From positions 1 to 40,564 of the IMG/VR virus record IMGVR_UViG_3300003323_000430: 40,564 nucleotides of DNA; one strand, 5' to 3'. How positions within the stretch are numbered: position 1 is the stretch's first letter; the number at the start of each line of letters is the position of its first letter. Under the pieces are notes generated by a model. That model had not been told where the DNA came from, ran no database searches, and saw only the letters and a program-made list of their open reading frames with translations. The stretch comes from a virus. Positions 1 to 40,564 of this stretch are shown here, one piece after another. The position numbers and the translations under genes are program-made.

Positions 1-435
1 ACTGCTGTAGCAATTGGTAACGCTGCGAACTCTGGCGCTTTAACGGTACAGATAGCTAACGGAGCAAATGCTGCTAACGCAACAGTTAGTGTTTTATCAG
101 GCAATGCTACGGCTGGTACACAGACATTCAATCTATTAGGCGGAACCCGTGCAGGTGTGGCAAACATCGGAACAGGCGCTGCTGTCCATGCGGTAAACAT
201 TTGCGGATCAACTGCTACGCTTGGGTTCTTCGGGCAAACTGCTGCGGTAAAACAATCGCAAGGCGCGCTTACTAACAACGTCACAGCTGGCGGAGTTACT
301 GGCACCATAGCTAACTATACTGATTTGACAGTGTACGCAAACGACGCTGCTGCGATTCGTAATGACATCTATCAATTGGCGCTAGCTTTATCTGGTGTCA
401 TCACTGGCTTACGCAATTACGGGCTTTTAGTATAG
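1..435 (+). CDS. Tail fibre-like protein, C-terminal part (wraps from 40283)
   Basis: The frame is open from base 1 and joins in frame to the start at 40283 if the contig is circular, giving a 238-residue protein of which this is residues 95-238. This part is rich in Ala, Gly, Thr and Asn with repeated short beta-type segments (for example NAANSGALTVQIANGANAAN), typical of phage fibre shafts, and ends in a more hydrophobic stretch (IRNDIYQLALALSGVITGLRN). It heads the rightward operon of fibre-like genes that follows. The likely role is host attachment at the tail tip, inferred from composition and position. A free-standing start within the window, at ATG 157, is unlikely because it lacks a good ribosome binding site and the frame is open before it. 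Confidence 0.75.
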   Translation, partial: TAVAIGNAANSGALTVQIANGANAANATVSVLSGNATAGTQTFNLLGGTRAGVANIGTGAAVHAVNICGSTATLGFFGQTAAVKQSQGALTNNVTAGGVTGTIANYTDLTVYANDAAAIRNDIYQLALALSGVITGLRNYGLLV

Positions 436-445
436 GAGCAAATCA

Positions 446-787
446 ATGGCAGTTGTACGATTCGATGCTCTACGCACTAAAGCATTCGGTTCCATTACAG
501 GATCATACACCACTCTTGGCTCAGCATTAACTGTTAAGTTCAGAATGGTTCGTGTAGTGAATAACACCGATGCGGATTTGTTAATCTCATTAGATGGAAC
601 TACTGATAATCTCATACTTCCTGCAGGAAGCTTCGTTTTGTATGACTGCTCCACTAACTCTCCTAATGTGGGAGACACGGATGGATTCGTAATGCAAATC
701 GGATCGCAATTCTATGTGAAATACAACGGAAGTGCGCCAACTAGCGGCGATGTCTGGGTTGAAGGCGTTTACGCAAGGGGGGTTTAA
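446..787 (+). CDS. Conserved small virion-type protein (113 aa)
   Basis: A GGAGCAAATCA ribosome binding site precedes the ATG. The protein begins MAVVRFDALRTKAFGSI and contains NNTDADLLISLDGTTDN and LPAGSFVLYD, then APTSGDVWVEGVY. This is a pattern I associate with a small beta-rich protein widespread in tailed phages and usually found near head-fibre or tail-fibre genes; its function is not established. The stop overlaps the next start as TAATG, so the two are probably translationally coupled. It may be a decoration or fibre-associated protein; no catalytic motif is visible. Confidence 0.75.
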   Translation: MAVVRFDALRTKAFGSITGSYTTLGSALTVKFRMVRVVNNTDADLLISLDGTTDNLILPAGSFVLYDCSTNSPNVGDTDGFVMQIGSQFYVKYNGSAPTSGDVWVEGVYARGV

Positions 788-1284
788 TGAGTCAATCAGG
801 TGTAATAAGCACAAGATCAAGTCCTCCACCTCCAGTTGTTGCTACTGAGTATGTAACCAATAGTGGCAGTGCAGTTCCAGCAGCTAATATATTGAATGTA
901 TTAGGCGCTGAAGGAGCATGGACCACTGCATCAGGGAACACTATCCTTGTGAAATCATTGGAGTGGGCAACGATCTCTGCCAATCAAACGCTAGCTATCA
1001 ACCATGGCTACTTTCTAATCTCTCCGGGAGGCGCGCTTTCTCTTGCGCTTCCCACAACTTCATCAATTGGAGATGAGATTGAATTGACGCTAGATGGCGC
1101 TACTAGCTTCACAATCACACAAGCTGCGGGACAATCCATCCGCATAGGGAACCAAGCCACTACAGTTGGAGTCGGTGGCTCACTCGCTTCTACTGCGCAA
1201 GGTGATACGATTCGCCTTCGCTGCCAGACAGCAAATCTCAAGTGGAATGTCATGAGTTCAATCGGAAACATTACAGTAGTGTAG
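787..1284 (+). CDS. Fibre-like beta protein, tandem paralogue 1
   Basis: 165 residues. After a Pro-rich N-terminus (SSPPPPVV) there is a Thr/Ser/Gly-rich body. The C-terminal half, from about residue 55, carries the blocks ANQTLAINHGYFL, LALPTTSSIGDEIELT, ITQAAGQSIRIGN, VGVGGSLASTAQGDTIRL and ending SSIGNITVV. The same blocks recur in the gene that starts at 1292, so the pair arose by duplication. The composition suggests an elongated beta structure on the tail. No enzyme motif is visible. The host-contact role is inferred from composition and operon position. Confidence 0.7.
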   Translation: MSQSGVISTRSSPPPPVVATEYVTNSGSAVPAANILNVLGAEGAWTTASGNTILVKSLEWATISANQTLAINHGYFLISPGGALSLALPTTSSIGDEIELTLDGATSFTITQAAGQSIRIGNQATTVGVGGSLASTAQGDTIRLRCQTANLKWNVMSSIGNITVV

Positions 1285-1291
1285 GGGAAAG

Positions 1292-1780
1292 ATGGCTACA
1301 AATAACGCAATCAATCAAAGCGCAGCAGGATATGTAGTTTACAATGGTACAGGGACTTTCAGCGGAAGAACTTTTCAAGCAGGAACTGGTATCTCCTTAA
1401 CCAATGCAGATGGAACTGCAGGAAACACTACAATTGCGGTTACAGGGGGCGGCCTTACATGGGTAGTAGTATCAGGCACAACCCAAGCGATGGCAGTAAA
1501 TACTGGCTACACAGTAAACAATGGCTCTCTCGTAACGCTGACACTTCCTAGCAGTGCAGCAGTTGGAGATACAATTGTAGTATCTGGCTTAGGAGCAGGA
1601 GGATGGACAATTGCACAGAATGCTTCGCAGCTTATCCACGTCGGAGCAGTGGCAACTACAACGGGAGTGGGTGGTTCAATTGCTTCAACTAACCGTTACG
1701 ATGCCATCACCTTCACTTGTGTAGTGGCAAACAACGAATGGATTACTAGAGCTACTGTTGGTAACTTAACAATCGTATAG
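1292..1780 (+). CDS. Fibre-like beta protein, tandem paralogue 2
   Basis: 162 residues with a GGGGAAAG ribosome binding site. The C-terminal half aligns with the upstream protein: TTQAMAVNTGYTV, LTLPSSAAVGDTIVV, WTIAQNASQLIHVG, TGVGGSIAS and the ending TVGNLTIV. The N-terminal half is different, with the fibre-type stretch GRTFQAGTGISLTNADGT. The shared C-terminal domain with divergent N-termini suggests a common attachment or trimerisation domain carrying different heads, or the reverse. The gene lies between its paralogue and a 352-residue tail protein. Confidence 0.7.
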   Translation: MATNNAINQSAAGYVVYNGTGTFSGRTFQAGTGISLTNADGTAGNTTIAVTGGGLTWVVVSGTTQAMAVNTGYTVNNGSLVTLTLPSSAAVGDTIVVSGLGAGGWTIAQNASQLIHVGAVATTTGVGGSIASTNRYDAITFTCVVANNEWITRATVGNLTIV

Positions 1781-1785
1781 GTCAT

Positions 1786-2844
1786 ATGGCATTTAACAAT
1801 TCAGTTAACGCAAGCAATACAGATTTCGAGCTTTCATCTGGAACTCTCCAGAGAAATGTGCTTACCTTCTACCATCCTGATTTCGCAGAGAATATTGGTA
1901 TCGGGCTTTCCGGAGGCACCTTTTCCATACAAGGAGCAAATGGCAGTGCATTAAGCGCTTCTAATCCTGGCTATGTAACGCTACCTAGCAAAACAGCAGG
2001 ACGAATGGTAAAGATTCCCGTAACAGCGAATCAAACCTTCGTCGATGCTTCAGGATCTAGCACTATCACAGGAAACCAATTCGGGTGGGGAACTACAGAT
2101 GTATCTTCATTTGATGTGCCATTCTTCATCTATGCAGTGATTAACGACGCAGAGAATGCTGTTTCCTTCATGATCTCCCGCACTGGAGGAATGACGCTTT
2201 CGCCCAATTCATCTAACATTGGAAAGACTGGCTCCGCTATTGCAGACAATGGCTTTTCATTCTTCGCGCTAGGAAACCCCACCGTTACGGATTATGACAA
2301 TAACCCATGTAAAATTCTAGGCACATTTCGTATGACTCTTGCTACGGGTTCTGCTTGGACAGTATCAGCATTGAATACACGCGACGGAATTGGCAACTTC
2401 CAAGACGATGTGCTATGGACAATGCCACCTGCGATTCTAGGTGCTGCTACCAATTCACACTGGCAACCAAACGGCGGAACTGCTCCTGCATGGACTACTG
2501 CGTCGAACTATGGCTATCAGTATCGTAGCACGAAAGATGGAATGTGCTGGCTTACATACTACATCATAGGAGATCCTAGCACAGATGGAACTGGAGCTGT
2601 TCAAGCTCAATTGGTGATTCCTTTTAAACTCGCTACTACACCAAACTATTGTGGCTCAGGAAGATTAACAGCAGGTCCATCATCACAAAGCATTTTGATG
2701 TCTGTTATCACAAATGGTAATAATTTTTGCGCGCCTCAATTTGTTAATGACACAGCAAATGGAATTCTGCCAAACTCGCTCCTAACAGCAGCATTCTTAG
2801 GAGGACTTGAAATATCATGCTATTACCCTTGTTTAAAAGCCTAA
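1786..2844 (+). CDS. Putative tail fibre/spike protein (352 aa)
   Basis: The start is six bases after the preceding stop. The protein is rich in Ser, Thr, Asn and Gly with many aromatic residues. It contains segments such as SSGTLQRNVLTFYHPDF and PSKTAGRMVKIPVTAN, and a C-terminal part (from about residue 230) with WTTASNYGYQYRSTKDG and WLTYYIIGDPS. It resembles receptor-interaction proteins in composition, but I recognise no named domain. It is the longest gene of the fibre operon, and its 3' end overlaps the SGNH hydrolase start by 28 bases. Function as a host-contact protein is inferred. Confidence 0.65.
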   Translation: MAFNNSVNASNTDFELSSGTLQRNVLTFYHPDFAENIGIGLSGGTFSIQGANGSALSASNPGYVTLPSKTAGRMVKIPVTANQTFVDASGSSTITGNQFGWGTTDVSSFDVPFFIYAVINDAENAVSFMISRTGGMTLSPNSSNIGKTGSAIADNGFSFFALGNPTVTDYDNNPCKILGTFRMTLATGSAWTVSALNTRDGIGNFQDDVLWTMPPAILGAATNSHWQPNGGTAPAWTTASNYGYQYRSTKDGMCWLTYYIIGDPSTDGTGAVQAQLVIPFKLATTPNYCGSGRLTAGPSSQSILMSVITNGNNFCAPQFVNDTANGILPNSLLTAAFLGGLEISCYYPCLKA

Positions 2845-3371
2845 TATTCATTGCTATAAGCGCTAGCTGTCATGCCACTCTTCTGTTAGTGGGTGACAGC
2901 AATTCAACTGATGCCTTCGCAAAGTACCCATTTCCATATCATTTACAGCAAGTGCTTCATGAAGAAGTAATTAATGATGCCATCGGAGGATCTTTCCTCT
3001 ACAATATCAATGATCGTCTTGCGAAGCATTCTTCCTTCGACAAAGTGGTGATCACGCTTGGAATCAATGACATCTGCGTTTACCCGCAGCAAGAAGTGTT
3101 TACTCAATTGATGAAGGCGATTAAGTCTCTGCGTGATAAGAAAGTGAAGATCTATATCGGTGTTGTAAATGCGATTGATTTGCATTTTAAATTCGATGCG
3201 ATTGAAGAAGAGCTGAAATGGGAGCTAATGTACGATGAGTTGAAGGAATGCGACGTAACGCTTTTTCCTTATCTTGATTCGTTTGTGATTCCCTTTACAG
3301 TCGATGGCTTTCACTTAAATGATGTGGGACATGTCATAGCAGCGAAGAGGATTCTTTTAGCGCTAGATTAA
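2817..3371 (+). CDS. Secreted SGNH/GDSL-family hydrolase
   Basis: 184 residues. Residues 1-20 form a signal-peptide-like segment (MLLPLFKSLIFIAISASCHA) with a hydrophobic core and Ala at the presumed cleavage site. The mature part has SGNH blocks in order: GDSNS with nucleophile Ser28, Gly57-58, LGIND with Asn84, and DGFHLND with the Asp163/His166 pair. The family hydrolyses esters or removes acyl groups from sugars and lipids. Placement at the end of the fibre operon suggests action on a cell-surface glycan or lipid, but the signal peptide would send it across the inner membrane. A GGAGG lies 12 bases upstream of the ATG, rather far. Enzyme class is confident; substrate is unknown. Confidence 0.85.
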   Translation: MLLPLFKSLIFIAISASCHATLLLVGDSNSTDAFAKYPFPYHLQQVLHEEVINDAIGGSFLYNINDRLAKHSSFDKVVITLGINDICVYPQQEVFTQLMKAIKSLRDKKVKIYIGVVNAIDLHFKFDAIEEELKWELMYDELKECDVTLFPYLDSFVIPFTVDGFHLNDVGHVIAAKRILLALD

Positions 3372-3545
3372 TTATCTCTTCAACGGATTAATCACTTCGC
3401 GTACATCAAGCATAGCCGGGCTGCGCACTACACGATTGCTAGGAGGGCAGCAGAATGTTCTTCCTAGCCAGGATTTGAATTTTTGTGTATTGCTAATCTT
3501 AGGACTGAATTCTTTAATGAATTTCTTATTAACTGGAGCAGTCAT
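3372..3545 (-). CDS. Small basic hypothetical protein (57 aa)
   Basis: An open frame read leftward from ATG at 3545 to TAA at 3372, abutting the SGNH hydrolase stop. The product starts [13 protein letters not shown] and contains [15 protein letters not shown]. An AGGTGA element lies three bases before the ATG, closer than is usual. It fills a stretch otherwise without a gene and would be convergent with the fibre operon. No domain is recognised. It could equally be a chance frame. Confidence 0.4.
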
Positions 3546-3572
3546 GTGTCACCTACAATTAAAGGAGCAATT

Positions 3573-3701
3573 ATGCCATTGAAGAAGGGAAAAAGCAAGA
3601 AGGTTATCTCTTCCAACATCAAAACAGAGATGGAAGCAGGAAAACCTCAGAAGCAAGCAGTTGCCATAGCATTAAGTAAAGCAGGCAAATCGAAGAAGTA
3701 G
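3573..3701 (+). CDS. Small Lys-rich conserved phage protein (42 aa)
   Basis: AAAGGAG precedes the ATG with six-base spacing, which decides this start over an upstream in-frame codon at 3483. The product is [20 protein letters not shown] followed by a [12 protein letters not shown] block and a basic tail. This is a short family common in tailed phages, with the signature N-terminal basic patch then [14 protein letters not shown]. Function is unknown; the charge suggests nucleic-acid contact. Its stop codon lies inside the first of two adjacent hairpins. Confidence 0.75.
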
Positions 3702-3717
3702 GGGCAAAAACCCCTAC
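3698..3717. other. Perfect 7-bp hairpin at a convergent gene junction
   Basis: GTAGGGG, loop CAAAAA, CCCCTAC. It overlaps the stop codon of the rightward 42-residue gene and sits between convergent genes. No T-run follows on either strand, so it is not a standard intrinsic terminator. It could stabilise the 3' end of the rightward mRNA. Confidence 0.5.
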
Positions 3718-3736
3718 ATGTAAAGCCGCTTTACAT
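3718..3736. repeat. 19-bp palindrome, copy 1
   Basis: ATGTAAAG-CCG-CTTTACAT is a perfect 8-bp inverted repeat around CCG. The identical 19-mer occurs at 27572-27590. When this copy is read on the minus strand the match extends to GCAAATGTAAAGC, one variable centre base, GCTTTACATG, so the two copies are inverted relative to each other. The left-facing gene's TAA stop (3731-3733) is inside it. Possible roles are a protein-binding site, an mRNA 3'-end structure or a recombination site. Confidence 0.8.
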
Positions 3737-3922
3737 TTGCGGGAATAACGCACGAAGATATTGCTCCGCTTCAAGTTCGCCATCCCATTTCATATTAGAG
3801 ATATGCACGCTATTATCAACCAATATAAGCTCAAGTCTCCAACCATCTAAATATTGTTCAATTTTAATCGATCGCATACAATTTAAATTCACAAATCCAT
3901 CTGTCGCGTGAAATAATTTCAT
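3731..3922 (-). CDS. Small hypothetical protein (63 aa)
   Basis: ATG 3922 is preceded by GGGAGAAG, which favours it over the in-frame TTG at 3937. The product has the look of a small beta-alpha domain: MKLFHATDGFVNLNCMRSIK, then KIEQYLDGWRLELILVDNSV and a short helix at the C-terminus. It is the last gene of the recombination operon and overlaps the ERF gene's end by four bases. No family is recognised. Confidence 0.6.
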   Translation of the reverse strand: MKLFHATDGFVNLNCMRSIKIEQYLDGWRLELILVDNSVHISNMKWDGELEAEQYLRALFPQM

Positions 3923-4518
3923 TTCTTCTTCTCCCAATTATTGAATGCTGTCATGAATTGCGCCATCCTTTCACATGCCTTACGCTTCACATCCTCTACA
4001 TGTTTCCCACTCGCTTCGGCTGAGTACTCAAGAAAAGCAGCAAGTTTCTTCTTATCTGCAGGGGTTAAATGCTCTGGCAACATAAGATCGAAATCTAGGC
4101 ACTTTTCAGGCTCATAGCGCGCATTTTGATCTTCATCTGGATCATCCCCCGTCTCAAGGTTAAATGTCTTCAGCATGGCGTATTTAAACGCGTAGGACAC
4201 GGCTTTGCCTGGGCCTTTATCTGCTGCGTCAATTCCGTAGCCAGGGAATCTAACAGTGAAGTTATCGCTTGGACAATCGATATTCACGAATGACACAAGA
4301 ATATTTACCGATGTGCGGTTGCCTTCTTGTACTATAGCTTCTATTGAAGGAATTGCGTTTACTCCATGCTTCACTAGAAGAGGATGTAGCGCTGCGGTGA
4401 CTTGATCATGTGAGACGAAGCGGTATTGACCATTGACGGTTTTCTGTCCCTTTTGGATGTAGTCTATGTCTGCCATGATGGCATTGATTCGTTGGTGTAT
4501 GTTCTTAGCTTCTTGCAT
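3919..4518 (-). CDS. erf: ERF-family single-strand annealing protein
   Basis: 199 residues. The block PGYGIDAADKGPGKAVSYAF followed by KYAMLKTFNLETGDDPD is the hallmark of the ERF superfamily, whose best-known member is P22 Erf; the N-terminal region VSHDQVTAALHPLLVKHGV also fits. These proteins anneal complementary single strands for recombination and genome circularisation. The C-terminal 60 residues are charged and helical. The start has GGAG 7-8 bases upstream, and the gene overlaps the nuclease gene by 14 bases. Together they form an exonuclease/annealase pair like Red or RecET. Confidence 0.9.
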   Translation of the reverse strand: MQEAKNIHQRINAIMADIDYIQKGQKTVNGQYRFVSHDQVTAALHPLLVKHGVNAIPSIEAIVQEGNRTSVNILVSFVNIDCPSDNFTVRFPGYGIDAADKGPGKAVSYAFKYAMLKTFNLETGDDPDEDQNARYEPEKCLDFDLMLPEHLTPADKKKLAAFLEYSAEASGKHVEDVKRKACERMAQFMTAFNNWEKKK

Positions 4519-5053
4519 TCTTTTCTCCGTTGAAATAGTTCCAGCAGGTGAGAGCTGCTGTGAAGGTGTTGAATTCGTTGGTAAAGTCGTTGATATGATG
4601 GATATCGGGATAGGCTCCTTCTTTGTCTAGATACACAAGAAGCGCGCCTTTAACTTCGATGCCATGCTTGGAAAGAAGAGCATGATAAGCAGCCATCTGC
4701 ACGGGATATGTCTTCTGTGGTTTCGAAGATGTCTTTAGATCCACCAGGTATGATTCATCGTCATGAAGCTTCACAACGAAATCTAGCTGCCCTGTGTATT
4801 TCATCTCATCGTGTTGGTAGCGCTGCTCAATGATAGTAAACTCCTGAACCTCAGTTGCCCAGGCTTCAAATGATCTGATATATCCTTGGAGCTCTTCATC
4901 TATCATAGACTCAGGAAGCCATGCGCCTTTGGCAATCGCTGCGCATAGAGCATGGACTTTGGTTCCTTTAGCTGCTGCTTTATTTAGTATTAACTTTGGT
5001 ACGGAATGGTATTGAGCGAATGGATTGAGTATTTCAGTGACTCTTGGATACAT
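4505..5053 (-). CDS. PD-(D/E)XK nuclease, RecB/Cas4-like
   Basis: 182 residues. Motifs in order: AAAKGTKVHALCAAIA (the G-T-x-V-H block), EQRY, KYTGQLDFVVKL with the catalytic Asp, YLVDLKTSSKPQ with the D-x-K pair, and QMAAYHALL (the Q-x-x-x-Y motif). This is the RecB-type exonuclease fold. Placed directly upstream of an ERF annealase, it probably resects double-stranded ends to supply single strands. It is shorter than RecE or lambda Exo but similar to many phage Cas4-like nucleases. The start follows GGGGGT. Confidence 0.85.
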   Translation of the reverse strand: MYPRVTEILNPFAQYHSVPKLILNKAAAKGTKVHALCAAIAKGAWLPESMIDEELQGYIRSFEAWATEVQEFTIIEQRYQHDEMKYTGQLDFVVKLHDDESYLVDLKTSSKPQKTYPVQMAAYHALLSKHGIEVKGALLVYLDKEGAYPDIHHINDFTNEFNTFTAALTCWNYFNGEKNARS

Positions 5054-5182
5054 TTACCCCCAAGTGGAATAGGCAATAGCACCGAGCAATATCGCTGACA
5101 TTATTAAGATGCTAATTAGCCAGAATTTAAACACTACGAACATCGCTTCTCTTATTTCATCCCACGCAGCTTTTGTTGTCAT
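5054..5182 (-). CDS. Small single-span membrane protein (42 aa)
   Basis: The start at 5182 is chosen because GGAGGG lies five bases upstream; an earlier in-frame codon at 5251 lacks a site. The product has an amphipathic N-terminus (MTTKAAWDEIREAM) and a hydrophobic segment FWLISILIMSAILLGAIAY. It is the first gene of the recombination operon. A membrane role is visible; function is unknown. A holin-like or inhibitor role cannot be excluded. Confidence 0.6.
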   Translation of the reverse strand: MTTKAAWDEIREAMFVVFKFWLISILIMSAILLGAIAYSTWG

Positions 5183-5228
5183 ATTCCCTCCGTGTCTGAT
5201 AATTATTGCATAGACTTGCGAAAGCTTC

Positions 5229-5257
5229 TTGTCAATATTTAATCTTAACACTATATG
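5229..5257 (+). promoter_or_regulatory. Candidate rightward promoter, overlapping a leftward -35
   Basis: TTGTCA (5229-5234), a 17-base spacer, then TATATG (5252-5257), 18 bases before the ATG at 5275. On the opposite strand TTGACA occupies 5230-5235 with a TATGCA-type weak -10 17 bases further left. The two divergent early operons may therefore share overlapping -35 elements. Prediction from consensus only. Confidence 0.45.
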
Positions 5258-5274
5258 AAAGTAGAGGGTATTGC

Positions 5275-5505
5275 ATGGGAAGACCGCGATTATACAAAAA
5301 GGATGTGGATGTGAGCATGAAGCTTGAAGAGGGCTTGTATCGCAAGCTTCAAGACATTGCTGCTTTAGAAACGCTGCATTGGGGTAGAAGAGTCGCTGCG
5401 GTAGAACTCATGCGCAAGGCGATTGCTTTTGTGTATGAAGATAATGAATTGCTTCGGGAGTGTTTTAGACGGAGCAGAAGTCCTGTGCGGAACAGAAAAA
5501 GATAG
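5275..5505 (+). CDS. Small basic, possible RHH-type DNA-binding protein (76 aa)
   Basis: Start ATG 5275, with AGAGGGT upstream. The product begins MGRPRLYKKDVDVSMKLEEG and continues with two predicted helices (YRKLQDIAALETL and AAVELMRKAIAFVYEDN), then a basic tail rich in Arg. A short beta strand followed by two helices fits a ribbon-helix-helix regulator. Its position as first gene of the early rightward operon, facing a divergent operon, would suit an autoregulator. The fold is inferred and not certain. Confidence 0.5.
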   Translation: MGRPRLYKKDVDVSMKLEEGLYRKLQDIAALETLHWGRRVAAVELMRKAIAFVYEDNELLRECFRRSRSPVRNRKR

Positions 5506-5575
5506 AGGGAATTTCACCCTCCACCCTAAGAAGTTCCAATGAATAAGCAACTGCACTGTAACAGTTAATACATTT

Positions 5576-5884
5576 ATGACAAAAGAAAAAATTCAATTCA
5601 ATCGTGAGACTTTAGAGTTCGAAGGACTTACAGAGGAAATAAAGAAGCAGGTAATGCAGCTTTATCCTCACCTCGATTTGGAGAATGAGTTAACACGAAT
5701 GAAAGGATGGCTTCTTTCCAAGGGAAAAGCTCGCAAGGGCACCTATGCTTTTATACTCAATTGGCTTGGTAATGCGCAGCCAAAGGAGCAGAAAGCACCG
5801 AATGTATTAGATAGCAGCTACACCGCTTATTTAAAGGAGCTATGGAGAAACCGAGAGCACATCCTAGAAATCAACAGTCGCTAG
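5576..5884 (+). CDS. Replication-initiator-like protein (102 aa)
   Basis: The central block YPHLDLENELTRMKGWLLSK, then KARKGTYAFILNWLGNAQ, matches the C-terminal helix pattern of many phage replication initiation proteins: a W-L motif followed by a K/R-rich turn and a NWL helix. It lies just before the helicase gene and overlaps it by 43 bases, which supports a replication role, perhaps helicase recruitment. It is much shorter than full initiators and lacks a winged-helix N-terminus. Confidence 0.55.
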   Translation: MTKEKIQFNRETLEFEGLTEEIKKQVMQLYPHLDLENELTRMKGWLLSKGKARKGTYAFILNWLGNAQPKEQKAPNVLDSSYTAYLKELWRNREHILEINSR

Positions 5885-6699
5885 TCCCTGTGAATTGTTT
5901 GGTTCCTGTAGGGGAATTGCCGATTCACTATCGCAAGGAGATCAATCCAGGCTACACCTCTGGGTGGAAATGCATCGATGAGTATCTGAAGGGACTACGC
6001 ATGGGTGAGCTTACTATCATCACTGCAGATACTGGCGTCGGAAAAACTACTTTCTGCACTCAATTGATGGTGAATTGCGCTATGCAGCAGATCCCTGTAT
6101 GGATTAATTCCTGGGAGATGAAGCCTGAAATCATCATGCGTAAAGTTGCATCGATTGTATTGCGTAGACCTATGAAGCTGCATAACTTCTCGGAGCATGA
6201 GAATGAACAGTTCAATGAATGGTGCGCAAGATATCCTATCTATATCAATCCCAACACAATTGGCATTTCCTTAGATGAGCTAGCAGAACAATTGAAGATT
6301 GCGAAGGAAAAGGGAATCGCTATTGTCATGCTTGATCACCTCGATTACTTAGTCAATAGCAAGAGGGAAAAGATTCACGAAGCAATTGATGAAACAGTGA
6401 AGAAGCTTCATGAGCTAGCTTTTTCTCTATCGATGCACTTTCTTTTGATTTGCCATCCGAGACAAGTTAGCACAGCACAAGAGGAAGTAGGGATACATTC
6501 ACTGAAGGGCTCTTCATCGCTGAAGCAATACGCAGATAACGTGATCATCTTGCATAGATGTTCCCGCACGGAAAAGGGCGCAGATCCTTCGAAGGTGAAA
6601 GTAACGATAGCGAAGAACCGAATGTTTGGAATCGAAGGGAGTACTTATTTGTATTACCAACCTTTATGGGACGGATATTTAGATACGAGGAGCAAATGA
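5842..6699 (+). CDS. DnaB-type replicative helicase (RecA-like domain only)
   Basis: 285 residues. After the GWKCIDEYLKGLRMGELTII lead-in there is a Walker A, ADTGVGKTT (62-70), a Walker B, IVMLDHLDYL (161-170), the helicase motif H3 LLICHPRQ (201-208) and KGSSSLKQYADNVIIL. This is the C-terminal motor of DnaB/T7 gp4 helicases. The N-terminal DnaB domain and any primase domain are missing, so primase would come from elsewhere. An AAAGGAG site sits just before the ATG. A DnaC-like loader is encoded far away at 19128-19802. Confidence 0.88.
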   Translation: MEKPRAHPRNQQSLVPVNCLVPVGELPIHYRKEINPGYTSGWKCIDEYLKGLRMGELTIITADTGVGKTTFCTQLMVNCAMQQIPVWINSWEMKPEIIMRKVASIVLRRPMKLHNFSEHENEQFNEWCARYPIYINPNTIGISLDELAEQLKIAKEKGIAIVMLDHLDYLVNSKREKIHEAIDETVKKLHELAFSLSMHFLLICHPRQVSTAQEEVGIHSLKGSSSLKQYADNVIILHRCSRTEKGADPSKVKVTIAKNRMFGIEGSTYLYYQPLWDGYLDTRSK

Positions 6700-6944
6700 A
6701 TTGGAGAGAAGAAGTGAATGACTGGCACGCTAAGTGTCAAGCGATTACGGAAAAAGCAGCAGTGCCCGTGGGAATCATCGATGAGTTGACGAAGCTCTAT
6801 GATTTGATTGATGTAGTGTTAAAGATGTTACTAGCAAAGGATTGGACAGGAGAGAACACAACGAAGCAAGCAGCGAATTGTCTATATTTCTTTGCTTTGC
6901 CACAAATAAAGAAAATACAAATGGAGATAAAGAATGCGATATAG
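6696..6944 (+). CDS. Small helical hypothetical protein (82 aa)
   Basis: Start ATG 6696 after GAGGAG, overlapping the helicase stop as ATGA. The product begins MNWREEVNDWHAKCQAITEK and is mostly helical with a hydrophobic mid-segment (LIDVVLKMLLAKDW). It lies between the helicase and the SpoVG-like gene. No family recognised. A replication accessory role is only implied by position. Confidence 0.6.
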   Translation: MNWREEVNDWHAKCQAITEKAAVPVGIIDELTKLYDLIDVVLKMLLAKDWTGENTTKQAANCLYFFALPQIKKIQMEIKNAI

Positions 6945-7290
6945 AATTGCTAATAGCAAAACAGAAGTAGAAGTGACACAGTTTCGTCCAATGGATAAAG
7001 GAGCGCTCAAAGGCTTCTTTACTTTGATTGAGTACAATGAAGACTATCCGAAGGGAAGAAAGACGCTAGACTGTCGCTACTTCAATCAAGGGGAGAACCG
7101 TTGGATGTCGTTTCCTCACAAAGAGGTTACATACAAAGGAACAGAGAAGCCAGAGTTTATTCCATTGGTGTCGTATCCTGATAAGGAGTACTTCGAAAGG
7201 TTAAAAGTCGCAGCATTAGAAGCAATTGAAAAGGAGCACACAAATGGAAGTAAGGGCAATGTTCCGGACGACCCATCCTTTAACTGGTAA
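6934..7290 (+). CDS. SpoVG-like nucleic-acid-binding protein
   Basis: 118 residues. Pattern: short N-terminal strand EVEVTQFRPMDKGALKGFFT, then KTLDCRYFNQGENRWMSFPH and a conserved Lys-rich turn, then FIPLVSYPDKEYFERLKVAA. This matches the phage SpoVG-like family (FRPxxKGxLxGFF…WxxFP), known as site-specific DNA or RNA binding proteins. Start has GGAG seven bases upstream. It lies among replication genes. Family call moderately sure; target unknown. Confidence 0.55.
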   Translation: MRYRIANSKTEVEVTQFRPMDKGALKGFFTLIEYNEDYPKGRKTLDCRYFNQGENRWMSFPHKEVTYKGTEKPEFIPLVSYPDKEYFERLKVAALEAIEKEHTNGSKGNVPDDPSFNW

Positions 7291-7450
7291 AGTCGTCTTT
7301 GATTCGTGGCTGACTCTCTGCGAGTATGCGCTTGATGTGGCAGAGAAAGAAGCGAAAGAGCGATTAATAGATAAATTGATAGAGCTAACTGAACAAATAG
7401 CAGATGAAATAATCGAAAGCGTAGAAGAGTGTGAACCGGAAGCAATATAG
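7244..7450 (+). CDS. Small acidic hypothetical protein (68 aa)
   Basis: ATG 7244 follows AAAAGGAG, preferred over the in-frame TTG at 7226. The N-terminus MEVRAMFRTTHPLTGKVVF may form strands; the rest is a strongly charged helix (AEKEAKERLIDKLIELTEQ) ending EECEPEAI. It overlaps the SpoVG-like gene by 47 bases. No family is recognised. Confidence 0.55.
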   Translation: MEVRAMFRTTHPLTGKVVFDSWLTLCEYALDVAEKEAKERLIDKLIELTEQIADEIIESVEECEPEAI

Positions 7451-7979
7451 ACAGTTGATACTTGGAGGTAAGAAGCAATACCAAAAGGAAATGACGATTC
7501 CGGGTGAGCCTCTTATCTTCTCCATCAAATACGACATTGGGAAAAGGCACCATTCATTGCAGGTTATACGAAACATGCAATGGCGCTCTATGATGAAATC
7601 GATATTCAAGACGCACTACAGGATCACGACGCCGGTAGTGCTTTTGATTCGCTTCTATGTTTCTCCACGTACAGAGAAGATCAGCAAGAAGAAGCTAGCA
7701 AAGGAAGAGACGCCAGCAGTCGATCAGTTTGAGCTTTGCGACTATGGGTTGTCGTTTCTTGAAATGGTACGATCTGTGCTTTTCAATTGCTATCGGCAGA
7801 TTGTGAAGTTGGATATGGAGAAGTACTATAGTGACAAACCGAGAACAGTATTTAAATTCATGAGTTGGGATGAATATATTCAAGATATCAATTCCGTTAA
7901 CTCCGCAGGCGAAAGCCTCAGTGAGGTTGGGAAGGAAGGGCTACTACAATCCGAGTTGCAAGGGGATGTCAGCGTTTAG
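7431..7979 (+). CDS. RusA-fold protein with degenerate active site
   Basis: The core starts TIPGEPLIFS, a typical RusA N-terminal strand, then LLIRFYVSP, and ends RQIVKLDMEKYYSDKPRTVF, the RusA C-terminal pattern. Aligned with the adjacent canonical RusA, the catalytic D-x-D-N…K is replaced by E-L-C-D…L, and the D-D before the last strand (ILWDDDSRIV) by N-C (VLFNCYRQIV). It therefore looks like a RusA-fold pseudoenzyme, perhaps a DNA-binding partner. The start is uncertain: GTG 7431, or ATG 7491, which fits the RusA N-terminus better. It overlaps the next gene by 110 bases. Confidence 0.6.
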   Translation: MNRKQYRQLILGGKKQYQKEMTIPGEPLIFSIKYDIGKRHHSLQVIRNMQWRSMMKSIFKTHYRITTPVVLLIRFYVSPRTEKISKKKLAKEETPAVDQFELCDYGLSFLEMVRSVLFNCYRQIVKLDMEKYYSDKPRTVFKFMSWDEYIQDINSVNSAGESLSEVGKEGLLQSELQGDVSV

Positions 7980-8355
7980 CGCCTATGTAAAAGAAGCGTT
8001 GAAGGATCAGGAATTGCCTCTATTTAAAGGACCTTTGATGGTGATTCTTCATTTCCAAATGCCTTTACCTGCATTGTATAAATATGGTAAGAGGAAAAAG
8101 TTTCATCGTTTCCCGCATGTGAATCGACCTGATGGGGATAACATGGAGAAGTTCATAAATGATGCTTTGAACGGTATTCTTTGGGACGATGATTCACGCA
8201 TCGTATGGATGTTAAGAAGCAAAACAACAACAGCTTGCACGGTGGGATGTGTTGATATTTACATCAAAGAATTGGAAGCGGGCGTACCCGACTACGCTTC
8301 TATATTGGCTTTTATTCAGGATAATTTAACGATTGAGGATCATGACGCTGCCTAA
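7870..8355 (+). CDS. rusA: RusA-family Holliday junction resolvase
   Basis: 161 residues. NRPDGDNMEKFINDALNGIL followed by WDDDSRIV gives the canonical RusA acidic set (D-x-D-N-x-x-K and D-D). N-terminal IPLTPQAKASVR and GYYNPSCKGM fit the nucleic-acid-binding strands. RusA dimers cut four-way junctions at specific dinucleotides, resolving replication and recombination intermediates before packaging. Start ATG 7870 lies inside the preceding RusA-like gene. The C-terminal 25 residues (ASILAFIQDNLTIEDHDAA) extend beyond the usual fold. Confidence 0.88.
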   Translation: MNIFKISIPLTPQAKASVRLGRKGYYNPSCKGMSAFSAYVKEALKDQELPLFKGPLMVILHFQMPLPALYKYGKRKKFHRFPHVNRPDGDNMEKFINDALNGILWDDDSRIVWMLRSKTTTACTVGCVDIYIKELEAGVPDYASILAFIQDNLTIEDHDAA

Positions 8356-8524
8356 TTTAGATCAAACGCTTTTGTCTTATGTATACATATGTGAAACACT
8401 TATGGATTATGTGAACCTACAGAACTATTCTAGTTTCAGTGAAAAAAGAGAGCAGATCAAAGAAGTCCTTCAGCAAATCATTGAGCTGCGAGAGGATATG
8501 GAATGGGAGCTTCAGAACCAATGA
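8342..8524 (+). CDS. Small helical hypothetical protein (60 aa)
   Basis: ATG 8342 with GAGG four bases upstream and overlapping the RusA end. Product MTLPNLDQTLLSYVYICETL then a charged helix with KREQIKEVLQQIIELRED. It is probably an all-helical small protein. No family recognised. Confidence 0.5.
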   Translation: MTLPNLDQTLLSYVYICETLMDYVNLQNYSSFSEKREQIKEVLQQIIELREDMEWELQNQ

Positions 8525-8697
8525 TTATTCCGATCAGTGAAGAAGAAGTGTATGTTGTGCTAGGGATTGATGAGAATGAACATGATCAGGTGCTAGGCGT
8601 GTTTTATACATTTGAGAGAGCTAAGCGATTCTGTATCAAGTGTGAATGCAAAACCGCTTATTATGATCTATGGATTGAAAAGCATCTAGTAAACTAG
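8503..8697 (+). CDS. Small hypothetical protein (64 aa or 58 aa)
   Basis: Either ATG 8503 (AGAGG seven bases before) or ATG 8521, which forms an ATGA overlap with the upstream stop, could start it. The body SEEEVYVVLGIDENEHDQVL then GVFYTFERAKRFCIKC suggests a beta-beta-alpha domain with a Cys pair (CIKCEC). It ends the early rightward operon and overlaps the convergent ParB-like gene by 12 bases. Function unknown. Confidence 0.5.
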   Translation: MGASEPMIIPISEEEVYVVLGIDENEHDQVLGVFYTFERAKRFCIKCECKTAYYDLWIEKHLVN

Positions 8698-9423
8698 CTC
8701 AGAGTCCGAGAGAAGATTGATGCGTTGGGAATTTCTCCAATTGTAGATATCCATGAATACAGCTAAGTATTGCTTCATATTGACGCGTGGTCCAATCTTA
8801 TCAATCATCTTGCGTAAGTTATTCATCCATTTGTCTTTATCAAATGAAACATGGGATACCAGAGTAATGAGCGCACGCCAGAATTTAATCGATTGTTGAT
8901 AGCTATTTTTGCCATTCATGCGTATGATATAATCTAAAATCTCTTGGCATGTCTGTAAATATTCGTGGCAATTTTCTATATCAAAGATATATTCACCGCG
9001 TTTATAAGCAGATATTTGCGAGTGAGTTGAAACACCAGTTAAGTATAATGCTACACTTACAGGTAAGGTATTTTTATTTATAAATTCTTGTAATTTACAA
9101 TATTCAACATAACCATTCTTTACAAAGAAGTTTTGAAAATCGTTAAGATTCCATTGTTTATTTGTGTTTAATATAATAATATCGGAAAGGTCTAATTCTG
9201 GCTTTATCTCATAGAAAATAGGTACTCCTAACTTCTTTGCTGCGAGCAATCTATGTTGTCCGTCGAGCACTTCCATTTTAGAATTAACTGTGATAGGTCT
9301 TAGATGAAGCAAGTTCTTCATTTCTATTGATGCTTGAACTCTTCTGATATGATCTTCATTAAGTTTTTCGCGATTATCATTTCTAAAAACAAATATTTCA
9401 TAATTTGTTGTTGATTCTACCAT
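8686..9423 (-). CDS. ParB N-terminal-like (ParB/Srx-fold, DGQHR) protein
   Basis: 245 residues. KLNEDHIRRVQASIEMKNLL, PITVNSKMEVLDGQHRLLAA and KKLGVPIFYEIK reproduce the ParB/sulfiredoxin fold with the G-Q-H-R substitution in place of G-E-R-R. That fold binds nucleotides (CTP in ParB). The remaining 150 residues are helical and rich in Asn/Tyr without a visible HTH. In phages such proteins serve partition, anti-restriction or nuclease roles. It follows an HTH gene and a Xer-type recombinase in the same operon, with 26-base overlaps. No ParA was seen. Confidence 0.7.
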   Translation of the reverse strand: MVESTTNYEIFVFRNDNREKLNEDHIRRVQASIEMKNLLHLRPITVNSKMEVLDGQHRLLAAKKLGVPIFYEIKPELDLSDIIILNTNKQWNLNDFQNFFVKNGYVEYCKLQEFINKNTLPVSVALYLTGVSTHSQISAYKRGEYIFDIENCHEYLQTCQEILDYIIRMNGKNSYQQSIKFWRALITLVSHVSFDKDKWMNNLRKMIDKIGPRVNMKQYLAVFMDIYNWRNSQRINLLSDSELVY

Positions 9424-9745
9424 TTATTTCCTCAATTTGTTGTGTTAAAATCTCTATAATCATTTCTAAGCTTACAATACGAGATTCCAGCGCTTTATAT
9501 GGATTCCATTCCTGGTTTATATTATGTGCGCTGCGTTTTTCATTGGCCAATATCATATTATACTGAGCTTGTACTTGTGCTTTTTCAGCATTATATTCCA
9601 GTCTTCCTCCGTTCTTGCACACTTCAACGACGATGGTATTTGTACCGCGATTCAATTGTTTTGCGATTTCACAGCATGAAGCATTTAATTTCAATAGCTT
9701 CTGGATTATTACTCGTTCTTCATATGTTAAGTGCGTCTTGTACAT
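9398..9745 (-). CDS. HTH_38/IS30-like DNA-binding protein with coiled coil
   Basis: 115 residues. The N-terminus THLTYEERVIIQKLLKLNAS, then CCEIAKQLNRGTNTIVVEV, matches the helix-turn-helix at the start of IS30-family transposases (R-I-x-x-x-L…I-A-x-x-L-x-R). No catalytic DDE domain follows. Instead the C-terminus is a predicted coiled coil (LESRIVSLEMIIEILTQQIE). It could be a regulator or a centromere-binding adaptor for the ParB-like protein encoded next. It overlaps both neighbours by 26 bases. Confidence 0.65.
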   Translation of the reverse strand: MYKTHLTYEERVIIQKLLKLNASCCEIAKQLNRGTNTIVVEVCKNGGRLEYNAEKAQVQAQYNMILANEKRSAHNINQEWNPYKALESRIVSLEMIIEILTQQIEEINGRINNKL

Positions 9746-10616
9746 TACCAGCTCTAGGATGAAATTGTTTAAACATCAATTGAACTTTGTGCTTCGAAAG
9801 ATGAGTATACCTTTGTGTGCTGGTGATCGATGTGTGGCCAAGTACCTCTTGAATCATGCGAAGGTCTGCGCCGTGATCTAGCAAGTGAGTTGCGCAAGTA
9901 TGGCGTAGCGTATGAGGTGTCACACCTTGAAGCCCTGCTTTTGCTGCATACTCCGTAACGATTGTGCAGAGAAGCCTTCTTTGAATGGGCTTACCTAGCA
10001 ACGTACAGAACAGTGGACCTTCTTCCAAACCTCTGCGTTCTGTAATGTAGCGATTGATCCAGTGTTGCGCTTCATCAGTCAAGGGAACGGAGCGGGCTTT
10101 GTTGCCCTTTCCGCACTTCACGTGTATGATACCTTCGGCAAAGTCTTCTAGCTGTAAATCGCATAGCTCTGAGGCACGCAATCCAGAGGAGTATAGCAGC
10201 TCAAGGATTGCTCTATCGCGAAGCCCTGCTTCTGTAGCTACATTTGGTTTCTCAAGAAGCAAAGCAATTTCCTCCATCGAAGGAATGCGAGGAGCAACGA
10301 TCTTGGCTCTTGGCTTCGGTACTTCGCTAAGATCGATAGCAAGCAGCTTTCTTTGACGCAGGAAGCGACAAAAGGCGTAGATTGAGTGGTAGTAGCGCTT
10401 AATGGAAGAATCGCTCTTACCGCCTTTCTTGCATCTTCCAAGGTAAATGGTGATATGATCGGTTTTTATAGAAGCGATGCGTTTGATCTTTATATCCGTG
10501 AGATATTCCATGAACTTCGCTACGTCATATTGATACGCAGCGACGGTTTGAGGAGAAGCTTTGATGTAAAGATGCGAAACGAAAGCTTCGAGGGTTTCAT
10601 TCATTTGTGGATTCAT
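9720..10616 (-). CDS. Xer-type tyrosine recombinase
   Basis: 298 residues, the length of XerC/XerD. Catalytic residues are all visible: Arg147 (SGLRASEL), Lys170 (CGKGNKARS), His235/Arg238 (TPHTLRHTCATHLL), His261 (LGHTSI) and Tyr270 (STQRYTH). The N-terminal SAM-like domain is complete. It could integrate the phage at a host dif-type site, resolve genome multimers, or act in circularisation. Its layout resembles XerD more than lambda Int, since the arm-binding domain is missing. It is transcribed between the RHH and HTH/ParB-like genes. Confidence 0.92.
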   Translation of the reverse strand: MNPQMNETLEAFVSHLYIKASPQTVAAYQYDVAKFMEYLTDIKIKRIASIKTDHITIYLGRCKKGGKSDSSIKRYYHSIYAFCRFLRQRKLLAIDLSEVPKPRAKIVAPRIPSMEEIALLLEKPNVATEAGLRDRAILELLYSSGLRASELCDLQLEDFAEGIIHVKCGKGNKARSVPLTDEAQHWINRYITERRGLEEGPLFCTLLGKPIQRRLLCTIVTEYAAKAGLQGVTPHTLRHTCATHLLDHGADLRMIQEVLGHTSITSTQRYTHLSKHKVQLMFKQFHPRAGNVQDALNI

Positions 10617-10761
10617 TCTTTGGCTCTTTGCGTGTTATGTTTTTAATCAATTCAGTTACAATGGTAGTCATTGAACACTTGCGATCAATAGCTAGCTTTT
10701 TCAGCGCTGAATGTAGCTGAGTTGGTATGTCTAGGCTAAGCTGTTTTATTCCTTTCTTCAT
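10597..10761 (-). CDS. Ribbon-helix-helix DNA-binding protein (54 aa)
   Basis: MKKGIKQLSLDIPTQLHSAL then KKLAIDRKCSMTTIVTELI gives the RHH pattern: one strand with alternating residues, helix 1, a turn, helix 2. Such proteins include Arc, CopG and ParG. The gene overlaps the recombinase start by 20 bases and the upstream gene's end by 26, so it belongs to the same leftward operon. It probably regulates it. Confidence 0.75.
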   Translation of the reverse strand: MKKGIKQLSLDIPTQLHSALKKLAIDRKCSMTTIVTELIKNITRKEPKNESTNE

Positions 10762-11215
10762 TGATTATGTCCTCTAAGGTTAAGTTAGTTAGGTTTTTAT
10801 TACAGATCATTCTATATATTTCAGCGCAAGGATAGCATATGTATCCGCCTGAGTTGTAGCCTTCATTCATATGAGAGAGGTTTTCCCATTCGCCACGAAT
10901 CTTGCGAAGGTGCTCCCATAGAGCATTCATTAAGTCATCAGAAAGATAGCGCTGGGTTTGCACAAACTTCACTTGTGGGATATCATCACGATGATTGGTA
11001 ATTTCGCAGAAATCATGCATTGGATCAAAAGAGCTATATTCGTATTTGCTTACAATTGTATCAACTTCATCTCGTGTAGGGCCATTTTCCCAGGTAATAT
11101 CTACGGAATTTCCGCCAGCAAATGAGCTGCTTTTTATTTTGAAGGTTATAGTGGGAAATGCTTGCTTTAGTTCTTTGCGAATTAAAGAAGCGACTTGTGC
11201 TTGTGTGCTTTTCAT
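10736..11215 (-). CDS. LPD29-like protein (159 aa)
   Basis: The N-terminus VASLIRKELKQAFPTITFKI then SSFAGGNSVDITWENGPTRD fits the LPD29 pattern found in phage and plasmid proteins. The C-terminal half (from about residue 95) is helical with a short GGYICYPCAEIYRM block. The biochemical role is unknown. Members are often in early or anti-defence regions. The start has GGAG upstream. Confidence 0.55.
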   Translation of the reverse strand: MKSTQAQVASLIRKELKQAFPTITFKIKSSSFAGGNSVDITWENGPTRDEVDTIVSKYEYSSFDPMHDFCEITNHRDDIPQVKFVQTQRYLSDDLMNALWEHLRKIRGEWENLSHMNEGYNSGGYICYPCAEIYRMICNKNLTNLTLEDIINEERNKTA

Positions 11216-11227
11216 TGGACTTCTCCT

Positions 11228-11404
11228 TTATTGTTGTGATTGCCAGTACTTTTGTTGCTCTGCATGCAGGACTCTTTCCGCATCGTAGCTATTCAATGGG
11301 CCTGTGCTTCTCCATTTGTCTTGGTACACCCACACGAGGTAATAACCTGCGTGCGTAGGGGATGATGTGATAAAAGGCTCAGTGAGTGATTGTTGTAGTG
11401 TCAT
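11228..11404 (-). CDS. Small hypothetical protein (58 aa)
   Basis: ATG 11404 to TAA 11228. The product MTLQQSLTEPFITSSPTHAG, then YYLVWVYQDKWRSTGPLNSY and a helix rich in Gln, fits a small beta-alpha domain. It fills the space between two leftward genes and overlaps the upstream one by 26 bases, the same habit as the rest of this operon, which supports it being real. Confidence 0.6.
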   Translation of the reverse strand: MTLQQSLTEPFITSSPTHAGYYLVWVYQDKWRSTGPLNSYDAERVLHAEQQKYWQSQQ

Positions 11405-11624
11405 CTTTGTTTCCTTCTATTAGTTGCTTGAGTTCTTGTTGCCATTCTTCAATTGTTAGATTATCTGCGCCAATTGAGCAGGTATCTTCTATTTGTAAAT
11501 GTATGTTCTTCGTAGCTTTGAATTGCACGTATACAAAGCGGGAGTTCACTTCACCTAAGAAGGTGCCTTCGTTGTGTTTCATACGTAGCGCATTCATAGT
11601 GTGCAGGAATTCAGTTTCATTCAT
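11379..11624 (-). CDS. Small hypothetical protein (81 aa)
   Basis: The product MNETEFLHTMNALRMKHNEG, GTFLGEVNSRFVYVQFKATK and NLTIEEWQQELKQLIEG shows alternating strand and helix segments. It overlaps both neighbours in the operon (4 bases upstream). No family recognised. Confidence 0.6.
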   Translation of the reverse strand: MNETEFLHTMNALRMKHNEGTFLGEVNSRFVYVQFKATKNIHLQIEDTCSIGADNLTIEEWQQELKQLIEGNKDDTTTITH

Positions 11625-11875
11625 TGTGACTTCAATAGCTCTAGTGTGCTAGTTGCCATGCAAAGACTCAGACACATTTCTCTTGCGCTTCTTCTTACGT
11701 AGCCAAAAGGAGAGGATTGTAATTGTCCTTGCGCATTGTATATCTCAATCACGTAGCCACCGTAGTGGCTCACGTAATCTAGCACCCATTTGTCATCTCC
11801 TACTTTGCCAGCTCGTTGCATAGCTTTTACGAAACGATTGAACATACCTTGTACTTCTTGCTTTGTTGTCTTCAT
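11621..11875 (-). CDS. Small hypothetical protein (84 aa)
   Basis: ATG 11875 follows AAGGAAG, preferred over an in-frame GTG at 11908. MKTTKQEVQGMFNRFVKAMQ is a helix; DKWVLDYVSHYGGYVIEIYN is strand-like; SPFGYVRRSAREMCLSLCMA closes with a helix. This strand-helix layout resembles other small phage proteins of unknown role. It is the first gene of the leftward operon. Confidence 0.6.
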   Translation of the reverse strand: MKTTKQEVQGMFNRFVKAMQRAGKVGDDKWVLDYVSHYGGYVIEIYNAQGQLQSSPFGYVRRSAREMCLSLCMATSTLELLKSQ

Positions 11876-12055
11876 TGGTAACTTCCTTGGTTTTGTGGGT
11901 TTTGCCACTTCAAATAAAGCAGCGCTTATTCATGGGAAATAGTGTAGTAGAAAAGTAGATTTGTAGGAAGCTATTTGTTTCAGCTTGCGCATAAATTCAA
12001 TTCAGGATAGCGTGAGAACAACCATTAAAAGAATCATTTAACAAGGTTGTGACGT

Positions 12056-12478
12056 ATGGGAATGAAGAAGGTTAGCGGGAAGGAAAGACGCAATTTAGGA
12101 GAAAGAAGCAAAGAGGAAAGGGAGAAGATTTTCGGAGAGCTTTGCAAGCATTTGGAGATGGGACTGAGTTTAGAGTGCTTTGGGTTGTTAAGTGATACGA
12201 CGATTAGGAAGTGGTGCAAAGAGTATCCAGAGGAGTTTATTGAGGAAGAATTGCAAGAAGCGATGCGTAAAGGACGTGAAGGTTGGGAGATGATCGGACG
12301 CAAGCAATCAACCGGGGAATGCTTAGGTAATAGCAGGTCATGGTATTACAACATGGCGAATCGGTACGGATGGAGAGAGAAGATCGATTTAGAAGCGGAG
12401 CATAAAGGAAGCGTAAATGTGAATGTCGTATCCTACGCATCAACAAAAGCACGCACAGATGCTCAGGAGAATGAATAG
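12056..12478 (+). CDS. terS: Terminase small subunit
   Basis: 140 residues. The N-terminal part is helical with an HTH-like segment (MGLSLECFGLLSDTTIRKWC), then KEYPEEFIEEELQEAM. The C-terminal block SWYYNMANRYGWREKIDLEA followed by HKGSVNVNV is characteristic of small-terminase families (NRxGWxxK…HxG). It recognises the packaging start and recruits TerL. It is separated from TerL by 5.3 kb of small genes, unlike the usual adjacency. A weak AAGG site precedes the ATG. Confidence 0.8.
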   Translation: MGMKKVSGKERRNLGERSKEEREKIFGELCKHLEMGLSLECFGLLSDTTIRKWCKEYPEEFIEEELQEAMRKGREGWEMIGRKQSTGECLGNSRSWYYNMANRYGWREKIDLEAEHKGSVNVNVVSYASTKARTDAQENE

Positions 12479-12519
12479 CTCATAATAGTTAATTATGCCT
12501 ACCTCGCTTGACCTATGCG

Positions 12520-12544
12520 ATTCAATGTTAATTAAAGATTGAAT
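12520..12544. repeat. Inverted repeat with 11-base spacer
   Basis: ATTCAAT, spacer GTTAATTAAAG, ATTGAAT. A further GCCTA (12497-12501) and TAGGC (12549-12553) flank it in inverted orientation. Two TTAATTA motifs occur nearby. The geometry could suit a dimeric regulator or a recombinase core site. Nothing proves function. Confidence 0.4.
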
Positions 12545-12559
12545 TTGCTAGGCAGCGAA

Positions 12560-12574
12560 GGGGGTATGGCCCCC
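12560..12574. other. Short GC hairpin
   Basis: GGGGG, loop TATGG, CCCCC. It is not followed by a T-run, so it is not a clear terminator. It lies 82 bases after the terminase small subunit stop. Confidence 0.35.
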
Positions 12575-13005
12575 ATGTGGGTGGATATATATCATTACAC
12601 AACCCCATCAAAAATTTTTCCAATTCCAGATTAATTTTTCTCCCTTTCACACTTACCTTTTCTGCTTTACGCTTCTTCATCTACCCAAATCCTTAAGCCT
12701 TAGTATGATACAAACTCACCTGTAGCAATTGTACCAGTGTAGCAGCTGTTCATAACTTTGTTGATGGTTTTGTTTATCGGAGGGGTTTTGTTTACAAGTG
12801 CCGAGTTATACACTGACTATTGACAAATTATGAACACTGGATTTTCAGTTGTGAGTTAATTTAGAACTGGAAAAAGAGGGGTTATTGACATTCCCACAGA
12901 GTACTATGAAGAAGAGAAAGAGGATATATAGATATTCTTCTTCTTAAGAGATTGTGGAATAAATGTCTTTTTTTGTGTAGGATATTCTTTTTGCTTGGAG
13001 GGATT

Positions 13006-13245
13006 ATGGCACATAATAGAAGAAGTGAATTGAAACAAATTCGAATTGATTATGAGCAAAACTTGCGGATGAAGCTTTTAGATCAGTTGTTGTTTTATAT
13101 GGATTTGGATGATATTTCGGAAAAGGAGGTGCGTTTAAAAGGAGGCACTGTTCCTGGAGTTACAAAACCAATTGGAGTTTTAATGCATCTATTGGATAGC
13201 ATTGGATATTCCGTAGAGATATCGATTCGGAAAACATATAGTTAA
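13006..13245 (+). CDS. Small hypothetical protein (79 aa)
   Basis: GGAGG lies six bases before ATG 13006, deciding the start over an in-frame codon at 12952. MAHNRRSELKQIRIDYEQNL is followed by LDQLLFYMDLDDISEKEV and, near the end, IGVLMHLLDSIGYSVEISI. The helical layout with a Gly-rich turn could suit a small regulator, but no HTH is clear. It stands alone, followed by a leftward terminator. Confidence 0.6.
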   Translation: MAHNRRSELKQIRIDYEQNLRMKLLDQLLFYMDLDDISEKEVRLKGGTVPGVTKPIGVLMHLLDSIGYSVEISIRKTYS

Positions 13246-13256
13246 AGTGATGAGAT

Positions 13257-13291
13257 AAAAAAAGCCCCTACAAGTCGAAACCTGTAGAGGC
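13257..13291 (-). terminator. Leftward intrinsic terminator
   Basis: Read on the minus strand: GCCTCTACA, loop, TGTAGGGGC, then seven T. The 9-bp stem has one G-U wobble. On the plus strand the same position is a C-A mismatch and no T-run follows, so it acts leftward. The only leftward gene upstream is 14172-14519, 0.9 kb away. Confidence 0.75.
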
Positions 13292-13474
13292 AATGAAATC
13301 GCACACTTGAAACCTTATAGCTACCTAGCTATGAAATCTCAGTGCAGATGATAGTCGTCTTGCGGATTATTTGCCAAGGAAATGTGCTGGTGAAATTATC
13401 AGACTAAAGAAGCAGAGCGTGAAGAGCGGCTTTCTTTGGGAAAAGTAGAAGGATTGCATATCAATTGAGGGTAA

Positions 13475-13969
13475 ATGGATTTATCAGACTATGAAAAGAG
13501 ACTAAATAGAATGCAAGAAGCATATAAAGCCGTGGAAGTGCTAGATGCTATGCACATATCTTTTATTCTTGAAAGAAAGATGGAATGGGATAAGTGGCGA
13601 GAAGAGATCCCATGCCTGCGATTTCCTGCACACTGGGAAGTGCGGATAGTACCTCCATTTGCTGGGGCTGTGGTACGATTCCTTGTGAAGAAGAATGAGA
13701 AGGAAAGGATCTCTGTGTATCTTGATTGCTATTCTCATTTGGGCTGCTATGAGGAATTGGATAGTATAATTCCTTATTGGGAGATTTACCCTTACAAAGA
13801 AAACACATTTCGATGCGCAATGCAAGAAACGGATAAGCTACTTGCTGCGATCCAGGAAGCTTTGGATGAGCCTATCGTTGAAGAGCTTAAAGAAGCAGCG
13901 CAAGATGAAGAAAGGAATGTAGAGATTGCTGAATGGGATCAATTTCTTGGAGATGGATTAGATGAGTAG
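13475..13969 (+). CDS. Hypothetical acidic protein (164 aa)
   Basis: Start follows TTGAGGGTAA. The product has a helical N-terminus (MDLSDYEKRLNRMQEAYKAV), a central beta-rich part (WEVRIVPPFAGAVVRFLVKK, RISVYLDCYSHLGCYEEL) and an acidic helical tail. The central part looks like a compact domain of unknown family. It overlaps the next gene by eight bases. It lies antisense to the predicted leftward transcript from 14519. Confidence 0.6.
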   Translation: MDLSDYEKRLNRMQEAYKAVEVLDAMHISFILERKMEWDKWREEIPCLRFPAHWEVRIVPPFAGAVVRFLVKKNEKERISVYLDCYSHLGCYEELDSIIPYWEIYPYKENTFRCAMQETDKLLAAIQEALDEPIVEELKEAAQDEERNVEIAEWDQFLGDGLDE

Positions 13970-14171
13970 GTCATACAAGAAGCCATACATAAGCACTACT
14001 TGCATCGGAGACAAAGCTGGTATGATGAAGTGGTGGAAGAAGCAATGCAATAAGAAGGTGCGGAGCAGTGAATGTACTAACGGAGCAGAATACAAGAAGC
14101 TAGTGAATCAATGGCAGGCACCGAATGATGGAAAGATGCGATGGGATGAGCCCCGCGCACGAAGGAAATAG
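13962..14171 (+). CDS. Small basic conserved phage protein (69 aa)
   Basis: MSRSYKKPYISTTCIGDKAG, then KWWKKQCNKKVRSSE and YKKLVNQW. It fits a small basic family seen in many phage genomes (SRSYKKxP…NxxVR…YKKL) with unknown function. Charge suggests RNA or DNA binding. It overlaps the upstream gene by eight bases and ends exactly beside the convergent gene at 14172. Confidence 0.65.
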   Translation: MSRSYKKPYISTTCIGDKAGMMKWWKKQCNKKVRSSECTNGAEYKKLVNQWQAPNDGKMRWDEPRARRK

Positions 14172-14519
14172 CTAGCGCCAAGTCCTATGTGTCTCTGCTA
14201 TCCATTCAGCGCCATCACACTCTTGTATGATCCACTGCACATCAGCTGGTACCTCCACTACCTTTAGATCTCCAGGGCATAAAGAAGCGTTAGGGCCTAG
14301 CAGCTCAACCACTTGCACCAATGCTGGGTCGTCTCTTCGGAAGGTGTTTGTAGCATAATAGTAGGAAATGTCTTCTTCGTTACAGATTTCTTCATCTGCA
14401 AGGGACTTTAGCAGCTCTACTGCTGCAGGGGAAAGGTCGAATCCGCCGTAGCTTGCGTTTATCACAATTTTTCGCATCATTTCATTCATTTTCTTGCTTA
14501 TATTCAGTTGTTTCGGCAT
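14172..14519 (-). CDS. Conserved phage hypothetical protein (115 aa), lone leftward gene
   Basis: The core KIVINASYGGFDLSPAAVEL, FRRDDPALVQVVELLG, LKVVEVPADVQWIIQEC and GAEWIAETHRTW is a pattern I recognise from a widespread phage family (KIVINxxYGGFxLS…RDDPxLVxVVExLG…EWIAExHR) with no assigned role. It is the only leftward gene between 12056 and 19067. The start could be any of several ATGs between 14519 and 14477; MRKIVINASYGG (ATG 14477) is the usual family start. Confidence 0.7.
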   Translation of the reverse strand: MPKQLNISKKMNEMMRKIVINASYGGFDLSPAAVELLKSLADEEICNEEDISYYYATNTFRRDDPALVQVVELLGPNASLCPGDLKVVEVPADVQWIIQECDGAEWIAETHRTWR

Positions 14520-14550
14520 TTTTCGGAGAGAATATCAAATAGGAGATGAT

Positions 14551-14745
14551 ATGTCAAAGGTAATTGTGAGACTTTCCAATGGGAATTGGGTTGATGTAGC
14601 AATGGATTATCCTGGCTTCGAGAATTTACTGAAGCAATTCGGTCATTGGATGTCAGATTGGATAAAAATCGGGACACATTTCATATTGCGGGCTAGCTTA
14701 GTTGAATCAATTGAGTACAGAGAGGAGAACAATGCTGCAAATTAA
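14551..14745 (+). CDS. Small hypothetical protein (64 aa)
   Basis: AGGAG lies seven bases before ATG 14551, preferred over an in-frame codon at 14494. MSKVIVRLSNGNWVDVAMDY then FENLLKQFGHWMSDWIKIG and HFILRASLVESIEYRE suggests a small beta-alpha-beta fold. It overlaps the next 37-residue gene by 14 bases. Its promoter region would face that of the leftward gene at 14519. Confidence 0.6.
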   Translation: MSKVIVRLSNGNWVDVAMDYPGFENLLKQFGHWMSDWIKIGTHFILRASLVESIEYREENNAAN

Positions 14746-14845
14746 TCGCTGGGAAGGGATTTTGATGACAATATTTATGTTGTTGGCCCTGTTTTTAGGC
14801 TACTGTTTTGCTATAATTTGGTTATTTCCGCCGGAGGCGACATGA
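14732..14845 (+). CDS. Very small membrane protein (37 aa)
   Basis: AGGAG six bases before ATG 14732. MLQINRWEGILMTIFMLLAL then FLGYCFAIIWLFPPEAT is one long hydrophobic span. The stop overlaps the SPFH gene start as ATGA, so the two are coupled and may form a membrane complex. A small holin-like role is possible but not shown. Confidence 0.65.
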   Translation: MLQINRWEGILMTIFMLLALFLGYCFAIIWLFPPEAT

Positions 14846-15672
14846 AACAAGAACACTTGCTCCTATTAACCACACTGACAATCCTCTTCATTGCATGGTC
14901 CCTCTGCTTCAAGATGATCTCGCCAGGCTATGTTGGAGTAGTAGTTGATTTGCTTGGCGACAACAAAGGAGTAGAAGCGAAAGAGTTACACGTAGGGATG
15001 CATTGGATTGCTCCGTGGAAAAGCGTGTATCAGTTTCCTATCTTTGAACAAAATGACACCTGGGAGGGTTCACATGGATTCAACTTTCAAACCTGCGAAG
15101 GCATGGCCGTTCATGCGGATATCGGGATCACTTATCACCTTAAGCCTGAGTGCATACCTACTATTTTCCAAAGGTATCGAAGGGGAATGGATGAAATCAC
15201 TAATGTTTTTATTAGGAATTACATACGGGATGCTATTAACAAGTCTGCTTCGAGAACTAGAATAGAAGACTTGTATTCCGGCAAAGAGGCTTTCTTCGAT
15301 GATTTGGAATCTCACGTGAGGAGCGATCTTTCTCCGATAGGGATTGAGCTTAGCAGGATTTACTTGATAGGCCGTTTTCATTTCCCGGATAATGTCATAG
15401 CTGCATTGAATGCGAAGATAGAAGCGATGCAAAGAGCGCAGCAGAGGGAGAATGAGCTACGAGAAGCAGAAGCTGAGGCGAAGAAGCAAGTAGCAAAGGC
15501 AGAGGGCGCAGCGAAGTGTGCTTTGCTTCAGGCAGAGGCAGAAGCGAAGGCTAATTCGGTGCTGGCTAATTCTGTCACGGAGCAGCTCATACAATGGCAG
15601 GCAGTGCAGAAGTGGGACGGGAAGCTTCCGAGTGTAACGAGTGGTGCAACCCCTTTTATTCAGGTGAAATGA
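14842..15672 (+). CDS. SPFH/prohibitin (band 7) family membrane protein
   Basis: 276 residues with ATG 14842 after CCGGAGGCGAC. A single N-terminal membrane span (about residues 5-25) is followed by an SPFH domain: MISPGYVGVVVDLLG, HVGMHWIAPWKSVYQFP, MAVHADIGITYHLKP, VFIRNYIRDAI. Then a long Ala/Glu coiled coil (ENELREAEAEAKKQVAKAEG) ends in a short tail. Prohibitin-like proteins form ring assemblies on membranes and modulate proteases such as FtsH. Phage copies are known but their role is unsettled. It is coupled to a 37-residue membrane protein upstream. Confidence 0.9.
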   Translation: MKQEHLLLLTTLTILFIAWSLCFKMISPGYVGVVVDLLGDNKGVEAKELHVGMHWIAPWKSVYQFPIFEQNDTWEGSHGFNFQTCEGMAVHADIGITYHLKPECIPTIFQRYRRGMDEITNVFIRNYIRDAINKSASRTRIEDLYSGKEAFFDDLESHVRSDLSPIGIELSRIYLIGRFHFPDNVIAALNAKIEAMQRAQQRENELREAEAEAKKQVAKAEGAAKCALLQAEAEAKANSVLANSVTEQLIQWQAVQKWDGKLPSVTSGATPFIQVK

Positions 15673-15986
15673 TGTATTTCGGTGAGTTTAATTCGATTCA
15701 AGATATTGCAGATGCATTTCAAGATCCTAGCATTGTCTCTCATTTAGACGAAAGTACCATTCATTTAGCTATGTATGATAACGAAGGTTATGAAGGCCGG
15801 GCATGGGTGATTTACGAGCATCAAGGCCAACTTTATGAAGTGAACGCATCACATTGTAGCTGTTATGGATTAGAGGGGCAATGGGATCCAATTGAAAGCG
15901 ATTGGCGAGCTATTGCGAAATATGATTACTATTGGTTTCCAGAAGAAGTAAATGCTTATATGCAGGAATTATGTAAGAGGAAATAA
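15669..15986 (+). CDS. Conserved phage hypothetical protein (105 aa)
   Basis: ATG 15669 overlaps the SPFH stop (ATGA). The block QLYEVNASHCSCYGLEGQWD is a signature I recognise from an uncharacterised phage family; the three close Cys/His residues could bind metal. N-terminal MMYFGEFNSIQDIADAFQD is a helix start. No catalytic motif. It is in the small-gene cluster between terminase subunits. Confidence 0.65.
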   Translation: MMYFGEFNSIQDIADAFQDPSIVSHLDESTIHLAMYDNEGYEGRAWVIYEHQGQLYEVNASHCSCYGLEGQWDPIESDWRAIAKYDYYWFPEEVNAYMQELCKRK

Positions 15987-16258
15987 TGGGACTTTATTAC
16001 GCAGCAGTTGATAATAAGCAAAAGAAGTATTTCGAATCTCCAGGGAAATTTTCTATTAAGTATCCTGGTATCTGTCACCCTAATAATCCATTTCCTCACA
16101 TGGTGGTAATGAAAAATGCGCAAGGGTATAACTATGTAATTGAAAATGATGGGAATTGCGAATGTTACTATTCAAAGGATTATGAGGATGTAACAGAACA
16201 GGTTTATGAAGAATACGTAAGATTGTTTAAAGAAGTCATTGATGATTACCACAACTAA
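15986..16258 (+). CDS. Small hypothetical protein (90 aa)
   Basis: Start ATG overlaps the upstream stop as TAATG with GAGG upstream. MGLYYAAVDNKQKKYFESPG, KNAQGYNYVIENDGNCECYY and a helical end. It has a Cys pair but no clear motif. Function unknown. Confidence 0.55.
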   Translation: MGLYYAAVDNKQKKYFESPGKFSIKYPGICHPNNPFPHMVVMKNAQGYNYVIENDGNCECYYSKDYEDVTEQVYEEYVRLFKEVIDDYHN

Positions 16259-16574
16259 CATACCGCCCAAAGTCATTCAAAGATTCAATAAGGCTTTACT
16301 TCATTGTTATTCTAGTCCTAAAGAATTGCGTGCTAGATATCAAAAGCAAGTGGAAAGGAAATATAAGCGCGATGGTAAAAAATGGCATGAATACGAGCAG
16401 TTAATGCAAGTTTATGAGGAAATGTATGGGTGGTTTGAGAAGAAAAAAGCTTACGAGAGATCAGAAAATAAAGAAGCACAGGAAAGACCTGCGTTCCCGA
16501 ATTTCGCAGAGTTTAAAGGAAATGCTAAGTTGGATAAGATTTATGCAGCTTTTTGCCAATGGGCCGTCTATTAA
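16242..16574 (+). CDS. Small basic helical protein (110 aa)
   Basis: ATG 16242 is preferred over the TTG at 16239, overlapping the upstream gene by 17 bases. The middle is very basic and helical (ELRARYQKQVERKYKRDGKK, then EKKKAYERSENKEAQERPAF). It may bind nucleic acid. No family recognised. Confidence 0.55.
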   Translation: MITTTNIPPKVIQRFNKALLHCYSSPKELRARYQKQVERKYKRDGKKWHEYEQLMQVYEEMYGWFEKKKAYERSENKEAQERPAFPNFAEFKGNAKLDKIYAAFCQWAVY

Positions 16575-16670
16575 TTCAGGTAAAACGATGAAGTTCAGAA
16601 GATATCGGGAATTAGAATGCACGAAGGATTAGTCTACGTAGGAAAAATAGCAGCAATTAAGGGGAATGGA

Positions 16671-17108
16671 ATGTGTATTATGTGTGAAAGAGAAGCGCAG
16701 TATGCGAATGATTATGCGAAATATTTGGAGCAAATAAAGGTTTACTTTTCAAAAGTTGAGGAAGAGTTGAAAGAAGCAGTAGATCACCCAGATCACTATC
16801 AATCAAAAAAGCTGGAAGTGATTGAGGTTATAGAAGCTTTTGATTTGAACTTCATGCTTGGAAATGCTATTAAGTACATTTTGCGTTCGGATAAGAAGGG
16901 TAACAAAGCTCAGGATTTGAAGAAGGCGATTTGGTATTTACAAAGGGAGATTGACAATGGCAGAGAAGTGGATTCAAAAGGCGATAAAGAAGCCAGGAGC
17001 GCTGCACAAGGAATTGGGAGTGCCGGAGGGGAAGAAAATTCCCGAAAAGAAGCTAAAAGAAGCAGAGAAGAAGAGCGGCAAGGAAGGGAAAAGGGCTCGT
17101 TTGGCTGA
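16671..17108 (+). CDS. DUF3310-family protein with long out-of-frame tail
   Basis: The block VDHPDHYQSKKLEVIEVIEA then FMLGNAIKYILRSDKKGNKA and LKKAIWYLQREID is diagnostic of DUF3310, a common phage family of unknown role. Family proteins usually end near here. In this gene the frame stays open about 50 more codons (NGREVDSKGDKEARSAAQGI and a tail rich in Glu, Arg and Ser) while the next gene is read in another frame. The start may be ATG 16671, with GGGG nearby, or ATG 16617. Confidence 0.75.
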   Translation: MCIMCEREAQYANDYAKYLEQIKVYFSKVEEELKEAVDHPDHYQSKKLEVIEVIEAFDLNFMLGNAIKYILRSDKKGNKAQDLKKAIWYLQREIDNGREVDSKGDKEARSAAQGIGSAGGEENSRKEAKRSREEERQGREKGSFG

Positions 17109-17136
17109 GACTTTAAAGAAGATGCATAAAGGATAA
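16957..17136 (+). CDS. Small Lys-rich conserved phage protein (59 aa)
   Basis: GGGAG nine bases before ATG 16957. MAEKWIQKAIKKPGALHKEL, then GKKIPEKKLKEAEKKSGKEG and RARLAETLKKM is a pattern common in phage genomes (KWIQxAIKKPGALHKxLGVPxG). Function unknown; basic and helical. It is nested for 152 bases in the preceding gene in the +1 frame. Confidence 0.7.
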   Translation: MAEKWIQKAIKKPGALHKELGVPEGKKIPEKKLKEAEKKSGKEGKRARLAETLKKMHKG

Positions 17137-17200
17137 ATTTTTCTAGCATATATTTCTTTGATTCGGATATACACTGTGGAAGCATATTTGGATTGAAACG

Positions 17201-17269
17201 ATGAAGAATAAGAAGAAGCCAAGAATCGCAACAGCAGAGTACTGGCGTCGTAAACTGAAGAAAAAGTAA
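17201..17269 (+). CDS. Possible 22-residue basic peptide
   Basis: ATG 17201 to TAA 17269 encodes MKNKKKPRIATAEYWRRKLK plus two Lys. It lies in a 167-bp gap between genes. No clear ribosome binding site (GGATTGAAACG upstream). It may be a chance frame. Confidence 0.25.
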   Translation: MKNKKKPRIATAEYWRRKLKKK

Positions 17270-17303
17270 CACAGAGTGGCCGAAAGCGCTTCACCGGTTT
17301 TTC

Positions 17304-17693
17304 ATGGCAACTTCGCGTGAAGATATAGCCGCTCTCTTTTCAAAGGAAGCTATGTTTGAAGAAAAAAAATACACCGTTATAAGTACCGAGAAACTTCAAT
17401 ACTTACTAGGTAGCTTCTCTTCTCAGGAAGAGTATGTTGAATTCGCTGATGAATTCAGATCAATGATTAAATTGATTCTTCAAACAGGTGAAGAAGCTTA
17501 TTTGAAAGACACGGATGAAGGCTATATGATTTCGGGTCTTCAGCAGCTTTTTATTCTTACACGCTTCATAAAGAGCAACATCGAATGTATCAAGGAATTG
17601 ATTCAACGTATCGATTGTAAATACATAACTGAGTCGCAAAAGACTATGCTCGATTCCGGGCATTTAACGATTGAAGATTTGTGGGCTAGCTAG
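17304..17693 (+). CDS. Hypothetical protein before TerL (129 aa)
   Basis: MATSREDIAALFSKEAMFEE begins the protein, followed by helical segments (TEKLQYLLGSFSSQEEYVEF, QQLFILTRFIKSNIECIKEL) and an acidic end. It is probably all-helical. Immediately before TerL, this is where a terminase small subunit often sits, but no HTH or TerS pattern is clear and a better TerS candidate is at 12056. Confidence 0.5.
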   Translation: MATSREDIAALFSKEAMFEEKKYTVISTEKLQYLLGSFSSQEEYVEFADEFRSMIKLILQTGEEAYLKDTDEGYMISGLQQLFILTRFIKSNIECIKELIQRIDCKYITESQKTMLDSGHLTIEDLWAS

Positions 17694-17738
17694 TTATATC
17701 TTTGCAAGTCATATCATGCTCCTTAAAAAGGGCATTCA

Positions 17739-19067
17739 ATGCAATTAACACTTCCATATGGGTATTCGCCTCGCTCTTATCAGGAGCCGATTCTAGAAGC
17801 TTTGGATAACGGCATACGCAACGCTTGTTGGGTCATGCATCGACGGGGCGGGAAGGATACGACCATGTGGAATTACATGATCAAAAGGGCGTATCTGGAG
17901 CCTGGGACGTACTACTACTTCCTGCCTAGCTTCGCTCAAGCCAAGCGCGTCATATGGGATGGGATGACCAACGATGGGAAGAAGATGCTAGACTTCATTC
18001 CGAAGCAAATCATCGATGGAAACCCGAACAATACGGAAATGAAGATATGGATCAATGGTGCTAAAGGTCACAGTCTGATTCAGTTGATTGGCGCCGATTC
18101 CTATGACGCAATTATGGGGACGAATCCTCGCGGTGTTGTTTTTAGCGAGTGGTCTTTGATGGACCCTATGGCTTACGATTTCATCAAGCCGATTCTCGCA
18201 GCTAATGGTGGCTGGTGTGCATTCATCTATACTCCTCGGGGAAAGAATCATGGTTGGGAGCTGGCAGAGATTGCTAGACGCAATCCGGATGAATGGTTTT
18301 TTCAGGTTGTAACGGTGCGAGACAGTGGTGTTCTTTCGGAGGAACAGATCGAATCCGAGAGAAGAAAGGGAATGCCGGAAGATATGATCCAGCAGGAATT
18401 TTATTGCAACTTTAACAGAGGACAAGAAGGAAGCTATTATGGTAGGCAAATGGAACAGCTTCGTAAGAAAGGGCAAATCTGCTCTGTACCATATGACCCT
18501 TCTGTTCCTGTTCGGACTTATTGGGACCTCGGTATTGGCGATAGTACTGCTATCTGGTTTGCTCAATTTGTTGCCAAAGAAATCCATCTAATCAATTACT
18601 ATGAAAATTCAGGTGAAGGATTAGCTCACTATGCACGCATTCTGGATGATTTCCGTCGCGAAACTGGATGTGTGTACGACCTTCATGTTGCGCCACATGA
18701 CATTCAAGCTCGGGAACTAACGTCAGGGAAAACAAGGCTCGAAGCAGCTCGCCAGCTTGGCTTGCACTTCCGCGTTGCTCCGCGATTGTCCATTGAATCT
18801 GGAATAGAAGCTGTTCGAATGATTCTACCAAGGTGTTGGTTGGATGATAAGAAGTGCGAACAGGGCGTGAAGTGTTTGGAGAACTACCGGAAGCAGTACA
18901 ATGAGAAGTTTCGGGTTTATGGAGATAAACCGTTTCACGATTACACGTCGCACGGGGCTGATGCGTTTCGCATGTTGGCATTAACAGAATCTTCGTTTCT
19001 TCCTGAGTCTGGTGTGAATGATTATCAGTATGATTGGATGAAGAATACATGGGGGTGGAAAGTTTAG
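17739..19067 (+). CDS. terL: Terminase large subunit
   Basis: 442 residues. The ATPase has a Walker A variant HRRGGKDT (34-41), and a Walker B RGVVFSEWSL (131-140) with acidic Glu137. The nuclease shows acidic residues at YWDLGIGD (Asp263), VAPHDIQA (Asp321) and SHGADAFR (Asp408). It cuts and pumps concatemeric DNA into the prohead. Length is typical. Its 3' end is not followed by a terminator until 20599, so its transcript could run antisense through the leftward replication genes. Confidence 0.93.
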   Translation: MQLTLPYGYSPRSYQEPILEALDNGIRNACWVMHRRGGKDTTMWNYMIKRAYLEPGTYYYFLPSFAQAKRVIWDGMTNDGKKMLDFIPKQIIDGNPNNTEMKIWINGAKGHSLIQLIGADSYDAIMGTNPRGVVFSEWSLMDPMAYDFIKPILAANGGWCAFIYTPRGKNHGWELAEIARRNPDEWFFQVVTVRDSGVLSEEQIESERRKGMPEDMIQQEFYCNFNRGQEGSYYGRQMEQLRKKGQICSVPYDPSVPVRTYWDLGIGDSTAIWFAQFVAKEIHLINYYENSGEGLAHYARILDDFRRETGCVYDLHVAPHDIQARELTSGKTRLEAARQLGLHFRVAPRLSIESGIEAVRMILPRCWLDDKKCEQGVKCLENYRKQYNEKFRVYGDKPFHDYTSHGADAFRMLALTESSFLPESGVNDYQYDWMKNTWGWKV

Positions 19068-19101
19068 CAAAGAGCATTTGTATTAGTTCTGCGTTATTCA
19101 T
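19068..19101 (-). pseudogene. Possible truncated gene start after the DnaC-like gene
   Basis: AAAAGGAG lies eight bases upstream of ATG 19101 and the first codons read MNNAELIQMLFA. The frame then enters terL antisense, where it stays open to 18592 but with His/Ser/Thr/Pro-rich sequence that looks non-coding. It may be the remnant of a third gene in the replication operon cut by a recombination junction, or a chance frame. Confidence 0.25.
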
Positions 19102-19127
19102 TGAAAGAGCTCCTTTTGCATTTCATC

Positions 19128-19802
19128 TTAAACACCCATGCTTCTTTTGTCAACACCACCAATCGCATCGATTATAATATTTTCAGCTGCAAATAACCTA
19201 CTAATAGTACGTTGCGAATAAATTTGCTTGAAATCTTCATAAGAAAAGTTACTAGTGATAATAGTTGGTTTGCAATGTCGATACCTATAATCTACGAATG
19301 AATAGAATACTTCACTGCGCCATTCTATGTTTCGTTGCAAGTGTCTAATGTCAATTCCGCTACCCACGTCGTCTAACACGATTAAATCGTCGTCTATGAG
19401 GTTTTCTAGCTCCTTGGTGTAATCCCCCTTCTTTTGTGAGATACGCTCTCTAAGGAGCTGCAATAGGCCTTCTTCGCGGTAAAATCGATACGAGGAGAAA
19501 TTCGCCAATGCCCAACTGGTAATTGCTGCGCAAAGGTACGTTTTTCCAATGCCAGGACTTCCATGGTAGATTAGAAAATTCTTCGGTTGCATCATGAATT
19601 TGGAAATCTTGGTGCATACCTCGGGTAGAAATTTGCTTGATCCAACATCTGCTTCAACGAAACGAGCTCCGAAGTGTCTGAGTTTGAATTGTCTGGCTTG
19701 GTTTCGGAAATGTTGTTCCCAATTGGGGTTGGAGGAGGTGGAGTGTATCTTTTGAGGTTTAGACTCTTTTGACGACTCAGGATGTCCTGCTTGGTCTTGC
19801 AT
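19128..19802 (-). CDS. DnaC/IstB-like helicase loader ATPase
   Basis: 224 residues. Walker A GSPGIGKT (81-88), Walker B LIVLDDV (140-146), sensor-1 TIITSNFS (180-187) and SRLFAAENIII with the arginine-finger position at Arg202. It should load the DnaB-type helicase (5842-6699) onto single-stranded DNA. Its first about 70 codons overlap the end of the initiator gene in another frame, giving a 211-base overlap. Compared with DnaC the N-terminal region is short. Confidence 0.85.
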   Translation of the reverse strand: MQDQAGHPESSKESKPQKIHSTSSNPNWEQHFRNQARQFKLRHFGARFVEADVGSSKFLPEVCTKISKFMMQPKNFLIYHGSPGIGKTYLCAAITSWALANFSSYRFYREEGLLQLLRERISQKKGDYTKELENLIDDDLIVLDDVGSGIDIRHLQRNIEWRSEVFYSFVDYRYRHCKPTIITSNFSYEDFKQIYSQRTISRLFAAENIIIDAIGGVDKRSMGV

Positions 19803-20494
19803 GATTTTGCCTTAAATTCATTGGTGATTGTTCTTATGCGCCAGTTGTTTACGGTTCCAGAGCAAAAGCGGAAGAGATTGCTAATAGGCTTTGGGTATTT
19901 TTCCACGGTTGTGAAGAGGCGATCAATTTCATCTTGTGTCCAGTCGAGTCTATTGTTTTTGGCCATTGTGCGTAAGTCGCTTTTGTCCACCAAGAATTTT
20001 GTTCCATTTGTATGATTTTTTTCTATTTTTTTTTCAACCGGAGGCGCAGCCGAGGGGACAGGCGGAGCCGCTTCAGGCGGCGGAGTGACAGAAACAATAA
20101 CATTTGATATTTCTTCTTTTGTTGTTTCTTTACCGTGTTCGCTATCGGGAGTATGATTATTGGGACTCCGAGAATACTTTTTAAAACGAGGGGTGCTTGC
20201 TATATAGTAACGTGTTCTTTTTAAGTTATTTACAAGGTAGTTTTCCCTGCGCATGTATCCCGATTCCAAAGCTTCGTTAATTACCTTGTAAACTTTGTTT
20301 CTTCCCATGTGGGGAGCGACGTGTCTGATAATCTGTGCGACTTTGATTGTCCAGCCTTTTGCGTTTGATAAGAGGTAGCTAATCAACCACCTACATTCCG
20401 GCGATATGGATTCATCGCGAAGTAGCGCATTTGGGATGACACTGAATGGATTTTGTTCGTCGTGATCTTCTTGAATTGTAGCTTCGTCTGTCAT
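19592..20494 (-). CDS. Replication initiator with winged helix
   Basis: 300 residues. The N-terminal 75 residues read FSVIPNALLRDESISPECRW, LLSNAKGWTIKVAQIIRHVA, MGRNKVYKVINEALESGYMR, a winged-helix pattern common to phage and plasmid initiators. A Pro-rich linker (about 135-155) leads to a second domain, LDWTQDEIDRLFTTVEKYPK and GTVNNWRIRTITNEFKA. It lies directly before the DnaC-like loader, echoing lambda O and P. A role as origin-binding protein is inferred. Confidence 0.75.
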   Translation of the reverse strand: MTDEATIQEDHDEQNPFSVIPNALLRDESISPECRWLISYLLSNAKGWTIKVAQIIRHVAPHMGRNKVYKVINEALESGYMRRENYLVNNLKRTRYYIASTPRFKKYSRSPNNHTPDSEHGKETTKEEISNVIVSVTPPPEAAPPVPSAAPPVEKKIEKNHTNGTKFLVDKSDLRTMAKNNRLDWTQDEIDRLFTTVEKYPKPISNLFRFCSGTVNNWRIRTITNEFKAKSCKTKQDILSRQKSLNLKRYTPPPPTPIGNNISETKPDNSNSDTSELVSLKQMLDQANFYPRYAPRFPNS

Positions 20495-20538
20495 TTTTAC
20501 TCCTATGTGAGATTTTGTTACTTGCGTTTAAATCTCCA

Positions 20539-20583
20539 TAAGAAGTAAGATGGCTATACATCTGTGTGTTTGTTTACTTCTTA
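20539..20583. repeat. Nested dyad, candidate operator
   Basis: TAAGAAGTAA (20539-20548) and TTACTTCTTA (20574-20583) form a perfect 10-bp inverted repeat with 25 bases between. Inside is a second dyad AGATG-GCTATA-CATCT. The element lies between the leftward initiator operon and the rightward portal operon, so it is placed to control either. Confidence 0.55.
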
Positions 20584-20598
20584 CGTGATAAACACTTG

Positions 20599-20631
20599 GC
20601 TCACTTGTCTCACAACAAGTGGGCTTTTTTT
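20599..20631 (+). terminator. Rightward intrinsic terminator
   Basis: GCTCACTTGT, loop CTCACA, ACAAGTGGGC, then seven T. The stem is 10 bp with one T-G pair. It stops rightward transcription before the portal promoter, most likely that coming from terL 1.5 kb away. No T-run follows on the minus strand. Confidence 0.85.
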
Positions 20632-20697
20632 ATTTTCCGTGATGCTAGCTTTTTTTCACTTAACTTGTCAAAAAGTAATTCCCGCTGCAATTTTTCT

Positions 20698-20706
20698 TGC
20701 TATAAA
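20698..20706 (+). promoter_or_regulatory. Extended -10 promoter for the structural operon
   Basis: TGC-TATAAA fits an extended -10 (TGnTATAAT). No strong -35 lies 17 bases upstream; a TTGTCA is farther away at 20665-20670. It is 67 bases before the portal ATG and just after the rightward terminator. Prediction only. Confidence 0.5.
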
Positions 20707-20772
20707 TTTCAAAAAACATTTAACTGCGCATTAATTAACTGATTTTATTATCAGACCATATCAGGGAATTGA

Positions 20773-22731
20773 ATGCCAACAGACTACGACATAGTTTCTG
20801 ATTTCACGCAGGACTATAACCGTGCTTACATGTTGTTAAATACCTATTATGCTGAAGCGTATCGTGATGTAGGCTTCTATTTAGGCAATCAATGGAGCTT
20901 AGAGCAGCTCAAATACCTTAACGAAGAAAGACGTAACAGCTTCACATTCAATAAGTCGCGCAAGACCATCAATATGGTTTCGGGATATCTAAGCGCAACT
21001 CAAATGCAGCCTATGGTTGTGAGCCGGGAAAATTCGAATCCTCAAACGGCGGAACAATTGACGGAACTGCTTCATACACAGATGGCTCCGAATGGTTACA
21101 AAGCGCAGAATCGTGCAAAGCATAACAGTTTAGTCTCAGGTGTTGCTTGGCTTTCTCCATGGATTGATTACCGGCATGATTATGTGAATGGCCAAGTGAA
21201 ATTTCATTTGGATAACTGGAATGACGTGATCTGGGACCCATTCAGTACTCGTATGGATTTGGAGGACTGTACCTTTGTTGCTAGGCGTAAGTACCTTAGC
21301 AAGGATGTCATCAAATCATTGGTTCCTGGCTGCGAAAGAGAAGTCGATGCGATGGGGTATGGTAACCGCGACGAGAAATTCACCTACGAACCATACGCGC
21401 GGCAATGGGGATTGCAGGAGCTTCTTGCGTATAACGAATATTGGAAGCAGCGATACAAAAAGGGCTGGCTCTTAGTGGATAAAAACACAGGAGCGCAGAA
21501 GCCATGGAAGGGAAATCGCGCGCGATTGGAAATGATGGAGCAGATGTTCCCGAATCTTGCGGTGATTGAAGGTTACTACAGAACAGTTGAGTATAACATC
21601 ATCGTAGAGAATCGCTTGCTTTACAGCGGTGAAGATCCGTGGGGAATTGGGGAGTATCCTTTTGTTCCGTATTACTGCGTGTTTGACCCATCATATGATC
21701 TCTTTCAATGGAAGATACAAGGGCTTCAGAGGCTGCTTCGTGATTCGCAGGAAGAATATAACATGCGTAAATCCAAGCTGTTAGATATCGTCGATTCACA
21801 GATTGGCTCTGGATGGAAAGCAAAATCCAATGCGGTATCGAATCCGAAGGCTTTATTTCAGACAGGACAAGGGAAGGTCATCTTCTTCAATCCTGGCTTT
21901 GAGTTGGAAGATGCGCAGCGGATTGATCCCCCTTCAATTCCGGAGAGTCTCTTTCAATTGCAGGAATCCTTCGATGCTGACATCAAGGACTTTGTGGATC
22001 TGGGATTGCTGGCTGCTGATCAAACGGACCGCATGAGTGCGATGTTGTTTAAGATGAAAGAATCCATGGGGGCAATGCAGCTAGGCCCTATCATTGAGAA
22101 CTTTAAAGAAGCTGATTACTTGCTAAGCAAGAAGGTGTTGAAGATGATTCAGAAGTTCACGCCTGAAAAGGTAGAGCGGCTGATCAAGCAAGAACCGACG
22201 CCGGAATTCTACAATGGTACTTTCTTGGAATACGACATTGACTTCACTTCGATTCCGATGACTGACTACCAGAAACAGACTGCGTTTATGCAGGCATACA
22301 CAATGAAGATGGGTGGAGTTCAGGTGCCAGATGAGCTTCTTTGGGAGCTTTCTCCATATCCGATTAGCAAGAAGGGAATGGAATTGGTGCGTCAACAACA
22401 CGAAACGCAACAAGCAGCACAGCAGCAAGAGATTGAGGATAAGCAGCAAGTCAATGAATTGCTCAAAGCAAAAGCATTCAGTGACATATCACTTGGTCAA
22501 GAGCGGCTTAGTAAGATCAAGTATGATGCCGCGTTGTCGGAGGAAAGGCTAGCTGCTGCACAGGAAGAAAGATCGAGAAGCGTATTGAATGATATCAAAG
22601 CCATGAAAGAGATAGAAGCAGTGGAGATGGATAACGCTGAGAAGCTGCTTAATATGGTGCGTGGGATTGAAGAGGAGAATCGGTTGGCGGCAGCGGAAAC
22701 GGTAGTGCCACAACCTGCGGTGACGGAATGA
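20773..22731 (+). CDS. Portal protein, P22-like
   Basis: 652 residues. Start follows CAGGGAATTGA. The N-terminal region RDVGFYLGNQW, NKSRKTINMVSGYLSATQMQ, VSRENSNPQTAEQLTELLHT resembles the P22 gp1 portal family: a Q-W motif, then N-x-I-x-x-x-x-G. C-terminal residues from about 540 are a Gln/Glu/Ala-rich coiled region (HETQQAAQQQEIEDKQQVNE). It would form the 12-subunit ring for DNA entry and exit. The next gene overlaps it as ATGA. Confidence 0.85.
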   Translation: MPTDYDIVSDFTQDYNRAYMLLNTYYAEAYRDVGFYLGNQWSLEQLKYLNEERRNSFTFNKSRKTINMVSGYLSATQMQPMVVSRENSNPQTAEQLTELLHTQMAPNGYKAQNRAKHNSLVSGVAWLSPWIDYRHDYVNGQVKFHLDNWNDVIWDPFSTRMDLEDCTFVARRKYLSKDVIKSLVPGCEREVDAMGYGNRDEKFTYEPYARQWGLQELLAYNEYWKQRYKKGWLLVDKNTGAQKPWKGNRARLEMMEQMFPNLAVIEGYYRTVEYNIIVENRLLYSGEDPWGIGEYPFVPYYCVFDPSYDLFQWKIQGLQRLLRDSQEEYNMRKSKLLDIVDSQIGSGWKAKSNAVSNPKALFQTGQGKVIFFNPGFELEDAQRIDPPSIPESLFQLQESFDADIKDFVDLGLLAADQTDRMSAMLFKMKESMGAMQLGPIIENFKEADYLLSKKVLKMIQKFTPEKVERLIKQEPTPEFYNGTFLEYDIDFTSIPMTDYQKQTAFMQAYTMKMGGVQVPDELLWELSPYPISKKGMELVRQQHETQQAAQQQEIEDKQQVNELLKAKAFSDISLGQERLSKIKYDAALSEERLAAAQEERSRSVLNDIKAMKEIEAVEMDNAEKLLNMVRGIEEENRLAAAETVVPQPAVTE

Positions 22732-22922
22732 AATGGAATGATGCGGAGCTGAAGAAGCCGAGATTAAAGAAGCATTACGAGTTGTGTTTGTTAGACTTAG
22801 GGAACAAAGTAGTTAGCGGTTGGTGGAACGGCTACAAATGGGATGGAAGGAAGTACAAAGGGGAACCTGTGCTTCGATGGAGACATACTACCGTGGATGA
22901 AATCATGAATGGTGTGAAATGA
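22728..22922 (+). CDS. Small basic hypothetical protein (64 aa)
   Basis: ATGA overlap with the portal stop. MKWNDAELKKPRLKKHYELC then VVSGWWNGYKWDGRKYKGEP and VLRWRHTTVDEIM. The strand-rich central part with five Trp suggests a compact domain like those of small phage proteins that follow structural genes. Function unknown; next gene overlaps as ATGA. Confidence 0.6.
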   Translation: MKWNDAELKKPRLKKHYELCLLDLGNKVVSGWWNGYKWDGRKYKGEPVLRWRHTTVDEIMNGVK

Positions 22923-23158
22923 ACAATGATGGATGGGGACAAGTCGGCGCGGGTCAGGATGATCGACGATTGCAGGGTAAAGACTTGCAACATTACGTGC
23001 AGACTGCAGATGAAAATCCCGCGGGAATTGTGAGATTAGTACACGCAAATGCGCAATGTGGTGGGCCAATGAAAGAAGCGCTAGATGCGGAGATGGGGAG
23101 ACATAAAGAAGCTAAACAGATGCGTTTAAAGCATTTGGAAGATCATTACAAGAGGTAG
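22919..23158 (+). CDS. Small hypothetical protein (79 aa)
   Basis: ATGA overlap with the upstream gene. MNNDGWGQVGAGQDDRRLQG, then NPAGIVRLVHANAQCGGPMK and a basic helix (HKEAKQMRLKHLEDHYKR). One of several short genes between portal and scaffold. No family recognised. Confidence 0.55.
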   Translation: MNNDGWGQVGAGQDDRRLQGKDLQHYVQTADENPAGIVRLVHANAQCGGPMKEALDAEMGRHKEAKQMRLKHLEDHYKR

Positions 23159-23160
23159 AG

Positions 23161-23361
23161 ATGGGACCATTCGATTCATATCAGCTAGAAGAGTTTGAGC
23201 CAAGCTGGGCATCGCAACTGGATGTCGTAGGGATGCAGCCTCATTCGCGTGAGTATTTAGAGCATCAGATGAATAACAAGAGAAGCTATCGCAAGTTTAT
23301 GCAGGTAGATGGGCAGATGATTGACCATACAGATGGGATTCAATTCTCGGGGACTCCATGA
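23161..23361 (+). CDS. Small hypothetical protein (66 aa)
   Basis: Starts two bases after the previous stop, with AGAGGTAGAG upstream. MGPFDSYQLEEFEPSWASQL then HSREYLEHQMNNKRSYRKFM. Low structure, polar; no motif. Its stop overlaps a possible ATG start of the next gene (23358). Confidence 0.5.
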   Translation: MGPFDSYQLEEFEPSWASQLDVVGMQPHSREYLEHQMNNKRSYRKFMQVDGQMIDHTDGIQFSGTP

Positions 23362-23393
23362 CAGCTAGCATGTTTCAGGGAGAAGGAGGATAC

Positions 23394-23588
23394 ATGAGCA
23401 CTGTAGGGGAAAAGATGAAGACGCGATTGCCAGGTCCTATTGCTGCATTGAAGCAAGGATCTAATGGTCCTACGATGAGTGATTTACAGTTCATGCAGAG
23501 CAATGAAAGAAAGCAGCATGAAGATACATATCGATATGAACATGGACACAACGATGGAAGTGCACCACTTGGAGAAGCATCATTCTGA
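23394..23588 (+). CDS. Small hypothetical protein (64 aa)
   Basis: AAGGAGG lies six bases before ATG 23394, the strongest site in this cluster. An earlier ATG at 23358 would overlap the previous stop as ATGA and add 12 residues. MSTVGEKMKTRLPGPIAALK, then FMQSNERKQHEDTYRYEHGH. Polar, low complexity at the end. No family recognised. Confidence 0.55.
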   Translation: MSTVGEKMKTRLPGPIAALKQGSNGPTMSDLQFMQSNERKQHEDTYRYEHGHNDGSAPLGEASF

Positions 23589-23776
23589 TTCAGTTAAACC
23601 CTCCTATTCCGATGATTACTCCGAAGGGAAAGGGATATGCTAATTTCCTTATTGATAGGGGCATGGATTTTGATAATGAGTGGGTTGTGTTCCTTAACAA
23701 TGGTGAGATCTGGTCGTTTTTGAATGGTGAAGTTCGAGTCGAAGAGAATTATACATATGGAAGAAAGAAGCAATGA
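23582..23776 (+). CDS. Conserved small phage protein with apparent ATT start (64 aa)
   Basis: The frame reads (M)LIQLNPPIPMITPKGKGYA, then FLIDRGMDFDNEWVVFLNNG and EIWSFLNGEVRVEENYTYGR. This is a family I recognise whose members begin MLIQLNPPIP and carry TPKGKG…W…F…G..W.F. Upstream there is no ATG, GTG or TTG before a stop at 23537; ATT 23582 has GGAG seven bases before it and gives exactly the family start. ATG 23612 would remove the conserved N-terminus. The end overlaps the next start as ATGA. Confidence 0.7.
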   Translation: MLIQLNPPIPMITPKGKGYANFLIDRGMDFDNEWVVFLNNGEIWSFLNGEVRVEENYTYGRKKQ

Positions 23777-24111
23777 AGGGGAATGCTCCGTTAAACACAT
23801 TGAAGCCTCAACCGGGACAGAGCAACAGCTACAATCCGAAATTCCATCCACTTCCGGGAGAATGGGCGAAACAGCAGATGAATGGAAACGCATACGAATT
23901 AAGCCAATCATCACAAATGAAGCATGGATCAAAAATCTCCTCGCAAACAGAAATACAAAAAGCATTGCAGGCTGAAGAAGCCCAGCATCGCTACTGGGAA
24001 GAATGGCAGGGAGTTACGCCAGGAAAAGCAGTGTATGAGAATCCGCGGGAGTTGCAGAATACTTTGCTTCCAAGCGCAAAATACGGAACGGAAGGAAGAG
24101 GCTACGGATGA
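23773..24111 (+). CDS. Hypothetical Gln/Asn-rich protein (112 aa)
   Basis: ATG 23773 overlaps the previous stop as ATGA and has AAGAAG upstream. MKGNAPLNTLKPQPGQSNSY, GEWAKQQMNGNAYELSQSSQ, then EEAQHRYWEEWQGVTPGKAV. Polar and Gln-rich with a helix in the second half. The next gene overlaps as ATGA. Confidence 0.55.
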   Translation: MKGNAPLNTLKPQPGQSNSYNPKFHPLPGEWAKQQMNGNAYELSQSSQMKHGSKISSQTEIQKALQAEEAQHRYWEEWQGVTPGKAVYENPRELQNTLLPSAKYGTEGRGYG

Positions 24112-24221
24112 AGAAGAAAACCGCGTTGGAAAAAGCTCGCAGTCAGATGAAGAAAGCTGATCATGCGAATACTCCTCTGGCAATTAAGAGGAAATTAAAA
24201 AAGCCAAGTCAAAAACCGTAA
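24108..24221 (+). CDS. Very small basic protein (37 aa)
   Basis: ATG 24108 overlaps the previous stop as ATGA. MKKKTALEKARSQMKKADHA then IKRKLKKPSQKP is very basic and helical. The dense overlap pattern supports translation. Function unknown; it might bind DNA in the capsid. Confidence 0.5.
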   Translation: MKKKTALEKARSQMKKADHANTPLAIKRKLKKPSQKP

Positions 24222-24268
24222 CCCAACGGAGACCTGGCACATATGAATCTAACAAATAGGAGCATTTT

Positions 24269-24514
24269 ATGAAAGAGAATCCTTCAGGTCATCAAGCCGG
24301 ATTCGAAAGCATGGAGCACTACAATACACGTGAGCCGATGGTAAGTCATCAGAGCGAGACTACACCTAAGTCGGTTGCGGAAGATTGGCAGGCTGGTGTT
24401 TTTGATATGAAGGTTGAAGCTATGGATGAAGCTTATGGTCTTGCTGGAAAGCGCGGGACAGAAATGGAGTTCCGTAAAGCGCATGCACAATTCAGAGAGT
24501 ATCCATGGGCATAA
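24269..24514 (+). CDS. Small hypothetical protein with N-terminal TREPM motif (81 aa)
   Basis: AGGAG seven bases before the ATG. The N-terminus SGHQAGFESMEHYNTREPMV shares the block M-x-x-x…TREPM with the gene at 24622. The rest is helical (VEAMDEAYGLAGKRGTEMEF, RKAHAQFREYPW). Perhaps a capsid-associated protein, inferred from position. Confidence 0.55.
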   Translation: MKENPSGHQAGFESMEHYNTREPMVSHQSETTPKSVAEDWQAGVFDMKVEAMDEAYGLAGKRGTEMEFRKAHAQFREYPWA

Positions 24515-24621
24515 GATATCGAATGGGATATAGGCTACCCCCGAAACAATGAACCCATGTGAATAGGTATTTGATAGGCTTACTAGGGGCGCCGATTCAC
24601 ACCGAAATATGAAAGGAATAA

Positions 24622-25032
24622 ATGGAAACGACGTTAATAGGCCAGAAGCGCCACTCCGGAATGCAGGAGATGGGCGAAACACGGGAACCAATGGCAAGCG
24701 ATTGTTGGGCAGATGCTCAGCGATTAGCAGATCTCTACGCTAAAAAGATGGGTAGGGACTTTTGGGTGCTCTATGCAGCGAAGCCTCATGTGAAGCAGCC
24801 AAATGCTGTAGTAGCAGGATGGGAAGTGATTGCAAAGCGGCCACCTCGCGCTATGGTTGGTGTTCTGGTGTTTAAATGGTCCCATGCGGATCAAAGACTT
24901 GAAGTAGAGCCGGATTTGTGCCTGCCATTCGATGTTCCAATCTCCGAAGCGGAAATGTCGAAGAGCAGCAAGGATTATGTGCCTACACTTGAAAATGCAG
25001 CTAAGAAGTCGCAATCGATTCTCTTGGCGTAA
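24622..25032 (+). CDS. Hypothetical protein before scaffold (136 aa)
   Basis: AAAGGAATAA before the ATG. Like the preceding gene it has an N-terminal HSGMQEMGETREPMA block. The body, CWADAQRLADLYAKKMGRDF, WVLYAAKPHVKQPNAVVAGW and MVGVLVFKWSHADQRL, looks like a small alpha/beta domain. No family recognised. It precedes the scaffold gene by 86 bases. Confidence 0.6.
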   Translation: METTLIGQKRHSGMQEMGETREPMASDCWADAQRLADLYAKKMGRDFWVLYAAKPHVKQPNAVVAGWEVIAKRPPRAMVGVLVFKWSHADQRLEVEPDLCLPFDVPISEAEMSKSSKDYVPTLENAAKKSQSILLA

Positions 25033-25118
25033 GGTTTCCGAAAAAATTTGCTCCAATTGACAAGTTTTTTCTTAAACGGACGTGAACCCGATCTGTCGTC
25101 GAGATCAAAGGAAACAGA

Positions 25119-25850
25119 ATGGATGAATTAGATATGTCTAGACCAGGGAGTGAGTTGTTTCCTGAATCTAGCTTACAAAACTACAACTCGTACATGGACG
25201 TAAATACGGATCAAAGCGTCGGTGATCCACTTGATACGGGCGCAATGCAAGACGTCGCCGGTCAACCCGAAGAGACAGCGCAACAGCAGAACTTTCGGGC
25301 GCTACGTGCTGAAGTGGCTAAGTTTAAAGAAGAGATGAATTATTGGAAGGGACAGGCAGAAGCGTATTCAAGACAACCTGCGAAAGAAGAGCCTGCGAAA
25401 CCTGCTTTTGATTCATTCGATTGGGATGATGGACAAGACGTAAGGAAAGCATTTGATGCATTACATCAAGAAAATCAGCGTATCCGAGATGAGATGCGCG
25501 ACCAACTAGCTTCTATCCAAGCGCAATCCAAGTACCAAGATTGGAACAATGTAGTTAGCCAGCACGTTCCACAGTTAACAAACAAGAACCCGATATTTGC
25601 CGAGATGATTCAAAAAGCAAGTAATCCCTACGAAGCAGCATATCTTCTTGCCGAATTGAACGCAAAAGCATCGCATCAGGTCGCGACACCTCCGAATGGA
25701 AACGCCCAACGTGTGATGTCTAACATGCAAAAGCCACAGACTCTTTCCAGCATTGGAGGACAAGGGCAACTCAGTTCCGCGGATTATTACGCTTCGATGT
25801 CGGACGATGATTTCATGAAAATAGCATCGAAGAATCTGGCGAATGTCTAA
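25119..25850 (+). CDS. Capsid scaffolding-type protein
   Basis: 243 residues, acidic N-terminus (MDELDMSRPGSELFPESSLQ), central coiled coil (NFRALRAEVAKFKEEMNYWK) and DWDDGQDVRKAFDALHQENQ, then an Ala/Gln-rich end. It lies 18 bases before the coat gene, the usual scaffold position. Coiled coil, acidic N-terminus and position support scaffold; sequence alone does not prove it. Confidence 0.7.
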   Translation: MDELDMSRPGSELFPESSLQNYNSYMDVNTDQSVGDPLDTGAMQDVAGQPEETAQQQNFRALRAEVAKFKEEMNYWKGQAEAYSRQPAKEEPAKPAFDSFDWDDGQDVRKAFDALHQENQRIRDEMRDQLASIQAQSKYQDWNNVVSQHVPQLTNKNPIFAEMIQKASNPYEAAYLLAELNAKASHQVATPPNGNAQRVMSNMQKPQTLSSIGGQGQLSSADYYASMSDDDFMKIASKNLANV

Positions 25851-25868
25851 CCGTAAAAGGTTGATATT

Positions 25869-26813
25869 ATGCCAATTACAACTACTGCACAGGTTCCTCC
25901 AGAGGTGCGAACCTACTTTGACAGGCTATTGCTTACGCTAGCTCGTCCATACTACATCTACGATATGTTCGCCCAGAAGCGCACGATTCCGTTGAACTCT
26001 GGCGATCAGATGATTTTCAGACGCTACAGTACTTTAACTGCTGCAACTGTTCCAATTATGGATGGTACAACTCCTCCAGGAGATGCACTCTCCGTTACAG
26101 ACTTTGCTACGCAGATCAAATGGTACGGTAACTTCGTTGTTATTACCGATCAGGTGCAGTTCACTGTACAAGACCGCGTGTTAAATGAAGCCACACGTGT
26201 GCTTTCTCTTCAATTGGGATTAACCATCGATACATTGATCAGAAACATGATGGTTGCGACAGCTAGCTCCATTCTGTGCTCTAACGGTACAAATGGTAAC
26301 ACTCCTACAGAAGTGACTACTGCGGATATTAAGACTGCGGTGCGTGCTCTTCGTTTAGGAAATGCTCGCCTTATGACAAAGCCAATCCCAGGGGAAAACC
26401 GCTTTGCGACATCTCCTGTTAGAAGCTCCTACTGGGGATTCATGGATGTAAACATTCAGAACGATTTGGAAGCTTGCGCTGACTTCTTATCAGTTGCTAA
26501 CTATCCAAACCCAATGGATGCATTAGAAGCAGAATGGGGATCTACAAATAACGTTCGCTGGCTCTTAAGCACGAATGGTTACGCCACTTCTGATGCGATT
26601 CCTATCTACAACAACATCATCCTCGGTCAAGAAGCTTATGGCGTTGTGAAACTAGGAAGCAAAGAAGCTGAATTCATCGTGAAGCCGCTCGGCTCTTCTG
26701 GTACTAGCGATCCATTAAACCAAAGAGGCTCTGTAGGTTACAAGTACCCATTTGCAACTCGCCTCCTTAATGACAACTGGATCACTCGTCTGTTGTCTAC
26801 ACAAAACCTATAA
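25869..26813 (+). CDS. Major capsid protein, N4 gp56-like family
   Basis: 314 residues. VPPEVRTYFDRLLLTLARPY, then FAQKRTIPLNSGDQMIFRRY and the long LTAATVPIMDGTTPPG block match the N4 gp56-type coat proteins, with TDQVQFTVQDRVLNEATRVL in the spine region. Predicted HK97 fold. No internal deletion is seen. A strong AAGGAGG follows for the next gene. Called with high confidence on family pattern and position. Confidence 0.87.
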   Translation: MPITTTAQVPPEVRTYFDRLLLTLARPYYIYDMFAQKRTIPLNSGDQMIFRRYSTLTAATVPIMDGTTPPGDALSVTDFATQIKWYGNFVVITDQVQFTVQDRVLNEATRVLSLQLGLTIDTLIRNMMVATASSILCSNGTNGNTPTEVTTADIKTAVRALRLGNARLMTKPIPGENRFATSPVRSSYWGFMDVNIQNDLEACADFLSVANYPNPMDALEAEWGSTNNVRWLLSTNGYATSDAIPIYNNIILGQEAYGVVKLGSKEAEFIVKPLGSSGTSDPLNQRGSVGYKYPFATRLLNDNWITRLLSTQNL

Positions 26814-26823
26814 GGAGGAAAAG

Positions 26824-27531
26824 ATGGCACAATATAGAAACGGTATCATTCATAGTACGGGAGCTGCGGTTAACTTAGCGCTTGGCTTTGTTCCGGATCG
26901 CTTCACTATTACCAACTATACAAAGACTGCTGCGCAATCAGGCGTAGGGTTTTCTGAATGGATCAATGGTGTGATTGCTAGCGCGAAAGCGTTCATCACT
27001 ACATATACAGCAGGCGCTCCTGTTGTGAGTCTTTTAAGCTCCAACGGTATTACTCCTGTTACATTGGGTGGTGATTGGTACAACACTATCTACACAATTA
27101 CAGGTATCACCAATGCCAATCCTGGCGTCGTGACTGTTTCCTCTGCACAGCCAACTAATTCGATGGCTCTTGCAAATGGAATGACATTCACAATTTCAGG
27201 TGTCAATGGAATGAAGAACTTGAATACCAACCGCTTCGTAGTGGCTGGCCTTTCAGGTACCACATTCAATCTCTACGACACATTTGGTAATGCTGTAGAC
27301 ACAACTAGCTTTGGTACATATGTATCTGGCGGCCAAATGGATGTGATTTCGTATCCTCCTACTGCTCCAACGCTTGATCCTGTGACTGGCCAAGTGCTAG
27401 TGCAAGGCAATCCAGCAGGAAATCAGTATGACATTGGCTACGAAGGAGTGACGCTAGGAACTGGCGTCGTGGGATCTAACAATGACGTTCTCTATTGGGA
27501 AGCATTCTTAGAAACACCAACTGGCTACTAA
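26824..27531 (+). CDS. FCCH-domain-like structural/decoration protein
   Basis: ATG 26824 after AAGGAGG, preferred over an in-frame codon at 26752. 235 residues. From about residue 90: YTITGITNANPGVVTVSSAQ, MTFTISGVNGMKNLNTNRFV and NLYDTFGNAVDTTSFGTYVS, the pattern called E1 FCCH-like in many phage proteins. It is paired with a second copy at 27599. It lies just after the coat and may decorate the capsid. A terminator follows. Confidence 0.65.
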   Translation: MAQYRNGIIHSTGAAVNLALGFVPDRFTITNYTKTAAQSGVGFSEWINGVIASAKAFITTYTAGAPVVSLLSSNGITPVTLGGDWYNTIYTITGITNANPGVVTVSSAQPTNSMALANGMTFTISGVNGMKNLNTNRFVVAGLSGTTFNLYDTFGNAVDTTSFGTYVSGGQMDVISYPPTAPTLDPVTGQVLVQGNPAGNQYDIGYEGVTLGTGVVGSNNDVLYWEAFLETPTGY

Positions 27532-27537
27532 TCCTAG

Positions 27538-27561
27538 GCGCGGGGGAAACCTCGCGCTTTT
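27538..27561 (+). terminator. Intrinsic terminator with GAAA tetraloop
   Basis: GCGCGGGG, loop GAAA, CCTCGCGC, then TTTT. The stem is 8 bp with one G-T pair. It sits seven bases after the coat/decoration gene pair and could limit expression of downstream genes relative to the coat. Confidence 0.8.
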
Positions 27562-27571
27562 ACCGCGGCAA

Positions 27572-27590
27572 ATGTAAAGCCGCTTTACAT
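27572..27590. repeat. 19-bp palindrome, copy 2
   Basis: ATGTAAAG-CCG-CTTTACAT, identical to 3718-3736. Flanks GGCA before and GAGGG after echo the minus strand of copy 1, extending the match. It lies between the terminator and the next gene. Confidence 0.8.
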
Positions 27591-27598
27591 GAGGGAAA

Positions 27599-27952
27599 AT
27601 GACTGCGCCGATTGGGTTCCCGTTAGGGACAATATACAATATCACAAACATCTCACAAGACATGCCAGGTGTTGTGACACTAGAAGCAGTGACTAATAGT
27701 GTGTCATTTTCGGTAGCTTTAGGTCAAACCGTGACGATTAGCAAAGTACAAGGAATGCATGAAATCAATGACCAGCGATTCGTTATTGCCAATCTCGATA
27801 CAAATGCAAAGACCTTCCAATTGTACGACCTAGCATTTCATCCCGTTGATACACGGGGCTATTCGCCATACGTAGCAGGCGGTCAAATCAACATTATTTC
27901 ATATCCAGCCACTGCGGGAAATCCCCCTGGCTTGATGTACAACAATCAATAG
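27599..27952 (+). CDS. Single-domain FCCH-like protein (117 aa)
   Basis: GAGGG before the ATG. TIYNITNISQDMPGVVTLEA, QTVTISKVQGMHEINDQRFV and FQLYDLAFHPVDTRGYSPYV align with the domain in the gene at 26824, ending in GGQINIISYPAT/GGQMDVISYPPT. It is probably a duplicate that lost the rest of the parent protein. Likely virion-associated. Confidence 0.65.
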   Translation: MTAPIGFPLGTIYNITNISQDMPGVVTLEAVTNSVSFSVALGQTVTISKVQGMHEINDQRFVIANLDTNAKTFQLYDLAFHPVDTRGYSPYVAGGQINIISYPATAGNPPGLMYNNQ

Positions 27953-27960
27953 GTGATTAA

Positions 27961-28353
27961 ATGGTATTTAAGAAAGAAAAGAAGATTCCGGTAGAGAAGT
28001 TGCAAGAGCAGCATCTCTCAGGGCCAGCAGATGAATCAATTGAGCAGATTCGTGAAGAGTTGCAAGAAGATCAAGTAGTAATTGCTACTACTATGCCTCA
28101 TATGGAGAAGGTTATCTTTCGTAACCAGCGTGATCCTGGGCATGTGTTGGAGTTTCATTACGCGAGCGGAACACACCCATTCAAGCAGTATAAACTCGTG
28201 GATGGCCAGACTTATACGCTACCGATTGAGGTGATTCGTAACTTAGAGCGATGCAGAGAAAACATCGAGAAGTATCGCAAGAATGGTAATGGTGTGCCAG
28301 AAATCTACGTTGCTGGATACAAAACCCACTTCGTATGTGAGAGGGCTGCGTAA
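27961..28353 (+). CDS. Hypothetical structural-operon protein (130 aa)
   Basis: Starts eight bases after the upstream stop. KKIPVEKLQEQHLSGPADES is a charged N-terminus; then VIFRNQRDPGHVLEFHYASG, KQYKLVDGQTYTLPIEVIRN and CRENIEKYRKNGNGVPEIYV suggest a beta sandwich. I know similar small proteins between coat and connector genes, with unknown role. The next gene overlaps as TAATG. Confidence 0.6.
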   Translation: MVFKKEKKIPVEKLQEQHLSGPADESIEQIREELQEDQVVIATTMPHMEKVIFRNQRDPGHVLEFHYASGTHPFKQYKLVDGQTYTLPIEVIRNLERCRENIEKYRKNGNGVPEIYVAGYKTHFVCERAA

Positions 28354-29267
28354 TGGCAAACTGGACACTTGCTGATATCAGATCAAAGGTAAGAGCCACT
28401 ACAGGAAGACCTGATGCTTCAATGATGTCGGATTCTACGTTAGATGACTATATCAACAAGGTCTACCAATTCGTTATCCCCAAGGAACTAAAAATTTCAT
28501 GGGGATATACGTACTATCAGTTCTTCACACAGCCAAACGTAGATCAGTATGCGGGTCCTACGACGGAATTCCAAACGCTGAATCCTCAAGTCTGGGCAGA
28601 TGGCTGGCCAATTGAATGGTACCAATCGCCTGATTTGTTCTATCAGGATTACCCGCAGCAAGAGAATAAAGCAGCAGTTGCTACTGGCGATGGGACCACT
28701 ACGAATTTCCCATTTAATATTCCGGCATTTCCAATCATACCAGGGAGTTTATATGTCACAGACGGCACTCAAGTCGCAGTGGATGATGGAGCCGGAGGGT
28801 TTGTGGCTCCTGCTACTGGCACTATCGATTACGCTACTGGCGCGGTAAACCTTACATTTGCAACGCCACCTGCTGCAAATGCCACAATCACTGCTACATC
28901 TCAGACTTACATGGCGAATCGGCCACAGGGGATTCTCTACTTCCAATCTGCTCCACTTGCGAACTCTACCGAATCGGTTAGGAATAACACAAAGGTTTTT
29001 GTCCTGCGTCCAGTTCCTGATCAGGTGTATCTCATCAAGATGCAAGGGATACAAATTCCTCCTGCGTTGGTGAATGCCGATGATGTTCCATTTCGCACGG
29101 ATATGGGACCGCTCATTGCCTATGCTGCGTCGTTGGAGATCTTCGCTGACTTCAACCAAATGGATCAGTATGACCAGACGATGACGCAATACAATCGCTA
29201 CAAGGATGTATCGATGCAAGACACTTTTGAAGAGCTTCTTTATCAACGCTCCGTTCCAGCATTTTAG
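28353..29267 (+). CDS. Head-tail connector/adaptor-like protein (304 aa)
   Basis: N-terminus LADIRSKVRATTGRPDASMM then LDDYINKVYQFVIPKELKI is a motif of a phage protein family placed after the coat and before tail genes. The middle (about 110-195) contains an inserted beta module ending TGTIDYATGAVNLTFATPPA. The C-terminal half LRPVPDQVYLIKMQGIQIPP and LIAYAASLEIFADFNQMD is helical. Role as connector is inferred. Confidence 0.6.
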   Translation: MANWTLADIRSKVRATTGRPDASMMSDSTLDDYINKVYQFVIPKELKISWGYTYYQFFTQPNVDQYAGPTTEFQTLNPQVWADGWPIEWYQSPDLFYQDYPQQENKAAVATGDGTTTNFPFNIPAFPIIPGSLYVTDGTQVAVDDGAGGFVAPATGTIDYATGAVNLTFATPPAANATITATSQTYMANRPQGILYFQSAPLANSTESVRNNTKVFVLRPVPDQVYLIKMQGIQIPPALVNADDVPFRTDMGPLIAYAASLEIFADFNQMDQYDQTMTQYNRYKDVSMQDTFEELLYQRSVPAF

Positions 29268-29275
29268 GAGGAACA

Positions 29276-29836
29276 ATGGCATACACACAAAACGTACCGC
29301 AAGCAACGCAGCGAATTTCAACTACGCAGCCAATCATTGAGGCGAACTTTCAATTCCTGCAAACAGCACTTGGAGAAGAGCATAACTTCAATGCAGGTGG
29401 AACTGGCTCTGACATGTATCACCTTCAAGCATCGATGCCTAACCTGGGAGGTGCGCCAGCGCTTCCTTCTGGTACTGATGGGATGTATTACGTCGAATCA
29501 GCGAATGCTAGATTCTGGGATGGTACCACTGTTTGCAAGATGACGGAAGGATCTGCTGTTGCGTTGGGGTATCAATACTTAGGGCGAGTCCTTATGCAAT
29601 GGGGAGTTATAGCCCCGGGAGGAACTTTACCTACAAGTGGCACAGTAACCTTCAATACACCTTTTGCTTCAAGTGTTTTCAATATTCAGATGACATTGAT
29701 TGCTCCAGGGGGAGGAACTAGCACTTCAAATACCATAAGTCCGCGCACAGGAAGCATTACTACATCTCAGTTTACATACAACTACACAGGAACAACTAGC
29801 TATGTAGGCTTCTACTGGATGGCAATTGGCATATGA
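29276..29836 (+). CDS. Tail-associated protein with beta C-terminal domain (186 aa)
   Basis: AGGAGGAACA before the ATG. N-terminal ATQRISTTQPIIEANFQFLQ is helical; then a Gly/Ser/Thr-rich beta region containing VLMQWGVIAPGGTLPTSG, TVTFNTPFASSVFNIQMTLI, which resembles the C-terminal domain of some tail fibre proteins (QWG…VTFxxxF). It overlaps the next gene by four bases. Could be a tail fibre or head-fibre protein. Confidence 0.6.
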   Translation: MAYTQNVPQATQRISTTQPIIEANFQFLQTALGEEHNFNAGGTGSDMYHLQASMPNLGGAPALPSGTDGMYYVESANARFWDGTTVCKMTEGSAVALGYQYLGRVLMQWGVIAPGGTLPTSGTVTFNTPFASSVFNIQMTLIAPGGGTSTSNTISPRTGSITTSQFTYNYTGTTSYVGFYWMAIGI

Positions 29837-32169
29837 CGAGAGAGTATCAAGGCTTTCCTATTTCCAACTTCCGCGTCGGATTCGATGAAGCTTTAGAGCC
29901 CTGGCTAATCCCGCGAGATGCGTATCAGATCTTGAAGAATGCGCATCTATATCGTGGCGTTTTAGAGAAGATCCCAGGTATGAATCTCTATGCTTCGATG
30001 AGTTACAAAGTCACGATTGAATTAGATGGTGATATCGATGGAGTAAATACAGTATTCACAGGTACTTTATCTCCGCTTCCATCTACTTCTACATTTCATG
30101 CCTATGCAGCAATCAATTCCATGGGCACCGCTGCGGAAACATTCGATACATCAGGCGATTCTGGCACTCAGGATGTAGTGGATTTGGTAAGTGATTTAGG
30201 AGGAACTGGCACCGTTAACCTGACAACTGGCGCCGTTTCTTTGACCTTCAATACGCCTCCTGCGGAAATTCCTGGCGGGGGAAATATCTACAATGCGGTG
30301 GTGTTTACCTACGATGCATTAGCTAGCGATCTTGGCAGTGATCTTGATATCATGGGAATAAAGCCATACTACGAATCAAATGGAGCGCAGCAGATCCTCG
30401 TATTTACTACGCGACGTATGGGTACCGTCATTACGCTAGATGGCTACGCTGCTGCATTGCAAGGAGTGGATAACGGCATTGAGGAAGTTCCGCATGAGAT
30501 ACATGAACAAGCTACGACGGTAACTCCTCCATTCGACGGTTTTGCTGTAACCTTCACAGGAACATATGGTTCTCCGGTCATACCTGGCACAATTTCAATG
30601 GTGCTTTACAATGCAAGTCATGTTGTCCAATCTACTATCACTGATAATGGAAGCAATCTACTTACTGGAACTGGCACTAACACTGCTACTGGTTTCATTA
30701 ACTATTTTACTGGCGACTTTACTCTTACCTTCAATGCTGCTCCTGCTAATACTGATTTCCTTAACATCGTAGCTTCTGCATATGGAGATGTGTTTACTGG
30801 CGACTATACCAATTTCTTCTCCGTAGCTAATTACACCTACAAAGCATTCATCACCAACAATGTAGACAACATTCGCTACTATGATGGTACAACCCTTCAT
30901 TACCTTGATACAAATCTAACTGCGAAGCCGTGGAGTTTTACCTACGACATTTCCCGCTGCTTGCATGTATTCATCTATCGCGAAAGGCTTCTTTTGATTC
31001 TTCCTACAGTGAATGGCTCACAGGAACAGAATAACATCTACTGGTCAGTAGCTGGCGATCCGCTTGATTTCACCAATGCGGAGTTTTTACTAGCTCCTAC
31101 ATCTGAACCGATCCGTGCAATTGGTTTAATCAACTCCGATTTGATTGTGCGTTTCGCTAATTCAGAGAGGATCTTCCGTTACACAGGCGATGCATTTGCT
31201 CCGTTTCGATGGGACAGCACCAATAACATATTCCGCTGCGATACAAACTACTCTGCGATTAACTATGATTCCTACCTCACTTCAGTAGGGAAGCCAGCAA
31301 TCGTTGCCTCCGATGGGGTTAACGTCCAGCGCGCAGATGAGATTCTTCCTGATTTCACTTTGGATAACCGCGCTCTTTCCGATACGCCCATCATTTCCAT
31401 CCAGCAGACTAGCATAGGACAATGCTACGGAGAAAGATTCGATGACTTCAAAGAAGGATGGCTTTGCTTCAAACAGAATGATGCGAACGATTCCAGTACA
31501 GTGCAACGCTCCGATAATGTGCTAGCATACAATTACCTGGATGATACCTACGCAGTTTACACCTTTCCATTGAATTGCCTTGGCTTCGGCACAGTTACAT
31601 CTGTCGATACATGGGGCAACAACTTCACTCCATGGGAAGAGGCTAACTACGCATGGTCAACCTTCTTTGAATCGCTTGGTGCTTTGATTGACTTAGGAGG
31701 AGATCGCTACGGAAATGTCTACACACTTGGAAATGGAAACACCTACGTAGATGTGGATGGTGAGGAGCAGCCAGTGCAGTTCGATGTCATCACGAAGAAC
31801 TTCAATCCATTCATCGAAGGTGGAGAGCTAGTGCGCTTTGGATACCTTGATCTCTTTGTAAGCGCTAATGCACAAACAAAGCTTCGAGTGCAGTTTTATC
31901 GCGACGATACCCTTTATGAAGGACCAGATGGAAATCCTGCTGGCTTCTATCAGGAAACTACGCTAACTTTCTCACCCTTCGATGGAATGAGTCCTACTAC
32001 ACCTCAGACGAAGATTTGGAAGCGCATCTATGTAGGAGCTGTTGCAAAAGAGCATACGATTCGATTCTATCAATCTCCAGATGATTTTACACCTGATACA
32101 TTGAATCAGCCAGTGCGTATCCATGCTATCGTTCCATACATGAAAGCAGCAGGGAGGATCTTCAATTGA
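29833..32169 (+). CDS. Large tail nozzle/tubular-type protein (778 aa)
   Basis: The largest gene. Begins MTREYQGFPISNFRVGFDEA and has AYQILKNAHLYRGVLEKIPG, the kind of start seen in tail tubular or nozzle proteins. Two beta modules follow (ending TVNLTTGAVSLTFNTPPA at about 150 and FINYFTGDFTLTFNAAPA at about 295). The core DPLDFTNAEFLLAPTSEPIR, ANSERIFRYTGDAFAPFRWD and YLTSVGKPAIVASDGVNVQR fits beta-propeller nozzle proteins such as T7 gp12-type. It would form the tail tip channel. Confidence 0.65.
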   Translation: MTREYQGFPISNFRVGFDEALEPWLIPRDAYQILKNAHLYRGVLEKIPGMNLYASMSYKVTIELDGDIDGVNTVFTGTLSPLPSTSTFHAYAAINSMGTAAETFDTSGDSGTQDVVDLVSDLGGTGTVNLTTGAVSLTFNTPPAEIPGGGNIYNAVVFTYDALASDLGSDLDIMGIKPYYESNGAQQILVFTTRRMGTVITLDGYAAALQGVDNGIEEVPHEIHEQATTVTPPFDGFAVTFTGTYGSPVIPGTISMVLYNASHVVQSTITDNGSNLLTGTGTNTATGFINYFTGDFTLTFNAAPANTDFLNIVASAYGDVFTGDYTNFFSVANYTYKAFITNNVDNIRYYDGTTLHYLDTNLTAKPWSFTYDISRCLHVFIYRERLLLILPTVNGSQEQNNIYWSVAGDPLDFTNAEFLLAPTSEPIRAIGLINSDLIVRFANSERIFRYTGDAFAPFRWDSTNNIFRCDTNYSAINYDSYLTSVGKPAIVASDGVNVQRADEILPDFTLDNRALSDTPIISIQQTSIGQCYGERFDDFKEGWLCFKQNDANDSSTVQRSDNVLAYNYLDDTYAVYTFPLNCLGFGTVTSVDTWGNNFTPWEEANYAWSTFFESLGALIDLGGDRYGNVYTLGNGNTYVDVDGEEQPVQFDVITKNFNPFIEGGELVRFGYLDLFVSANAQTKLRVQFYRDDTLYEGPDGNPAGFYQETTLTFSPFDGMSPTTPQTKIWKRIYVGAVAKEHTIRFYQSPDDFTPDTLNQPVRIHAIVPYMKAAGRIFN

Positions 32170-32633
32170 AGCTACAGCCGAATTTCAGTTGGCAGAAGTA
32201 TGAAGGGAAGCCGGAAGATCAGAAGCAGCAATTCCAATTTCAGCTTCAAAGCCAACATATACAAGTGGCTAATTCAGTTAATGCTACGATTGATGATGAG
32301 AGCTTCTTTTCACGTGAGCGCATGACCTCTTTCACTTGGACAGATGGAAAACCCATTTGGAAGAAGACAATTAGCGGAACAGTTGTGGGCACTGCAATTA
32401 CTCCTTATCCTCATGGAATCACTAATCTTAACACGCTTGTAAAGCTAGAAGGTTCTGCGCAGGATGCAACTCCTTTAGCTACGTTTGGGTTTCCTCTACC
32501 ATACCTTGATCCTGTGGTGATGACTAATAGCATCGGAGTGTACATTGATCCTACGAATGTTAACCTCAACGTAGCGGGCGCTCCTTGGAATGGCTATTCA
32601 TTTAGCGTAACAATTTACTATACAAAGGTTTAA
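32166..32633 (+). CDS. Tail-related protein, TTG start (155 aa)
   Basis: Start TTG at 32166 with GGGAGG eight bases upstream, overlapping the previous stop as TTGA. FSWQKYEGKPEDQKQQFQFQ then a beta-rich part (KKTISGTVVGTAITPYPHGI, VMTNSIGVYIDPTNVNLNVA). No family recognised. It lies between the nozzle-type protein and the ejection-type genes. Confidence 0.6.
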   Translation: MKLQPNFSWQKYEGKPEDQKQQFQFQLQSQHIQVANSVNATIDDESFFSRERMTSFTWTDGKPIWKKTISGTVVGTAITPYPHGITNLNTLVKLEGSAQDATPLATFGFPLPYLDPVVMTNSIGVYIDPTNVNLNVAGAPWNGYSFSVTIYYTKV

Positions 32634-32635
32634 TC

Positions 32636-33136
32636 ATGCCTAAATTATCAGAGATCCTCTTCGGGAAAAAAGCAAAGACAAAGCAATTAAAGACGCAGAC
32701 TCCAATGCAGGAACAGCTAATGCAATTGATCAGTGAAGGACTCACTTCCGGCGAAGGTCCCTTCGGTCAATTGTTTGGCAACTTCGATCAGGCAGCTTTT
32801 GAATCGGGAGTTACCAAGCCGGCATTGAAGAACTTCCAAGAAAACATCTTGCCGATGATTCAAGAAAAGTTTATAGCAAATAATCAAGCACTTGGATCAG
32901 GGCTACAAAGAGCACAGTTGAAGGCAGGTACTGATTTGCAGGATAAATTAGCCCAGTTGATGTATCAAGCCCAACAGGGACAACAACAGAACAAGCTAGC
33001 TGGGTTGAACACAGCCCTTGGCACGAAGAACTTTGAGAATCTCTACCAGCCAGGAACAGAGGGTGCTATATCTGGGCTAATACAAGGAGCTGCGAAGGGA
33101 TTAGGAACCGCTGCGGGTGCAGCAATTGCGGGGTAA
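32636..33136 (+). CDS. Ejection/internal virion-type protein 1 (166 aa)
   Basis: Basic N-terminus with KKAKTKQLKTQTPMQEQLMQ, then Gln/Ala/Gly-rich helices (YQAQQGQQQNKLAGLNTALG) and a hydrophobic Gly/Ala end (ISGLIQGAAKGLGTAAGAAI) that could cross a membrane. Position after tail genes and before two long helical proteins matches the three-gene ejection cassette of podoviruses. Role inferred. Confidence 0.65.
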   Translation: MPKLSEILFGKKAKTKQLKTQTPMQEQLMQLISEGLTSGEGPFGQLFGNFDQAAFESGVTKPALKNFQENILPMIQEKFIANNQALGSGLQRAQLKAGTDLQDKLAQLMYQAQQGQQQNKLAGLNTALGTKNFENLYQPGTEGAISGLIQGAAKGLGTAAGAAIAG

Positions 33137-33138
33137 CA

Positions 33139-34431
33139 ATGGTACAGATTCTTCCACAGAATGATTCATGGGCGCAGTTCGGTAGAGATCTTGCGGGGGG
33201 TGCTACACATGGATACATGCAGCGTGCGGATCAAAACGCATTGCAGAAGGCTATACATGATTTGGGCGAGAATCCTTCTGCTCAGGATTTGGTGAAGGCT
33301 ATCACTGGAGTAAAGACGTATCATCCTGAGTCAAAGCAGGATCTGATAAAGAACTACTTAGGCGCAGAGAATTTGAATATAGCTAGAGAGAAAGCAGTAG
33401 CAGCGCAACAAGGGAAAGAAGCTCTTCTTCAACAAAAGCTAGCTCATCTTGATAAGATATTTAATCCTCAACAAGCTTCTTCGCCTGCTGAAGTAGTTGA
33501 GCAGGAAATTCCGGAACCTAAAACAAAAGGTGAAACCCCACAACAGTTTGATCCTGCAAATATTTCAGATGAAGATATCTTAAAGGTAACTGCAATTGAT
33601 CCAGCGCTTGGGCGAGGTTTACAACAACAGAAAGAAGCAGCACAGAAAAAGGCGCAAGATTTGGTAGAGACTGAACATAAGCGCTTTGTTGAAGATCGTA
33701 AATATCATGGGGAATATACAAAAGAATCTGACAAGAAAGCTAATGAGTTAAGGGATTCATTGGTGAAGAAAGAAGCGGCATTAGATCAAGCTAGAAGCGC
33801 AATAGAATCTGGCGATATTGGAAGATTCTCTACTGCTCATTTAGCTGATTTGCTGGGTCTTGATACATTTCAAACTGTACGCGGAACTGAGCTAACTACA
33901 GCTAGTAAAGAAAACCTACTTAGCAATATGACTCGTGTAAGTGCTAGAGGACAAAACAAATGGTTTGAACAGCGGTTAAATTCCATTTTCGCTCAACTCG
34001 GCAAGACAAAAGAAGCTAACTTAGCAGCACAAGAAGTGATTGAAGGTGAAGAAGCTATGGATAAGGCTTATCTTCGCGAATATGATCGAGTAGCAGAAGA
34101 AGATGAAAGGATGTTTGGATTTACTCGTAAAGATGCAGAGAAAAGAGCAAGACGCAATGTAGAGCATATCAATGATGTCATTTTTAAAAGAACAGCATAT
34201 CGGATTGAAGAATTAGAACAACAAGAAAAGGGTATGAAAGAGTTGAAGAAGCAAGTGGGAAAGAAAGTGCCGAAGGGTAAGCCCTTAACGCTTGCAATGG
34301 CCACTCTATATCAAGATAAGTATGGAGATAAAGCTTTAGAAGAAGCTGAAAAAGATGGTTACCAAATTCCTACACTTGAAGAATTCAGAGCATTTAATCA
34401 AACCCCGCGTGAATTTAGAGAAGGATTGTAA
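33139..34431 (+). CDS. Ejection/internal virion-type protein 2 (430 aa, helical)
   Basis: Nearly all charged helix with coiled-coil stretches (EAAQKKAQDLVETEHKRFVE, EKRARRNVEHINDVIFKRTA, EEAEKDGYQIPTLEEFRAF). No enzyme motif such as a lysozyme or transglycosylase is visible. It follows ejection protein 1 and is followed by another at TAATG overlap. Internal core or ejection role is inferred from structure and operon. Confidence 0.65.
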   Translation: MVQILPQNDSWAQFGRDLAGGATHGYMQRADQNALQKAIHDLGENPSAQDLVKAITGVKTYHPESKQDLIKNYLGAENLNIAREKAVAAQQGKEALLQQKLAHLDKIFNPQQASSPAEVVEQEIPEPKTKGETPQQFDPANISDEDILKVTAIDPALGRGLQQQKEAAQKKAQDLVETEHKRFVEDRKYHGEYTKESDKKANELRDSLVKKEAALDQARSAIESGDIGRFSTAHLADLLGLDTFQTVRGTELTTASKENLLSNMTRVSARGQNKWFEQRLNSIFAQLGKTKEANLAAQEVIEGEEAMDKAYLREYDRVAEEDERMFGFTRKDAEKRARRNVEHINDVIFKRTAYRIEELEQQEKGMKELKKQVGKKVPKGKPLTLAMATLYQDKYGDKALEEAEKDGYQIPTLEEFRAFNQTPREFREGL

Positions 34432-35837
34432 TGGAAAAAACAATATTCGATGCAATTGAACGCCCTATCCCTCCTACCAAAGAAGGATACTTCGAAGTAG
34501 CGAAGAAAGCACCGAGAGGAAACGAGGATACTTATTTCAAAGATATCAGTGATTTCGTTGATTCCTTTTGGGAAGGAGCAAAGGAGTATGGCAAAACAGC
34601 ATTGAAGGGTGGCATCGAAGGAATAACTCGATTAGGTCGCACATTTGGTCCATTACAAGAAGAATTTGGAAAATCAAATCAACAACAGCTAGCAGAGCAA
34701 ACCGCTGCTTTAGATGAGTTATTACCTACAGACGAAGGATATGCGCAAGCTTCTCTTCGGAGAGGATTACAGCAAGCTCCAACTGCATTGGCTTTTCCTG
34801 GGACTAATCTTGCTACTTTACCTCGCGCAATAGCGGCTGGTTTCCTTGGTGAAGGAGCTAAGGAATTAGGCGCACCAGAATGGGCACAGACAGCGGCAGA
34901 GTTAACAGCGTACATAGGGCCAGACATCACACAAAAGCTTCTAGAATCAGGCTCTAATGCAGAAATAATACGTGCTGCGAAAGCTATGGGATTAACCGAT
35001 GAAGCTATCACTCCATTGATTCAATCTGATTTTAAGCAACGATGGTTAGCACGGCTTATTCCAAGACGAGGATCTACACAAAGAACGCTAGCTAATACTA
35101 AGCAAGAATTAGATGCAGCATATGAAACCTTTGCAAGAGGAACATCTGAAGCGCTGAGTGAGCAAGGAGGAGTAAGATTATTTGATTCATTCAATGAAAG
35201 ATTGCGGGATCTGCCTGCTAGTTTACGTGATACTATTTCTCGGGATTTGCTTGATCTAATTTCGGAGCCTATCACTTCGGAATCGCTTATGAATTTCTGG
35301 CGTGATCTTAATCATGAAATGAGAGCAGCGCAAGCAGGTGGCGCTTCTGCTAATCGGCTATCGCTTTTGAAGCAACCAATCCGTGAAGCTTTGCAGGAAA
35401 TCTCACCAGCTCTTAATCGTGAATTCAATCTAATTAATGATCTCTATGGAAGATATTATCGAATTGCAGAAAGAGTTCAACCTAATTTAGTTTCAGATTT
35501 AGTTGGAGCGGGTGAAAATCTAGCTATCCTTGGTTCTATAGGAACTGGCAATTTTCCAGTGTTACTTAAACTCATAGGTGAAAAAGGAGCTAGGGAAATA
35601 TCGCGACAAATGCTTCTTAATCCTCGATTCCAGCAACTATCTCGCAAGATGTTTAATGCTTTGAATGAAAATGGTTATACCGTTGCCACTAAAGTAGCTA
35701 AACAATTCGCAAATGAGATTCGGGAAATTGATCCAGAAGTGGCAGAAAAGCTAGAGGTTATTTCAAAAGATGACTTTGAAAAAGCGCTAATTAACCATCA
35801 GAAAGAAAAAGCCACCCGAAAAGAAACGTCCCAATAA
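34431..35837 (+). CDS. Ejection/internal virion-type protein 3 (468 aa)
   Basis: TAATG overlap with the previous gene. The N-terminal part is charged; GGIEGITRLGRTFGPLQEEF leads to hydrophobic Ala/Leu stretches (APTALAFPGTNLATLPRAIA and QTAAELTAYIGPDITQKLLE). The second half is helical with LSLLKQPIREALQEISPAL and NLINDLYGRYYRIAERVQPN. It ends the structural operon, convergent by 18 bases with the small-protein array. No enzymatic motif seen. Confidence 0.65.
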   Translation: MEKTIFDAIERPIPPTKEGYFEVAKKAPRGNEDTYFKDISDFVDSFWEGAKEYGKTALKGGIEGITRLGRTFGPLQEEFGKSNQQQLAEQTAALDELLPTDEGYAQASLRRGLQQAPTALAFPGTNLATLPRAIAAGFLGEGAKELGAPEWAQTAAELTAYIGPDITQKLLESGSNAEIIRAAKAMGLTDEAITPLIQSDFKQRWLARLIPRRGSTQRTLANTKQELDAAYETFARGTSEALSEQGGVRLFDSFNERLRDLPASLRDTISRDLLDLISEPITSESLMNFWRDLNHEMRAAQAGGASANRLSLLKQPIREALQEISPALNREFNLINDLYGRYYRIAERVQPNLVSDLVGAGENLAILGSIGTGNFPVLLKLIGEKGAREISRQMLLNPRFQQLSRKMFNALNENGYTVATKVAKQFANEIREIDPEVAEKLEVISKDDFEKALINHQKEKATRKETSQ

Positions 35838-35855
35838 AGCATGCAAAGAAGCCTA

Positions 35856-36059
35856 TCATTTGTTTTTCCTTTGTTCAATTTCACATAATCTTGCATGAAA
35901 ATCTTTCATTTCATCATGAATAGCTCGTACAAGTTCACGAGTTGATTCAAGCTTTGCATCCATATGTCTAATATCAGCTCGCGCTTCCGCCCTTGTCCAT
36001 AGAAATAATGGAATGATTAAAGCTCCGTTGCCTAATATTAATAACAGTACTTGTTCCAT
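35856..36059 (-). CDS. Paralogous TM/coiled-coil small protein A (67 aa)
   Basis: MEQVLLLILGNGALIIPLFL is an N-terminal membrane span, followed by a charged coil ending VRAIHDEMKDFHARLCEIEQ and RKNK. It shares the IHDEM…DFH-x-R-x-C…E motif with the products at 36976 and 37355, and a variant with 36366. Topology likely N-out/C-in or the reverse, unresolved. It is the last gene of the leftward array. Confidence 0.7.
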   Translation of the reverse strand: MEQVLLLILGNGALIIPLFLWTRAEARADIRHMDAKLESTRELVRAIHDEMKDFHARLCEIEQRKNK

Positions 36060-36068
36060 TATAGTTTC

Positions 36069-36335
36069 CTATTTTTTATCCAGCATTTTTATAATTATAC
36101 TATACATATCATCAAGCCTTTGATTGTATGCATCAAACTTTTGATTATACGCTACATACAATTGATCGATCCTTTGTGCGTGACCATCTAATCTTCTATT
36201 AGTAGCATCGATTTTGACACCCAATTCATCAATGTGCTGATTTACATCGCATTTGAAATTACGCAGGATTTGATAGTTAAATCCAATCACAGCAAGAGCA
36301 GCCCCGATAATTGTAGCGATTATACCCCAATCCAT
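36069..36335 (-). CDS. Paralogous TM/coiled-coil small protein B (88 aa)
   Basis: GGAGGTAAATA before the ATG. MDWGIIATIIGAALAVIGFN is the membrane span; the coil contains RRLDGHAQRIDQLYVAYNQK and repeats of YNQ(K/R)xD. The DGHAQRIDQ block is shared with products of 36801 and 39305. Function unknown; holin-associated, exclusion or membrane-anchor roles are possible. Confidence 0.75.
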   Translation of the reverse strand: MDWGIIATIIGAALAVIGFNYQILRNFKCDVNQHIDELGVKIDATNRRLDGHAQRIDQLYVAYNQKFDAYNQRLDDMYSIIIKMLDKK

Positions 36336-36365
36336 TATTTACCTCCTCTTTGTGACATGTTATTT

Positions 36366-36617
36366 CTATTGCGCTTTGTTATGACAATACATCAAGTGTG
36401 CTTTAAAATCAGCATCTTGTTTTTCCATTCGCCCTTTAAACTCAGCATCTTGACGCTCTAATCTGCCATGGAAGTCTTTTACTTCGCAATGGATAGCATT
36501 CATTAAACTCATTATTTCTCTGTTATCAGCGCGTGATTCAGAGCGATTCCAAAGCCATAACGTTAAAGTAAATACGATATTACCTATCATAAACGTAGCA
36601 AATTGCATCCAGTCCAT
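36366..36617 (-). CDS. Paralogous TM/coiled-coil small protein C (83 aa)
   Basis: GGAGGCAAATA before the ATG, which overlaps the stop of the upstream gene as TAATG. MDWMQFATFMIGNIVFTLTL is the membrane span, then NRSESRADNREIMSLMNAIH, then CEVKDFHGRLERQDAEFKGR with an internal repeat of R(M/L)E(K/R)QDA(E/D)FK. It belongs to the DFHGR class of the array. Confidence 0.75.
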   Translation of the reverse strand: MDWMQFATFMIGNIVFTLTLWLWNRSESRADNREIMSLMNAIHCEVKDFHGRLERQDAEFKGRMEKQDADFKAHLMYCHNKAQ

Positions 36618-36799
36618 TATTTGCCTCCTTCCTCTTTATGATATACCAATTCAGCAGGCATGATGTTTTTCATAATTAATACAGTTTTTAACACTGCAAT
36701 GTCTTTTTCTAATAAGATAATTCGCGCATCTATTTCATTTAATTTAGTATTCACCCATATAATTGATGATACAATAGCAACAAAAACTAACCAATCCAT
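36617..36799 (-). CDS. Paralogous TM small protein D (60 aa)
   Basis: AAGGAAAAG before the ATG. MDWLVFVAIVSSIIWVNTKL then a short coil (NEIDARIILLEKDIAVLKTV). It keeps the MDW start and the span-plus-coil layout but lacks both C-terminal signatures of the array and ends in EEGGK. Perhaps a degenerate member. TAATG overlap with C. Confidence 0.65.
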   Translation of the reverse strand: MDWLVFVAIVSSIIWVNTKLNEIDARIILLEKDIAVLKTVLIMKNIMPAELVYHKEEGGK

Positions 36800-36800
36800 G

Positions 36801-36974
36801 CTATTTCTTTTCCTTCACCAAATCAATAAACATCCTGTAGAGCTGATCGATTCTCTGCGCATGACCATCTAGCCTATTTCCCAAGCTTTTGATATCGCTA
36901 TCTAGCTTATTTACAGCCCAAAACACAATAGCTGAAATTGACCCGATAATTGTAATTGTTTGTATCCAGTCCAT
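36801..36974 (-). CDS. Paralogous TM/coiled-coil small protein E (57 aa)
   Basis: AAAGGAGAAATAAC before ATG 36974; stop TAG at 36801. MDWIQTITIIGSISAIVFWA, then NKLDSDIKSLGNRLDGHAQR and IDQLYRMFIDLVKEKK. It has the DGHAQRIDQ(L/M)Y block of B and H, and only one base separates it from both neighbours' coding regions. Its regular spacing and ribosome binding site support a real gene. Confidence 0.75.
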   Translation of the reverse strand: MDWIQTITIIGSISAIVFWAVNKLDSDIKSLGNRLDGHAQRIDQLYRMFIDLVKEKK

Positions 36975-36975
36975 G

Positions 36976-37179
36976 TTATTTCTCCTTTCTATAACGTTCT
37001 TCTAATGTGCACATTCTACCATGAAAATCCCTCATCTCATCATGAATAGCTCTTATTAAGGTGAGAATATCCCTTCTATCAGCCGCTGCTTCAGAGCGAT
37101 TTATAGCTGTATCCGCTCTTAACCATGCAAACATCCCAGCCATCGTTATTAACATAATAGCGAACTGTATCCAATCCAC
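36976..37179 (-). CDS. Paralogous TM/coiled-coil small protein F (67 aa)
   Basis: AAGGAGG before a GTG start at 37179. MDWIQFAIMLITMAGMFAWL spans the membrane; then SEAAADRRDILTLIRAIHDE and MRDFHGRMCTLEERYRKEK. The last 14 residues are nearly identical to those of G. It belongs to the DFHGR class. Confidence 0.75.
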   Translation of the reverse strand: MDWIQFAIMLITMAGMFAWLRADTAINRSEAAADRRDILTLIRAIHDEMRDFHGRMCTLEERYRKEK

Positions 37180-37190
37180 GACACGCCTCC

Positions 37191-37349
37191 TTAATTGTTA
37201 AATGGTTTTAAATTCTCCCGCTCTTTTTTAATTCTTTCGATTTCTTTGTTGGCATGATTAGTTATCATTTGCATAATGATTTCTGCGTTTATTTTCATTT
37301 GCTTGGCTATTTCCTCAAATGTAGGTTGATAGTCAGGAATTTTATCCAT
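37191..37349 (-). CDS. Small helical protein without membrane span (52 aa)
   Basis: ATG 37349 to TAA 37191, between array members F and G. MDKIPDYQPTFEEIAKQMKI then NAEIIMQMITNHANKEIERI is amphipathic helix. No ribosome binding site is strong (AGAGAGTTAATTGAA). It may be an array partner or a chance frame. Confidence 0.5.
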   Translation of the reverse strand: MDKIPDYQPTFEEIAKQMKINAEIIMQMITNHANKEIERIKKERENLKPFNN

Positions 37350-37354
37350 TTCAA

Positions 37355-37582
37355 TTAACTCTCTTTTCTATATCTTTCTTCAAGGGTACACATTCTACCA
37401 TGGATAATCTTCATTTCTTCTTGGAATTGCTTCATGTCATCACGAATGCCTTGAATAATTTTATTGGTTTCTTCTCGATGAAGTTCCATCTTTCTATCCC
37501 CTTGAATGTAAAGCGCAATCACAGTTCCTAAGTTAGTTGCGATTACTGCAAAGATTGCTATGAATGTTGCTAAATCCATCAT
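37355..37582 (-). CDS. Paralogous TM/coiled-coil small protein G (75 aa)
   Basis: Two adjacent ATGs (37582 and 37579) follow AGAGGGA; the second overlaps the upstream stop. MMDLATFIAIFAVIATNLGT is the span; the coil IIQGIRDDMKQFQEEMKIIH is longer than in F by an extra segment, and the end GRMCTLEERYRKES matches F almost exactly. DFHGR class with F replaced around the D. Confidence 0.75.
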   Translation of the reverse strand: MMDLATFIAIFAVIATNLGTVIALYIQGDRKMELHREETNKIIQGIRDDMKQFQEEMKIIHGRMCTLEERYRKES

Positions 37583-37914
37583 TCCCTCTTTGTTTTGTTA
37601 TCAATCAATTTTACGATATGATCATCATTGCATATCTTTATTTCATTATTAAACTTCCATCCTTTTATCTCTTTCATTGGCTTAAATTGCACATCGACCT
37701 TTTCTGGATACTGCGAAGTCCATCCACACCAGCAATGATTATAAGCAACACATCGAAATGTATGGCCTTTTGAGCATTTCCATTCTTGCCAGCGTCCGTT
37801 TCGATCATGGTAATGGAAGCAGCCATCTACATCTTCTTCCGTGGCATAAGCGACTAGATGATGTATATCTTTGATCTTTTCACATTCCCAATCACCGCAG
37901 ATTTTACAATGCAT
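37579..37914 (-). CDS. Cys/His-rich hypothetical protein (111 aa)
   Basis: GGAG eight bases upstream. MHCKICGDWEC gives CxxC, then FHYHDRNGRWQEWKCSKGHT, FRCVAYNHCWCGWTSQYPEK. At least eight Cys and seven His suggest a zinc-binding domain, possibly two small zinc ribbons. Function unknown; it overlaps gene G by four bases and shares its transcript. Confidence 0.65.
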   Translation of the reverse strand: MHCKICGDWECEKIKDIHHLVAYATEEDVDGCFHYHDRNGRWQEWKCSKGHTFRCVAYNHCWCGWTSQYPEKVDVQFKPMKEIKGWKFNNEIKICNDDHIVKLIDNKTKRE

Positions 37915-37976
37915 CTGACAACTCCAATTTGATTTCTTTAGCTGCTATTTCTAGAGCTTATTGTATAACGTAACAT

Positions 37977-38642
37977 TCATAATATAATCCTTACTGGCTT
38001 ATTCACTGGCTCATACCTTTCATTCATGATACTAGCATTCACAAACGTAATCCCTCTATCTTTCACTATCTGGCCTCCATGCTCATGAATGTGACCAAAC
38101 ACATGGATCTTCGGCTTTACCCTGCGAATCACATGATCCTTCAGCGAGAACGAGCCTGTATAGTCGGTCATTCCTGTGTCGTAGCGTCTAACCCAATCTA
38201 GCACTTCAAATGGAGGCCCATGCGTCACGAGTATATCCGTATCGGAGGGAATCATCGCCCATTTCTTTGCTAGCTCCTGCTCTGTAGCCATGAATGCTTT
38301 GCAGTGCGGATTCACTTGGGGAAACCAATTGGACCACGGAGAGCCCCATATCTTCAATCCTTCTATCTCTATCTCCGAATCGCATAAGTATGATATGAAG
38401 GGTTTATCCTCTATCAAATCATAGATGGAATCGTCGCTTGTAACCCATTGTTTGCAAGAATTGTCATGATTGCCAGCTATCATCACCTTGTGTTTGTAAT
38501 CTTGTCGCTCTACCATATCAAAGAAGTAATTCCATGCTGCGACGCTGTCATTCGAAGTGCAGTCTCCTGCGATGATGAGCAAGTCACCACCTTCTAGTTC
38601 GGGAAATTCACCATGGAGATCACTGATACAATCTATAATCAT
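37977..38642 (-). CDS. Calcineurin-like metallophosphoesterase
   Basis: 221 residues from ATG 38642, chosen over an in-frame codon at 38708 because it yields the standard MIIDCISDLHGEF start; it overlaps the small gene upstream by 23 bases. Metal and catalytic motifs in order: SDLHG (Asp8, His10), AGD (Asp27), GNHD (58-60), THGPP (His141), GHIHEHGG (His184, His186). The likely fold is MPPED-type, acting on a phosphodiester. Substrate is unknown; known relatives cleave cyclic nucleotides or nucleic acids. Confidence 0.88.
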   Translation of the reverse strand: MIIDCISDLHGEFPELEGGDLLIIAGDCTSNDSVAAWNYFFDMVERQDYKHKVMIAGNHDNSCKQWVTSDDSIYDLIEDKPFISYLCDSEIEIEGLKIWGSPWSNWFPQVNPHCKAFMATEQELAKKWAMIPSDTDILVTHGPPFEVLDWVRRYDTGMTDYTGSFSLKDHVIRRVKPKIHVFGHIHEHGGQIVKDRGITFVNASIMNERYEPVNKPVRIIL

Positions 38643-38799
38643 AGTTTGTCTTTTCTTCTTCCTTTCTGTTTTTATGCATCCTATTGCTTTCGCAAGCTGT
38701 ACAACCACCGTGATTTCGGCAACATCTATAAATTACCTTACCTCTTCGATAAGGTTTTCGATGCTCTTTACCATGCTCAATTGATTTGTCTAAGCTCAT
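38620..38799 (-). CDS. Small Cys/His motif protein (59 aa)
   Basis: ATG 38799 to TGA 38620. MSLDKSIEHGKEHRKPYRRG, then VIYRCCRNHGGCTACESNRM and HKNRKEEEK. This CCxNHGxCxxCxxNRxHKN arrangement is a small phage family I have seen before, with a zinc-binding look, function unknown. It overlaps the phosphoesterase start, indicating coupling. Confidence 0.7.
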   Translation of the reverse strand: MSLDKSIEHGKEHRKPYRRGKVIYRCCRNHGGCTACESNRMHKNRKEEEKTNYDYRLYQ

Positions 38800-38837
38800 T
38801 CAATATTTCCTCTTAATGAGTACTTCCGGTTCATCCT

Positions 38838-39002
38838 TTATATATCATCTTTCAATGTCCATTCACTTAAAGTTTCTAATTGTCTTTCTATTTCGGTTTT
38901 TATTAATCTATTAATTTTTGATTTCATTAGGCATATTATGATATATGTTCCAATTAATCCACTAATAAGAGATCCTACACATATACTTATATAATCAAAC
39001 AT
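38838..39002 (-). CDS. Small membrane protein (54 aa)
   Basis: ATG 39002 to TAA 38840. MFDYISICVGSLISGLIGTY and IIICLMKSKINRLIKTEIER: a membrane span followed by a charged coil, the same layout as the array members but without their signatures. Ribosome binding site weak. It may be a distant family member. Confidence 0.5.
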   Translation of the reverse strand: MFDYISICVGSLISGLIGTYIIICLMKSKINRLIKTEIERQLETLSEWTLKDDI

Positions 39003-39025
39003 TATATAACCTTTATTTTTCTAAG

Positions 39026-39277
39026 CTATTCATCAAAATTTATAGTCTCTACTTTCAAATCTTTTCGTGAACCATTTTCAATAAATTCATGTAATTGGTC
39101 TAAGTTATGTTCCAATCTAAATAACACGCTTAGTTTTTCGTTTACCTCTAACTGGTCAATATTTTTTAATCTATTTAAATCAACAAGCGTCCCTGCAAGC
39201 ATTTTACAAACAAGCTCTTGGGGTTGTTTCATAAAATAATCTGTTAATTCTTTTATTATTTCTTTATTTGTTTTCAT
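39026..39277 (-). CDS. Small helical hypothetical protein (83 aa)
   Basis: ATG 39277 with GGAG ten bases upstream is preferred over ATG 39295. MKTNKEIIKELTDYFMKQPQ, then ELVCKMLAGTLVDLNRLKNI and VNEKLSVLFRLEHNLDQLHE. Entirely helical, soluble. No family recognised. Confidence 0.55.
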   Translation of the reverse strand: MKTNKEIIKELTDYFMKQPQELVCKMLAGTLVDLNRLKNIDQLEVNEKLSVLFRLEHNLDQLHEFIENGSRKDLKVETINFDE

Positions 39278-39304
39278 GTTTACTCTGCTCCACATGCATA
39301 GCGC

Positions 39305-39544
39305 CTACTTTCTCTCCTTCAGCATTTCCAGGATAATCCCATACATTTGGTCAATCCTCTGTGCATGACCATCTAGCCTTCTTCCTAAACTATCCATTCG
39401 TGAATCTAAATTATCTATTCTTGCGTCTTGTCTATCCATCCTCGCATGTAAATCATTCTTCAAATCCCTTACGATCTGATACATGAATCCAATTGTGGCA
39501 ATCGCTGCGCCTATAATGGTTGCGTATAAGCCGATATCATTCAT
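39305..39544 (-). CDS. Paralogous TM/coiled-coil small protein H (79 aa)
   Basis: GGAGGCACCA before ATG 39544, overlapping the toxin stop as ATGA. MNDIGLYATIIGAAIATIGF then YQIVRDLKNDLHARMDRQDA, RRLDGHAQRIDQMYGIILEM. It has the RRLDGHAQRIDQ block of B. It is coupled to the toxin-antitoxin pair, and separated by 1.7 kb from the rest of the array. Confidence 0.75.
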   Translation of the reverse strand: MNDIGLYATIIGAAIATIGFMYQIVRDLKNDLHARMDRQDARIDNLDSRMDSLGRRLDGHAQRIDQMYGIILEMLKERK

Positions 39545-39915
39545 TGGTGCCTCCTTATGAAGTTGCTAATTTCCTCTTTACTTCCCTGCTTAGCTGCTAT
39601 CTTGCAAACCAAGTGCTCTAACTCGATGGAATTGAATTTCATCTTACAGCCATTCTGATTGAGAAAGACAAGCATCGTAGCTATTGCTGTTCTCTTATTT
39701 CCATCTACAAAAGCACGATTACAAATGATATGGTAGAGGTATGCTGCTGCTTTATCAAATATCGTTGCGTGAAGATACTCTCCAAACATCGTAGCTTTTG
39801 GCGTCTCTATCGCTGATACAAGCAGCCCTGCGTCTCGAATACTATATACGCCTCCGTATGCTGTAATCAATTCATCATGTAGCTGAATCACTTCTTCAAG
39901 CGTTAAGAAGATCAT
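39541..39915 (-). CDS. doc: Doc/Fic-type toxin with altered catalytic motif
   Basis: 124 residues. The Fic core reads HIICNRAFVDGNKRTAIATM: FVDGNKRT is canonical, but the usual His-Pro before F is Arg67-Ala68. Flanking LTLEEVIQLHDELITAYGGV and FDKAAAYLYHI match Doc. Doc phosphorylates EF-Tu; Fic relatives AMPylate. Arg for His should weaken or abolish that chemistry unless another residue serves. It overlaps its antitoxin by four bases. Confidence 0.8.
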   Translation of the reverse strand: MIFLTLEEVIQLHDELITAYGGVYSIRDAGLLVSAIETPKATMFGEYLHATIFDKAAAYLYHIICNRAFVDGNKRTAIATMLVFLNQNGCKMKFNSIELEHLVCKIAAKQGSKEEISNFIRRHQ

Positions 39916-40166
39916 TTGTCTGCTAAGCTTTTAAACAGTTCCGCGTATTCTTTAAATACATACTTCTTAGCTTCGTCAAACTTGTTATTCACTGGCTTCA
40001 CTGATTGAATCGTTACTCCTGTATGTGAATCTACTACGATTTGAAAAAGACAATTCTCGTCTAACCCTGCCGCTTGTAGCATCGATTTCTCAATGATGAT
40101 GGCTTTGCTATTCCCGTGCTGCACTAAATGTTTAACCTGCATGTTATACCTCTTGTATATACTCAT
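39912..40166 (-). CDS. AbrB/MazE-type antitoxin
   Basis: 84 residues. VKHLVQHGNSKAIIIEKSML then QAAGLDENCLFQIVVDSHTG gives the swapped-hairpin AbrB DNA-binding fold; the C-terminal helix (VNNKFDEAKKYVFKEYAELF) would wrap the toxin. It probably represses its own promoter. Start ATG 40166 has AAGGGG upstream; an internal ATG at 40142 with AGAGG is also possible. Confidence 0.8.
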   Translation of the reverse strand: MSIYKRYNMQVKHLVQHGNSKAIIIEKSMLQAAGLDENCLFQIVVDSHTGVTIQSVKPVNNKFDEAKKYVFKEYAELFKSLADK

Positions 40167-40282
40167 GTTAACACCCCTTCAATTAATAGTCTAATAAAGT
40201 TACTTGCGTCTGATAAATAAAAAGCTAGGCAAGGAAATAATAATGCATTAAATGTAAAGAAATTTTTTCAACTGGAGGACAC
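40167..40282. promoter_or_regulatory. Divergent regulatory region, antitoxin / fibre operon
   Basis: This AT-rich gap separates the leftward antitoxin gene from the rightward fibre operon. It contains TAATAAT near 40239 and a GGAGG just before ATG 40283. No confident -35/-10 pair was found. The AbrB antitoxin could bind here. Confidence 0.4.
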
Positions 40283-40564
40283 ATGGGACTATTTAGCAAC
40301 CCTTTAAGTTACGCAGGATATCCACCTGGAGTGACAGGAACACCAACAACACAGAACGCTTCTATTCGTGCAGCGACAGCAGCAGAAGCGGCAGCGGGGA
40401 CACTTGAGGATGTCTACATTTCCCCAGCTACAGCGCAATCTTCCGTTGCATTGGATTTCGCTTCTCCTCCGGTTCTTGGTTACGGAAGCACAACTCCGCG
40501 TCCTGTTGCGTCTACTACATTAACTTCCACACTGAATACATCACTTGCTACTGCTGCTACTGCC
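40283..40564 (+). CDS. Tail fibre-like protein, N-terminal part (continues at base 1)
   Basis: ATG 40283 follows GGAGG with six-base spacing. Residues 1-94 read MGLFSNPLSYAGYPPGVTGT, then ASIRAATAAEAAAGTLEDVY (a block common in phage fibres: I-R-x-A-T-x-x-E-A-x-x-G…Y-I-S-P) and repeated Thr/Ser/Ala. The frame is open to the last base and rejoins base 1 in frame. It is the first gene of the fibre operon. Confidence 0.8.
   Translation, partial: MGLFSNPLSYAGYPPGVTGTPTTQNASIRAATAAEAAAGTLEDVYISPATAQSSVALDFASPPVLGYGSTTPRPVASTTLTSTLNTSLATAATA

Follow-up and report, generated by a model that had tools for sequence, protein, structure and literature searches.

A conserved RusA-fold protein without the RusA catalytic residues, encoded directly before a RusA gene in a tailed phage and its relatives

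In the classical view, a Holliday junction resolvase is a homodimer and introduces paired symmetric cuts (PMC3864405). In the RusA family, the E. coli enzyme consists of two identical 14-kDa subunits, and the RusA-type protein G44P of phage SPP1, also a dimer, cuts Holliday junctions as well as replicated D-loops (PMC3485210). Another arrangement is found in MUS81, whose partners EME1 and EME2 have catalytically inactive ERCC4 domains (PMC3973302). The open-licence literature was also searched for papers on paired or inactive RusA proteins, and none was found.

The locus described here lies in a virus record from IMG/VR, 40,564 bases long (hereafter the window, i.e. the whole stretch analysed), where two consecutive genes both code for RusA-like proteins. 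As with SPP1 G44P, these are phage RusA-type products; however, G44P is a single catalytic polypeptide with an N-terminal extension, made from one gene, whereas the present pair combines a live and a dead member. In this respect, the pair is analogous in its workings to the XPF-type heterodimers MUS81-EME1 and MUS81-EME2, which likewise join a catalytic and an inactive homologous subunit, although these are eukaryotic and of an unrelated fold, and the phage proteins are only presumed to form a heterodimer. Compared with the RusA family (PF05866, PHROG_140; structures 1q8r, 2h8c and 2h8e), the upstream protein has the same fold, element order and small size, shares the C-terminal hairpin of the single-gene phage members and is likewise encoded in a phage replication/recombination cluster. 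It differs from the family by the lack of D70, D72, K76, D90 and D91, by a score below the Pfam cut-off, by a helix at its N-terminus and an overprinted tail at its C-terminus, and by its constant position beside a second RusA. The features of the pair are as follows:

7431..7979, + strand: upstream gene, RusA-fold pseudo-resolvase without catalytic residues (182 aa, GTG start)
7870..8355, + strand: downstream gene, RusA with the full catalytic set (161 aa, ATG start)
7870..7979, + strand: overlap of the two genes, where the C-terminal tail of the upstream one is overprinted on the start of the downstream one (110 nt, different frames)
7485..7868, + strand: RusA-like domain of the upstream protein, residues 19-146 (AlphaFold model; VIA-align to E. 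coli RusA, residues 16-149)
7731..7763, + strand: degenerate catalytic helix of the upstream protein, E101-E111, E-L-C-D-Y-G-L-S-F-L-E replacing D-x-D-N-x-x-K-x-x-x-D (alignments)
7788..7793, + strand: upstream C120-Y121, replacing D90-D91 (alignments)
7821..7844, + strand: upstream K-x-Y-S-x-x-P-R hairpin, residues 131-138, invariant upstream and missing downstream
8131..8163, + strand: downstream catalytic helix, D88-G-D90-N91...K94...D98 (alignment)
8188..8193, + strand: downstream D107-D108, equivalent to D90-D91 of E. coli RusA (alignment)

Fold and catalytic residues of the two proteins

The preliminary description had read the upstream product as a degenerate RusA from a few strands, and these (TIPGEPLIFS, RFYVSP and RQIVKLDMEKYYS) are indeed present in the translation of ORF 7431-7979; profile matches and modelled fold both turned out to be those of RusA. 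Taken alone, the upstream protein of the window reaches 17 bits against Pfam RusA, below the cut-off of 22.8, and an E-value of 6.6e-5 against PHROG_140. At the family level, 20 of the 21 members match PHROG_140 (best 3e-9) and nine of the 21 match Pfam RusA (PF05866) at E <= 0.1. With a profile made of catalytic RusAs, upstream members score up to 19 bits vs. a maximum of 6.7 for about 1000 shuffled sequences, and in the reverse search the upstream profile matches the catalytic single-gene RusA of contig L103 (E 4e-6). Concerning structure, the AlphaFold2 model, built from 21 aligned relatives, is of moderate confidence, with a mean pLDDT of 69.3 and a pTM of 0.62, and with values of 80-90 in the core strands and helix. 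Its best Foldseek matches in the PDB are E. coli RusA (2h8c/2h8e/1q8r, E 1.3e-4 to 6e-4), which also occupies the three best VIA-align rows (Z 8.2-8.4, the best with Z 8.4, rmsd 2.9 and 106 residues), followed by an unrelated row at 6.7; the named best matches among the BFVD predicted viral proteins are RusA enzymes as well. In the models, the element order E-H-E-H-H-E-E is common to the RusA-like domain of the upstream protein and to the downstream protein. Neither the upstream protein nor its profile found a relevant match among PDB sequences, and hhalign did not align the RusA domains of the upstream and downstream families, the input alignments being of low diversity and carrying long tails. 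Though none of the weak matches would suffice singly, the RusA relationship can be regarded as secure from the combined sequence and model evidence. The upstream protein is a RusA-fold relative: as it lacks the catalytic residues and scores below the Pfam cut-off, it should not be classed among the RusA resolvases.

As for the active site, two independent alignments agree, without gaps, on the register (E. coli numbering being taken from the PDB sequence). They place E101-L-C103-D104...L107...E111 of the upstream protein on D70-x-D72-N73...K76...D80 of RusA, as had been claimed; the N-C pair claimed to replace D90-D91 has to be corrected, because C120-Y121 and not N119-C120 stands at these positions. 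Residues were tallied over 27 distinct aligned upstream/downstream pairs. All 27 upstream proteins have Glu at the D70 position and Leu at the K76 position, while the position of D72 is occupied by Cys (22), Ala (3), Leu (1) or Thr (1), that of N73 by Asp (23) or Glu (4), that of D80 by Glu (26) or Gln (1), that of D90 by Ser (19), Cys (4), Thr (3) or Ala (1), and that of D91 by Tyr (25) or His (2). The set formed by D70, D72, D90/D91 and K76 is thus present in none of the 27. A degenerate pattern found in 27 of 27 distinct homologues is not due to chance, and replacement residues that are almost invariant do not correspond to decay. Judged by these residues, the loss of the active site argues against Holliday junction resolution by the upstream protein.

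The downstream protein, by contrast, keeps the acidic set, as initially described, with D88-G-D90-N91...K94...D98 and D107-D108 corresponding to D70, D72, N73, K76, D80, D90 and D91 of E. coli RusA. In the window, it matches Pfam RusA above the gathering score (1.8e-16, 61.3 bits) and PHROG_140 with an E-value of 2.3e-23, and its model (pLDDT 88.7) aligns to 2h8e with a VIA-align Z of 11.7. The catalytic set is kept in 24 of the 27 downstream proteins, the exceptions being those of L018 and L021, which are degenerate, and that of L052, which is altered. The latter and its near-copy L053 read E-x-E-D...K...R-D, a site that could still work. The two degenerate proteins (L018:3571-4032 and L021:10087-10569) have lost the set, reading H/E-x-Q-Y...D...P-E, and by comparison with the E. 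coli enzyme they should be inactive. Between L018 and L021, dN is 0.40 for the downstream protein (52% identical) vs. 0.14 for the upstream protein (79% identical). As the upstream protein is conserved while the degenerate downstream one evolves faster, the function of the former is, in this lineage, independent of a catalytic neighbour; the doubly degenerate pairs of L018 and L021 also imply that describing the pair as a RusA nuclease with one dead half does not fully account for its role. Models of RuvC, endonuclease VII, T7 endonuclease I and RecU found no match in nine records, including L021, which might still use another kind of resolvase or a host enzyme.

A second motif is distributed in the opposite way. 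The K-x-Y-S-x-x-P-R hairpin is present in 27 of 27 upstream proteins and in none of the 27 downstream ones, whereas single-gene phage RusAs combine the catalytic set (15 of 15, one with D72E) with a similar hairpin (13 of 15 under a relaxed pattern). Such complementary losses look like a division of labour between the two proteins. However, the downstream protein need not be incomplete, since the hairpin of E. coli RusA is of another kind, without K-x-Y-S-x-x-P-R in the sequence, and this enzyme is active as a homodimer.

Distribution, selection and genomic surroundings

Single-sequence searches with the window proteins as queries recovered no relatives from IMG/VR; these came from the neighbouring DnaB-like helicase and then from family alignments. 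The helicase scan yielded 27 related contigs, and nearly all those spanning the site encode the upstream protein immediately followed by the downstream RusA. Further pairs were obtained from a profile scan, from record G012 (L029) and from a scan with the downstream family. As a whole, about 35 IMG/VR contigs of uncultured phages carry the two genes in this order, representing 29 distinct pairs, with order and direct adjacency kept in all close relatives spanning the site; wherever a record spans it, the upstream protein is accompanied by the downstream gene. Among 27 distant RusA loci of IMG/VR, not one shows an upstream-type neighbour, and about 14 named phages that were examined show no second annotated RusA adjoining the first. 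Searches of GTDB genomes and plasmids yielded no relative of the upstream protein, and phages gave only weak RusA matches to it.

The distantly related L027, whose helicase is 37% identical, has only one RusA gene and lacks the upstream gene. In the tree, the upstream and downstream families each form one clade; the downstream clade adjoins the single RusA of this related phage, and the upstream clade stands on a separate branch of 3.2 changes per site. A joint upstream and downstream clade was not rejected by the AU test (p 0.36), with which duplication and separate acquisition are both compatible as the origin of the pair. The RusA gene of L027 (IMGVR_UViG_3300048897_000013, L027:10663-11262) contains two in-frame TGA codons within a full profile match of 80 bits. 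With code 4, the total length of ORFs of at least 100 aa roughly doubles, increasing from 4738 to 9904 and from 6551 to 12636 residues in two 20-kb pieces of L027, and from 7454 to 10995 residues in the window. In the L027 phage, TGA probably codes for an amino acid.

Purifying selection acts on the upstream gene, whose dN/dS is about 0.1: in its non-overlapping part, the ratio is 0.09-0.15 in most pairs with usable dS, and 0.25 for the L010/L013 pair, which is near saturation. The overlap ranges from 50 to 308 nt across 27 pairs, always in the same relative frame, and in all 27 the downstream start lies 25 or 31 nt past the PR of the upstream hairpin. When compared with synonymous codon shuffles, the upstream frame has 99 stops vs. 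165 expected within nucleotides 1-300 of the downstream gene, and 20 vs. 54 within nucleotides 50-150, counts in which the number of genes overstates independence, as they share ancestry, although most pairs are synonymously saturated. No stop depletion was found in the third frame, the helicase genes, the upstream core or the single RusA genes. Because the upstream frame is more open than in the shuffles, it is probable that the overprinted tail is translated and retained, or else that early termination in the start region of the downstream gene is avoided. The conserved gene boundary, the frame relation and the open overlap frame thus point to co-expression.

The window belongs to a tailed phage, as indicated by its terminase, portal and major head proteins. 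The following genes accompany the pair:

5842..6699, + strand: DnaB-like helicase of the same cluster, used as probe for relatives (Pfam/PHROG searches)
3919..4518, - strand: ERF-type single-strand annealing protein (Pfam ERF, 4.4e-18)
4505..5053, - strand: PD-(D/E)XK exonuclease (profile matches)

ERF was present in all 12 pair-bearing records tested and was not found in L027. Just past the pair, on the opposite strand, are a ParB-like protein (8686-9423, PHROG_12305, 7.5e-31) and a XerC/D-type tyrosine recombinase (9720-10616); these two genes may reflect a plasmid-like or integrating lifestyle. Finally, an ORF with a TTG start (14818-15672, + strand), located between the early genes and the terminase, matches PHROG_200 (lipoprotein) at 1.2e-69.

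Possible roles of the upstream protein

The reading that we favour, with roughly balanced confidence, is that the upstream protein is a conserved non-catalytic subunit made together with the downstream RusA, most likely within a heteromer. The preliminary description had likewise proposed a heterodimer, or a change of junction specificity that a dead partner could bring about. The fold, the catalytic loss, the conservation, the clade-wide pairing, the complementary motifs and the selection on both the protein and the overlap frame are all read from sequences and models, and a live and a dead homologue are conserved together in 24 of the 27 distinct pairs. In its simplest form, the two proteins would associate physically into a dimer of a live and a dead half, sharing the work between them: the downstream RusA would bring the sole metal active site, while the upstream protein would provide DNA contacts, including those of the K-x-Y-S-x-x-P-R hairpin, and set the branch geometry. 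The outcome would be a one-strand or asymmetric cut, as opposed to the symmetric double cut of homodimeric RusA, and the substrate would be branched DNA arising from the ERF/exonuclease recombination of the phage. A bolder version, put forward tentatively, is that in this phage family an obligate live/dead RusA heteromer has replaced the homodimer, catalysis and DNA recognition being split between the subunits, and that in a sub-lineage, where neither half is catalytic any longer, the complex has become a pure junction binder. In view of L018 and L021, the pair may have junction binding as a task besides cutting, and such binding may be the ancestral or shared task.

It is possible, though rather unlikely, that the upstream protein acts alone or as a homodimer, as a non-cutting binder of branched DNA that shields or marks junctions or blocks host enzymes, and is merely co-transcribed with RusA. 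Its conservation in L018 and L021, whose downstream proteins lack the catalytic residues, its grouping in one clade on a long branch away from its neighbour and the retention of its fold and hairpin agree with such an autonomous role; against it stand the constant presence of the downstream gene in records spanning the site, the strictly kept gene boundary, frame relation and overlap, and the complementarity of the motif losses. An improbable alternative is that of a brake, where the upstream protein would form inactive heterodimers with RusA, or compete with it for junctions, and so limit the cutting of phage or host DNA. A phage RusA-type nuclease can be toxic when overexpressed, as reported for SPP1 gene 44 in B. 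subtilis (PMC3485210), and a product encoded first in an overlapping pair would be made at least as early as the enzyme. However, in L018 and L021 the upstream protein is still constrained with no catalytic RusA to restrain, and the single RusA genes of other phages manage without a brake.

That the upstream protein is itself a nuclease was also considered, with a rebuilt metal site in which E101, D/E104 and E111 would share one face of the catalytic helix; we deem it very unlikely. E101 is invariant, position 104 always acidic and E111 present in 26 of 27, and two of these stand for D70 and D80, which have been replaced by Glu and not by a neutral residue; but no acid is found at the positions of D72, D90 and D91, and Leu takes the place of K76 in 27 of 27, a residue designated as catalytic in the title of Bolt et al. 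2000, as cited in PMC3485210. Moreover, the RusA variant crystallised with DNA in the PDB is D70N. Hardly any credence can be given to a decaying duplicate or pseudogene, or to one gene split by a sequencing error, even if the loss of catalytic residues is the expected first step of decay and SPP1 genes 44/45 offer a precedent for such an error (PMC3485210): both RusA domains are complete and have separate starts, and the replacement residues are invariant. Pseudogene and sequencing error are ruled out by the 29 distinct intact pairs and the dN/dS of about 0.1.

If the favoured reading of a heteromer holds true, the conserved dead RusA partner would represent an arrangement like that of MUS81-EME1, based on the smallest resolvase fold known. 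The live/dead and dead/dead pairs naturally present in sister phages would then provide a test of how a symmetric double-cutter becomes an asymmetric or binding-only processor.
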